Origin: Rugalucina vietnamica | Lineage: Eukaryota; Mollusca; Bivalvia; Lucinida; Lucinidae | Length of the DNA stretch: 64,000 nt | Direction: 5' to 3' | NCBI GenBank assembly: GCA_964017185.1 | Contig: OZ024869.1 | Location: forward strand, 60,414,761 to 60,478,760 | Shown: one piece after another, positions 1 through 64,000 of the stretch | Layout of the letters: each line of letters starts with the position of its first letter | Position numbering within the stretch: position 1 is the first letter of the stretch | Notes under the pieces: generated by a model | The model's input: the letters and a program-made list of their open reading frames with translations, nothing else | Told to the model about the DNA's origin: nothing | Database searches by the model: none | Program-made: the position numbers and the translations under genes

Positions 1-138
1 TTTGATCCCAAATTAATAGAAAAATAAAAATTTTAAATTTTGGCATCTTTTATTTTGTTTATACTAAGCAATAATACATTCTAATGGATGGAAATGCATC
101 GGTCAGTTTGCTGTAACAAATGCTCATTCTTTTTTCAG

Positions 139-3100
139 TGATGATGATGATGAAGAATCCGAGCTGTCAGACACCGGTAGACACCCCCAGAGAGAGAGAA
201 AGTCAGTGATGTCTGTAGATACTTTGTTATAAGTCTGTTACATATTTGAAGCCTGTGTATTGTTGATCAGGCCACTGTTGACATTTATGTTTAAAATTTA
301 GTTTCGAATGATTTGTAATATTTTACAAATGAGCTTCAAGTGGAGCACTTATTTTTCCATTGCATTTGTTGATGATAGTAATTGTGATCTGTTGGCATCT
401 TGGCGACAAGTTAGATGTCGAGAACAAGGTTTCCTATAAAATTTCATCATAAATTCTGCTTATATTTCAGGTTCCAAACCCCACAAAGAGCTGGCAGAAG
501 TGATTGAGAAGCAGTACCTATTGAAGGACATCAGGAAGTTGTCACCAGCTGAACAGACTTATGGCATCGAGGCGTTCCACAAGATCTGCTGCTATTTTGC
601 TACAAAATTTGTACACTTCTTTTACCTGAGCATGGACGGAAGGTAAGTTCTGTGTCTTTGTGGTTCAAGAGTTTTATCCTTGATGGATAGAAATAAGATG
701 AAAATAGACACAAAGACATGTGTTAGATTGAGTCAAATGAGCATTATTGATTTATAGAGTTTAATAATTGTAAATGGAGCAAAACATTATGATTTAGAAC
801 ATTTGTAGATGGTATCTGTGCATAAAATTTATAACTAGCTTGACTGCTAAGCATATTCCAGGATAAATCAGTGATACAGTCTATACCTACCTACTTCCAA
901 AATTCAGAACCTCCTATTATTTGTTACAAATATAACAAACCAATCAGAAATACTATTTTTAATTTCAATAAACTTGTTTCTGATCTTGATATCCATGCTA
1001 ATACTCCTAAGTCTTGAGATTGTAAAGATTCAAAATATGTTTATCAACCAGCTGGACATATAGTTACTGGAAATTTAAAAATAATTTCGGATTCTAGAAT
1101 TCGCAAAATTGTTTCTAAAGGTCCGAAATATAGATTCCCTTCCTACATTAATTTCAACAAATGCAGAGAGGAGATTGCATCTGCATTAAATGATTTCGGT
1201 AATCGATGGTGTAAACGAGAGGGTGTTGAGGATAATGCTCTTAAAGAATGGAAAAGAAGTATCTTCACTATCGTGGATAAACGTATTAAGTTTTATTCAC
1301 AAAATACTAATCTTTTACCTCCTAAACCCAAATCGTCATTTAGGCATTTGAAGCAGGGTATCCATGAATTTCATAGAAAGTATGTCTTGGTTCCGGCAGA
1401 TAAAGCCGCAAACAATGTTGTTGTCGTTTGTAGACTTCACTACGTTAACACCTTAAAACAGGAGCTTAATGGTACCAGGGCTTATCTGGAGACAGATACT
1501 GATGAGGTGTCTGTAGTAAATGCCCACTTAAACGATTTACCTGTTAAGTTTTCTGTTTGTGTCAATGAAGGCCAAGACAAACTTCCTACGATGTATTGGT
1601 TACCTAAGCTTCACAAAAGACCATACAAAGCTAGATTTATTGCAAATTCTAGCTCTTGTACTACCACTGAACTTTCTAAATTATTAACTTCTTGTCTTAC
1701 TGCTATCAAATCTCATGTTATAAGATACTGTGAGACAGTGTATGAAACTTCAAATAAAAATTGGTTTTGGTCAATAAAAAATTCTGGTGAGGTGCTCAGT
1801 AAATTGAAGTGTAGAGGGTTCCGTGCGACAAGCTTGTCCACATATGATTTTTCTACTCTGTATACAACATTACCACATAATCTAATTAAAGAAAAACTTC
1901 TGGATTTGATAGAGTGGACCTTCAAAAGGGCATTAAAAAACTATGGTTCACTTTATTTGGCATGTAATGACAGAAAGGCTTTTTTCACTTCCTCTGACCA
2001 AAGTCGGTATACCCTTTGGTCATGTCAGAATGTGTGCGACGCCTTATCCTATCTCCTTGATAATATTTATATTAGATTTGGGACCAAGTTATACAGACAA
2101 ATTGTTGGAATTCCGATGGGTACAAATTGCGCACCTCTCGTAGCTGATTTATTTTTATACTGCTACGAAAGAGATTTCATGGATTCTCTTAACCATGATA
2201 ATCAAGCTGATGTTATCGAGGCTTTTAATTCCACATCTAGGTACCTCGATGACCTTTTGAACATTGACAACCCTTATTTTGAAGGTATGGTCAATCAAAT
2301 TTATCCACCTGAACTTCAGTTGAACAAAGCTAATATCTCAGATACCGAAGCCCCCTTTTTAGATCTACATCTTTCTGTTGCAAATGGATTTGTTTCTTCT
2401 AAAATTTATGATAAGCGCGATGACTTTGATTTTGATATAGTAAATTTTCCTTTTTTGGATGGTGACGTTCCTCGTCGTGCTTCTTATGGTGTATACATTT
2501 CGCAACTTATTAGGTTTGCTAGAGTCTGCAATCATGTTACAGACTTCAACGCTCGAAATAAATGTTTAACGGCAAAACTTCTCCAACAGGGCTATCGGTA
2601 TCATAAACTTCGAAAAACCTTTTCTAAATTTTATCGTAGACACTATGAATTGATTTCCAAATATAATGTTGGGTTAAAGACACTTTTAAGTGAGGGCCTT
2701 TCGGAACCTGAATTTTATGGTGACTTGGTTTACAAATTAAAGAAACTTAAAGGAATAAATGATTTTTCTCTTCAGTTTGGAAAAATCATATCACGTTACA
2801 GACGTATAGGTTATAACTTGAATGTTATGCGACAGTCTGCATGCTTAGTTTTTAACCCAATCATGGTTGATAACTATGCTGCCTTCTTTAATTGCACGCC
2901 GGTGGGTCGGGCGTCAGACTCTATGATGGCCCCGACTTAAAGCTATTCATTTTAGTTGGTTGGGGCCGGAGCTTCTTGTCTGTTGCTTGGCCCACCGGGG
3001 TCCAACTGGTGTTTTTCTTTTGCTCCGGAGTTAGTAGGTTATTCGGCGCCCAGGGATCTCCATCGTCGGGCAGCTTACTCAATCTGTGAGTCCTGGTTTT

Positions 3101-4633
3101 TGATTCATCAGGATGTTTATCATGATTTATTTGTTTGTTCTTGATGATTCATTGACTAGTTAGAGATTCACCACGAGGACCGAAGAACTAACTAAATGTT
3201 GTGGACCACTGCAGAAGCTGAGGGTGAGGTTAGGTACCTGTAAAACCGGTTTAAGCCCGCCAGTAACTTTGTGTTACTGATCGTTCCAAGTCGATACTTC
3301 TGTAGTGGTTCTTTTTGTTTTATGTCTTGGTGTTTAAATTTTTTTGTGCTGTTGGCGCCTTATGTATGTTTTCATATTTTTAGTTAAGGTAACTGAGTGG
3401 CCACCTATTGGGAAAATAGCTGCTCATTCGGCTTACGATATGTTTCATGGTATAAGTACCTGATTGTTAGTTTGGTTTTTTCCCACCTCGGTTTTTGGAG
3501 TGGGAATCTTTTTCTGATTGCGCCTTTTCCTGATCTTTGCCTACTTGTACCTTTTTAATCAAACTAGCCACTGAGCTACTGATTTATTCCTTGCAGAATG
3601 TTCAGTCTGATTATTACACCATACTTTATTGGTTTTCCTTATCTTAATCTGCTTATCATTTCTGTTTCAGACTAAAGCTGGCGTGCCTGCATTTCAACGA
3701 AAATTCTAACAGGGCACAGAATGTAACCAAGGCTGGCCAACCGATGTGGCAAATCTCACGACCAAAATACAAGAAGGGAGCCCCTGTCGCCAAACAAGTC
3801 AAAGTTGGCCTTTCCTACAGTAAGTAAATTGACGAAAACAAAACATGAGCCGCCTCGTGGGAAAACCAACAATGTGGTTTTTGAACAGGTCCGACACAAA
3901 CTGAGCTGTACCAGCACAGAAGCAGGCTAGAAGCTTGAGATTTTGGATTTATAAAGGAGAGGAAATGCACTATCCGTGTAGCGAAAACAAAGGTGCTGAT
4001 CAGCTTCATAGTTACTGCGAAGCTGATCTGCGCCTTTGTTTTCGCCTAAGCAGATTGTTGGTTTTCCTATGAGGCGGCTCACATATTGCAGTAGTAAAAT
4101 ATACAAGAAATGTTAAAGTTGCTTCATCTTTCAACAGCTAACATGAGCTCTAGCATTGGTTATAGAGATTTTACGGTCACTATTTTTTAAGAACATATGT
4201 ACACTTTATACGTTGAGCTGTGGAAATGTGACATTCTCAAGGCCACAGGACGTGGATCGAACCGGGGACTCCTCAGCCCAAAATCTGATGCGCTACCGAC
4301 TGCGCCCGTCCTGTTGCTTTTATTAGATAAAATTTTCTATATTTTGTCAAGTTTATTTGTTCAGTAATTTCACCATGTTAACATTTTCTTTAATCCATCC
4401 AATTTTACAACTTTTTAAAATATTCCTTTTGCATTTCAGATTATGTGGACAGACTACTGGATGAGGTGATGATGAGAAGGAGAGAATTTAAGAGCTACCG
4501 CCAGTGTAAGACTGACCTAGAAGCTGTGGTACAGTCAACGCCCAAGCCAGTGTGTCACAAATATGACAGTGTGGACAAGCAAGCTGTTGTCTCAGCTCAT
4601 AAGTGTCGTTTCGGCAATCAGACTCCAAAATAA
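139..4633 (+). CDS. Gene A: 3' exons of an uncharacterised conserved protein
   Basis: Four exons can be read: 139-176, 471-642, 3671-3819 and 4440-4633, each after a T-rich AG acceptor; the first three end at GT donors (GTAAGT for exons 2 and 3). Phases agree (1, 2, 1) and the frame ends at TAA 4631-4633. The translation starts with an acidic run (DDDDEES), continues with an exon containing KLSPAEQTYGIEAFHK, then a lysine-rich exon containing LACLHFNENSNRAQ and RPKYKKGAP, and ends in a basic, cysteine-bearing tail. I recognise the KLSP / LHFNEN / PKYKKG pattern as belonging to a multicopy family of uncharacterised animal proteins, possibly transposon-derived; I do not know its biochemical function. 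The 5' exons lie outside the window. Intron 2 (643-3670) holds a PLE and intron 3 a MITE. Exon structure is well supported; the family call is from memory. Confidence 0.72.
201..282. repeat. 82-bp exact copy of the 3' end of gene B
   Basis: The 82 bp here, starting 24 bp inside intron 1 of gene A, are identical to 7270-7351. That segment covers the last codons, the stop and some 3' UTR of gene B. The match stops abruptly at both ends. Confidence 0.9.
853..2940 (+). CDS. PLE reverse transcriptase (C-terminal part of EN-RT polyprotein), one in-frame TGA
   Basis: The frame is open from 853 to TAA 2938-2940 apart from one TGA at 1015-1017. The first ATG is well downstream, because this copy has lost its 5' end. 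Seen in order: the linker with a (TGA)-D-C motif and PAGHIVTGN; fingers and palm including VPADKAANN, LPKLHKRPYKARFI, an STYDFSTLYTTLPH segment (motif A type), GIPMGTNCAPLVADLFLY (motif B), SRYLDDLLNI (motif C, catalytic DD) and FLDLHLSV; then a basic thumb-like C terminus. RYLDD with GIPMGT is typical of Penelope-like RTs, relatives of telomerase RT. The RT catalytic aspartates are present and no TAA or TAG interrupts the frame, so the RT part could still be functional, although the endonuclease is missing here. Confidence 0.88.
1015..1017 (+). other. In-frame TGA, candidate selenocysteine codon in the CxC linker motif
   Basis: The TGA replaces the first cysteine of the CxC linker motif that characterises N-terminal-endonuclease PLEs; the local reading is PKS-(TGA)-DCKDSK. 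Copy 2 has TGA at the same codon (13878-13880) with different neighbouring codons. Clam Naiads are known to have evolved selenocysteine-containing proteins (Craig et al. 2021). No SECIS element was identified by eye. Confidence 0.7.
3847..4080 (+). mobile_element. MITE, GAGCCGCC-TIR family, with 4-bp TSD ACAT
   Basis: A 234-bp unit with terminal inverted repeats of nearly 30 bp (GAGCCGCCTCGTGGGAAAAC at the left, its complement at the right), flanked on both sides by ACAT. Inside is a second long hairpin around the motif AACAAAGGYGCTGATCAG. It lies in intron 3 of gene A. Confidence 0.85.
4246..4313 (-). repeat. tRNA-like sequence (SINE head or tRNA pseudogene)
   Basis: The minus strand reads like a tRNA: a D-arm CGCAGTCGGTAGCGC, an A-box-like stretch, and a B box GGTTCGATCC. 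The anticodon stem has a mismatch and a six-base loop, and the T stem pairs poorly. I therefore read it as a tRNA-derived repeat, not an active tRNA gene. Confidence 0.5.
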
Positions 4634-4910
4634 ATTTGAAGAGAATAACTCTCTGTCTCTTGGACTCAAACAATGGATTAAAGAGGATTAAAGAGGAGAA
4701 TCGTTCTAGTGCTTGTGCTGTATGGATAATCAGAGACTTCCTTTTTGCATATACAAGTTTTCCCGTGTTGTGGCTCAGATAGTTTGATACATGTGTAGAT
4801 ATGATTGCATCCATCCAAACTGTTAAATCTTGTAAAAATATCATATGGTATCACAGTCGACTTTGGTAATACACCATGATTTATTTTGAATATTACATCC
4901 AGTTAGTAGA

Positions 4911-5071
4911 AGCGTTCAAGGCGCAGTGGTTATATCACTTGCCTCATAAACCAGGGGTTGCAGTTTCAATCCCATCCTTCTTCAGTCTGTTGGAGGAGAC
5001 TATAAATCAAGGTCCTGTCTCGATATGACCTTAGCAGTTGGTGTGACATTAAACCCCAGATCAACCAACAG
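4911..5071 (+). repeat. tRNA-derived SINE
   Basis: The head has a tRNA-like A box (GGCGCAGTGGTTATATCACT) and a degraded B box, followed by a body ending near CATTAAACCCCAGATCAACC. A better copy of the same family lies on the minus strand at 53007-53167. Confidence 0.7.
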
Positions 5072-5889
5072 CCAGGTAGCCTGTAGTACAATGTCAGTCC
5101 TAATATTTTACATGCATCTGCTTCTAACAAGTTCTTAAATAATATAACCAGTTCTTTGTGCACATTCTCTGACCAAAAACTGTCATTATAAAAAGACGTA
5201 TGTCTCGCCTTTTCATAAATGAGTGATTTTAATTATGTCATTATGATGATGTTATGGTCATATGTTATCACTGCAGTTTGCCTTAGTCTGGTTTCGTTTT
5301 CATTGAGCGCTTTACATCCAGGATCAACAGCTAAATTGGTTATGTCTCACTGAAACATCCTGCCATGACCGTAATCGTTTACTTGGTCTTTCCCCAACAT
5401 ATTCTTGACCAAATATTTATGAAAGCAATTTGGCAGCATGGAGATCAATATATGGGTTCAATATAGCCACAAGTGGAAAACCATGTTTTGGTTTCAATGA
5501 CAAGTGTTTATAAACCTCCTGAAATTGTACAAAGGCCTTATTCTTTTTTCCTTGTACATCAAGTCAATCTCTATGTTGTGTGTGTACAGTTCAACCTCAT
5601 TATAAAGCGCCTAACTTAGTGCAATTTAACATGGGCATATCATGGCTCCCAAGATTTTGCATATATTTACTGTAAATAACCTCAGTATAACATGGTACAC
5701 TTATAACATGTTCTGTTTCCATGAACCTCAAACATAAGTGTTATAATGAAGTTGACCTGTATGAAAGTGACAATAACAGATTTGAATATTTATATTTATT
5801 AATTTTACCTGATGCATGTACATCTATATATTATCAAAGCTAGCTTTTGTTGTATAAATAAGCAATGGCAAACAAATATATGTTCTGCT

Positions 5890-6089
5890 ACACAAGAAAA
5901 CAAGTTTCTGCACAGGCCCGACACAAATCTGCCTTGTAGAGAGTAAAAATAGAAGCTTCACTTGAAATTTGGAATTAAAGTAGAAGAGTAATTGTACTAC
6001 TCGTGAAACAAAGATTACGAACAGCTATCTGTGCCTTTCTTTATGCATTCGCCATTAGCAAACATCTGGTTTTCCAATGAAGCCGCTCA
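5890..6089 (+). mobile_element. Degenerate MITE, GAGCCGCC-TIR family
   Basis: The internal CAGGCCCGACACAAA motif, the GTACTACTCGTGAAACAAAG stretch and the right end AAGCCGCTCAT align with the intact copies at 3847 and 6362. The left terminus is eroded. Confidence 0.6.
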
Positions 6090-6361
6090 TTTTAGGCATA
6101 TAAATAAATCTGTTTCTGGAAACCCAACATACTCTCTTATTGGGTCTTGAACCCAACTTTTAAGCTCTAGCATGTGTATATATTAGAACAGTTAGATTTC
6201 TTTGTACTTGTGTAGTCTTGCACCTAACTTTCAAGCTCCAGCAAGTGTATATATAAAATAGTTTTGATTGTACTTATACATGATATAGATACATGTAACA
6301 TTTTCAAATAAACTTTTTTAGCTAATTTGTAGTACTCTTTTGGTCATTTTCACTATCATTT

Positions 6362-6595
6362 GAGCCACCTTGTGGGAAAACCAACAATGTGGTTTCCGAA
6401 CAGGTCTGATACAAACCAACTTGTACAGTCACAGAAAAGAGCTAGAAGCTTGAAATTTTGGATTTAAGAAGAAGAGGTACTGTACATTCCGAGTAGCGAA
6501 AACAAAGGCGCTGATCAGCTTCGCAGTTACTGCGAAGCTAATCTGCGCCTTTGTTTTTGCCTAAGCAGATTGTTGGTTTTCCCATGTGGTGGCTC
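6362..6595 (+). mobile_element. MITE, GAGCCGCC-TIR family, with TSD ATTT
   Basis: Exactly 234 bp like the copy at 3847, with TIRs GAGCCACCTTGTGGGAAAAC and its complement. It is flanked by ATTT on both sides and has the internal hairpin built on AACAAAGGCGCTGATCAGCT. Confidence 0.87.
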
Positions 6596-6897
6596 ATTTC
6601 ATAAAAGAACAACTTTTTTTTTTTATTTTTATCATGATTTTAACACAAACATGATCATTTATCTACTTTTAAAACTTATAAATGAAGATTAAAAAACACA
6701 AATTCTTCAAAAATTTACATACTGGCCGCATAAATGATAAATGTGGAGGTTTCCGCAAACTAGAAATTTTGTTTTGGAATAAGTACCTTTTGCTCCATAA
6801 AAGTTTGAATCATCCTGGCCACATTAGAAAAAAAAATGTCTTCTAGATTCCTGATTATAAGGTTCACACCAAGCAGCCTGGGTTACTTATGATGTCG

Positions 6898-7125
6898 TGA
6901 TATGAGAAAAGCTGTATTCGGGGTTTTCAACCTGGTCTGACACAAACCATTATGCACAGCTACTGAAGGCGGCTAGAAGCTTGAATTTTAAAATTAAGGA
7001 AGAAATATTGCACTATCCTGTAGCGAAAACAAAGGCACTAATTAGCTGTGCAGTTATTGCAAAGCGGATAAGCATCTTTGCTTTCGCATATATATATGAA
7101 AATATTCTGTTTTCTCATATAATGA
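6898..7125 (+). mobile_element. Degenerate MITE, GAGCCGCC-TIR family
   Basis: It keeps the CCTGGTCTGACACAAACC motif, the GAAAACAAAGGCAC motif and the order of the family's modules. The TIRs are eroded (TGATATGAGAAAA at the left, TTTTCTCATATAATGA at the right). Confidence 0.55.
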
Positions 7126-7295
7126 CAGACTTGAATTTTATGATTTTCACTGAGGAAAAAGAATTGCAATACACTAAATATGTGGCTCAATTTGATGTTA
7201 GTCATAAGGCAGCGTATTGTTCTATTTGTCATCTTGGGTAAGTTGGCGGCTGTTGAAGCACACAATCATAGTCAGTGATGTCTGTAGATACTTTG

Positions 7296-9082
7296 TTATA
7301 AGTCTGTTACATATTTGAAGCCTGTGTATTGTTGATCAGGCCACTGTTGACGAATCTTGTGAGTAGCGCAAGATGGAATGGGCTTCCGCACACCCCTGCC
7401 TAGCCGACGCCAGACCCAACGGGTAAATCTTCTGTAAGCAACATGACGATAGAGTCTGAAAATATAAGATAATACATACATGTATAAGATAATATACCTG
7501 TACTTTTTACACTTGTAAAATGATGCTCTACACTTTGCTGTCATACATGTGATTCATTGTAGTTTAACGACCAAGTCAACAATTTAGCTATGTTATTACA
7601 GATGAAATTCATTAAATGCCAATGTGTGCCACTGACCCTTATTTGTGGCGTGTCAGTCCCAACATGACTGATCAATTGTTGACTGGGTTTAATGAACATT
7701 CAATATCTAGATATGGCTCACATATATATGTTTCTGTACATAATCAATGCCAAAATGTTTGTTTTTTTTATTACTGCTATAGGTGTTTGTTTTACCTTTA
7801 TTTTTTGTTACATGTACATATATGTCATTCAAATTATAAAACAAATGAAATATCTTACACTTCAGTTTTCTCTTGTTTGTCCTACTTTTAGCATAATGAT
7901 ACTTCAATATTAACTGAAAGAAAGTCTAATGAAAGAAATTTAACAATGTAAAATGTTACGTACTTATGAATTGGCTCGTCGTCCCCAACATGACCGTAAC
8001 CCTCCAGAAACTCATAAAAGGATGTCTCAACTACATATTCATTCAGACAATTTCCGTCGTACCCTGGATGCTGTGTGATACAGTCTAACCCAAGATCATG
8101 GGCTAGATTGAAGATGATGCCCCGCTCTCTGCAACAAAAACTGGTTTCTGGCTTCTCCATGGGCACACATTCTCCACATTCACACCTGCAAAGAGAAAGT
8201 CATCATAGAGAAAAAAACGTACATGTTGATAAGAGACACTTTGGTACTTCAAGGCCAGCAATAAAGAAGCCGCAACACAAGCTACACTCTATCTTTCTAT
8301 AAAGAATGATTTATGTTATTGTACAGGTGCTAATAAGGTGATTAAAAATGGTAGTCATTTTGGTACATGTACATGTAACATGCTGTTTGCATTCAAAAAC
8401 AGGAACAAGTGCTAAAATGCAAATGCAAGCATTTGTACATTACTTTTATAAGCACATGGAACCTTCTGTAGGGAGACCCATCTAGGGAGGATACCCGGGT
8501 GGCTTTGACACCCTCCGGTGTTAATAAAAATAATATCCGGTGAGTTTGTGAAATTGTCTGGGTCGGAACAATATAAGCAATTACAGTTCAATACTATCCT
8601 GCGCTTGATGGGGGTGTCATGTTGGATACCCCCGCCCCCTTCTCACAGGACAGGGGACATTGTTTACAAAGGAATGTTTTTTTAACCATGAAAAAGATGA
8701 CACAAGTTTCTCTTGTGCTTGGTATTCTGTTTCAGAAGCACCAATACGAATGTCAATATTTTTTAGGCCCTATCACAGCCAGAGTGAGCGTTTTTTTTTT
8801 TTTTTTTTTGTTGTTTTTTTTTTCCATCTTATGTCAGATCTAATGTTCTGACGACATCCCAAATCCATGGCAAACTGTCAATAGCCTAAAATATAACAGC
8901 GGTGAATGTTGGCTAGACAGGGGAAGATCAAATATACCCGAAGTATAAAAACAACGGGAATAATAGGATTCAATTTACCATTCTGTATTTCCAACACGAG
9001 CGTTCAGATCTTCCTCCGATTCGCTGTCGCTCGTCACATCGGAGTCGGTTTCGTACGCAATTACTGGCAGATTCTGCGTCAT
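7296..9082 (-). CDS. Gene B: stand-alone P2X7 C-terminal (ballast) domain protein, three exons
   Basis: Exons on the minus strand are 9082-8979, 8185-7964 and 7455-7296, all with GT donors and AG acceptors; together 486 nt, 161 residues. The start ATG (9082-9080) has an in-frame TAG 9 nt upstream. Residues 1-34 are acidic (SDSESEED). Exon 2 opens with the cysteine cluster WCECGECVPM, followed by CCRERG and CITQHPGYDGNCLNEYV. Exon 3 reads YRHVAYRRFTRWVWRRLG, then PSCATHKIR and YTGFK before the stop. This order of motifs is that of the cytoplasmic ballast domain of P2X7 receptors, which in the mammalian receptor holds zinc and a guanine nucleotide. No transmembrane channel part is present, so it is probably a soluble protein of unknown role. 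It is convergent with gene A; the 3' end is duplicated at 201-282. Confidence 0.87.
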
Positions 9083-9372
9083 TTTCCTCTAAATCGCGAA
9101 GACATGGTCGTGAATTTCCATTTGTCGCCATTTTTAACTGTATTGAAAGGACCGCTTGTGACGTCACACGGGATATCCGCGCAGTGCGCATGCGTGTCAA
9201 TCCAAAAATAAATAGGTTAGGAAGAACGGTAAATCACACAACTAAAATCAATAATAACTTCCCCTAGACCACAATTTTTTTCTATCGGGCTTTCGCAGTT
9301 AGTTTTATTGAGTTTTTTCAGATAAGTTCGGAAAATAGAATGCGCAAAAGGAAAAAGTGTTTCATTGGAACT

Positions 9373-9540
9373 TTAAGTTGATGTAGATGGTTCTCTATTT
9401 GCAAAACGCATGTAACGTATGTAACAAAAATATGCGAATTTACATTTATAAACAAATAAGGTTTTCAGTCCTAGTTTCTGTGGAGTACAAATCTGCAAAC
9501 ACCAATGTGCAAGGTAAGAATGTCATGTTTATGTTATTTA
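9373..9540. repeat. Segment duplicated at 9733-9812 plus 10013-10080
   Basis: The motifs AGATGGTTCTCTATTTG, TTTACATTTATAAACAAATA and TGCAAACACCAATG occur here. They recur in the same order at 9733-10080, where a retrozyme-like unit interrupts them. This looks like an old local duplication with a later insertion. Confidence 0.65.
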
Positions 9541-9812
9541 CATTCAAATGAGAGATGTTTGCACTTTGTACGCTGGGGAGTAACAGTGTAACTGCCATTT
9601 AAAAATAACAAATTACTAGTTGAATATATTTGCAGTATTCTTTGATTGTGAATGAACAATATGTCGTTTTACCATAATACTACCATTGGTATGCAAGATT
9701 CTTCAAGGGTAATATGTGGGATACATAATTTTATCAAGTTGATATAGATGGTTCTCAATTTGTGTAATGTATGTAACAAAAAATGTGAATTTACATTTAT
9801 AAACAAATAAGG

Positions 9813-10012
9813 TCTCATTTAGATAATACTAATCTTTGTATCGACTACCCTGTTGAAAGTTGCAAAATTTTAGTCATTCTCTTTGGCTCCATGTTGCCAA
9901 ATTCTAAAGGGTCACTGACGAAACTTTAATAGTCGAAACCGCGGTATGGCCCATCCCCTTTCTCATTAATATGTTCATTGCTCTTAAAGGATCTCAGTTT
10001 TAATTTTATTCT
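9813..10012 (+). mobile_element. Partial retrozyme (subfamily 1) with one hammerhead
   Basis: It matches, in opposite orientation, the unit at 58561-59041, including GTATCGACTACCCTGTTGAA, the hammerhead, and the distal CTTAAAGGATCTCAGTTTTA. Only one ribozyme is present. It interrupts the duplicated segment described at 9373. Confidence 0.75.
9909..9952 (+). ncRNA. Hammerhead ribozyme, type I, weakened stem II
   Basis: Stem I GGGTCA pairs with TGGCCC. The core is CTGACGA followed by GAAA; stem III is the six-base palindrome CCGCGG; the cleavage triplet is GTA. Stem II has an A-C mismatch at its base compared with the copies at 58617 and 58994, so activity is doubtful. Confidence 0.75.
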
Positions 10013-10544
10013 GAATAGTTTCTGCGGATAATAAAGCTGCAAACACCAATGCACAAGGTAACAATGATATGCTTATGTTTTTTTTTTTTTTCATTTGCTA
10101 GATGTGCCTCAGTTATAACGGTGTAACGCCAAGTTGTTTATATTTCTCATGTAATGTTACAACGTTACCAATACCAATTGGGGTTAATTTGACCTACAAA
10201 ATTGATCAAATATCCAGTATCACTTATCTTAGATCACTAAACTTGGTCTCATTCTTGAGCTACTTCAGAATAGCCAATTCAACTTAAGGTAAGTTATGCA
10301 AATTATCTTATTTGCATATTTGTGAATTTTAATTAAACATCAAAATGGCCCGAAAAATCATTAAAAACCCATAAAAGTTATTCTCAGACCCAACCTATCA
10401 TCGTTGCACATAGTTTTTACACCAGTGATACCATTTGACAATTTTATATATATTTGGTCTATTTGTAAAAATTATCTCATTTGCATATAGAAATAAAACC
10501 TTTTACACTTTTTAAGTCTATTTTTCACTATAAAACGACATTTC

Positions 10545-10724
10545 TAAGCGTTGCAGTTACAACCGTTAGTGTCAACATTACAGTAAATGTAGCATTCGTT
10601 TACGTTAATTTCAACACGTTAACACGTTGCAACCGTTAGTGTCAACATGTTTACACTAAGCGTTGCAGTTACAACCGTTAGTGTCAACATTACAGTAAGT
10701 GTAGCATTCGTTTACGTTAATTTG
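10545..10724. repeat. Two direct repeats with 113-bp spacing
   Basis: A segment of about 65 bp starting AAGCGTTGCAGTTACAACCG at 10545 recurs at 10658. A (TCAA)n microsatellite follows at 10825-10858. Confidence 0.8.
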
Positions 10725-10829
10725 ATAAATTAATTTATAACATTTAACTGTGATAGACAATGTGCTTTATAATTTTTATGCTTTTATATATGTATGTATG
10801 TGTTGATCTTATCGTTTAAAATCAGTCAG

Positions 10830-10860
<31 letters not shown>

Positions 10861-13100
10861 AAACCTCAATAAACCAAACATTAACGCAATTTCAGTAAAT
10901 TCATCATGGAAACTATCATCGAACCAAAATGTTTGAATCGTATTAGAGACGTGGTGTCATGGATAAAAAAGTAGGCAAAGATCAGGAAAAGTCGCAATCA
11001 GAAAAAGATTCCCACTCCAAAAACCGAGGTGGGAAAAAACCAAACTAACAATCAGGTACTTATACCATGAAACATATCGTAATCCGAATGGGCAGCTATT
11101 TTCCCAATAGATAGCCACTCAGTTACCTTAACTTAACTAAAACTATGAAAAGATACAAGTAGGCAAAGATCAGGAAGAGGCGCAATCAGAAAAAGATTCC
11201 CACTCCAAAAACCGAGGTGGGAAAAAACCAAACTAACAATCAGGCACTTATACCATGAAACACATCGTAAGCCAAATGAGCAGCTATTTTCCCAACAGGT
11301 GGCCACTCAGTTACCTTAACTTAGTTAAAAATATGAAAACATAAATAAGGCGCTAACAGCACAAAAAAATTTAAACACCAAGACATAAAACAAAAAGAAC
11401 CACCACAGAAGTATCGCCTTGGAACGATCAGTAACACAAAGTTACTGGCGGGCTTAAACCGGTTTTACAGGTACCTAACCTCACCCTCAGCTTCTGCAGT
11501 GGTTCATAACATTTAGTTAGTTCTTCGGTCCTCGTGGTGAATCTGTAACTAGTCAATGAATCATCAAGAACAAACAAATAAATCATGATAAACATCCTGA
11601 TGAGTCAAAAACAAGGACTCACAGATTGAGTAAGCTGCCCGACGATGGAGATCCCTGGGCGCCGAATAACCTACTAACTCCGGAGCAAAAGAAAAACCCC
11701 AGTTGGACCCCGGTGGGCCAAGCAACAGACAAGAAGCTCCGGCCCCAACCAACTAAAATGAATAGCTTTAAGTCGGGGCCATCATAGTGTCTGACGCCCG
11801 ACCCACCGGCGTGCAATTAAAGAAGGCAGCATAGTTATCAACCTTGATTGGGTTAAATACTAAGCATGTAGACTGTCGCATAACATTCAAATTATAACCT
11901 ATACGTCTGTAACGTGTTATGATTTTTCTGAACTGAAAAGAAAAATCATTAATTCCTAAAAGTTTCTTAAATTTGTAAACTAAGTCACCATAAAATTCAG
12001 GTTCCGAAAGGCCCTCACTTTAAAGCGTCTTTAACCCAACATTATATTTGGAAATCAATTCATAGTGTCTACGATAAAATTTAGAAAAGGTTTTTCGAAG
12101 TTTATGATACCGATAGCTCTGTTGGAGAAGTTTTGCCGTTAAAAATTTATTTCGAGCGTTGAAGTCTTTAACATGATTGCAGACTCTAGCAAACCTAATA
12201 AGTTGCGAAATGTAAACACCATAAGAAGCACGACGAGGAACGTCACCATCCAAAAAAGGAAAATTTACTATATCAAAATCAAAGTCATCGCGCTTATCAT
12301 AAATTTTAGAAGAAACAAATCCATTTGCAACAGAAAGATGTAGATCTAAAAAGGGGGCTTCGGTATCTGAGATACATGTATTGGCTTTGTTTAACTAAAG
12401 TTCAGGTGGATATATTTGATTGACCATACCTTCAAAATAAGGGTTGTCAATGTTCAAAAGGTCATCGAGGTACCTAGATGTGGAATTAAACGCCTCGATA
12501 ACATCAGCTTGATTATCATGGTTAAGAGAATCCATGAAATCTCTTTCGTAGTAGTATAAAAATAAATCAGCTACGAGAGGTGCGCAATTTGTACCCATCG
12601 GAATTCCAACAATTTGTCTGTATAACTTGGTCCCAAATCTAATATAAATATTATCAAGTAGATAGGACAAGGCGTCGCACACATTCTGACATGACCAAAG
12701 TGTATACCGATTTTGGTCAGAGGAAGTGAAAAAAGCCTTTCTGTCATTACATGCCAAATAAAGTGAACCATAGTTTTTAATGCCCTTTTGAAGGTCCACT
12801 CTATCAAAACCAGAAGTTTTTCTTTTATTAGATTATGTGGTAATGTTGTATACAGAGTAGAAAAATCATACGTGGACAAGCTTGTCGCACGGAACCCTCT
12901 ACACTTCAATTTACTGAGCACCTCACCAGAATTTTTTATTGACCAAAACCAATTTTTATTTGAAGTTTCATACACTGTCTCAAAGTTTCTTATAACATGA
13001 GATTTGATAGCAGTAAGACAGGAAGTTAATAATTTAGAAAGTTCAAAGGTAGTACAAGAGCTAGAATTTGCAATAAATCTAGCTTTGTATGGTCTTTTGT

Positions 13101-13277
13101 TAAGTTAAGTTAAGGTAACTGAGTGGCCACCTATTGGGAAAATAGCTGCTCATTCGGCTTACGATATGTTTCATGGTATAAGTACCTGATTGTTAGTTTG
13201 GTTTTTTCCCACCTCGGTTTTTGGAGTGGGAATCTTTTTCTGATTGCGCCTTTTCCTGATCTTTGCCTACTTGTACC
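13101..13277 (+). mobile_element. Solo PLE tail (177 bp) inserted into RT, 17-bp TSD
   Basis: This is a lone copy of the family's 3' tail, in opposite orientation to its host copy. It starts TAAGTTAAGTTAAGG and ends CTTGTACC. The 17-bp TTTGTATGGTCTTTTGT stands at 13084-13100 and again at 13278-13294, and the undisturbed target is seen once in copy 1. It is a clean insertion of the terminal module. Confidence 0.95.
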
Positions 13278-13877
13278 TTTGTATGGTCTTTTGTGAAGCT
13301 TAGGTAACCAATACATCGTAGGAACTTTGTCTTGGCCTTCATTGACACAAACAGAAAACTTAACAGGTAAATCGTTTAAGTGGGCATTAACTACAGACAC
13401 TTCATCAGTATCTGTCTCCAGATAAGCCCTGGTGCCATCAAGCTCCTGTTTTAAGGTGTTAACGTAGTGAAGCTTGCAAACGACAACAACATTGTTTGCG
13501 GCTCTGTCTGCCGGAACCAAGACATACTTTCTATGAAATTCTTGGATACCCTGCTTCAAATGCCTAGTTTTAGTAGGTAAAAGATTAGTATTTTGTGAAT
13601 AAAACTTAATACGTTTATCCACGAGAGTGAAGATACTTCTTTTCCATTCTTTAAGAGCATTATCCTCAACACCCTCTCGTTTACACCATCGATTACCGAA
13701 ATCATTTAATGCAGATGCAATCTCCTCTCTACATTTGTCGAAATTAATGTAGGAAGGGAATCTATATTTCGGACCTTTAGAAACAATTTTGCGAATTCTA
13801 GAATCCGAAATTATTTTTAAATTTCAAGTAACTATATGTCCGGCTGGTTGATAAATATATTTTGAATCTTTACAATC

Positions 13878-13880
13878 TCA
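13878..13880 (-). other. In-frame TGA, candidate selenocysteine in the CxC linker
   Basis: Minus-strand TGA read as PKY-(TGA)-DCK, the same codon as 1015-1017 in copy 1. It is in frame with the RT. It is in frame with the endonuclease once the 13-nt deletion is accounted for. Confidence 0.68.
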
Positions 13881-14743
13881 ATACTTGGGAGTATTAGCAT
13901 GGATATCAAGATCAGAAACAAGTTTATTGAAATCAAAAATAGTATTTCTGATTTGTAACAAATAATAGGAGGTTCTGAATTTTGGAAGTAGGTAGGTATA
14001 GACTGTATCACTGATTTATCTTGGAATATAATTGGTAAATCAATAACGTCAATTCCGTTCTTAATGAAAGGAATTTTTATAAAACTTCTAATGTGATTAG
14101 CTTCGGAATCGATAAATGGACGAAGATCATGCTGAGTATAACATCTTGTTAACAGTGCAGCGTCATACATTTGATGTTTTCTATCGTAAAATATATTAGC
14201 CTCTGTGTCCAAGGAACGTAATGCAGCAATCGGTAAAAAAATATGATAGGACAGCATTGGATGTCGACCGTGAATCCTTAGTTTAACAGCTAAATCATTA
14301 AGAGAAATGTTCAATATCAATGCAGCGCACCGTTTACGTTTGTCATTACCCTTTTTCCGTATACCATGAGATCGAGATTTACGTTTACGGGACTCTGAAA
14401 GTGTAAGCACATCAAAATCGGGCATTTTGGAAATGTTGCCTTCATGGTAAATGTTGTCGTTAAATCCCAGTGGAAAGGGTGTTTGCAGTAATTTTATCCA
14501 TTTAAGTTCAGTTTCAAATCGTTTGATGTTTTTGAATCTAACTGAAGAATTTTCATCATATGAGATTTTCTCCACTGGTTGAACTATAACATCATTGGGA
14601 GAATGACCAGTGCGCTTAAAATGCTGGTACAGAAAGGTATCATTATGTTTGGGCTTTCTGATTCTACGATAGCGCTCACCAAATCGTTTTTGCATAGTTC
14701 GACAAGTTTGTCCAACATATTGCATCCTACAATTATTTGTATT

Positions 14744-14746
14744 TCA
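14744..14746 (-). other. In-frame TGA, candidate selenocysteine in the CCHH motif of the endonuclease
   Basis: It stands directly after VYVLT, where Naiad endonucleases normally have the first Cys of the CCHH motif. The second Cys follows five codons later, just before YVGQT. Confidence 0.65.
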
Positions 14747-14776
14747 AGTAAGAACATATACAAGATCTATTGATTT

Positions 14777-14779
14777 TCA
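14777..14779 (-). other. In-frame TGA, candidate selenocysteine upstream of the nuclease motif
   Basis: It is in frame with the TGA at 14744 (33 nt apart), in the context LD-(TGA)-KS. Related proteins commonly carry Cys just before the GIY-like strand. Confidence 0.55.
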
Positions 14780-14942
14780 GTCTAAATCAGAATCATTAGA
14801 AAACACACATAAGGCGCCAACAGCACAAAAAATTTTAAACACCAAGACATAAAACAAAAAAAAACCACCACAGAAGTATCGCCTTGGAACGATCAGTAAC
14901 AACCCATGATTCAAATAAAAATGAATTCCTATGAGCATTTTT

Positions 14943-15160
14943 GAGCCGCGACGCGAGAAAACCGGTCTTCGGGGTATCCGACCAGGTCTGACACATACCG
15001 GCCTGTAAAGGCTCAGAAGAAAGTTAAAATCTTGGGTAGGGGTAGTGGAGGTATTATGTGTACTAACAAAGGCACTGATCAGCTATGCAGTTACTGCACA
15101 GCTGATCTGCGTCTTTGTTTTTACATAGGCAAAAAACCCAGTTTTCTCAAGATGCGGCTC
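14943..15160 (+). mobile_element. MITE, GAGCCGCC-TIR family
   Basis: The TIRs GAGCCGCGACGCGAGAAAAC and its diverged complement (GTTTTCTCAAGATGCGGCTC) enclose the family's internal CCAGGTCTGACACA motif and the hairpin around AACAAAGGCACTGATCAGCT. The flanks no longer give a clear 4-bp duplication. Confidence 0.8.
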
Positions 15161-15317
15161 AATTTTAATATACTAGAGGACTTTGAAAACGCCTCACTGT
15201 ACATCGGTTATATTTTGCTCAAAAACTTCCTTAAAATTAAGCGGATGTACAAAATAAACATATTATCGTGTACGCCAACAAAAAAAAAAATATTTATCCA
15301 TAAAGATCCATAAAAAT

Positions 15318-15587
15318 TTGGTCGCTCGTATGTTTGCTACAGCTCTTTTCACAGACATCATCGAGACGCAAGAAAACCTTAAAACGGCTTCAATAAACGG
15401 AATTTGTGCACACAAATTATCTCTAGTGATAGCTAACGACCTTAAGCACAAGAAAAAGCAATATCAAACTGGCGGATTTCTTTCAAAGTCGTTTGAGGCG
15501 CTAACGTTATTTGACGACATCAAGCGTAAGTGTCCAAAATACCTCTTGCCATTCGATTACAGCGTCGAAAGAAATTGTGATTTTTTC
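15318..15587 (+). CDS. Exon-like open frame, unknown
   Basis: The frame is open for 90 codons and ends at a good donor (TTTTTTC|GTAAGT, 15587/15588). It reads TALFTDIIETQENLK, LSLVIANDLKHKKK and GGFLSKSFEALTLFDDIK. Its codon and residue use look more like real protein than the AT-rich surroundings. I do not recognise the family, and no acceptor was fixed. It could be an exon of an undetected gene or a retrocopy remnant. Confidence 0.35.
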
Positions 15588-15723
15588 GTAAGTCTTTGCC
15601 TATTCATTGTGCACAAAATCTTTTGAATTCGTTTTATTTTGCTTGCAAAAAATAAAGTTTTCTTAATAAACGTAAAAGTGACGTAGCTACCGCTGTTTTA
15701 GTGCAAATGAAAGCAAACCAACA

Positions 15724-15892
15724 TCATTTGCTTGGTTTTTGGTGTTTCTTTCCAGAAATCATGTTATATCTGATGAATATTTGCCGTCCCCATACTTTGG
15801 TTTTGTTGAATTCTGGGTAACGCTGAAATTCATCGTGTATGACGTTAAAAGTAGGCGTTGACGCTTCGGTTTTGGTATCGAAGTTAAGCAGA
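15724..15892 (-). CDS. Terminal-exon-like open frame, unknown
   Basis: The minus strand has an acceptor (ACATCCAG at 15893-15900) followed by 55 sense codons and TGA. The peptide contains TKTEASTPTFNVIHDEF and WGRQIFIRYNMISGKK. It has no family that I recognise. It lies head-to-head against the 3' end of PLE copy 3. Confidence 0.3.
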
Positions 15893-15947
15893 CTGGATGT
15901 ACTTTTTAGTTCAAAAATATTTTGCCGATACATCATGTATTCCGAGA

Positions 15948-17072
15948 GGTACAAGTTGGCAAAGATCAAGAAAAGGCGCAATCAGAGAAAGATTCCCACT
16001 CCAAAAACCGAGGTGGGAAAAAACCAAAGTAACAATCAGGTACTTATACCATAAAAACATTTCGTAAGCCGAATGAGCAGCTATTTTCCCAATAGGTGGC
16101 CACTCAGTTACCTTAACTGAACTAAAAATATGAAAACATACATAAGGCGCCAACAGCACAAAATAATTTAAACACCAAGACATGAAACAAAAATAACCAC
16201 CAAAGAAGTATTGACTTGGAACGATCAGTAACACAAAGTTACTGGCGGGTTTAAATCGATTTTACATGGCCATAACCTCACCCTCAGCTTCTGCAGTGGT
16301 TCATAACATTTAGTTAATTCTTCGGTCCTCGTGGTGAATCTCTAACTAGTCAATGAATCATCAAGGACAAACAAATAAATCATGATAAACATTCTGATGA
16401 ATCAAATACCAGGACTCACAGATTCAGTAAGCTGCCCGACAATGGAGATCCCTGGGCGCCGAATAACTTACTAACTCCGGAGCAAAATAAAAACATCAGT
16501 TGGACCCCGGTGGGCCAAGCAACAGACAAGAAGCTCCGGCCCCAACCAACTAAAATGAATAGCTTTAAGTCGGGGCCATCAAAGAGTCTGACGCCCGACC
16601 CACCGGCGTGCAATTAAAGAAGGCAGCATAGTAATCAACCATGATTGGGTTAAAAACTAAGCATGCAGACTGTCGCATATTATTCAAGTTATAACCTATA
16701 CGTCTGTAACGTGTTATGATTTTTCTAAATTGAAAAGAAAAATCATTACTTCCTATAAGTTTCTTAAATTTGTAAACCAAGTCACCATAAAATTCTGGTT
16801 CCGAAAGGCCCTCACTTAAAAGCGTCTTTAACCCAACATTATATTTGGAAATCAATTCATAGTGTCTACGATAAAATTTAGAAAAGGTTTTTCGAAGTTT
16901 ATGATACCGATAGCCCTGTTGGAGAAGTTTGGCCGTTAAACATTTATTTCGAGCGTTGAAGTCTGTAACATGATTACACACCCTAGCAAACCTAATAAGT
17001 TGCGAAATGTAAACACCGTAAGAAGCCCGACGAGGAACGTCACCATCCAAAAAAGGAAAATTTACTATATCA
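15948..17072 (-). mobile_element. Penelope-like element, copy 3 (5'-truncated)
   Basis: It keeps the 3' region and the C-terminal part of RT (frame 17113-16565, its first codons in flanking DNA), truncated at 17072 inside FPFLDGDVPRRASYG. It belongs to the subfamily with AATCGATT, not AACCGGTT, in the 3' region, shared with copy 6. Confidence 0.9.
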
Positions 17073-17149
17073 TGTAAGATGCAAACACTGAAACTATTTA
17101 GAGTTTCGTACATTTTGTCATTTCTTTCCAGTATATTGAAGTGGTGAAT

Positions 17150-18250
17150 ATTTTCATGAATATGTCAGATTATGCATGACGCAATCATAGTAGTCAGATA
17201 TTTGTAAATTTCACTGCCATCTACCAGTAAACATACAAATTCAAATTCTGTCAGATTAAATAAGAGTATTTATTTATATAAGACTAATTACAAGAATTTC
17301 ATTATTTATCAGAAAATTTTCTAATTTGTCAGACCTTGTTAGACACAAACACAGTGGCTAGAGTTTGGTAAATCTTCATATCATTTGTTACGCCAAGTTA
17401 AATGTCTATATTAACATATATCACACTATGGCAAAGGCTAGGATTTGAAAAGTTCCTTGTCATTTATAAGCAAATACTCTATGTACAGTATCCAGCAGAT
17501 TTCTCTATGTCCTTTATAAGTTTTCTCACATGAATGTGGCACAATGTATCTCATACTTTTTCATATGATATACTGACCAGAGATTTATAAACTCCAATGT
17601 CATTTACCAGTACAGCTCTTTTAAACCTTTATGTCAATGTTAGTTGTAAACACTGTAACTATTGACATGTACATTTTTTTAGTCATCAGAAAATTTTCAC
17701 ATGAATGTATCAGACTATGTAAGACACAAATTAAACACTTTGTCATTTACCAGTACAGCTCTTTTAAACCTTCATGACACTGTTAGTTGTAAACACTGTA
17801 ACTAGAGACATGTACAGTTCCTTTTCAGTCATCAGAAAATTTTCACATGAATGTATCAGACTGTGTAAGACACAAACAAACACTTTGGCTAGTAATGTAA
17901 GAATTCCTTGCTACATGTATTTACCAGTTAATATTCACAGAAAGGTGTCAGACTAGTTTAGACATAAACACAATTGCCTAAGATTTGTAAGCATCCAGAT
18001 CACTTTCCAGTATTTCATATCATTATGAATGTATCATAACCTTGTATGACATGTATTTACATGTATACACAATTTTTAGACTTTTTGTAAAATTCCATGG
18101 CACTTAAACAATTATTGAATTTCAGAAATGAAAGTGTCGGACTATGTAGGATAGAAAAAATAGTTTCTACATTGGTAGCTCCACTAAACATCCACTAGAT
18201 TTGAACAGCATCAGTTTGAGCATTGATTATACTGTAAACCTTCATGTACA
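17150..18250. repeat. Degenerate tandem array, period about 143-145 bp
   Basis: The phrases TCATTTACCAGTACAGCTC (17600, 17743), GTTAGTTGTAAACACTGTAA and TCATCAGAAAATTTTCACAT (17683, 17828) repeat at 143-145 bp. Older units extend on both sides with the motif ATGTATCAGACT and its variants. No coding content seen. Confidence 0.75.
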
Positions 18251-19154
18251 TGTATGTATACATCTTTTTCTCCTTTAGTTTTTCCACAAAGCTGAGATGT
18301 ATGAATCCAGGGACAGAATCATTATCTCACATCTTTTACTTTAAAATGCACTACAACATGAGCATGAAGACTGTGTGAAACAGGTTAAATATCTTTCCTA
18401 TGCTTGCTACGGCCCATATTAGATTCACACTTAAGCAAGAATCACGATATGTAATAATTGAGCATCACTATCCATTATGAATGGTAGCCGCTCATTCCAT
18501 TTTCTGAAACTGTCAGATTCAGAGTATTTCTCATTCATTCTCTGTATATGTAGATTAGTCCGCCTCTTAGTCCTATGATACATCATTCTGTCAAAACCTA
18601 AACCTGAAAGTAGAAATGGAGTGCTATACATAAATGTGAATGTCTAAATATGATCTCCTATAAAGCAAAATTTCCAAAATGGAACCCTAAAAATATTATC
18701 ATTTTATAAACTTTCTGATTATTTGAAATAAATAACTTGTAGCTCTATTTCAACCTTCACAAACTTCATTCTTGACTTTGTTGATACAAAGGTACATATA
18801 TAAACGTGTATATGTCAAAGGTACATTTAAGTGTGTTTGTATATATTTGTAAATAAATTATAGTGTAAACATGTAAATATGACTATGATGACCATATTTT
18901 GAATCCATAGACTCATCTTGATCCATTATTGCAGAAGCGATGGAAAATATATGTATATTTATTTTGTGTGCACTGAATAAGTTTACGGAGTCTTATCATG
19001 TATGTTTTTTTTTATTTCTCAGTCATAACGTATAGTTTAGTAGTTTCTCTATATGCTCTGTCCTCTCTCTATACTATCTGTGGACTCCTCGGTATCAATA
19101 GTTCAATCATCAAGTTTTATTTCTGCTTGAATGTGTTTTATGGCATAAATCTCA

Positions 19155-21914
19155 ATGGGAAATGAAAATAAAATGAACCGGGTGAGACAGGAAACACAAA
19201 CAGCACAAGTAAATAATCATATACAAAACTCCTCCATTAAGTTAGCCCCTACAAATATAAACAGTATTAGAAACAAATTAGATGATATTGCCGCTGAACT
19301 GTCCGATTATGACGTCATTTGCGTATCCGAAACAAAACTAAACAACTCTATTCTCTCTACTAATCTTATGCTAAACTCATACAATATGCCTATTAGAAAA
19401 GATAGAGAAACTAATAATGGAGGTGGGCTCATCATTTATGTTAAAAATAATATTTGCTTCAAACGAAGACAAGATCTTGAAAATAATAGTATTGAAAACA
19501 TATGGATAGAGGTCCAAGCCCTTAACAATAAATTCTTACTAGGTCTGTTCTATAGACCCCCAGAAGCAAAAGCAGAATACTGGGTTTCATTTGAAAACAT
19601 AATTGAAAATGCCTCAGAAGAAAACCTAAATATTATCATCATGGGAGACCTAAACCATGACATCTTAAAGCAATACAATAACAACAAGCTCTCTAAAATA
19701 TTGTCTAAATTTAACTTGCAAAACCTAATCACAGAGCCAACAAGGGTGGATAACAAATCATCAACATGTATTGACCTAATTCTTACAAATCATAATGCAA
19801 TAATCACAAATACAAATGTCTTACCTCCCTTTAACAGTGACCACTGTACAGTCACTGCAGAAATCACTTTTAAGACATACAAAGCTTTAGCATACCAAAA
19901 AACTATATGGAAATATGACGAAGCAGACTTGACTTCAACAAAACATAAGTTCAGTTCCATTGATTGGTCCTTTATTGAAAATGGAAATAATTTAAATATT
20001 ATCAATGAAAAGTTTAAAGATATTTTAATTGAAATAGCAGAACAATGCATTCCTAAAGTTACATTTACTTGCAGACCTAATGATAAACCTTGGATGAGCA
20101 ACATAATTCGTAAAAGCATGAGGCAAAGAGATAGACTTTACCATAAGGCAAAAAATAAAAACGATGATTTTCACTGGCAAAACTATAGAAATAAAAGAAA
20201 CCAAGTTGTACAAATGGTAAGAGATGCAAAGAAATCCTATATGTCCACCTTACAAAGTAAACTTGCAGATCCAAATTTACCATCTAAAAATTGGTACAAA
20301 ATAGCAAATGATATTACTAAAATGAAAAACAAAAGTAATCCACCTCCACCATTAATTAAAAATGGAGAAGCAAATATTCACCCATTTGACAAAGCACAAG
20401 TCTTAAATAACCATTTTGCTAGCATTTCAACTATTGAAAATGACAAAGAAATTAATGAAAATTTAGAATTACCTAACTTTTCACTTAATACAATTGTTGT
20501 AACTGAACAAGATGTTAAAGATCAATTAAACAACCTAAACTCTAAGAAACCAGGGGGGCCCGATGAAATTACGCCAAACCTTATTAAAACATTTAATACC
20601 AATCTCATTAAGCCACTTACCTTACTATTCAACAGATCACTTCAACTAGGTCAAGTCCCAAGCCAATGGAAAATGGCCAATGTCTCTGCTATTTTCAAGG
20701 GGAAAGGTAGTGAAGATGACCCCTCAAACTACAGGCCCATTTCTATCACAAGTTGTATAGGGAAAATCCTGGAAAAAATAATTTTTAAATACTTGTATAA
20801 TTATCTACAAGAAAATCAAATATTAACCAAATTTCAATCAGGTTTTCGACCAAAAGATTCCACAGTTAACCAGCTACTAGAAATTTATCACACTATTATT
20901 GAAAATTTAGATAATCAAAAAGATATCAAATTCATATTCTGTGATGTAAGCAAAGCATTTGATAAAGTTTGGCATAAAGGTTTACTACACAAGCTACAAA
21001 AATATGGAATTACCGGTACTATGCTTAATTGGTTTAATAGTTACTTATCAGGAAGGCAACAAAGGGTTAAAAACGAAGGGTTCTATTCAACATGGAGTAA
21101 CACAAATGCAGGGGTCCCCCAGGGGTCAGTATTAGGGCCGTATTTATTCTTATTGTATATTAATGATATAACAGAAAATATAAGAACCAATATAAGACTA
21201 TTTGCCGATGACACAACTTTGTACACAGTTATTGAGAATGAGGACTCAATTCATTTGCTAAACGAAGACTTGAGACAAATTGCTATTTGGGCTGATAATT
21301 GGCTAATCTTATTAAATCCTACAAAAACTAAATCTATGACTTTTACTAGAAAATGGGAAACAAACTGGCCTGAAGCTAAATTTAATAATGTAATTATTGA
21401 AGATAAAAAAACACATACCCACTTAGGAATAACCTTTTCATCTGATGCTACCTGGGATGAACATATACGTATTATCTATAAGAAAGCTGCTTATCGCCTG
21501 AATATTATGAGAATGCTTAAATATGACTTAGATCGTAAATCTCTGTTTCGCTTTTATATTTCCTTCGTAAGGCCAACATTAGAATATGGCAACATTTTAT
21601 GGGATAATGGTACTAAAGATCAATCTAAATTACTTGAATCAATCCAATTAGATGCCATCAGAATCATCACTGGATTAAGGAGAGGTACGTCTCACGAAGT
21701 CCTATATGCAGAAGTAGGGCTCTCTAGTCTAGCTGAAAGAAGAAAAGATGCAAAATTAATTCAATTTTACAAGATTCTAAACAATGAAGCGCCAGCATAT
21801 ATTGATGATATACTTAAAAATTTCAACCAACATAACACAGGTTATAACCTTAGAAATAATAATCTAAGGCACCCAACACCAAGTACTTCTCATACCAAAA
21901 AAGTTTTTTCATAA
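19155..21914 (+). CDS. LINE ORF2: APE endonuclease plus reverse transcriptase (jockey/CR1-like)
   Basis: A 919-residue frame. Residues about 30-235 form an apurinic-type endonuclease: NINSIRNKLDDI, SETKL, GLFYRPP, MGDLNHD and SDHCTV. RT follows at about 480-760: KKPGGPDEITP, NYRPISI, FCDVSKAFDKVWH (motif A), AGVPQGSVLGPYLF (motif B) and FADDTTLY (catalytic DD near residue 682). The C-terminal part has the TLEYGNILWDN stretch typical of jockey and CR1 relatives. The enzyme nicks target DNA and copies the RNA onto it. The frame stops early because of a frameshift in a T6 run near 21905; the natural continuation is listed separately. No ORF1 is visible upstream, so the copy is probably 5'-truncated or has lost it. 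Confidence 0.9.
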   Translation: MGNENKMNRVRQETQTAQVNNHIQNSSIKLAPTNINSIRNKLDDIAAELSDYDVICVSETKLNNSILSTNLMLNSYNMPIRKDRETNNGGGLIIYVKNNICFKRRQDLENNSIENIWIEVQALNNKFLLGLFYRPPEAKAEYWVSFENIIENASEENLNIIIMGDLNHDILKQYNNNKLSKILSKFNLQNLITEPTRVDNKSSTCIDLILTNHNAIITNTNVLPPFNSDHCTVTAEITFKTYKALAYQKTIWKYDEADLTSTKHKFSSIDWSFIENGNNLNIINEKFKDILIEIAEQCIPKVTFTCRPNDKPWMSNIIRKSMRQRDRLYHKAKNKNDDFHWQNYRNKRNQVVQMVRDAKKSYMSTLQSKLADPNLPSKNWYKIANDITKMKNKSNPPPPLIKNGEANIHPFDKAQVLNNHFASISTIENDKEINENLELPNFSLNTIVVTEQDVKDQLNNLNSKKPGGPDEITPNLIKTFNTNLIKPLTLLFNRSLQLGQVPSQWKMANVSAIFKGKGSEDDPSNYRPISITSCIGKILEKIIFKYLYNYLQENQILTKFQSGFRPKDSTVNQLLEIYHTIIENLDNQKDIKFIFCDVSKAFDKVWHKGLLHKLQKYGITGTMLNWFNSYLSGRQQRVKNEGFYSTWSNTNAGVPQGSVLGPYLFLLYINDITENIRTNIRLFADDTTLYTVIENEDSIHLLNEDLRQIAIWADNWLILLNPTKTKSMTFTRKWETNWPEAKFNNVIIEDKKTHTHLGITFSSDATWDEHIRIIYKKAAYRLNIMRMLKYDLDRKSLFRFYISFVRPTLEYGNILWDNGTKDQSKLLESIQLDAIRIITGLRRGTSHEVLYAEVGLSSLAERRKDAKLIQFYKILNNEAPAYIDDILKNFNQHNTGYNLRNNNLRHPTPSTSHTKKVFS

Positions 21915-22417
21915 ATACTACAGATTTATGGAATGATCTTGATCAAGAACTAAAAAACTGTACATCTCTTTATTCTCTTAAAAACACACTCAAAAAAAGA
22001 AAACCTAAATCCCCAAAATACTATTCAGAAGTGGGTGACAGAAAAGCAAATATACTTCTTTGTCAATTAAGAAACAAGAAAAGCCAATTAAACTTTGACC
22101 TTCATTTCGACAAATTAAGAGATTCACCAAACTGCAATCATTGTAACATTCCTGAAACAACACATCATTTCCTGTTTGAATGTCCTCAATATCAAAATCA
22201 AAGAATTGAACTAATGAACTTCCTCATATCTCACCCCCAAATATATGAACCCATTGTAATTTCAGAAAAAGACCTTTTATGTGGAAATAAAGATATTTCA
22301 GATGAAAATAATAAAGAACTACTATTAGCAGTCTCAAAATTCATAACCTCATCTAATCGTTTCAACTACTTGACAGTATTTCTTCTCTCTCTAAGACCTA
22401 TTAATCTGTTATTATGA
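21915..22417 (+). CDS. LINE ORF2 C terminus, shifted frame, with zinc-knuckle-like motif
   Basis: After the frameshift the same protein continues: TTDLWNDLD, then CNHCNIPETTHHFLFECPQY, the C-x2-C-x8-H-x4-C type motif found at the C terminus of jockey-like and CR1-like ORF2 proteins. A continuous frame would give about 1,080 residues. Confidence 0.8.
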
Positions 22418-22613
22418 AGCTTTTAACCTCTGAACAATAGGTAATAATATATGATTATTATATACATGTTTTCATGTAATGCACTGTCCAGTTTAGATGA
22501 CCACGGTCACTGATAAACCAGTTGAGCAAACAATAATCATTAAACATTCACTCATCAGTTCAAATCTTTTTTTAAATGACAGTGAAAGACTCTGTATGTA
22601 TAATTTTACTTAC

Positions 22614-22772
22614 TGTTGCATTGCCATAAGGTACCTTTTCCCATAATGATAAGGTCCCCTTTATCGGACCCTGGCCGGCATTGAGTACAAATGAGGTCAC
22701 AAAATCGATCAACAAAGAATTTAAACTTGAAATGACCCACGCAATCACTAACAATGAATCGGTCGGCAATTA
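22614..22772 (-). CDS. Exon-like frame, unknown
   Basis: The minus strand is bounded by an acceptor (GCGTTCAG) and a strong donor (A|GTAAGT). The 53-codon peptide contains DRFIVSDCVGHFKFKFF and CTQCRPGSDKGDLIIMGKG. A potential short intron and a further frame lie just upstream. I do not recognise a family. Confidence 0.3.
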
Positions 22773-23103
22773 CTGAACGCAATAATATCCTGAACTAGTA
22801 GCAGTTAAAAAACTTACATAAATCCAGTCTTTCACCGTTGCATACTAAATCAAATCCGTTAATTTGACCTGCGACACGCCGCCGACATTGATCGTTCACC
22901 TAGTCAGTCGCGTGGTCTCATTTCCAATACACAGCGCGTCACGTGACCACAATAACAAACTACTGTGTGATTACTCCAGTCTGATAATGGATTTTTTTTC
23001 TCCAGCTCAATAGCGCCTTGCCTTCACATAGATCTCCGCTTTTACCATCTTATTATAATTATAACCCGACTGCTAGAGCATTGTACAAATTTACCGAGTA
23101 GTC

Positions 23104-23200
23104 CAAGCTCTCTTCTTCTTCTTCCTCCTCCTCTTCTTCCTCTTCTTCTTCTCCTTCTTTTCTTCTTCTTCTTCTTCTTCTTCTTCTTCTTCTTCTTCTA
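23104..23200. repeat. (CTT)n microsatellite, impure
   Basis: Runs of CTT and CTCCT. Confidence 0.95.
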
Positions 23201-23339
23201 AAAACATTGTTTTGAAACATACTAGTAGCATGTATATGTATGCTCAAATATATAGCAACTCGATAAAAAAAAACCTGTCATTATTTCACCGTCTTGGGAA
23301 AGGATAAATATAGACTACGCCTACCATCCGATCCTTTGA

Positions 23340-23450
23340 TGCTTATATATATACATTAGAATGCTGTTATATGTATGTATACAAATGTATTGAACTGTCT
23401 GTATATATATGTGTGTCGAGAAATTTCTAATAAATAAATAAATAAATAAA
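23340..23450 (+). repeat. Probable LINE 3' end with (AAAT)n tail
   Basis: An AT-rich stretch ends in ATTTCTAATAAATAAATAAA, a tail form common for CR1-like or Rex-like LINEs. PLE copy 4 is joined directly to it. Confidence 0.45.
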
Positions 23451-23763
23451 CTATATCAAAATCAAATTCATCACGCTTATCATAAATTTTAGAAGAAACA
23501 AATCCATTTGCAGGAAAACTTAACAGGTAAATCGTTTAAATGGACATTAACTACAGACATTTCATCAGTATCTGTCTCCAGATAAGCCCTGGTACCATCA
23601 AGCTCCTGTTTTAAGGTGTTAACGTAGTGAAGCCTACAAACAACAACAACATTGTTTGCGGCTTTGTCTGCCGGAACCAAGACATACTTTCTGTGAAATT
23701 CTTGGATACCCTGCTTCAAATGCCTAAATGACGATTTAGGTTTAGGAGGTAAAAGATTAGTAT
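23451..23763 (-). mobile_element. Penelope-like element, copy 4 (internal fragment with deletion)
   Basis: Two separate RT segments are fused at about 23514. The part around copy-1 position 2390 is joined to the part around 1550, so roughly 0.85 kb of RT is missing. Neither the 3' tail nor the 5' end is present. Confidence 0.85.
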
Positions 23764-23892
23764 AAATCGAGAGTATGGAGCAAGAAAACAAGTGAGGCGT
23801 TTTCAAAGTCCTTGAGTATATTTATTTGGACTTAGAGAAAAAACGTCAAAATTGTAAGCAACACATTTTTCAGGGAACCTACATTTTGATCT

Positions 23893-24138
23893 CTAGGCCC
23901 AGGCCCAGGCATGGACCCTGGGGTCCGAATTTATTGAAACCAAGCAAACGCTATAGGGTACGATGGTCCAAATCTGATTGGTTTCTGATAACTGTTTCAT
24001 TAGAAAAACACCGTTCTGCTGGCGGCACCAGGCTTGGTCAATTCCAAAGACGGTGGGTGTAGACGAAGTAACTTTCGGTGACGCTTCGCTACACGATCTA
24101 TCCCTGGATCTTTCCCTTGGGCCGGGAGTGTGAGACAT
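23893..24138 (-). CDS. GC-rich open frame with ATG, possible first exon (uncertain)
   Basis: An 81-codon frame starting MSHTPGPRERSRDRS in a short GC-rich island. It may be a first exon or chance; no homologue recognised. The rest of 23770-25320 is AT-rich with nothing identifiable. Confidence 0.15.
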   Translation of the reverse strand: MSHTPGPRERSRDRSCSEASPKVTSSTPTVFGIDQAWCRQQNGVFLMKQLSETNQIWTIVPYSVCLVSINSDPRVHAWAWA

Positions 24139-25323
24139 GGTTTTGCTGTGAGAGTTTTATAACTTGGTTATCTGAATTTGCCCCTTTAGCATATAACTGT
24201 TAGTGAAACACACTGTTTAAAAATTGTGTTTTCTCCCAGATTTACTTTTTATACAATGATGTCTTAAATTAAATTTTGAGATTTTTATCAAAGCAGCAGG
24301 CTACAATTACTCCAGTAAGCTTCCTGAAATTAACATCTCCAAGTTAATAATTGTCATTGACAGTTGATACCTGGCTAACCATTTCCTTATATGAAAGTAC
24401 ACATAAAGATGTACATTTCTATTGGCTAAATACAGAAATGATAGGCATTTAAGACAGCTGAAACCTACTAGTACTGATACAGAAATATACTCATCAAAAG
24501 AAGTTTTGCACCATTTAGATTTTTTCATATTTTTAAGAGGCATTTTAACTAACAAATTTTAAAGTTAGCTTTTTGAATTTGTACAGTCTGAAAAAGTTTG
24601 ATAATGTGTGTGATAAGACCAAAAGTTGTTGCGGAAACGATTTGAGGAAAAATTGAAAATTCCAATTTTCTGTAAATGCTGAAAATTGGAAAATCGAAAA
24701 AATTCCACAAAAAATGCCACAGCATCAAGAACACATTTTTGTTTCCAAATTTTTACACAAGAGCTCCAAAGCTAATGATTAAGCCTAAAAACAATTTAAA
24801 AAATCTCAAAATTTTAGTAAAAATTCATTTTTTGACAAAATTGCAATTTTTGAGAAAAAATGATAAATATTGGTAAAAATGAGTAAAATCGAAGTTCATT
24901 TCAATTTTTGATCATTATGAGATGTTTTGACACCAAAAGTTGCCGCCTGTTTTCTTTCTGTCAAAGGCAATCTCATGTCAAAGACGTTGCATGAGGACTT
25001 TTTTGGCATGCAGCCTTTTCAAAATTCTGAATTTGGATGGGTTGAAAACCAGTACTTTCAGTTAAACATTAATGGGTGCTGCATGCTGTGTTTGAAAGAA
25101 AAACAACCCATTTTATTGGAGAGATGAGTTACTAAGCTTTATCTGAGAATTTAAACAAAATCTCAAAAATCGTTATTTTTGGTCAAAAATAGTGTTTTTG
25201 TCAAAAAAAATCAATTTTTATTTTTTTGCTTTAAATGATTGCTTTCAGTATCCCGAATGAGGATGTGAAACGAATTCGGGGTTGGAAGCCCAGAAATAAA
25301 GATATGGGATATGGGCTAACCCT

Positions 25324-26308
25324 AACTTCTCCAACAGGGCTATCGGTATCATAAACTTCGAAAAACATTTTCTAAATTTTATCGTAGACACTATGAATTG
25401 ATTTCCAAATATAATGTTGGGTTAAAGACGCTTTTAAGTGAGGGCCTTTCGGAACCTGAATTTTATGGTGACTTGGTTTACAAATTTAAGAAACTTAAAG
25501 GAATTAATGATTTTTCTTTTCAGTTCAGAAAAATCATAACACGTTACAAACGTATAGGTTATAACTTGAATGTTATGCGACAGTCTGCATGCTTAGTTTT
25601 TAACCCAATCATGGTTGATAACTATGCTGCCTTCTTTAATTGCACGCCGGTGGGTCGGGCGTCAGACTCTATGATGGCCCCGACATAAAGCTATTCATTT
25701 TAGTTGGTTGGGGCCGGAGCTTCTTGTCTGTTGCTTGGCCCACCGGGGTCCAACTGGTGTTTTTCTTTTGCTCCGGAGTTAGTAGGTTATTCGGCGCCCA
25801 GGGATCTCCATCGTCGGGCAGCTTACTCAGTCTGTGAGTCCTGGTTTTTGATTCATCAGGATGTTTATCATGATTTATTTGTTTGTTCTTGATGATTCAT
25901 TGACTAGTTAGAGATTCACCACGAGGACCGAATAACTAACTAAATGTTATGAACCACTGCAGAAGCTGAGGGTGAGGTTATGGCCATGTAAAACCGGTTT
26001 AAGCCCGCCAGTAACTTTGTGTTACTGATCGTTCCAAGTCGATACTTCTGTGGTGGTTCTTTTTGTTTTATGTCTTGGTGTTTAAAATTTTTTTGTGCTG
26101 TTGGCGCCTTATGTATGTTTTCATATTTTTAGTTAAGTTAAGGTAACTGAGTGGCCACCTATTGGGAAAATAGCTGCCCATTCGGCTTACGATTGTTTCA
26201 TGGTATAAGTACCTGATTGTTAGTTTGGTTTTTTCCCACCTCGGTTTTTAGAGTGGGAATCTTTTTCTGATTGCGCCTTTTCCTGATCTTTGCCTACTTG
26301 TACCTTTT
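25324..26308 (+). mobile_element. Penelope-like element, copy 5 (5'-truncated)
   Basis: It contains the last 120 or so codons of RT (stop near 25688) and the complete 3' region ending CTTGTACC plus T run. It shares diagnostic changes with copy 8 and the tail at 53389, for example CTTACGATTGTTTC instead of CTTACGATATGTTTC. Confidence 0.92.
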
Positions 26309-26759
26309 TTGCTGCATCCCAAATTTTGGTGTTTTCAAAAACATGCATTTTTTCACATTTTTATTTAATCTTTTTTAGAAGAAATATTGATTTGTCATTC
26401 AGGAAGTCCAGCCCTTTAAGATGGTATTCAGTTTTAAAAGTTTATTTGAAAAATGTCTATACTAGACATTATTTTAAAATGAGAAAAATATTAACTGGTG
26501 CAAAACTTCTTTTGATGAGTATATATCAGACAGGCACACAAAGGGATATGCTTCTCTGGTGGGTGAGAATAATTAATTCATAACATTTAACTGTAATAGA
26601 CAATATGCTGTATACTTTTTATGTTTCTATATGTATGTATGAATTCTTACTGAATTAGAATCAATCTATCTATCAAACAAACTTAAAGCAACCAAACTTT
26701 ATCACAATTTACGAATCAAAAAATCCGTAGCAAAAAAAAAAATGATGTCATCCAATTTT

Positions 26760-26975
26760 TCTTTTATTAAGTTTTACGTCACTTTCATGATTATTTCAGC
26801 TCATATGAGACGGGACAATCAGTAGGTGGGGAGATAACTGGAGAACCCCTTGAAAACCACGTGACACACCCGCGAGCAGAACTTGGCTTGTCTCACATTG
26901 TGCCTTTTGTGGGGTTCGAACCCACATCAGACATAGCGATGAGACGATCAAATGATTAAGCGCGATAAAGGAAAT
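26760..26975 (-). repeat. tRNA-derived SINE, diverged
   Basis: It matches the SINE at 50150-50393 (TTATTTCAGCTCATATGAGACGG, GGTTCGAACCC on the minus strand). The tRNA A-box end is eroded. Confidence 0.7.
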
Positions 26976-27122
26976 AATAAACCAGGTTTAAAATGACATC
27001 TGCTTTGAACATAACTTTTGGGAACTTCATTCTTCATCTATTTTAGCATTGTTGCAATTTAGTTGATTTTTCTGGAAAACAGAAATTCATATTTTTTACA
27101 ATGGATTAAAACGTTATTTTAC

Positions 27123-27325
27123 CTTCAAGTAGTCGCCCTCACATCCGTAAGTTGATGAGTCAATATCAAAGTACCAAACTTCGAATACAAAAATACCAAA
27201 TTCTTCTGATTCGACAACCCAACTACAGTTGATGTTAAAGTCGTATCGACCATCATTGTCAATATCAGGGGGGAATATCCATCCTGAGTAATCCTTGATT
27301 ATTCCCCCGCATTCCTTCGGCAGTG
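27123..27325 (-). CDS. Gene C exon: first half of second CUB domain
   Basis: Acceptor ATTTCAG, donor GTAAAA; 203 nt, phases 1 and 0. The peptide has CGGIIKDYSGWIFPPDID, INCSWVVE and the CEGDYLK ending, with three of the usual four CUB cysteines. Entry and exit phases match the exon at 46751-46941, so it probably starts the next CUB repeat of the same protein. The matching second-half exon was not found below 27123. The 3' end of PLE copy 6 lies 90 bp upstream of the acceptor. Confidence 0.75.
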
Positions 27326-27415
27326 CTGAAATGTTCAATTATTATAAGCATTCATGCGTTAAGTATGAATTTAAAGAGAAAGAATGTTCTGCCATTCCGT
27401 ATGATCATGAAAAAG

Positions 27416-28048
27416 TACAAGTAGGCAAAGATCAGGAAAAGGCGCAATCAGAAAAAGACTCCCACCCCAAAAACCAAGGCGGGAAAAAACCAAACCAACA
27501 ACCAGACACCCATACCATGAAAACATTTCGCAAGCCGAACGAGCAGCCACTCCCCCAACAGGTGGCCACCCAGCCACCCCAACCCAACCAAAACTATGCA
27601 AACATACATAAGGCGCCAACAGCACAAAAAATATTTCAAACACCAAGACATAAAACAAAAAGAACCACCACAGAAGCATCGACTTGGAACGATCAGTAAC
27701 ACAAAGCCACTGGCGGGCCTAAATCGATCCCACACGGCCGCAACCCCACCCTCAGCCTCCGCAGTGGTTCATAACATTCAGCCAGCTCCTCGGTCCTCGT
27801 GGTGAATCTCTAACTAGTAAATGAATCATCAAGAACAAACAAATAAATCATGATAAACATCCTGATGAATCAAAAACCAGGACTCACAGATTCAGTAAGC
27901 TGCCCGACGATGGAGATCCCTGGGCGCCAAATAACTTACTAACTCCGGAGCTAAAGAAAAACATCAGTTGGACCCCGGTGGGCCAAGCAACAGACAAGAA
28001 GCTCCGGCCCCAACCAACTAAAATGAATAGCTTTAAGTCGGGGCCATC
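27416..28048 (-). mobile_element. Penelope-like element, copy 6 (3' region, T-to-C hypermutated)
   Basis: It has the 3' tail, pseudo-LTR and 3' UTR, truncated at 28048 just at the RT stop. Between about 27465 and 27790 it differs from the other copies by about 40 T-to-C changes on the + strand and very few others. The stretches outside are nearly unchanged. Confidence 0.9.
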
Positions 28049-28600
28049 TTTGTTTTCCATTCTACTTTTGGATTTGCATGACAGAGGATCAAGACCATTT
28101 GGCACTTTTTTCTGTTTACTCAATTTAGATCAACATGTAGATCAATGTTTTTGATTCAGTATTGTTTTGAAGGGACAATGGCCACGGGGTGACGGCACTA
28201 AATATTGTGGTCATTGCAAGGAACGTTATGTGTACTTCATCGACGTAAGGAGTGTATTGCATGTTTTCGTAATGAGTTACTTCAAAAGCCTTGAAGGCGA
28301 ATTTCTCCTATTCATCTACTTTTGGTTACATGTAATCTTAAACAAGGAGATTCCGATAGTGACCTATGGTATATTTCCATACTAAATGGAATCTTCTTTT
28401 AAAAGAAGATTCATATAAGCTTCATTGAAGCTTGTGTTCTGATCCTTTGATTAATTGATTGTCATTATTGCTATATGTGAATTTATTAATAAACTAGTGT
28501 TTAAACCAAATGGAATCAGACCACAATTACTTCCCCCGACTCGTTGTACATGATCAGGATATACTTCCACACAAGGTAGTTCCCCTATTCATTGGCGTGT
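28049..28600. other. No gene seen; two adjacent perfect palindromes
   Basis: The only structure noted is GAATCTTCTTTT with its complement directly following (28389-28412), then AAGCTTCA/TGAAGCTT (28417-28433). Confidence 0.5.
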
Positions 28601-28603
28601 AAA

Positions 28604-30978
28604 AAGGTACAAGTAGGCAAAGATCAGGAAAAGTCGCAATCAGAAAAATATTCCCACTCCAAAAACCGAGGTGGGAAAAAACCAAACTAACAATCAGGTA
28701 CTTATACCATGAAACATTTCGTAAGCCGAATGAGCAGCTATTTTCCCAATAGGTGGCCACTCAGTTACCTTAACTTAACTAAAAATATGAAAACATACAC
28801 AAGGCGCCAACAGCACAAAATATTTAAAACACCAAGACATAAAACAAAAAGAACCACCATAGAAGTATCGACTTGGAACGATCAGTAACTCAAAGTTACT
28901 GGCGGGTTTAAATCAATTTTACATGGCCATAACCTCACCCTCAGCTTCTGCAGTGGTTCATAACATTTAGTTAGTTCTTCGGTCCTCGTGGTGAATCTCT
29001 AACTAGTCAATGAATCATCAAGGACAAACAAATAAATCATGATAAACATACTGATGAATCAAAAACCAGGACTCACAGATTCGGTAAGCTGTCCGACGAT
29101 GGAGATCCCTGGGCGCCGAATAACTTACTAACTCCGGAGAAAAAGAAAAACATCAGTTGGACCCCGGTGGGCCAAGCAACAGACAAGAAGCTCCGGCCCC
29201 AACCAACTAAAATGAATAGCTTTAAGTCGGGACCATCATAGAGTCTGACGCCCGACCCACCGGCGTGCAATTAAAGAAGGCAGCATAGTTATCAACCGTG
29301 ATTGGGTTAAAAACTAAGCATGCAGACTGTCGCATAACATTCAAGTTATAACCTATACGTCTGTAACGTGTTATGATTTTTCTAAACTGAAAAGAAAAAT
29401 CATTACTTCCTATAAGTTTCTTAAATTTGTAAACCAAGTCACCATAAAATTCTGGTTCCGAAAGGCCCTCACTTAAAAGCGTCTTTAAGGTGAGGGTGAG
29501 GTTAGGTACCTGTAAAACCGGTTTAAGCCCGCCAGTAGCTTTGTGTTACTGATCGTTCCAAGTCGATACTTCTGTGGTGGTTCTTTTTGTTTTATGTCTG
29601 GGTGTTTAAAAAATTTTGTGCTGTTGGCGCCTTATGTATGTTTTCATATTTTTAGTTAAGGTAACTGAGTGGTCACCTATTGGGAAAATAGCTGCTCATT
29701 CGGCTTACGATATGTTTCATGGTATAAGTACCTGATTGTTAGTTTGTTTTTTCCCACCTCGGTTTTTAAAAAAATTTTGTGCTGTTGGCGCCTTATGTAT
29801 GTTTTCATATTTTTAGTTAAGGTAACTGAGTGGTCACCTATTGGGAAAATAGCTGCTCATTCGGCTTACGATATGTTTCATGGTATAAGTACCTGATTGT
29901 TAGTTTGTTTTTTCCCACCTCGGTTTTTGGAGTGGGAATCTTTTTCTGATTGCGCCTTTTCCTGATCTTTGCCTATTTGTACCTTTTTTAACCCAACATT
30001 ATATTTGGAAATCAATTCATAGTGTCTACGGTAAAATTTTAAAAAGGTTTTTTGAAGTTTATGATACCGATAGCCCTGTTGGAGACGTTTAGCCGTTTAA
30101 CATTTATTTCGAGCGTTGAAGTCTGTAACATGATTGCAGACTCTAGCAAACCTAATAAGTTGCGAAATGTATGCACCATAAGAAGCACAACGAGGAACGT
30201 CACCATCCAAAAACGGAAAATTTACTATTTCAAAATCAAAGTCATCGCGCTCATCATAAATTTTAGAAGAAACAAATCCATTTGCAACAGAAAGATGTAG
30301 ATCTAAAAAGGGGGCTTCGGTATCCGAGATATTGGCTTTGTTCAACTGTAGTTCAGACGGATTTTGATTGACCATACCTTCAAAATAAGGGTTGTCAATG
30401 TTCAAAAGGTCATCGAGGTACCTAGAAGTGAAATTAAAAGCCTCGATAACATCAGCTTGATTATCATGGTTAAGAGAATCCATGAAATCTCTTTCGTAGC
30501 AGTATAAAAATAAATCAGCTACGAGAGGTGCGCAATTTGTACCCATCGGAATTCCAACAATTTGTCTGTATAACTTGGTTCCAAATCTAATATAAATATT
30601 ATCCAGGAGATAGGATAAGGCGTCGCACACATTCTGACATGACCAAAGTGTATACCGACTTTGGTCAGAGGAAGTGAAAAAAGCCTTTCTGTCATTACAT
30701 GCCAAGTAAAGTGAACCATAGTTTTTTTAATGCCCTTTTGAAGGTCCACTCTATCAAATCCAGAAGTTTTTCTTTAATTAGATTATGAGGTAAAGTTGTA
30801 TACAGAGTAGAAAAATCATATGTGGACAAGCTCGTCGCACGGAACCCTCTACACTTCAATTTATTGAGCGCCTCACCAGAATTTTTTATTGACCAAAACC
30901 AATTTTATTTGAAGTTTCATACACTGTCTCACAGTATCTTATAACGTGAGATTTGATAGCAGTAAGACAGGAAGTTAA
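28604..30978 (-). mobile_element. Penelope-like element, copy 7 (5'-truncated, with nested inverted copy)
   Basis: It has a tail, 3' region and RT down to about the middle, interrupted at 29490-29986 by another PLE 3' fragment in opposite orientation. RT pieces retain GIPMGTNCAPLV and RYLDDLLN (frame 30705-30097). It is truncated at about 30978. Confidence 0.9.
29490..29986 (+). mobile_element. PLE 3' fragment nested in copy 7, with internal tandem duplication
   Basis: It starts in the 3' UTR (GGTGAGGGTGAGGTTAGG) and ends CTTGTACC plus T run. About 160 bp (29607-29766) are repeated immediately at 29767-29930, with the same private changes (GTGGTCACC, AGTTTGTTTTTTCC). Confidence 0.9.
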
Positions 30979-31833
30979 TGTAAGACTGCAAGTTTATGTG
31001 AACATCCTGCTTGTTATAGCTCACTGAAAAGGCCATTGCCTGAGCTTTCAGAAAATGTTAAAACATTCCAGGTATCTGTTAATATGATATGATACTATTG
31101 ATGTAGGGGCTAGTAATCATGGTGCACGGTCATCAGTCCAATAGTCCTCCAGGAAATGTAAACTATCTAGAAAAGCAGCAGGTCAACATATATTTAAACT
31201 TGATAAAAACAACTGGCATGCCATGTAGGCTAGGCCCTGTTTTTTATAAGCCAACCTATTGACACCCTCACGCGTTGAATGTATATTAAGGATATAATAT
31301 ATCAACTACAACCTTATTTAACAAGGGGGTTGATCAGCTTGTGCATATACGCTTTTTGATCCTCGACCTTTTTTATGGTCCATGGTCCGTTCTGTTCACA
31401 TTGGGGCTCATTTAGAGCTTTAACACTATTTTCTGCATTCTTGTAATGCCGATCATTGTGTTAGTTTTACAAAATAAACTCGCCAATATTGTCAACATGC
31501 CTCTGGCCTGGCCTTTCTTTAGATATCTTACATTTCGTTTCGGTGTAAGGTTAACTAACATGGGCCCGTGAGGATTTGGTACTGAGCTGTAAAAGCGAAA
31601 ATTTCATATGCTAGATATGGCACTCCTATGCGAAATGTGGTACCTGTACATACCATTATATGTTGTCATACTCCCTTTTTCATGATTGCTTCTGTTTGCA
31701 TTGTCATTTATTATGATGTAAATTGCATACATGTATTTCATGTTTATAGTTTTATTGCCTTTGTGTTTGTTCATTGTCATTATTCATTCTGTAAATGTAA
31801 CTGTTATATGTAACTCTCCTGTTTATGGAGGAA

Positions 31834-31834
31834 A

Positions 31835-31890
<56 letters not shown>
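31834..31890. repeat. (CTTA)n microsatellite
   Basis: About 14 units of CTTA. The region 31000-31830 upstream holds nothing recognisable. Confidence 0.95.
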
Positions 31891-31933
31891 GCATAGGCGG
31901 CAGTAATCGACTGTTGTATAGATACCATTAACA

Positions 31934-32570
31934 TGGGCATCACAAACGGTGTGCGCGACGGTGCGGTAGCACAGGGCTGCGCTGACAGCGAGCAGAACGG
32001 CGAAACCTATCTCGAAAATGAGACATATAAGTCACTGGTGGCGACATATCGTGAGCTACCCCGGGGGAGATGTTTGTAAGCAAAGTTCTTAGAGACAATA
32101 CCTCTTGTGAATCAAAGCTGGATGAAATGCGCTCCAGCTTATTTGATTATAACAATGAAGTTGATGGGTTCTCGTATGGGATACAGTGCATGCTGAAACG
32201 ACGTAAAGGCATGCGGAATGGTGATTCGGTAGCAATAAAACTAACTAATGACATACACACACTCATGTTAGTTCTCGAGGGTGCTGAATTCTCTGACATG
32301 AGGGATATGATAAGCTCGGGTTCGGGGAGAAGTCAGAGATCGCAATCATCTCCATCATAGGTAATGAATCAATAATCAACAATGACTCATCCATGGAGTT
32401 GAAGGTGTTGTCCGATGCGGTGACGACACTGCAAACGGAACTTCTTCATCTAAAACAGACTCATAATGCTGTAGAAAATACGCGTTCCAAAGAAATCCAG
32501 ACGTTTAAATCGACTATGATCTGTCTGAAATCTGACTTGTCGTCTTTAACAACCCCTGTTAAAGTGCTGT
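31934..32570 (+). pseudogene. Degraded ORF1-like (coiled-coil) coding remnant
   Basis: Three overlapping frames make one protein-like run: an N-terminal piece ending ATYREL; then SKLDEMRSSLFDYNNEVDGF, MLKRRKGMRNGDSVAIKL and LMLVLEGAEFSDMRD (frame 32070-32360); then a heptad-rich piece SMELKVLSDAVTTLQTELL. Frameshifts occur near 32070 and 32330. It resembles accessory ORF1 proteins of molluscan non-LTR elements; that is a resemblance from memory. Expression is unlikely. Confidence 0.45.
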
Positions 32571-32841
32571 AGTCAGTATTACATTATTGAATCAGAAAAA
32601 TCTTTAAGGGTTACTTATCTCAAAAACGTGTTGAAATTATTAAAAAAAATCCAAAACTATGCAGGGAACTATTGACATAAAGCAGTCTCAAGTGTTGCGC
32701 CGTAACAAGCCTGGTGGTAAGACCAGGGCAGGACAAGAGTCTGACAGTCCTATGGGTAGGCCTGATCTTTCCACGGGGCAACGTTTCGGTCCATCTTGCG
32801 GGCCCGTTGGTGGACAGCGAATTTACCATTGCTATCAGTAT

Positions 32842-32975
32842 TAGTGATTATTAAAAACGGATTAGAATAAAAAATAAACCAAGATCTCAACTGGCTAACA
32901 CATGTATTACAAAATGTTGCTGCAAATAAAGCCAAAACCTCGACCCAAAGATACTAGGCGGGAAGGAGAGCATTT
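32842..32975 (+). repeat. Left arm of a ~130-bp inverted repeat
   Basis: It is the reverse complement of 33825-33958 with few mismatches (AACCTCGACCCAAAGATACT is shared). About 850 bp lie between the arms. Confidence 0.85.
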
Positions 32976-33256
32976 CCACTGGTTCATCAAGATGTTCATT
33001 CACGAAACTAAACAAGAGCCCAACAAGAAAAGTAGCAACCCGACCATAATAAGTCAAAAACAAGCCCGACGAGCACAACAATCGTTCGATTTAACCAAAA
33101 TCTTCCATATCTCGTATTAGTGACGTCTCTTGCGTACATTGTATTTATAAACAGTTTCTTTAATATGGACCCTATCGTATGAGAAATTATAATGTAACTG
33201 AACGGTGATGAATCGGACATTGATTAATAGTAAAAGTACAAGCGCAAGCACCGAGA

Positions 33257-33597
33257 TATAGCTCGGCAAATGGGTCACTGTATGGGCGGCAACTTTAATA
33301 TTCATATCTGGGCGTGGTCGGCTAGTCCATCTGTTCAAGTAGGGGGTTTATAGGAAAATCGAACTCAGTCAGACTGGACCGCTGTCACATATTTACCGTT
33401 AGAAATTAGCTACCTGTATTTTGTCCAATCCAGTAAATTAGACAAACACATATTTCATTCTTATTTTCTAACGGAAAACATGTGAATTGAATCTTTTAAC
33501 CGTACACCTTTAGTTTTTACCCAAGTCAAAGGTAGGCCATACCCAATAACGTATTCATGAGGTAACACCCATACAGTGACCTATTTGCCGAGCTATA
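33257..33597. mobile_element. MITE, 341 bp, TIR TATAGCTCGGCAAAT
   Basis: The 30-bp terminal inverted repeats differ at one position. Its interior (CGTGGTCGGCTAGTCCATCT, ATTTTGTCCAATCCAGT) recurs at 43525-43620 and 44410-44640. Confidence 0.8.
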
Positions 33598-33649
33598 CAC
33601 CAGAATCGATGACTCAACAGAAATATATACACTTGAATACTGGAGCAAA

Positions 33650-33812
33650 AGTAAGCTTATATTTAAATCCCGGTGGACCCGACCAGAGACAAGAGTTTTA
33701 GCCCGTTATCCAAACTCAAAGTCAGGTCCCTACCGTCTGTAACACAGCTTTAAGTCAGGACCGTCATAGAGTCTGAGGTCCGACCCACCGGCGTGCAACT
33801 AAAGAGGAAAGC
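33650..33812 (-). mobile_element. Fragment of a diverged PLE subfamily
   Basis: It resembles the start of the PLE 3' region (CATAGAGTCTGAGGTCCGAC, CCCACCGGCGTGCAACTAAA) at clearly lower identity than the other copies. It ends next to the right arm of the inverted repeat. Confidence 0.65.
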
Positions 33813-33824
33813 AAAGCATTTAAC

Positions 33825-33958
33825 CAATGCTTTCCTTCCCGCATAGTATCTTTGGGTCGAGGTTTTGGCTTTATTTGCAGCAACATTTTGTAATGCATGT
33901 GTTAGCCAGTTGAGATGCTGGTTTATGTTTTATTCTAATCCGTTTTTAATAATCACTA
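33825..33958 (-). repeat. Right arm of the ~130-bp inverted repeat
   Basis: Partner of 32842-32975. From here to about 35300 I see no gene, only AT-rich DNA and short scattered TGACGTTA motifs. Confidence 0.85.
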
Positions 33959-35504
33959 ACTACAACATGAAACGGAATAGCGTGCTAAGATACAAACTTC
34001 TGAACGCGTAAAGAATATTCTGAAAATAACCTTGATAAATCATGAATATCTCTTCTGGAAAGTTGGTAGGGAATATCCCAAATATTTTCCATTCATAGAA
34101 AGAGCAGTTTGAATGCTGGGTTTTTGCCATCTCTGTAATGAAGTACGTAATATACTATCCAACTGAACATTTGTTACTATTTTGGAGAAAAACTAATGAG
34201 TTGAGAGAAAGTTTATGGCCTAGGCTAATCTTGAAGTTTGACCACTTTTTTGGTCGGTTTATGTCTGAGACGCCAAAAGGGCAACTCGAACTACTCTTAA
34301 GTAACGAAACAGATATTAAAGACTGTGTTAAACCTTTTGTTGACTCTTGGTAAAATACATTCTCCGATAATTCTGAGCCAAGGTATTGTTATCTAGAGGA
34401 TAGCGACATAAAGTACTCGTACAATTGATTTTATAAAGCAACCAGATACTGACCCATTACATTTTAGTGTTGTTTTTTTTTTAAATGATTTTAACATGAA
34501 TGTACATGTACACACACTTAAATAAGTAAATTGATGTGTACTCATCTTATTTTGCTCATATTCTTGCATTTCGCAATTTGTTTTCGGTAAGGGTTTGCCG
34601 CTGGTGAGTATGGAGTGTTTGCATGATTGACTTTAGGTAGACAACGAGAAAGTCCTTAGTTACCGGATTCGTTTTCCAGCTATGAGCGTGCGAAGAAAGG
34701 AAGTCGTTGCTGAATCCAGTACGTTTTACGCGCGACGTCGATTTTGCGCCAAAGTCTCCGACGCTATTAAGTATTCAATATTGCTAACTGATAGACTATG
34801 GCGCGCAAATTATGTTTTCTTCGGGATAGCATATCCACAATCTATATTTTGAGCAAAAATAATATATAATATCATTTTTTTACATTTCTGAAGTCCTCTG
34901 CACAATTGTATGGAGCTAGTTTCGTATTCCGAACGTAAACTGACGTTAGAAATGACGTTTCGAGCGAAAACTGACGTTACGAGTGCGGCGTAAAAATGAC
35001 GTTTCTACCCTTAGACACGCACGTTCCTTTAAGCGCCTTCAATTGCGTACATCTGGCTTTAAGCGTGATAAAGTTGATACTGTAGGCACACGAGCTGTTT
35101 ATTTTACCATGGAAACGGTCACCCGGGGCACTCCAATTTTTTACCTCCTTTGGATGCATTGAGTTGTTTATAAAACAGTTGATAATCAATGCATTTGCTT
35201 GACATTACGTCAGAATTACACGAAGCGTCATTATAACGTTGTCTGAAAAAATGACGTCATTTGGCAACTGCATTCGGAAGTAAACAACTTTTAAAGTTCA
35301 TTGGAGCAAACGTCCAGTTTTGCGGCAATGGATTGCCTTGAAAACCGTACAGTCATCAAGTTCTGTCGAGATCTCGAGGAAACACCAACGGAAGCGTACA
35401 AAATGACTAAAGGAGCACCAAGGAAGACTTCTATCAGTCTAATATATTTGGAGTATTTCAAATATAGTGTACGTTAAGAATTATCATCTTAACAGAATTT
35501 TGAA

Positions 35505-35715
35505 TATTTGGCCCCTTTTGGGAATATTAGTCTTTGACTTAGACTATACTGGTGAAAATTCTTGAAATTGCAGCAATCATGAATGTCTGGCTTTCGCTGC
35601 CAGTTTTATAAAGGGTCACTGATGAAGGTTCATTACCCGAAATTGTACAATATGGCCCACCTCTCGTTGAATGTTTTTACTGCTTCCAAGGGATCTAACA
35701 ATAATATTTTATTTT
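35505..35715 (+). mobile_element. Retrozyme-like unit, subfamily 2
   Basis: Its hammerhead and upstream sequence (GTCTTTGACTTAGACT, CTGGCTTTCGCTGCCAG-like stretch) match the unit around 59445-59605. It sits between the two halves of the mariner remnant. Confidence 0.65.
35613..35658 (+). ncRNA. Hammerhead ribozyme, type I
   Basis: Stem I GGGTCA/TGGCCC is fully paired (one G-U). The core CTGATGA and GAAA are intact. Stem II is GGT/ACC; stem III is the palindrome TTGTACAA; the cleavage triplet is ATA. Confidence 0.82.
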
Positions 35716-36316
35716 CTATCAGTCGTGCATAGGTCTTTAGTGGTATTCAGTCGTGCATAGGTTTTTAAGGGGTATTAAAGGTTTCAGGAGTGTTGAGATT
35801 CGACTAAAGAGCGGTCAGGTCTAGGGCGGAAATCAAGTGTCATGGAGAAAACGTTGACGTCGATTCGTGACTCCCTCGATGGAGAGGAACGATTGGCTGT
35901 TCGTGCCCTGTCCGGAAGGTGCGATATGACTATAGGAGCTGTCTACAAAGTGTTGACAAAACAGTAAAACATGACAAAGCTGCATAATGTTTGACTGCTT
36001 TGAGAAGAAATGAACACTTCAATCAATAACAGCTGTTCATCACTCAACGCTAATGACGTCGTTGACGTCACGTAGCCCAGTTGACGTGCCCCGCGGTCAC
36101 GGTACTAGCTGTGTTTGGGAGCCTGGAACTTTCCGAAAACTCATCGGGCCTACACCAAATTTGGCCACATGACGGCGAATTGATACGGAAATTTTGTTGC
36201 AATGTTTTGTCTCATTTTAAAGTTATCATGTTAGTTTACGTTATTTATAAAAATTCCTTGTAAAGTTGTGATGACATCACATCTGTGGCTATACTGTTTG
36301 CATATGTCCCATAAAC

Positions 36317-36421
36317 ACACCCGGTTAACAAGGTATATATGGGAGGCGAGAATTTACGGCTATCGGTCAATTGCCTTTACGGCTACGTCCTGAAGAATTT
36401 CGAACTAAGTCATAGATAATT
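36317..36421 (+). repeat. Repeat, inverted copy at 43293-43402
   Basis: The stretch with CCGGTTAACAAGGTATATAT and GGTCAATTGCCTTTACGGCT occurs again in reverse complement at 43293-43402. Confidence 0.8.
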
Positions 36422-36709
36422 TACAAATCGTATGTGTTCCTTTACGCTATTTGAAGGTTGCAGCTGGACTGGGTTGAACTGAAAGTGTTTGGTCTAGCAT
36501 TTCCAGACATCTATTCCAGAAAAAATGTATAGTGCAAGATAGTGATCATGTATTTTGTTTGCAATCGTCAGAAAAATATGTTTCGTGTAATATGAACTTT
36601 ATTTAAATAGTAATATGTTAAATTGCCTTCTCATGGAATTCTGGGGGGGGGGCGGATATATTCACAAACATTTGTGAGAAACATTGTTCTAGAATGTAAT
36701 CATTTTCTG

Positions 36710-36710
<1 letters not shown>

Positions 36711-36752
<42 letters not shown>

Positions 36753-36993
36753 GGCATTTTTCGGAAGAATATTTCCTTTTTGGCAGCCCCCATATTTTGG
36801 ACAAGTATATGTTACTTGTGGACTATGTCTTGGTGACATTACGGCCACCAAATTGACCGCGGTAGATAATTTACGACTATTGTCTTGGCGAATTTACGGC
36901 TATATGTTTGTTTTAAGCATATCCTGGTTATTAAAAGGTCCCTGTTTTGAACGATTATGATCAATTATAAAGAGAATGCAAAATTTATGCAAA

Positions 36994-37040
<47 letters not shown>
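36711..37040. repeat. A40 homopolymer (36711-36750) and (GT)n (37000-37040)
   Basis: Two simple repeats seen directly. Confidence 0.95.
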
Positions 37041-37043
<3 letters not shown>

Positions 37044-37790
37044 GCAATCACAAAGCGTTTGCCAATGTAACGTTGCATAATAGTAAGGAAAATAATGTAG
37101 GGGTGTAACTCAGGTCTAATAATTTTTTAAGGAATGACATTTTGCTTTGTTTCATATTGGGAAATAGTTGCTCGCTCGGCTTACCAGTTGTCCTCTTTGC
37201 ATTAGTAACTGAATATTATTTTAAATAGCAGTCATACATTAGCGTATAAGTCAAACGCGCTTTAGGGTGTTGACAAAAACGTAAAATCCAACATACGTCA
37301 GAAGCACAGTTACGTTTGGGCTCAAAAGATTTGTAAGCATGCTCAAATATTTTCTAGAAGCTTGACGTGTCTCGAACGTGTGTCTTATACGTTTTGACAA
37401 GGTTCCACGCACGTTATAGGTGCGTTGAATACGCTTTGAACATGTTTGGTGCACGTTTTATGCACGCCAGTGTACGCTACATGTACATGTGCGTTCCGAT
37501 TTTACAAGATATTGCTTCAGTAACGTGTCCCAAGCGTGTATGAGACATGCGTTGATGCACACCTATAGCGCATGCGTAGCGTATCTGTGACGAAACACAA
37601 ACGAACTCCAAAATTTTCAGCCTACTGAGATTTTTATACATCCGGCACACGCCTCAGTCACACGCTATTAAATGTGTGACTGCTATTAAATGTGTGACTG
37701 CTAAAATGAGTTCAAGAAACATAGTAATTTCTATAGTGCAAAATCTTAGGCGTTTAGAGATTTTTCATACACCCGAATGTCCTTTTAGTT

Positions 37791-37873
37791 TTGTTTTCAC
37801 CTCAGTTTTTGGATTGGGATTTTTTTCTGATTGCGCCACTTCCTTATCGCTGCCGTTACTTGTACATTTTTCA
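37791..37873 (+). mobile_element. Old PLE tail fragment
   Basis: It matches the tail consensus with many changes (CACCTCAGTTTTTGGATTGG, TCTGATTGCGCCACTTCC, TTGTACATTTTT). Confidence 0.7.
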
Positions 37874-38539
37874 CCGTCTATCAACTTACACCGGCTGTAG
37901 CAATTTTCAGTCAACTAGCACAGTTTTGTTACACAACAATAAATGTATCTAAAGTGACATTTCACATTTACCGAATTGCACGACATTTTCCTCGTTTCCC
38001 TCACGTGACAGAAAAAATCGTTGAATCCGGTGTACCTTATTAGATGGTGAACCTGTGTATCCCCGGGTGCTGGGCTAGACGCGCTTAAATTATTACTGCA
38101 TTCTAACTACTTTGTAATGTCACACAATGACTTCACATTTCAATTTTTATTCATAATGCCCCCTATCAGACTACGACAAAACGACACACGAATCGTCACG
38201 AATTTACAAAGTTTTTGAATTCGTAGCTGAAACGTAATCGATTCGTGAAGATCTTAACTAATTCTTACAGTTCGTAGCAAGATCTTGCCGTTTGTTGGTC
38301 AGTCAGAAATTCGTGGCCAAACTTTTCAAATGGTCAGGAATTTTCGACCCAAAAATCGCAGCTAATTCGTAACGAAGTCGTAGTTAATTCCGTGACATCG
38401 TAACTGGATCTTATTTTATCCGGATGCATTCGTAACTCTCAAGTTCGGGAATTCCGGAGGTTGTCACCCAACTACGAATGAACCACGAAATCCGTGAATA
38501 CATGCCGAAGCAAATACGAAATTGGTTAAGACTTTCATG

Positions 38540-38750
38540 TGCAACATTTTCGCCTGGTGTATTTTTGCACCCCGGGTGTAAATTTGCATCCGATGTACGT
38601 ATTTTACGCTATGAGAACGGTGTTTTAAGAAAGTAAACCCAGTGCAAAAAAAAAAAAATACACCCGGGTGCAAATTTGCCCCTATTCGAGGTGGAGAAAA
38701 TTGAAATTGAACCCGGGTCACTGTTCTTTTGCACCCGGGTGTATTTTGTG
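38540..38750. repeat. Cluster of CACCCGGGTG palindromes
   Basis: The motif appears three times, once as CACCCCGGGTG, each next to TGTAAATTTGCA or GTATTTT stretches in alternating orientation. It looks like a small foldback. From here to 40260 no gene is seen. Confidence 0.5.
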
Positions 38751-39862
38751 CATATGAACGCAAAACGCTTAATCGCTATGCATTTTCTGTGTGTTTTAAT
38801 TGATGCTTTATGTCACAGTCAACAGCTAAGGTCATGTTGGGATGTTGCCTCCATTTAATGGGACTTTTACCCAAAAGTAGAATATCATGGCAGAAGTGCT
38901 TAAATCATGGCAGAAGTGCTTAAAATATAACCACCGTGGTTATGGTACCATTATACGGGCCTTTTTCAAAGAATGTGCATTTTTCTGTCCGTGATGATTT
39001 TTTTCATACTTCATTCTGCTTTTTAGATTATTTCTTTTAGTAAGTCTTAAGGCACCATGGTGGTCATGTTGAAACACCACTTTTTGTTCATCGTCTTTAT
39101 GATAAACTCTCCAAATTCCTTGTTGAGTACACAAATATTAGTACTTTTGGGCTGTCCAGCACTAACCCCTTATAGTTGAGATGTGATAAAAATATGACAA
39201 AGTCACTATGTTACTGCTTTTTGATATGGACAGATAATAAAGAGACGTCTGCAATTTTTTTCAAGCATGTCCATAACTGCTTTATGATTTTTTCTTGGCT
39301 TGTGCTTGTCCCATGAGCTCGTGTCAGTGTTGTTACTGCTTTATAAATCGTTTCTTATGATTACACACCATGGCGTTTTAATGCTTTTTACACGTTAGTT
39401 AAAACACCTTCATATAATTACCATGATAAAAACGTGCTGACTCCCACAAAAGCCCATATGCCTTAGTTTTTGAATATTATAATATGGCTGCTTGGTATGT
39501 GATCGGTAAGTATGTCAAATGTTGTTCACTCATTAAAAACTTCTTAACTTATCAAATGTTCAAATACTGGTCAATGCTTAATTACACTTTAGGGTAAACA
39601 CACATTAAAGTTTTCATTGTGCTTTAACATCCATCCAGAGTCCCTAGTTTTGACGATTTGTCAAATTTTGTCAAAGCTGTTACTGTCAATGGTGTTACTC
39701 ATTGTGTGGTAACAACACTGACAAATATGACTTTTTCTTTCACATGCTGGAAGCACGAAAGTTAAAAATTGCGAAAAAGTAGCTGAATGTGTGACAACTG
39801 TATACATTTTAACAATGCATATTTTAATAGATAACGTTCTATCATCGTTTTGAAGTTTTCTT

Positions 39863-39930
39863 ACAACATTGACCAGCATAGTATCAACATTGACCAGCAT
39901 AGTAACAACATTGACCAGCATAGCAACAAA
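39863..39930. repeat. Three tandem copies of a ~20-bp unit
   Basis: CAACATTGACCAGCATAGTA is repeated three times. Confidence 0.9.
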
Positions 39931-40267
39931 GTTTATGTGGGTATTTTTTTTTATTTCTAGCAGATGAATATGAGAAAAGAGAGCTATGATGTAGTGTTAG
40001 TGTCGTAAAATAACCAGGCAAAAATTTAAACAATACTTAGTTTTGAAATGTCAATGTTGTTATCATTAATATCAATGTTTTTACAAAATGTCAATGTTGT
40101 TACCAATGGCATTGGTGTTACATACATTTATAGTAAACCTTATTTAGGTTTCGCGATAAGATTACAAATCCATTTAGATGGAAGTTTGTTTTAGTGGTCA
40201 CAACATTGACATTTCTTTCAAATAACCCTAGTTTTTGGTAAAATTTGACTTTAAGAAGAGAGATTAA

Positions 40268-41332
40268 AAAGGTACAAGTAGGCAAAGATCAGGAAAAGGC
40301 GCAATCAGAAAAAGATTCCCACTCCAAAAACCGAGGTGGGAAAAAACCAAACTAACAATCAGGTACTTATACCATGAAACAATCGTAAGCCGAATGGGCA
40401 GCTATTTTCCCAATAGGTGGCCACTCAGTTACCTTAACTTAACTAAAAATATGAAAACATACATAAGGCGCCAACAGCACAAAAAAATTTTTAAACACCA
40501 AGACATAAAACAAAAAGAACCACCACAGAAGTATCGACTTGGAACGATCAGTAACACAAAGTTACTGGCGGGCTTAAACCGGTTTTACATGGCCATAACC
40601 TCACCCTCAGCTTCCGCAGTGGTTCATAACATTTAGTTAGTTATTCGGTCCTCGTGGTGAATCTCTAACTAGTCAATGAATCATCAAGAATAAACAAATA
40701 AATCATGATAAAAATCCTGATGAATCAAAAACCAGGACTCACAGACTGAGTAAGCTGCCCGACGATGGAGATCCCTGGGCGCCGAATAACCTACTAACTC
40801 CGGAGCAAAAGAAAAACACAAGTTGGACCCCGGTGGGCCAAGCAACAGACAAGAAGCTCCGGCCCCAACCAACTAAAATGAATAGCTTTATGTCGGGGCC
40901 ATCATAGAGTCTGACGCCCGACCCACCGGCGTGCAATTAAAGAAGGCAGCATAGTTATCAACCATGATTGGGTTAAAAACTAAGCATGCAGACTGTCGCA
41001 TAACATTCAAGTTATAACCTATACGTTTGTAACGTGTTATGATTTTTCTGAACTGAAAAGAAAAATCATTAATTCCTTTAAGTTTCTTAAATTTGTAAAC
41101 CAAGTCACCATAAAATTCAGGTTCCGAAAGGCCCTCACTTAAAAGCGTCTTTAACCCAACATTATATTTGGAAATCAATTCATAGTGTCTACGATAAAAT
41201 TTAGAAAATGTTTTTCTAAGTTTATGATACCGATAGCCCTGTTGGAGAAGTTTTGCCGTTAAACATTTATTTCGAGCGTTGAAGTCTGTAACATGATTGC
41301 AGACTCTAGCAAACCTAATAAGTTGCGAAATG
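40268..41332 (-). mobile_element. Penelope-like element, copy 8 (5'-truncated)
   Basis: Complete tail and 3' region plus the RT C terminus (frame 41403-40888, its first codons lying in flanking DNA). It has the same subfamily markers as copy 5. Confidence 0.92.
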
Positions 41333-42278
41333 CTTGCATATGGCGTTTTCTGAGTTCGTATATACACTTTGACGTAATAAACGCAACATAAGATGAAACG
41401 CAAATACTAACTTTTTTTGAAAAAATCCTACCCCAAATAGGCACATTTTTTGAAAATGACCCACACATGTATATATTGGGCCAACTAAGCCAATAATGCT
41501 TGTAGGCATGGAAGCGACCAAGACTTCCACGAATGGATTATGATTCAGCAAAGCAATGTTGCATGCAATTTTATGTCATTAGTGTATTTTCGCGGGAAAA
41601 CATCATGAATTGTTGAGTAACGCATTGGTACAAGATGGGTAATAAGAAAGATGCAGGCAAGGGCAAACGAATGGGTAAGGGGAGAGTATCCGTGTCTCTG
41701 ACTGACAAGCAGGGAAGCATGTACGTGGCTTTTCATGCATGAATATGGCGCGAAACGCCACAGATACAGGCATGTATCTATCCTGACAAATAAAAATCAA
41801 GAATCCCCAAGAATGTTCTTTTATACGAGGAGTGATAAAAATGCTGTCATTTCTTTATCTTTCGATAATTTCGAGATGAAATTTCATCAAATAATGCAGT
41901 GATATATACGCAGTTATACGAAGTGACGTCATTATGCTGTCTCATGCATGAACGTCTGACGTCATTGTTTTAAAATGAAAATGTCATTTAATTACAAAAG
42001 GATCAATGTGTATTCGTACACAACTTCATATCAATCGGGTGACGCAAATTAATGTTACAGCAATTCTATACGTACTTTCCGATCCCCCTCGTACGTACAT
42101 GATTCGTATATCGCTATTGGCACCGTTCTTCATATCTTATTCTCCAAACTTTCGTGCCGTATTTTCCCTTTTCAATCGTGTTATCGTAATGAAATCTTAA
42201 TGAAATCTTGCAAGTACTCGTGCAATTCCAGCCGATTATGCCGAATCTCTTGTTTCTCTACCAGTCATTTGTATCCAT

Positions 42279-42530
42279 GACCGGCCCGATAGCTCAACTG
42301 GTAGAGCGTCCGCTTCGGGATCGGGAGGTCGCAGGTTCGATCCTCGGCCGCGCCATACCAAAGGCGTTAAAAATGATACTGGTAGCTTCCTTGCTGACGC
42401 TCGCAATAAAAGGGTAGTTCCAGGAAGATACAAGAAGGCAGGTAAGTATCTGTTAAGGATATTTGTTATGTCGCATAATAGCTCATGAGCTAATGTTGTC
42501 TGTTAAAAACGCGACGTTAAATAAAGCTTG
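42279..42530 (+). repeat. tRNA-derived SINE (head 42281-42353)
   Basis: The head is tRNA-like: ATAGCTCAACTGGTAGAGCG (A box) and GGTTCGATCC (B box), loop reading CGG as for a proline tRNA. Acceptor and anticodon stems have mismatches. The unit ends GACGTTAAATAAAGC. I reject an active tRNA because of the mismatches. Confidence 0.7.
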
Positions 42531-43292
42531 TCCCCCCGGGGACAAATGACCTAAGCTATTTGAATAATCTTTACTCGCCTATTCCATGGCGGTGAGAATA
42601 GGCACTGCCGGGACTCGTCGGAAGTAAAATCTCGGCATTTCAGCCCCGCTATGTCCCTGCTATCTCCAACCCTAGGGGCCCCGGAGATATAAATGACTGG
42701 TGCATTACAGATTCGTAAAACAATTCCGGACAGACAAGAAAATAAATCCTGGAAACTTTCTTCAAAAGTTACACCAGATATCTCTTTCACTATGCAGTCT
42801 GTTTCGCCACAATGTCCGAAAGGAACATATACAGAAAGTCGAAATGTAACATAAACGTAGTACGCAAGTCACCAATACATTTTTACATAGGCCGTAAAGG
42901 AACATTGACAAAACAGACAAACTGTGACATTTCACTTGCATTGTGAATATAACATTCGCAATCACTCTTGCCATACATATTTCGACATCATTCAAATTCC
43001 AAAGGTTCATCAAAGTCATAAATAATAAATTTATGAACCTGAAAGTACAAAAATAATTAATTTCAAAGCTTTTAACACCGGACTCCAGAACAGGATCTGC
43101 CTTTGGGTCAAATTTCATATAAATATTCAGAGTATGCACAAATTTATTTAAGATGCAAATGTTAGAAACAAATTGCCTCATTTTTGTACTCTCTCTCTTG
43201 CAACCACACACCTTATTCCTATTCTTATGATTCTTATTGTGTTAACACACTGAATGTGACAGTGTATTGTCCGAATGTCTCTAATACCCTGC

Positions 43293-43402
43293 GTAAATTC
43301 TCTATGACTTAGTCCGAAATTATCTATGACTTAGTCGTAAAGGCAATTGACTGATAGCCGTAAATTAACGCCTCCCATATATACCTTGTTAACCGGGTGT
43401 GA
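43293..43402 (-). repeat. Inverted partner of 36317-36421
   Basis: Reverse complement match, including ATAGCCGTAAATT and CCTCCCATATATACCTTG. Confidence 0.8.
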
Positions 43403-43524
43403 TAAAAAGGACGCCAGGCTTTAATGAGTTAATACTTTCATTATGATTGTATATGTACTGTGATTTGATTTTTGTATGCTCTTGACTTGGAGTAAATAAA
43501 GAATAAAGGATATTATTAACTTAA

Positions 43525-44640
43525 ATATTCATATCTGGACGTGGTCGGCTAGTCCATCTGTTCAAGTAGGGAGATTACAGAAAAGTCGAACTCAGTCAGC
43601 CTGGACCGTTGTCACATATGTAGTAGAAGAGCATTTTTAGCAAGTTCACTTTAAACTTCATAATTATGTTTTTTAAAAGTATTTCTTGTTTTATATACAT
43701 GTAAGGTTGGTAATTCGTCATACATTGTAAACATCAAAAGTCTCATTTTTTTCATACTTATTATTATATATTTTCTTGAACAGTTTCATGTTTATTTAAA
43801 GTTTATGGTGTTTTCTTATATTTTCTTAGAATTAAATTGCAATGTTCCGAAACGATTTTACATGAATTATCTTTCACTAGTATTTCAGTGCATTTTTGGC
43901 ACTTATATTTTGTCAGTTTTTCTTTCATATTAAGACTGGCCATATTTGACAATCTATAGGTTGGTCTTCTCTGGTTTAAAGGTTTCCCTACCCCTATGAT
44001 CAAGGTGCATTAACTCTTGAGTCTGAACTCTATATAGTTCAGAATTCCTTTTTTTTAATTAACAGGTGTCAAGATTCTCGTAATCTTGAATATCTTCATT
44101 TTGCATATTTTTCTAAAACTTCGAGTCTTTTTGTTAAAAAAGCTGGGTAGGAAACATATATAAATTTGTATACACAACGCGATTCATTAGCATCACATTG
44201 AATTTGGACATATCTTGTGAATGAATTTAAATGATCTTGAATAAACATAGTTGAAATTCATTGTTGATTGTCAATTATAATATTCTATGAAAGACATACC
44301 GAACTTCTAGTTTTTGATATATAATCACGGAGGGATGGCTGCTATCTGCCTATACCCCCAGGCGTCAGCGTCCATCCAAATCGGTACAAATTCGCCACAA
44401 AGCCCAGTCTGCTACACATAATTACCGTCAGAAATTAGCTTCCTGTATTTTGTCCAATCCAGTGAATTAGACAAACTCGTATTTCATTCTTATTTTCTAA
44501 CGGAAAACATGTGCGTTGAATCTTTTAACTGTATACCTTTTAGCTTTTACCTAAGTCAAAGATAGACCATACCTAATAACATATTCATGAGGTAACGCAC
44601 ATACAGTGACTTTTTTGCCGAATTATACCAGTATCGATGT
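43525..44640. repeat. Second copy of the 33257 MITE, split by ~800 bp
   Basis: 43525-43620 matches the left part of the MITE and 44410-44640 the right part. The 800 bp between are unrelated and unrecognised. Confidence 0.7.
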
Positions 44641-44684
44641 TTGGAAAATACCTAAATGACGCCACTCTTACAATCAAATACTAT

Positions 44685-44985
44685 TATTATCATATAATAG
44701 GGTTATTTGGGAAAATAGCTGCTCATTCGGCTTACGATATGCTTCATGGTATAAGTGCCTGATTGTTAGTTTGGTTTTTTCCCACCTCGGTTTTTGGAGT
44801 GGGAATCTCTTTCTGATTGCGCCTTTTCCTGATCTTTGCCTACTTGTACCTTTTTATGGTACTGATATCGGTGAATATTGTCGCGAGTTGGGATATCGAA
44901 GGACGCGAGCGTGTGAGCGTCCGTAGATATCCCAACGAGAGACAATATTCGCCGATATCAGTGCGATAACCCTTTTATGATATAG
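44685..44985. mobile_element. Palindromic MITE interrupted by a PLE tail
   Basis: The outer arms ATATAATAGGGTTAT (left) and ATAACCCTTTTATGATAT (right) and the inner arms CTGATATCGGTGAATATTGT and complement (44863-44961) form a long foldback. Confidence 0.7.
44707..44857 (+). mobile_element. PLE tail fragment, 5'-truncated
   Basis: It starts TTGGGAAAATAGCTGC and ends CTTGTACCTTTTT, inside the left arm of the palindromic MITE. Confidence 0.9.
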
Positions 44986-45090
44986 CTATAAATATCTGCT
45001 TCTCATAATTTGATGTTTTGTTGAGGATTAGCATAAAAAATGAAATATCTAAACGAAGTTCTGGATAATATCAATAAGTGATATCATCTC

Positions 45091-45240
45091 CAAGCAGGCA
45101 CATGACGTCATATTGACGTAATATCAACGTCTATGCGACGTCATGACGTCATAATGACGTCAGATCAACGTCGATGTGACGTCATGACGTCGCATAGACG
45201 TTGACATGACGTCATTATGACGTCATGTGCCCGCTGGGTT
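45091..45240. mobile_element. Palindromic element rich in TGACGTCA (CRE) sites
   Basis: Perfect 28-bp arms at 45124-45151 and 45177-45204, with more pairing outside (GCAGGCACATGACGTCATA against TATGACGTCATGTGCCCGC). About six TGACGTCA octamers stand within 140 bp. Confidence 0.75.
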
Positions 45241-45645
45241 TTGCACTAGTTCAATAGCTGATGATATTACTTTTCGGAAGCACATTTTGCAATTGAATCA
45301 ATACTGCTGACATTTTCTTCTTTTTTCCGCTTGATTGCTTAAATCTGAAAGTGACAAACTTCAGCTGACGTTCCGACCGGTATGACGTCATTTTTCACGC
45401 GACGTCAGATGAAGATGGCGTCATTTGAGTTGGCGTCCCAATTTTACAGTTTTGCACGAGGACCCTCAAGTCAAGAATTTGGCAATGTTTCATAAAAAAG
45501 ACTTTTTCGCTTTTAACAAAGTGTGCAATATCAAGCAAGTGTGCAGATACCATCTGATATCTGCACAATTGTTACTCGGCTTTTATCCCTAAGTTTTAAT
45601 GATTTAATACTTATAACTATATAATAATAACAATTTATATCGTAC

Positions 45646-45805
45646 CTTCAATATGTCTATACGTTATGTTAAATCCTCTGTAGTTCATACTGTAGTCGGA
45701 ATAGAACATCACATACATCATGTTGGACAGTGTTTCCCCCTCTATTGGCAAGAAATTGGAACCGCTATAATACCGCTGGTCAGCTGGGTCTGCCTTCTCA
45801 AAGAT
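45646..45805 (-). CDS. Gene C exon: second half of first CUB domain
   Basis: Acceptor CTTGTCAG, donor GTACGA; 160 nt, phases 0 and 1. The peptide IEGETLSNMMYVMFYSDYSM, then YRGFNITYRHIE, is the typical CUB end (M-Y-V-x-F-x-S-D, R-G-F). The cysteine usually found before the loop is absent (RYYSGSN). Confidence 0.83.
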
Positions 45806-46469
45806 CTGACAAGGGTTTTGCGAATGTTATATTAAAACAAAATGATTAATCCAATAGTCACATTATGAAGTGATTTGATTTCATTTTGATGAAGTATCTG
45901 AATTTAGAAAAAAGGAAAAAAGGGAATACCGTATTCGTTCTGATAAGCCCACACGCTTCGATAAGTACACACCCTGGTAAGCGTTCGGGCCGAACAAAAT
46001 GTGCATGAGCGCACACTGCTCAACTAGCATATTCGTATTTTATACCAATTTTACACATTAATACCGTATTAACTGCATTAAATCTTATCCTTAAATGAAT
46101 AAACACAATTTGGCGACGGTTGTCATTGTTGTTTCATCAGCGTATGTGTTGTTTTCGTTAGTAGTGTGCGCTTATTAGAACGATATTTTGCTACCTTTTT
46201 TAAGTTATTTGAAAAGTTAAGCGCACTGTGCGCTAATTAGAAAGAATACGGCAGTCACTCGTTCAATAAAGTATTTAGATTAATTCTGATTATCTGAATT
46301 TGGATTTGAATTACACATCCAGCCAGATAGGGAAATGCTCATAGAGTTATTTTTAACACTTATACAGTAGAATATAAGAAATTTGTCTTTAAAAAAAGTC
46401 CGCGTGATTTGGGTTATTTATGGTGTGCTTTTTAATACCGACAAGCAGAAAGTTAGGCAGGTAGGAAGG

Positions 46470-46478
46470 CAGACAGAT

Positions 46479-46560
<82 letters not shown>

Positions 46561-46668
46561 GGGCAGATAAACAGACAGTCAGGCAGGCAGGCAGACATAC
46601 AGACAGGCAGACAGACAGACAGACAGACAGACGGGCAGATAAACAGACAGTCAGGCAGGCAGGCAGGC

Positions 46669-46725
<57 letters not shown>
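46470..46725. repeat. (GACA)n satellite with internal GGCA variants
   Basis: About 250 bp of GACA units with two repeated interruptions (GGGCAGATAAACAGACAGTC). The open frames read through it on both strands are artefacts. Confidence 0.97.
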
Positions 46726-46727
<2 letters not shown>

Positions 46728-46750
46728 AGTGTTTATCAGCATTTCCTTAC

Positions 46751-46941
46751 CAAAAAGTTATCAAGTCCATAGTCTTCAGTTTCATAAAAGTGTATTGTGT
46801 ACCTAACCACGTTGTCATCTGGTGCCACAACAACCCACAGGCAGTCAATGTTAAGGTCGTATAAACCGTCATTGTTCATGTCAGGGGGCGTGATTGAGCC
46901 TGTTGGACTGTGCAGCTCATGAATACATTCTTTCTGGTATT
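46751..46941 (-). CDS. Gene C exon: first half of first CUB domain
   Basis: Acceptor GTTTAACAG, donor GTAAGG; 191 nt, phases 1 and 0. The peptide has CIHELHSPTGSITPPDMNND and LNIDCLWVVVAPDDNV, with two CUB cysteines. The third CUB cysteine is replaced (EDYGLDNFL). Joins in frame to 45805-45646. Confidence 0.83.
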
Positions 46942-47732
46942 CTGTTAAACCATTACGAAAACACGCCATAGAATAGAATACATATTTTCCTTGGACTTAA
47001 AAAAATGAAAATATTTAGTTGTTTTTTTTGTTTTATATTTCCTTTAATTTTGCTCAAAACGTATACTGTGGTACATGTTAGGACCGCATTTCCAAGGCGT
47101 TTATGTCGAGTACCCACACACTATTATTGAATCAAAAATAAGAAAACATGTTTACAACTGTAGATACAGGTTTTATATATAAAAGTGAGATATAACACTG
47201 GCAAATGTAAAAGTACTGGGGCTGGTTAAACGAACTGGTGCAGACCAAATTACGCACTGGAGGAGGTTTAAAATGACAAGAAAGATAAATAAAAGTTGTA
47301 TCTCTTCATTACCAGTCCCTTATAAACTTACATGTATTTTATTTGCCACGACACCTGGCTCACAATTACACACGGCTGTAAAATCTCAATTTTTCTGGGC
47401 GAGTTAGATGTTTTATTGACTAATACGTGAAATCAGCAACCCTCAAGCAAGTGTGTACAACCATGAGTGCGTTACACCTATGCTTCGAAAATGTTGTTGT
47501 AATAGAAAATCATCAATAAGACAATTGCACTCTGAATCTGAATCTGAATGGTTTACTGGTGATACGCCAAATTGACAATACCTCTTGATACCAAGAAAGA
47601 AATTGGTGATCGGATATTGTGTTTCTTGAATTTTTATTCATAAATATACTCCTCGTCAAAAGTTTAGCATAATTATTTGTGTAAAATGAGGTAAAACTAT
47701 CTGGTTAGAACTACTCCCAATGCATATACATA

Positions 47733-48735
47733 CCGGGTGTCCCAGAAAACATGATACATTTTGAAATTCTAATAGCATTTGACTCGAAATGGATATGTTG
47801 CAGTTTGTTTTTGCTGATCAATGTAATGTACATAGAGATAATGGCATGGCATATTTTGATTTGATTCCTAATTTGGGAAAAGCAAGGTATAGCTTTTTAA
47901 AATGTTGCTTTATATTTCTAATTTTCGCCTTTTTGCTCCTAAACTTAGCTTTTGTACAATGCACATTACAGCTTCCCACCTATAAGGACAGGATTGAAAT
48001 TCATATATTCATGATTGCGACTATAAATGTCTATTTTATGCTTTATAATTTGACATAGATTTTGTTCCACATGGTGTTCCCCTGTTATCTTTATCCGGAT
48101 CAAATCTATAGCACCACCTTGTTCAATTTTGACCGTTTTTATATCACATAAATTTTGAAAAGCCATATATTGTTACCACGGCAACCATCTCATTGCAGTT
48201 TTGATGCTGTTAAATAATATGTGTTGTATTGTTATTTAGGACAACACATTCCATTTAGATCATCTATTTACTGTTACACATTGAACAATGCATTATCAAC
48301 ATGAGTATCAAATTTTGTTACCCCACCCACTTTTCACTATTGAAACAGTGGATACCACATGTACTGTTTGATCTGTCATACACAGTTAGGCGTGAGAGCA
48401 ATAAAACAAAACCATTCGATGTCTTTTGAAGATGTTATTGTTCTGTTTAATGCATCAAATATTGGCATTTCCTTTAACAGCTGAAGCAGAGGGCCTAAAA
48501 CATCATTTTTCAGTATATTTCAGTTGGTCAATTTGCTGAATTTCCCAGTTTTTTGCGTTATTATCTTTCATGCGATAGAAAACACACTGTTGAGAACAAA
48601 CAATGCTGACAACGCTTTGAAATAAAAATTTCAGATATTACCAATCATTTAAATTCATTTACCAGTACCAAAATAAAAGAACTGAACATTTTTTATTAAA
48701 GTTTTAAAATGTATCATGTTTTCTGGGACACCCTG
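47733..48735. mobile_element. Non-autonomous DNA transposon, 1,003 bp, TA-flanked
   Basis: TIRs GGGTGTCCCAGAAAACATGA and complement agree over about 28 bp. TA stands on both sides. The TIR form and TA target resemble mariner-like elements. The longest internal frame (89 codons) is not transposase-like. Confidence 0.85.
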
Positions 48736-48950
48736 TATTTCGACATAATTGTCCCTATTTGATGTCATGATTACGGTGGAAACAATCAGGACTTTTTTGG
48801 ATTCAAAATCGACAGTTAGTTAGATACTGAATGACAAAAGATAAGGTCACTAGTTTGAAAAAGTTATTTTCGACATTCTTTTTAAAATCTTGTCCAAAAC
48901 GTACCCAGTTTCAGAATTTTCTAGGAAAAGTTATTAAAATCCTTTTCCCA

Positions 48951-49020
48951 ACTCGGTTTTTGGAGTGGGAGTCTTTTTCTGATTGCGCCTTTTCTTGATC
49001 TTTGCCTACTTGTACTTTTT
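48951..49020 (+). mobile_element. PLE tail fragment (terminal 70 bp)
   Basis: It contains CGGTTTTTGGAGTGGGAGTC and GATCTTTGCCTACTTGTAC. Confidence 0.85.
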
Positions 49021-49818
49021 AGGCGATAAATAGAACAATACTGTGGTATAACATTATTATCATGTCATTTGAGTTGTAGGCATTAGACATCTTTAAAGAC
49101 AAACTTGTTTTCAAAATGTTTAAAATTGAAATTTTGCTATACTTTCTTAACTTTTTTGTTCCTTCCAGAAATGTCAGTGTTTTATGTCAGGTCTCCACTT
49201 TTTGTCTGTAATAAATTGCTCCAACATACTCTGGCGTGACAGGGGGTCAATTTTGTTCTGACATAGTGTATAGCGTGCAACATTCAGGATTAAGAAACAC
49301 GGCTTATCATTAAAATAATGCATTATTTACATATTCAAAGATTTACAAAATCTGATAGGCCGAGACAATACTGTCATTTGTTCTTGGCTACAACATGCTT
49401 CCTTTCCAAATCAATGAACAATAAAGTCGTAATATGCTTTTGGAGTAATTGGCAGGCCATTTTTCTTTAGCACCATAAAACTAGAATATGCTGAAGTTTT
49501 GGCGAGGAGTATATATTATAATGTAATAAAACTGTGCTTAAACATGCATTCCCCCTTAAATTTTGGCAAGAAAATACATGCTTCCGGTCATGCCGGATAT
49601 GACTTCTAACCCATGAAATAAATCAGATATTGCGTGATAAAATAAAAAAAAAACTGCTACGATTCCGGCGTTCTATGCACCAGGTGACAATAAAAATAAA
49701 ATACTCGAAGTTTATAAGGAAAAGATAACTAAACGAGGTATATGTTTTACTTACCTTTTTTCTCCAGGGCGTAATTTAGTCGGCACCAGTTCGCAGAATT
49801 TTAACATTTACCAGTTAA

Positions 49819-49953
49819 CAGTTATTTTATGGTGGTTTGTTGAATAGTCAAAACTATTGCCCGGAGGTGACGAGGATGACCATGTAGGACTATTGCCCGA
49901 GGCCGAAGGGCAAAGGTTTTGACTATTCACCAAACAGCCATAAAATAACTGTT
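49819..49953. mobile_element. Foldback MITE, ~135 bp
   Basis: The arms AACAGTTATTTTATGG and CCATAAAATAACTGTT are followed inward by TTGAATAGTCAAAAC and GTTTTGACTATTCAC and a shorter TTGCCC pairing. Confidence 0.8.
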
Positions 49954-50149
49954 TTATTACCCAACAATAACATATATACTAGAAACAATGGAGATTCAAT
50001 TCGTCTGACTCTCCAGATCAGTTCAAAGTCAAATTGGACTTCTAGCATCTTTAAAAGATACACTGCCATTAATGAGGAGGTTGATAACACTGTACAGTGT
50101 TTTTTTTTTGTTTTTTTCTTTTTGTTTTTTTTTTATTATTATTATTATT

Positions 50150-50393
50150 TTATTCAGTTTACGTCCCTTTCAAGATTATTTCAGCTCATATGAGACGGGC
50201 CAATAGGTAGGTGGGACGAAAACGGGAGAACCTCGAGAATAAACCACCTGGCACACTCGCAAGCAGAACTTTGCTTGTGTCACATATGGCCAGTGCGGGG
50301 CTCGGACCCACATCAGACACAGCGGTGACATGATCGAGTGATAAAGAAACAGCGCTCTTAACCGCTCGGCCACGGGGGCCGCCAACAGTGTAT
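50150..50393 (-). repeat. tRNA-derived SINE (Ser/Leu-like head)
   Basis: The minus strand starts GCCCCCGTGGCCGAGCGGTT (A box) and has TGGGTCCGAGCCCCGC as B box. The body ends in TTTTATTCAGTTTACGTCCC on the plus strand with an (ATT)n tail. Confidence 0.8.
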
Positions 50394-50498
50394 TTTAGAT
50401 CCGCATTCGTCGACTGCATTCGTGTTTTCAATTATCACCTATCTATTCTCTGATTTGTTTCTTCTATTACATCTAGCAGCTTATTCCTTATTATTTTG

Positions 50499-50850
50499 TG
50501 AGCTGGTTACCAGCCATGGCATAGTCCCATGTTTTATCCAAAACAATGAACCGGTCCATGCATGCGCAGTTGAGGCCAACCTGTCACATAGTGAAATAAT
50601 GAAATAGCTCTGGGTACCAGGCGATTGTATATTATCTTTTTTGAGCTGGGTACCAGGCAATGGTATAGTCCCATGTTATATCCAAACCTATGGACTGGTA
50701 CCAGTATGCGTAGTTTGTGCCAATTCATGACAAAGCCAAACACTGTTATAGGTCTGATATCTTTTAAGCTGGGTACCAGGCCATGGTATAGTCCCATGTT
50801 ATATCCAAAACTATGGACTGGTCAGAGACCAACTCGTGATATAGCGAAAA
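50499..50850. repeat. Three tandem units of 123-143 bp
   Basis: GAGCTGGTTACCAGCCATGG (50500), GAGCTGGGTACCAGGCAATG (50643) and AAGCTGGGTACCAGGCCATG (50766) start three similar units that include ATAGTCCCATGTTATATCCA. Confidence 0.85.
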
Positions 50851-50964
50851 ATATGCAATTACTCTGTATATAGTGGGTTGGGTAATAATATGTATAATGA
50901 GATATACATTTCATGAACATGTTTTCCTTACGCGATGTATGGCTATTAAAAAAATGTACTTCGT

Positions 50965-52865
50965 TTTAGCTCACCTTAGCCGTTAGGCTCACAAGATATG
51001 CTTATAGTATACCCATGCTCCGTCGTGGTCGTAGCTGAAGTTGTAGTCGTCCACAATGTTCAAGCATCTGAAACCACTGGGGCAATCAAAATCAAACTTG
51101 AATGTGAAGCATCCTTAGGAAAGGAAAACCAAAGTTTATATAAATGGTCCAGGTCCCATGACCAAGATGGCCGCCATGCCCATATAATATTATGATAATA
51201 AACATAAAAATCTTCTTCTCTAGAACCAGTGGATCGATTTCGAATTCAACGAAACTTGATACATGTGAGTAGCATCAGGTACTCTGGCCCTTCAGTGTTT
51301 GTATAATTATAACCTTGGGTTGACCTAGACCTATTTTAAGGCAAGATCAAATTTGGTTACATAGGCTTTTTAATAAAAAAGTGAAAACATTGTGTGTGTG
51401 TGTTTTAGGAAGTCACGTTTCTGTAGTCTGTGACTTAAAAGTAGGTAACTATAGACAAATTATTGAGTTAATGAAATGTGAGTATTCACGGTTAAGGTCA
51501 TTACCTTGGCCAAAGGTAATTTACATATTAAATTTAAAACTTGATTTTCTCAGAAAGCACTTGACCAATCAAAGCATAAGAAGATAATCCTTGGAAAGGG
51601 GGAAGCAGCAAAAAGTATATAAATGGTCCAGGTCACATGAGCAAAATGGCCGCCATGCCCATATATGGTAAAAATCTTAAAACAATCTTCTACTCTGAAC
51701 CCGGTGGACTGATTTCAACGAAACTTGGAATGTAGCTTCCAGCCAGTAACTTTGTGTTACTGATCGTTCCAAGTCGATACTTCTGTGGTGGTTCTTTTTT
51801 GTTTTATGTCTTAGTGTTTAAATTTTTTTGTGCTGTTGGCGCCTTATGTATGTTTTCATATTTTTAGTTAAGTTAAGGTAACTGAGTGACCACCTATTGG
51901 GAAAATAGCTGCTCATTCGGCTTACGATATGTTTCATGGTATAAGTACCTGATTGTTAGTTTGGTTTTTTCCCACCTCGGTTTTTGGAGTGGGAATCTTT
52001 TTCTGATTGCGCCTTTTCCTGATCTTTGCCTACTTGTACCTTTTCAAGAACTCTGGTCCATCATAATTTGTATAAATCATGACCTTGGGTTGACCTTGAC
52101 TTCTTTAACGACAAGGTCAAATTCAGTAGCATAGGCTTTTTAATGGAATAAATGAAAACATTGTGTTTTTTTTATAATGTTTTGTTTTGTAGCCTGTATT
52201 TAAATGGTCATGGTCACTTTACCAAGATAGCCGCCAAGCCCATTTATGGTAAAAACCTTAAAAAAGGTTCTTCTCTTAAACTGATGGACTGATTTTAATC
52301 GATATTGGTATAAAGAATTGGGGTTAGTCACTGTGAGTACTCAAAGTTAAGGTCATCATCTAACCTTGGCCAAAAGAGATTTATATATTAAATTAAAACT
52401 TAATTTTCTCAGAAACCACATGACCAATCAATGCGAACCTTTACGTGGGTTGGGAAGCAAAGTTTATATAAATGGTTATGGTCACTTTACCATGATGGCC
52501 GTCAAGCCCATATATGGTAGAAACCTTAAACAACTTCTCTAAAACGGATGGATTGATCTCAATCGATCTTGATTAATAACGCTGGGGACTCTGTCACACC
52601 ACAGTTTGTAAAATCATGACCTTGGGTTGACCTTGACTAATTTTCCGGCATGGTCATAATCGCTCAAATGCTTTTAAATGGACAAAAATGAAATCATTGT
52701 TCAGATAGTTTTGTAGCTTGTGACCTGAAAGTAGGCAGATATAGACAACTTAATAGAGTTAATGAAGTTTCGTTAGTATTCAAAGTCAAGGTCATTTTGG
52801 TCAAAATGTCATTTTTCAAAGGCCAAATCTCAGGTGAGCGTTCTCAGGACTAATGGTCATCTGGT
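50965..52865 (+). mobile_element. Large repeat element A with internal repeated modules
   Basis: It begins AGCTCACCTTAGCCGTTAGG and ends near GGTGAGCGTTCTCAGGACTA. Both ends recur in inverted order in element B (61836 and 60628). Inside, modules such as AAGATGGCCGCCATGCCCAT, CTTGGGTTGACCTTGAC and TTTTCTCAGAAA repeat several times. No protein is recognised. A PLE tail interrupts it. Confidence 0.65.
51742..52044 (+). mobile_element. PLE 3' fragment (pseudo-LTR plus tail)
   Basis: It starts GCCAGTAACTTTGTGTTACT and ends TTGTACCTTTT. Confidence 0.93.
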
Positions 52866-53006
52866 TATAAATGAAAGGCAATTGCCAAAAAAACATGATG
52901 ACTTACAAGTATACAGAAGGTACTGTGAAGAAAATGAACAAGACTAAAAACCTGAAGAATAGTCAAAATTAGTCTAAGATATTAGTCGCATATGCAGATT
53001 GTTGGT

Positions 53007-53167
53007 TGGTTGATTGGGGTTTAACGTCCCACCAATAGCTAAGGTCATATGGAGACGGGACCTCGGTTTATAGTCCCATCCGACGGACTGGAGAAGCCCG
53101 GAATCGAACCTGCGACCCCTGGTTTACAAGGCGAGTGACATAACCACTGCACCACGGAGGCTTCCTA
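53007..53167 (-). repeat. tRNA-derived SINE with 12-bp TSD
   Basis: The minus strand reads GCCTCCGTGGTGCAGTGGTT (A box) and GGTTCGATTCC (B box). CAGATTGTTGGT stands at both sides and is part of a GAGCCGCC-type MITE whose right end is at 53198. Confidence 0.85.
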
Positions 53168-53347
53168 CAGATTGTTGGTGTTCTCATGCAGCGGCTCATA
53201 TCATTTTCAGGATCTCTAGCCTACGTCATTCGTACAATGTAGCTTGTCAAAAACTATTCCATGACCAAGTAGGCAGTTACTCAACTCACCTTGGTTTGTG
53301 TTCGAACTGATCGTAAACTCTGAAAACACGCTTTCTCATGCTGTTCA

Positions 53348-53814
53348 GGGATTCGTAACTCAAAGCCATCTACTTACGACCAACTTAAAAAGGTACACGT
53401 AGGCAAAGATCAGGAAAAGGCGCAATCAGAAAAAGATTCCCACTCCAAAAACCGAGGTGGGAAAAAACCAAACTAACAATCAGGTACTTATACCATGAAA
53501 CAATCGTAAGCCGAATGGGCAGCTATTTTCCCAATAGGTGGCCACTCAGTTACCTTATCTCTTATGGAGTATAGTGACTAACTGAAAAGGATCTTAAGTT
53601 ACGATGACACCTGAACAGCATCGTAACTTAACGGACAACTGAACCCACCTTAGTGGCCACTTGTCTTGCGAAGTAGAACCTTTCATTTCAAAAAGTTACG
53701 GTAGCTTTGAGTAACTGGAATAGCAAGGGTGTAAATTTTAAGGCGGTCATCTTAAGACCATCGTAAGTATGTCGTAAGTTGGAGAACTTACGATGCCTTT
53801 GAGTTACTAAACCC
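53348..53814. mobile_element. MITE with ~39-bp TIRs, interrupted by a PLE tail
   Basis: Left GTAACTCAAAGCCATCTACT and right AGTTGGAGAACTTACGATGC, then GAGTTAC, are diverged inverted repeats. Further GTTACGATG / CATCGTAAC pairs lie inside. Confidence 0.6.
53389..53557 (-). mobile_element. PLE tail fragment
   Basis: About 169 bp of tail, same subfamily as copies 5 and 8 (GAAACAATCGTAAGCC). Confidence 0.93.
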
Positions 53815-53835
53815 AGGTCAGTAATTACGTCATAC

Positions 53836-54090
53836 CTGTACAGATAGAAAATGTACAGTAGTCCCAGCGCACGTGAGGATGAGTGGTGTAACACCATGGT
53901 CGACCAACTTCGCCCTCCAGTTCTCGACAATAGTTCTTGGCGCCGCGCAATGAACGATCTCTTGCCGTTACCGTATGTTTGTGGGGTGATTGTGTCGCCC
54001 ATGCTTGACACGTAAATCCATTATTTGTGACTGTTACCTTGCCAGTGTATGGAGCAGTCCTCTCTAAGTCCTGGAGACATTCGCTTACCC
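53836..54090 (-). CDS. Gene C exon: kringle domain
   Basis: Acceptor CATTATAAAG, donor GTATGA; 255 nt, phases 1 and 1, a whole-domain exon. The peptide runs from SECLQDLERTAPYTGKVTV through FTCQAWATQSPHKH, NYCRELEGEVGRPWCYTTHP and RWDYCTFSIC. It carries the six kringle cysteines and the RPWCYT signature. Kringles are disulphide-bonded extracellular binding modules. Confidence 0.92.
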
Positions 54091-54186
54091 CTTTATAATG
54101 AAAACGAAATAAATTATCAGGGGCAAGTTGTTCAAAATTAACGATGTCATCAAACATAATTATTAATATTTTTGGAGTGTCTATTT

Positions 54187-55056
54187 GTCTATTGACAGAC
54201 GTCTGGCAATAGCAAATTTACCGTATTTTTGCTAATAAACATTAATTAATTATATCACTGTCATCTGAATAATACTTTTATTTTTAATATCTATGCCGAC
54301 TGTTATTTTGTCGGAAGATTATTCACTTAAACATCAAATTTTATTTTCAAACGTTGTCGTTTCAAGTTGAAATGACATCATGTTATTCCTACGACGATAA
54401 AACACCTGGATGGATCTGGGCAGAGAGTTCCGATACATGCACAATACACGTCAACTCGGTGAATCCGGAAGACATGATCCGAACAAGTTGCTTCAAATGC
54501 AAAATTAATACAATTTGGGGGTGGCCGAAAAGGTCCAACAAATTTTTTGTGGTCATTCACAAAAATATAAATATGAATCTTTGATAAATCTAGTTTGTGT
54601 TGTTCAATTAAGATAACAATTGCACAAATGAAAACTTAGTTTATCTGAAAAGAATACTACTTTCTCATATTAGTCTAACACAAAAATTGGAACCCCATGA
54701 TTCGGACTTGTCGACAAGCTATCTGTTAGTCACATGAATGCATAGGTATGCACATTTTCCGACAAAAACTTTCACTGTTCAACTCCATAACAACCCGGAG
54801 GTCACATAAATGTTATGTTTTATGTGAATATCGCTACCATGGTCAAATGTTTCATTCAACTGTAAAACAAAAGCAGTCTGTCACCGGCAAAATGTCGATT
54901 TTGTTACTGCCTGGTGTGTTATTAGCAGATTTGCCGATAATTTGCTATTACCAGACGTCTGTCAATAGCAAATTTACCGAAAATTTGCTATTGCCAGACG
55001 TCTGTCAATAGCAGATTTACCGAAAATTTGCTATTGCCAGACGTCTGTCAATAGAC
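54187..55056. mobile_element. 870-bp TIR element with subterminal repeats
   Basis: TIRs of 33 bp (GTCTATTGACAGACGTCTGG and complement). At the right end the TIR-derived 45- to 55-bp unit is repeated three times. It lies in intron 1 of gene C. No transposase frame. Confidence 0.82.
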
Positions 55057-55310
55057 TCTTCCATATTTATTTTTTATTTTTTTATTTATTTATATTTTTT
55101 TTATTTTGTTTTTTTTATTTATTTATCTAACGAAGATTTGAACAACTGGGCACTGGTTATTATAATTATTATTATTGACAAGATGTCTTTTTTATTTCTC
55201 ATATTATTCTTGGTTAATTCCACTGACAATTCGTTAAATTTAAGAGTGTGGATGTTTTATGATGACGCAAAATGTTTGAGGAAACAAATGTTTAACTAAT
55301 TCGTACGCAC

Positions 55311-55359
55311 CTCCGCCGAAAAGAAGCTGTAAAATAATAAAGCCTAGCCATAGTTCCAT
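55311..55359 (-). CDS. Gene C exon 1: start and signal peptide
   Basis: ATG at 55359, reading MELWLGFIILQLLFGG, a short hydrophobic leader. A donor G|GTGCGT at 55311 leaves phase 1, as the kringle exon needs. Predicted protein: secreted, kringle plus at least two CUB domains. Linking all exons to one gene is inference from strand, order and phase. Confidence 0.68.
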
Positions 55360-55540
55360 CCTGTTCAGTTTCGAACACATTCAACCTGTGTCTCCTGTGA
55401 ATTCAGGTTCCCAGAGAAACCTGTGATCTGATTTTCAAACAACATTACGCAAACATATCCATGTAATGTATACCCCAAAATACCCCACATTTTCAGTTAA
55501 AGCTGGGGGTTAAAGGGGTATACACATTTTTCTTCCTTTT

Positions 55541-55695
55541 GATCCAAAATATGGATTGTGGGTACTCGTTAGGTTCTAACGTGTACCCACAGTCTTTGTT
55601 GTGAGCAAACATTTTTTTTTTTCAACTAAAAAGTTTCAAAATTGGCAGCATTAAAATTGCTGTAAAGTGCATGGGCGTGTTTTCGTAATGAGTTC
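55541..55695. repeat. Repeat related to 59628-59780
   Basis: Both contain TTGATCCAAAA-ATGGATTGTGGGTAC type starts, a GAACGTGTACCCACA-like stretch, TTTTGAGCAAA-like stretch and GCATGGGC.GTTTTCGTAA. Shorter relatives occur near 47050 and 56750. Confidence 0.65.
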
Positions 55696-57193
55696 GAACG
55701 AGTCATTCTATAACCAAAATAGTATGTTCGGTTTGTCTGTGTAGCACTTTAGCTAAATCAAAGGCGTAAATTAGATATGTAATTACTGTGCTTAACAACT
55801 GATCTGTGCACTTGCGAACATCAAGTTTTCATCAAGACTCGGGTTATTAGCTATTTCTCTTTGTTTTGTATAAATTTTACAAATATTAAGAAAATTTTTC
55901 TAGAGGGTATTCTAATTCTGTTCTTTAATTACATGGTATTATTTATGTTTAACTGATATTCGGTTTCTTCAAATGTTTACTTTGATTTCTCATTTTAGGT
56001 TTTAGCATGAAATAAATTGTTTTTTTATATTCATAAGACTTCAATACAGCCCTTTTCACTCGAGTTTGCATTACACAAGAAGAACATGTTTTCTTAAAAT
56101 CTGAGTTTCTTTTCATGTTGTCCACAAAGACATCTGGATTGATTGATCTGCTGATTTGAGTGACAGTTTCAAACTAAATGGCCTTTAAAACGGCAAACTC
56201 AAGTGAAATCTTTATCTTACTATGTGGAATTTTGGTCATGTAGATACCGATAGGTAACTGCTAAAATTGATAAAATTCTGCTTTTGTCCCTATCCTATTT
56301 CAAATGTCTGTTCTTAATATGCATTGTATATGTTGTGCAAGGATTTTGAACCAACCAATTACAATGTTTTTATCAGAAGAGGTGACGTTATTACTTAAGA
56401 TAAATGCAAAATAAATTTTAAGAACACCTGGGTCCACACGGTTTCAGTTCTAAAATAGAACAAAATAACTGATTTACACACATACTTGATTGACCTAAAT
56501 GCCCAAACGGCAAACTGGAGTAAAAGGGGCTGTAAATAACTCCTCTGCACTTGTCCTGGCATTAGGGTTGAAAAAGCATCACTATTAACCGAATGCCTCA
56601 TTTTTTTTTCTTTAAGCTAAATCTGGCATATGAAAGTAGAGAATGCAGTAAATCTTATTATGAAAACTTGCCAATGTTACATGTAAGTGCGTGCACAGAG
56701 AATATTTTAAACAGTAAAAATGTAAATTTTCATTGGAAAAATTTTGATATTTTCAATATTTCGCTCAAAACATTGATTGTCGCTACACGTTAGAACCGCC
56801 TAACTGAGCCCGCATCTAGTAAAGGGTGGTATTTTCCAATATTTAGGGGCATCCAAAACCAAGCACGTGTTAAACGGAAATTAAAAAAAAATCGTCGACA
56901 GATGCAGTTCTTTAATAACAGGTGAAAAACATATAAATCGCCATGTGCCACAGCCTAGGGATCGAACCAGGACCGCTTGGGTGCTAGTAGGCGTGGACTC
57001 TACTGAGTCGCTGTAAAAGACAAGTGCAGGTGTGCATTATACCGAGTACACTAACGTGTACCCATAATATTTATTTTTAGCAAAACATAAGGAAGACATC
57101 AAAAAGAAATATGACCTGAAGATTTTCAAGTTTTACAGTAGAAAATAATGCATATTGCCTTATTGTGTTTTGTAATTAGAAAAAAAGACAAAT

Positions 57194-57422
57194 AAGCCGC
57201 CGCATGGGAAAAACAACAATCTGCATAGGCGAAAAAAAGGCGCAGATCAGCTTCGCAGAAACTGTGTAGCTGATCAGAGCCTTTCTTTTCGCTACACATA
57301 TAGTACAATTTCTCTACTTTCTAAATCCAAAATAACCAGCCTCTAACCATCTTCTGTGACTGTACAGGCCGGTTTGTGTCAGACCTGGTCGGAACCCCAA
57401 ATTGTTTTTTAAGCGGCGGCTC
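57194..57422 (-). mobile_element. MITE, GAGCCGCC-TIR family, with TSD AAAT
   Basis: A 229-bp copy in inverted orientation with the internal hairpin; AAAT on both sides. Confidence 0.85.
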
Positions 57423-57470
57423 AAATGTGTCGAGTCATTTATAAATTGCAAATCTTTAATTAAAATAGAA

Positions 57471-57650
57471 AGGTAAAGGTAGGCAATGATAAGGAAATCG
57501 CACAATCAGAAATAAAAATTCCCGCTCCAAAAACGGAGTTGGGGAAAGACTAAATTGACAATTGGGTACTTACAAGAAAACATATCGTAGGCTGAGTGAG
57601 CAGCTATTTCACAGACGGCGGACCCTAAGTTAATCGAAATTAACTAAAAA
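57471..57650 (-). mobile_element. Old PLE tail fragment
   Basis: A diverged tail (GGTAGGCAATGATAAGGAAA, TGAGCAGCTATTTCACAGAC) without the recent subfamily markers. Confidence 0.7.
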
Positions 57651-58616
57651 CAATACGAAAACTTAATATTAAGCTGCAAACAGCTAAAAACAGCCATGTG
57701 TCATAATTGCATCAAAGCAAGAAGATACAATAACAGCATTTCATATAAAAGCTAAAACTAAAACTGTTAGATATCTTCAGCAGCTAAAACAAAAAACCCT
57801 TTTAATTACTGATGTCGTTCTAAATCATAGCAGCAATACAGCTGTGTTCAGGTATTAATATACTTCTGCAATATTTAGAAATAAATTGACAACTCTTCTT
57901 GTTTTGAAGCAATCGTCACTGGCAAGAAATGGACAACTGGAGGAATCTGTTCATGTATTTCGTTGAAAACTTATATGTTTATTAGCTGATCAATCATAAG
58001 GGACACTAGAAAACCTAGTGGCCTGACATTGACTCAGAATGCAGGTAGGGACCAAAACAGGAAAAAATCAATATTTATTGCAGAGGGATGCAGTGTTATG
58101 CAGGGACCATAAACCAACAAACAGTGGTACTAAAGGTATTATCCTTTAGGGACCTCTTTATAACCCCCTGCAGAGAAGATACACGCCTCATAATGACAGT
58201 CCTTTGATCTCTGGACCATATTGCACCATTAAGAGTCATTAACCGAATAAACAGTGGTACCATTTCAGCTCCTTCAGAAGCTAAGCCTTTAAGTATGAGC
58301 GTAAATATTTACTTTGTATATAAAACTTCCAGATCTTGTGATGCTTTATGCATAATTTGATTACATAATATATAAATTCCGTTTTTTGTACAAAAGAAGC
58401 TTGTATTCGAGCCTTCAAAGCCTTCCACAAGGAATTTATTTGTAATTTGTAGGAAAGCAGTACAATCTTCGTACTAAGGCTGAAAATGTGGTGTCTTTAT
58501 GGGCACTATTTACAAACTCACACCCTGATTTTCATTCAATATGATAAGAATATAGTACATAAAATTAAAACTGAGATCCTTTAAGAGCAGCGAAGACACT
58601 AATGAGAAAAGGGGAT

Positions 58617-58660
58617 GGGCCATACCGCGGTTTCGACTATCAAAGTCTCGTCAGTGACCC
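58617..58660 (-). ncRNA. Hammerhead ribozyme, type I
   Basis: Minus strand: stem I GGGTCA/TGGCCC; core CTGACGA and GAAA; stem II GACT/AGTC with a TTGAT loop; stem III CCGCGG; cleavage after GTA. All core positions fit the consensus. Confidence 0.9.
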
Positions 58661-58993
58661 TTTAGATTCGGCAACATGAAGCCAAAGAGAATAACTGAAA
58701 TTTTGCATTTTTCAACAGGGTAGTCGAAACAAAGACTAATATTATCTAAATGGGACCAAATATATAAAACATTGGTAAGAAAATGAATCTTAACCGATAA
58801 TAAATTTCTGATTTCTCAGAATATCCTCGCTGATCTCAAAAGACCGAAAAGAAAATATAACCTGCACTATGGATGATGTACGGGGAGACTTTTTAGGGCC
58901 GCCACACGGCACAACACCAGCTGCAGTAATAGCAAATAAAATTAAAACTGAGATCCTTTAAGAGCAGCGAAGACACTAATGAGAATAGGGGAT

Positions 58994-59037
58994 GGGCCAT
59001 ACCGCGGTTTCGACTATCAAAGTCTCGTCAGTGACCC
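58994..59037 (-). ncRNA. Hammerhead ribozyme, type I
   Basis: Identical in core and stems to the one at 58617-58660, 377 bp away. Confidence 0.9.
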
Positions 59038-59508
59038 TTTAGATTTGGTTTAAAGAGGTTGATACATTTTATAACTAAAACTGTCAGTGTTACTCAACAA
59101 GAAAAATAATATACCAAGACGTTTGTATGAGGAAAACTCGCAAGTGGGTTCCATCATTAGGTAAGAATCTCTTGCACTGTGGAGTCATCTTTGATCTTGT
59201 ATCCTGCCAAAACGAGGGTTGACATTTCATCATACAAATTCATGATTTTGTTTTCTCGGCACAGAATACCATAGTGGGCTTACACTTTCACAGAGAAGTA
59301 TTTTATTGTTAGGCTACCTCTTACATCTCTTCATGATATTCCGTCAGGATAACATGTCCGTGAAAAGTATATCCACTTATACCCCACTTTTATATCTTTT
59401 ATATTATAAACATTTGTTTTCTTTTTAATTGACCCCGTTTAGGCATGTGTCTTTGATTTAGACTTATCCGTAATGTTTTATCTGGCGGCTATCGGCGGTG
59501 TTTATAAA

Positions 59509-59554
59509 GGGTCATTGATGAGGGTTCAGTACCCGAAATTGCGCAATATGGCCC
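59509..59554 (+). ncRNA. Hammerhead ribozyme, core mutated
   Basis: Stem I GGGTCA/TGGCCC, stem II GGGT/ACCC, GAAA, stem III TTGCGCAA and ATA are all present. The core reads TTGATGA instead of CTGATGA; loss of that C (position 3) should abolish cleavage. Confidence 0.8.
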
Positions 59555-59627
59555 ATATCATCTTCCTTTGAACGCTTTTACTGATCCAATTTTTATATTT
59601 TATTTGCAAGGGTATGCGTATTTTTGT

Positions 59628-59780
59628 TGTGATTGATCCAAAAATAGATTGTGGGTACTCGTTTGAACGTGTACACACAATTTATGTTTTGAGCAAAAAA
59701 ATATTTTTTTTCAATGATATTGTCAATATTTTTCAGCTGAAAAAACTCTTTGAATATTGCATGGGCAAGTTTTCGTAACC
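59628..59780. repeat. Partner of the repeat at 55541-55695
   Basis: See 55541. It is directly followed by CCCTTACCCTAATCCTAACCC (59778-59803), a short telomere-like run. Confidence 0.6.
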
Positions 59781-59929
59781 CTTACCCTAATCCTAACCCT
59801 AATATACATGTATATTGCCCTGGGGTGGGGGCATATGATCCCTTGGGTCCCTATTGTTTTCAGAACCATTAATATCCAGTCCATGTACCCATTTCCTGCA
59901 AGACTTTCACTTTAAATGACATATTAAAA

Positions 59930-61840
59930 GTTTTCCCCATTTAACTGCATTGTCTACCTATGTTGACCTTGTCGTAAAATAGGTCAATGACACCACAAGG
60001 TCATGATTAATATAAACAATGTAGTAATTTAGCCATCGATGCTTCATGCCAAGTTTCTTTGAAATCGGTCCACCGGTTCTGGAGAAGAAGATTTTTGAAG
60101 GGTTTTTACCATATATGAACATGGCGGCCATCTTGGTCATGTGACCTAGTATCGTGATTTCTTTAAACAGACAAAACCTTTGACATATTTCTAAAATCAG
60201 AAACCATATCATTGTCGACAGTGCATAGGCACTCTTTCATCAAGATGCCCCAAACCTTTGAAACCACATGGCTTTTCTTCCGTCAGTTTAATTTAGGCTT
60301 TAACGACGTTTTCCTTGCAAAGAGAGAACAGATGATTGACTAACACATGTAGATGCCATACGAGTATTTTCAGGCAGGCCAGACGCTGGTTCTAGGTGCT
60401 TTTAGAGCAAGTAAACTATTGTATTATCTTAAACACTGACGATAGACTTTCGACCAGATCCGACACAAACCAGTCTAATTATCGGCCAAAGTAGCAATTA
60501 ACGTTGTAATTTCCATAGGTGCCATTTAAAAGCTGGTGTTTTGAGGCTGAATATTTTAGATATTAAAATTAGGTTATGGAAGAACGCTGTCAGGAATCGT
60601 TCAAACCGACATAAGATTCACCGGTTCAACCAGAGGACCATTGGTCCTGAGAACGCTCACCTGAAGCCTGATCTTGGAGTATTAAGTCATCATGAAATGA
60701 CCTTGACCTTGAATACGCACACACCTTTACTGACTTCATAAGTTGTCTGCATCTGCCAAGTTTCAGGTTTCAGGCTGCAATATTTTCCAAACCCAGTGAT
60801 TTCTGATAGGACCATAAACTTAATTTTGATATTTAAATGACCTTGGGTCAAGGTCAAGAAACGACCTTGGCCGTAATTAATTACTTATCTTCACTGACTC
60901 TATTAGTTGTCTGCATCTAGCAACTTTCAGGTCTCAGGCTGCAACAGTTTCCAAAATATCCATTTGTTTCCCTTTTTCCCATGTAAAAGCCTATGTTTCC
61001 AAAATTAACCTAGCAGTAAAATAGGTCAAGGTCATTGTAGGGTCATCATTTGATCAAATTATGATGGGCTGGAGTCCCAAAGGCTACATACTAAGTTTCG
61101 TGAAAATCGGCCTGCCGGTTCTGGAGAAGAAAATTTTTGAATGGTTTTTACCATATATGGAAGTGGCGGCCATCTTGGTCATGTGACCCGGATTTCACTA
61201 TCAAACTTTCGTCCCCCCTACCCGTGGATGCTCCACATAAAAATTCACTGATTGGCCAAGCAGTTTCAGAGAAGAAGATCTTTGAAAAGTGTGTATAGGC
61301 TACAGACTGGCCAAGGTCAGGAGACGACCTTGACCTAAATTAACCGCATACCTTCATCTACTCCATTAGTTGTTTGCATCTACCACTTTTCAGGTCTCAA
61401 GCTGCAATAGTTTTCAAAAAATCCATTGTTTTCACTTTTTTCCCATGTAACAGCCAATGTTTTAAAACTTGACCTTGCCGTTAAGTAGGTCAAGGCCATC
61501 CTCGGGTCATCATTTGATGAAACTATGATGGGCTGGAGTCCCAAATGCTACATACCAAGTTTCGTAAAAATCGGCCTGTCGGTTCTGGAGAAGAAGATTT
61601 TTGAGTGGTTTTTACCATCTTGGTCATGTGACCAAGATATCAGGAACAAAATTTAAATGCCGCTACCTAAGGAGGCTCCACATAAAATTTCAACTTGATC
61701 GGCCAAGCAGTTTCAGAGAAGAAGAACTTTGAAATTGTGGACGACGATGGACGGACGGACGGACGACGGACGGACGCCGGATCATGGTCATCCTATAAGC
61801 TTACCTTGTGAGCCTTCGGCTCAAGTTAGCTAATAAAACT
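59930..61840 (-). mobile_element. Large repeat element B (relative of element A, inverted)
   Basis: The ends match element A in inverted orientation: ACCTTGTGAGCCTTCGGCTC at 61805-61835 and TGGTCCTGAGAACGCTCACC at 60640. Repeated modules include GGTTCTGGAGAAGAAGATTT, GGCGGCCATCTTGGTCATGT and TCAGGTCTCAGGCTGCAA. A (GGAC)n run lies at 61745-61785. No protein is recognised. Confidence 0.65.
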
Positions 61841-62175
61841 ATGGGCTATATATAAACACGAGAGGCAAAAGGATCCTTTAAGGTGCGTCTTTTGATCACC
61901 CGTTTTGCAGGAGCTACATAAGACGCAATTGGGTCTAGATGCCGATTTGGGGTCTGTAGATTTTCGATGATTCTCTGAGAGAAATGGGCTTAATTTGATA
62001 CACCGTAAGATTATTATGGCATTTGGTGTATGTACAGATAATTTCGTTTCACTTTAGATGTCCCGGCCTATTTGCTGTAACTGTATTAATGTACAGGGCC
62101 AGATCATGATCTCTGTGAGACAGTTCACAGCCTTGACAGAGTTGCAAAAATGTTGTAGCAAAAACCTTATGATTT

Positions 62176-62386
62176 GAGCCTTCGCATGAGAGAACCAACA
62201 ATCTGGGATTTCAACCAGGTCATACACAAACTAGCCTGCACCTTCACAGAAACAGGATATAAGCTTGAAATTTCGTATTAAGGAAGAAGAGGAATTGTAC
62301 TGTCCGTGTAGCGAAAACAAAGACGCTGATCAGCGGCTTTGGTTTCGCATGATATGCATATTTTTGGTTTTCACATGCAAAGGCTC
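62176..62386 (+). mobile_element. MITE, GAGCCGCC-TIR family, with TSD ATTT
   Basis: A 211-bp copy with diverged TIRs (GAGCCTTCGCATGAGAGAAC) and a shortened internal hairpin; ATTT on both sides. Confidence 0.82.
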
Positions 62387-62599
62387 ATTTGACATCTTTA
62401 CAGGACATCGACATTAACTGTTTTATCAAGATACCGCGAAGCCGACTTTTCTTTCAACCGTCAATGTGCCTTTTCTTAACCTTGCCACCATAATGACCAA
62501 AAATTTTAGAAATGGTAAATCTGTATACCAGATTTGAATTACTTTCCTTTCGTGTGCAATACAAACGTTGCGATCGAAGGAAATATGTTCAAATTCTAA

Positions 62600-62830
62600 T
62601 AAGGGGCCTGTACAGCGTAATGGATAACGCCTCTGTCACTTCTGTTGTCCCTGTTCAAATCCGGGTCAAGTCATGTGACAGCAATGGTCGCCCGTCCAAG
62701 GTCGGTGGTTTTCCACGGGTTCCTCCACGAGTTTGACAACATAACGTCAGTATTCGCGCCTTCAAGAACGCGATTATAAGTTCCATCAGCTTTCTGTGTA
62801 ATTGAAGTAAAATAAATTTTTTAAATTCTG
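62600..62830 (+). repeat. tRNA-derived SINE (Arg-like head)
   Basis: Head GGGGCCTGTACAGCGTAATG, A box ending ATAACGCC, B box GTTCAAATCC, then a conserved body with GGTTCCTCCACGAG. From here to 63360 no gene is seen. Confidence 0.7.
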
Positions 62831-63361
62831 TAAATATGTTGGGCAACTTCTTGTTGAAGATCAAATCGTTAGAATCAGACATTTGTCATAGTGAGGTGAG
62901 CATGTGCCTCGACATACTTTTCCTACATGAATCATTTTATCCCAAAATACTCGCTTTTGTTTACTTGCTTGACTGCGCGGTCGTTGTAAAACATTTGAAT
63001 TAATGTCACCTTAAGATCTCTGACGTTGAACCTAACTGCTTTCACACATTTACTACATGATATTACACATACAGCATAGTGCTTGTCCCATATTTGCACT
63101 CTGGCAGGGATCAGTGTCACCCATTCAGCTGTATAAAATATCTTATCAGTTACGATTCGGACACAATAACATTGGCATCGGTCTAAAAAGTAAATAATGT
63201 TATATTGCCCTTCTTATTTAACTTTTTAACGAAAATATGGATGGCTTAACTACTACTTCTTCTTATTTTTATTTTGTTTATTCTTCTTTCGTTGGTAAAT
63301 GTGTTTGAAACAATGTCCAGCTTAAATGAAAGAAAAAGATATGTTTTTATGTAGTTTGTTC

Positions 63362-63430
63362 ATCGGTTTGTGGAGTGGGAATTTCTGTCTGATTGCGCCA
63401 TTTCCTGGTCATTGCCTACTTGTACCTTTC
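63362..63430 (+). mobile_element. Old PLE tail fragment
   Basis: CGGTTTGTGGAGTGGGAATT and TTGCCTACTTGTACCTTT remain. The sequence after it, to 64000, shows no gene. Confidence 0.75.
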
Positions 63431-64000
63431 TAGAACGCGTGTCTTAATTTCGTTATTTCTCAAGGCAATTTTATACTTATCCGTCAGAATGAAAATTGCT
63501 GTTGACGTTTTAAGCGGTATCGTTTGACGTTGTGAAACATATGTATTAGAAACATTAAACACAAAGTGTTAAAGCAGTAGGAATCTAATAGCATATGTTG
63601 AACATTTTTACACTTTCAAGAAATATATCTATATTAAGCATTCGGTGATTGCTAGGCCTTTTATGTTTTGTGTTCCTCTCTCTCATTCGGGTATTATATT
63701 TGCAGGTATTTACCGAAAACATGAACGGCCACCCTGTGTGTATTTGCGTTAGTCATTGCTGTTGCGATGTCGGCCCCAGTAGATGAGGGAGATGTTCAAG
63801 CCAGTGCCAAGGTCTTGCTTAATTAAACTGTGCAAATTACGAGAGTAGACTCACTTTACAGCTGTTTATGACCCTAGCTGATTTACTGTGATGAAGAGTT
63901 CTGGAATTCAACCAGTTCGGAGGCTGACTATAGACTGAGTTGTAGGCAAGCATATCCTGTTTTATGAGGAAAGTTGATATTGTCCTTTCTGAGAATAAGT

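Follow-up and report, generated by a model that had tools for sequence, protein, structure and literature searches.

In Penelope-like retrotransposons (PLEs) of the Naiad type, an N-terminal GIY-YIG endonuclease is followed by a C-x-C linker and a reverse transcriptase (RT). Naiads are not known to carry a hammerhead ribozyme, and pseudo-LTRs and tandem copies are features of the group. Selenocysteine (Sec) has reportedly been found in Naiads from clams and spiders. Naiad is also named as a PLE group in the available text of PMC10941475. Another related system is PAc, a Poseidon PLE of Anolis (PMC11167929), which combines a telomerase-like RT with a GIY-YIG endonuclease and forms pseudo-LTRs and tandem copies, as does the family described below; unlike that family, PAc carries its endonuclease at the C-terminus and has a hammerhead ribozyme, and the available part of that paper does not mention Sec. 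Among titles and opening lines of abstracts, we found no article in which Naiad or Penelope elements were linked to selenocysteine or to selenoproteins.

The window analyzed here is a 64-kb stretch of contig C1, and the genome searched comprises 1.09 Gb on 47 contigs. Self-comparison of the window revealed one repeat, present as two long copies and numerous fragments. This repeat is very probably an abundant and recently active Naiad-type element, with a single frame in which three UGAs, here called U1, U2, and U3, would be decoded as Sec. The frame consists of a Cys-rich N-terminal stretch, the GIY-YIG endonuclease, a linker of the form U-x-C, and the RT. In a young copy (L064), it covers 1101 codons between two TAA stops (1077 when counted from the first ATG, at codon 25), and the TGAs at codons 157, 168, and 461 are its only interruptions.

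The Naiad label given in the initial annotation is supported by this anatomy, in which a predicted endonuclease precedes the RT and is joined to it by the U-x-C linker; in L064 both are in one frame, the endonuclease from about codon 157 and the RT motifs after codon 461. The motifs GIPMGTN..A and YLDD, spotted by eye in the frame of copy 1, are presumably those of the RT. In a Pfam search neither the endonuclease nor the RT domain was matched, and PDB sequence searches returned nothing useful. No hammerhead ribozyme was found: SECIS_1 was the only match in L064 at E-values up to 0.5, and no hammerhead reached the gathering score in the window. Signs of pseudo-LTRs or tandem copies are the repetition of the 3′ part before the endonuclease, a unit end before the next unit in copy L037, and an array on contig C16. 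In the latter (C16:28604341-28617875), four element matches are spaced by 4228, 4228, and 4153 bases, head to tail. The Naiads of Craig et al. 2021 are said to share the N-terminal GIY-YIG endonuclease, C-x-C linker, and RT, as well as several in-frame Sec codons and a high copy number. As far as can be told, the present family is a further case of these already reported Sec-encoding Naiads and no new kind of thing; the initial annotation had suggested as much, and the TGA counts, SECIS, tRNA-Sec genes, selection, and Cys columns presented below support it.

Copy 1 (853..3560, + strand; the limits of both long copies are approximate and come from comparing them with each other) is 5′-truncated and retains the linker, RT, SECIS, and 3′ part, without the endonuclease. 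Its U3, read directly at 1015..1017 (+), begins the linker motif TGA-GAT-TGT and is followed by an RT reading frame of 640 codons (1018..2940, +) that ends in the TAA at 2938-2940. Copy 2 (11148..14901, − strand) consists of a pseudo-LTR piece, the endonuclease, the linker, a broken RT, and the SECIS. The pseudo-LTR (14799..14901, −) is a piece of the element's 3′ part that abuts the endonuclease on its upstream side and matches 3272-3373 at 94%; within copy 2 there is also an inverted copy of the element's 3′ tail (13105..13280, +; 99.4% over 176 nt). The three TGAs of copy 2 were likewise read directly on the minus strand: U1 at 14777..14779, a Cys position 11 codons before U2; U2 at 14744..14746, at the place of the first Cys in the endonuclease motif, flanked by the GIY-like VYV and the YVG; and U3 at 13878..13880. 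The endonuclease frame after U2 has 303 codons (13832..14743, −). Most of what the initial annotation stated about these codons stands: the linker TGA at 1015, about 640 open codons in copy 1, about 280 in the copy 2 endonuclease, and copy 2 TGAs at 14777, 14744, and 13878, which are the last bases of the respective codons.

The implication that the copy 2 TGAs share one frame is correct for U1 and U2 and fails for U3. Copy 2 lacks eight nucleotides that copy 1 has (coding YNKPI..), which places its endonuclease and linker in different frames. It also has an extra TGA at 13824..13826 (−), where copy 1 has GGA (Gly); this is decay and recurs in copy L031. Copy 2 is decayed, and taken alone it is weak evidence for the Sec reading, because the linker is out of frame with the endonuclease and one more TGA occupies a Gly codon. 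All three TGAs were read in seven other copies (L031-L037), five of which have the endonuclease and U3 in a single frame; L034 and L035 are the exceptions, through a 2-nt deletion. These two copies are 20.6 kb apart and have the deletion and their 5′ part in common, so they probably belong to a duplicated stretch.

Upstream of copy 1, at a distance of 7224 bases (C1:60408536 versus 60415760), is another copy of the element with a 640-codon frame, and an 82-nt repeat at 201-282 and 7270-7351 is 100% identical, with the two occurrences 7069 bases apart. Both may have arisen when a segment of about 7 kb was recently duplicated. Copy 3 is a 3′ fragment of the element (15947-17072). The window also contains a 921-codon frame at 19149-21914 (+) with exonuclease/endonuclease and RVT_1 domains, which marks a LINE-type retrotransposon; a repeated 72-nt imperfect hairpin that occurs four times (3977-4048, 6492-6563, 7019-7090, and 15056-15127), possibly a miniature inverted-repeat element, at which microRNA matches were far below the Rfam cut-offs; and a tRNA-like match at 42283-42355 (+; 31.7 bits, cut-off 29). 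Elsewhere in the genome, pieces of the element were present in 10 of 20 sampled 10-kb stretches. These are mostly 3′ fragments, and the samples inform on abundance and SECIS only, because no piece spans U1-U3.

To place U1 and U2, a generic PLE endonuclease motif with Cys, which we typed, was used to search the genome. All 150 scored matches (of 1405 candidates) had no stop inside the motif. We fetched four of these matches (L060-L063), and each has its endonuclease at the end of the frame, the arrangement of canonical PLEs. Aligned with these four endonucleases, U1 and U2 of L064 fall in invariant Cys columns. The distance between the two is 11 residues in every one of the five sequences, the stretch reading CKSKNVVYLITC in L062 versus UKSMDLVYVLTU in the family, and three His columns are invariant along with U2, if U2 is counted as Cys. 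These four canonical EN+ PLEs of the genome resemble the family in having a GIY-YIG endonuclease, with Cys where the family has U1 and U2; they differ in that the endonuclease ends the frame, no stop interrupts the motif, and the Cys pair is spaced as the usual C-x2-C, whereas the family has U-x4-C. The second Cys of the family, two residues later than usual, is not in an invariant column.

U3 starts the U-D-C of the linker at codon 461 of L064. We read U-D-C as probable Sec in place of Cys, on the strength of the linker motif. This motif was typed from recall and partly shaped by the present sequence; it matches the family at about 45-47%. In a genome search with it, all but three of the 150 matches listed (of 1853 candidates) begin at residue 4, immediately past the U3 position, which is the effect that a TGA at U3 would have. 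One fragment, C1:43064278-43064520, is like the family's linker and matches the typed Naiad-like motif at 70% over 81/81 residues; unlike the family, it has no stop and carries a sense codon at the U3 position, in a frame of 158 aa. The initial annotation had assigned the last two TGAs of copy 2 to Cys positions, and this is upheld and extends to the first. Its further statement that TGA is confined to such positions agrees with the alignment for U1 and U2 and with the linker motif for U3, and is contradicted by the extra TGA at the Gly codon of copy 2.

We searched the window for SECIS elements with Rfam RF00031. In copy 1, a SECIS at 2915..2982 (+) scores 39.0 bits against a gathering score of 35, with a fold z of -5.1; that of copy 2 is at 11726..11793 (−; 39.1 bits). 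Three further 3′ fragments carry one at 25663..25730 (+; 37.4 bits), 29180..29247 (−; 36.2 bits), and 40846..40913 (−; 37.4 bits). These five are all the SECIS_1 matches of the window at gathering score 35. Fold z values for five stretches of the window range from -4.6 to -6.1. In copy 3, the ATGA core has become TTGA, and the match at 16523..16590 (−; 30.5 bits) is below the gathering score. L064 has its SECIS at the frame's end (39.0 bits), so a full-length 3′ region with a SECIS does exist, as the initial annotation required. In 14 sampled loci, a SECIS scored above threshold at four places (once each in L014 and L017, twice in L019), each within a piece of the element. A search of the whole genome listed 16 SECIS matches at E-values up to 0.001 (39-46 bits), with 150 of 42234 candidates scored; these possibly belong to host selenoprotein genes.

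With the SECIS stretch lined up in 17 copies, 12 keep the ATGA core and AAA without indels; the core is changed or indels are present in the remaining five (the fragment 16523-16590, L034, L013, L029, and L012). Mean identity among diverged copies is 0.91-0.92 for 2828-3003; high identity at the SECIS alone is no proof of selection on it, because identity is equally high at 3092-3179.

The SECIS had been expected within 2941-3556. It does exist at the 3′ end of the frame, but it lies across the stop codon: the TAA at 2938-2940 is inside 2915-2982, and the larger part of the SECIS follows the stop. Most of the 5′ arm, together with the ATGA core and the first part of AAA, falls within the last codons, GAC TCT ATG ATG GCC CCG ACT TAA. 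The two common forms of the codon before the stop, ACT and ACA, both encode Thr; L013 has no stop. According to the available text of PMC3628699, eukaryotic SECIS elements are located in the 3′ UTR, whereas that of the element begins in the coding frame, as read in the DNA. Among titles and opening lines of abstracts, we found no article on a SECIS overlapping a stop codon; the phrase "partially overlaps" in the available text of PMC3628699 concerns cell images.

The codons at the three TGA positions were then compared among copies of the element. As query, we used the endonuclease-linker protein of copy L033 (504 residues) with Cys at the three TGA places. All 85 copies scored (of 4475 first-look candidates) had the three TGAs; 84 of them had no other stop, and one adds a TAG. 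The 1101-codon frame is listed for 42 of the 85. That L033 itself scores 99% indicates that each TGA is scored as a mismatch; with Cys at the three places in the query, a Cys-coded copy of similar quality should outrank the rest. There was no such copy among the 85 scored matches.

From 42 matches, 27 copies (L031-L057) were fetched, leaving L030 (which is copy 2), 12 full-length matches, and two partial ones. U1 is TGA in 26 of the 27 and TTA in one; U2 is TGA in 26 and TAA in one; U3 is TGA in all 27. Over codons 45-369, the fetched copies reduce to 19 distinct sequences. Their 6779 codon cells include 61 stops, of which 56 (55 TGA and 1 TAA) are at U1, U2, or U3; the one other cell of the 57 at these positions is TTA. 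The five stops elsewhere are at codons 387 (1 TGA) and 389 (2 TGA, 2 TAA). Codon 389, TTA (Leu) in the reference L033, is a stop in 4 of the 19 distinct copies, which is above expectation for scattered decay. Since the fetched copies were picked by likeness to copy 2 or L033, these counts hardly sample old branches.

Patterns that leave the codon in question free gave similar results. The U2 pattern matched 604 places at up to two mismatches, and TGA was found at all 100 of the matches listed (0 mismatches, contigs C1-C3, counted by eye). For the U3 pattern, with 1418 places, the 100 matches listed (0 mismatches, all on C1, also counted by eye) had 97 TGA, 2 TGT, and 1 TCA. A Cys codon in the U2 context had 0 exact matches genome-wide in the two contexts tried; with TGA, the first of these contexts had 49. 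We read the copies with TGT or TCA at U3, TTA at U1, or TAA at U2 as decay. The initial annotation had argued that chance nonsense mutations would not produce this pattern, and the contrast between 55 TGAs in 57 target cells and five stops in all remaining cells bears this out. Chance nonsense in decayed copies is ruled out by the stop distribution in the 19 copies, the 85 of 85 scored copies with three TGAs, and the U2 and U3 counts. TGC or TGT is not the prevailing form in the copies seen: the three TGAs are present in all 85 scored, Cys at U2 has no exact match, and TGT occupies U3 at 2 of the 100 places listed.

To assess selection on the frame, a change found in at least two of the 19 distinct copies was taken as inherited (shared), and a change found in one as private. 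The test is crude, and mutational hot-spots or gene conversion could add to the shared class. Private changes number 106 nonsynonymous and 30 synonymous (dN/dS about 0.94, as expected of dead copies), against 20 and 27 shared ones (dN/dS about 0.20; Fisher p 1.6e-5). Between U2 and U3, the private and shared ratios are 67/24 and 10/18 (p 5e-4; shared dN/dS 0.15); after U3, where only seven copies extend beyond codon 402, they are 21/2 and 5/5 (p 0.016; shared dN/dS 0.26). The difference before U1 (14/2 and 4/4; shared dN/dS 0.27) is not significant (p 0.13). The overall result holds when L031 is removed (p 1e-4, codons 45-402) and when L031, L034, and L035 are removed (p 2e-4, codons 77-368). 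Because shared changes have a low dN/dS, selection acted on the stretches of the protein between the TGAs and beyond them during the spread of the family; the frame around the TGAs was under purifying selection in the source copies.

These data bear on the possibility that the TGA copies are dead or non-autonomous, owe their spread to an intact Cys-coded master acting in trans, and had their TGAs fixed by drift. In its favor, PLE copies are often truncated, and TGT does occur at U3 in 2 of the 100 listed places of the 1418, one of them with a 674-aa frame. However, no Cys master was found with the L033 query, among whose 85 best matches it should have scored highest, or with exact U2 Cys patterns in two contexts. 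The shared-change dN/dS of about 0.2 around the TGAs also speaks against dead copies, and to copies of this kind a SECIS would be useless. We therefore consider a trans-acting master improbable, though less so than the alternatives considered below.

Decoding of the UGAs as Sec would further depend on the host. The genome has two tRNA-Sec genes scoring 79.0 and 71.2 bits (gathering score 47), both with anticodon TCA according to ARAGORN; the other 22 matches listed do not reach that score. Matches to the tRNA-Sec model also turned up in each of 14 bacterial and archaeal control genomes, over the cut-off in five of them, so the anticodon is the better evidence. The TGAs are present in nearly every copy examined, including young ones, a SECIS stands at the frame's end, and the host possesses tRNA-Sec. 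What the sequence reveals is read-through and not the residue inserted, so an ordinary suppressor or read-through event might instead place another amino acid (Trp, Arg, or Cys) at the UGAs. We regard this as very unlikely, given that the SECIS over the Rfam threshold, the host tRNA-Sec, and the Cys homology at U1 and U2 are all as for Sec. The idea that the TGAs split the protein on purpose, yielding endonuclease fragments and, by internal initiation after U3, an RT without Sec, could draw on the 640-codon frame after U3 in copy 1 and other listed copies, but it is the least credible of all, in that 5′ truncation accounts for such copies, U2 cuts the GIY-YIG motif itself so that no useful endonuclease is expected without read-through, and purifying selection acts between U2 and U3.

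Under the preferred reading, a selenoprotein encoded by the element, host factors would recognize the SECIS of the element and incorporate Sec, which would replace Cys in both endonuclease and linker. Given that U2 separates the two halves of the GIY-YIG motif and U3 precedes the RT, a protein in which endonuclease and RT are joined would arise only by full read-through. Of the findings here, the position of the SECIS across the stop codon most deserves further attention. A ribosome reaching the stop must open the SECIS, and we offer as a speculation, with the odds against it, that each finished round could reset Sec insertion on that RNA. If true, the quantity of endonuclease-RT produced would depend, through the overlap of SECIS and stop, on ribosome load and on the supply of selenium.

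The family raises the questions of why a mobile endonuclease would swap Cys for Sec at positions of the metal-binding type, and whether a SECIS is functional when it spans a stop codon. With many young copies, one frame, and one SECIS, it provides a large natural data set. It also presents a selfish element, with a linker that matches 1418 places, that is apparently reliant on the selenium pathway of its host at three codons of one protein.
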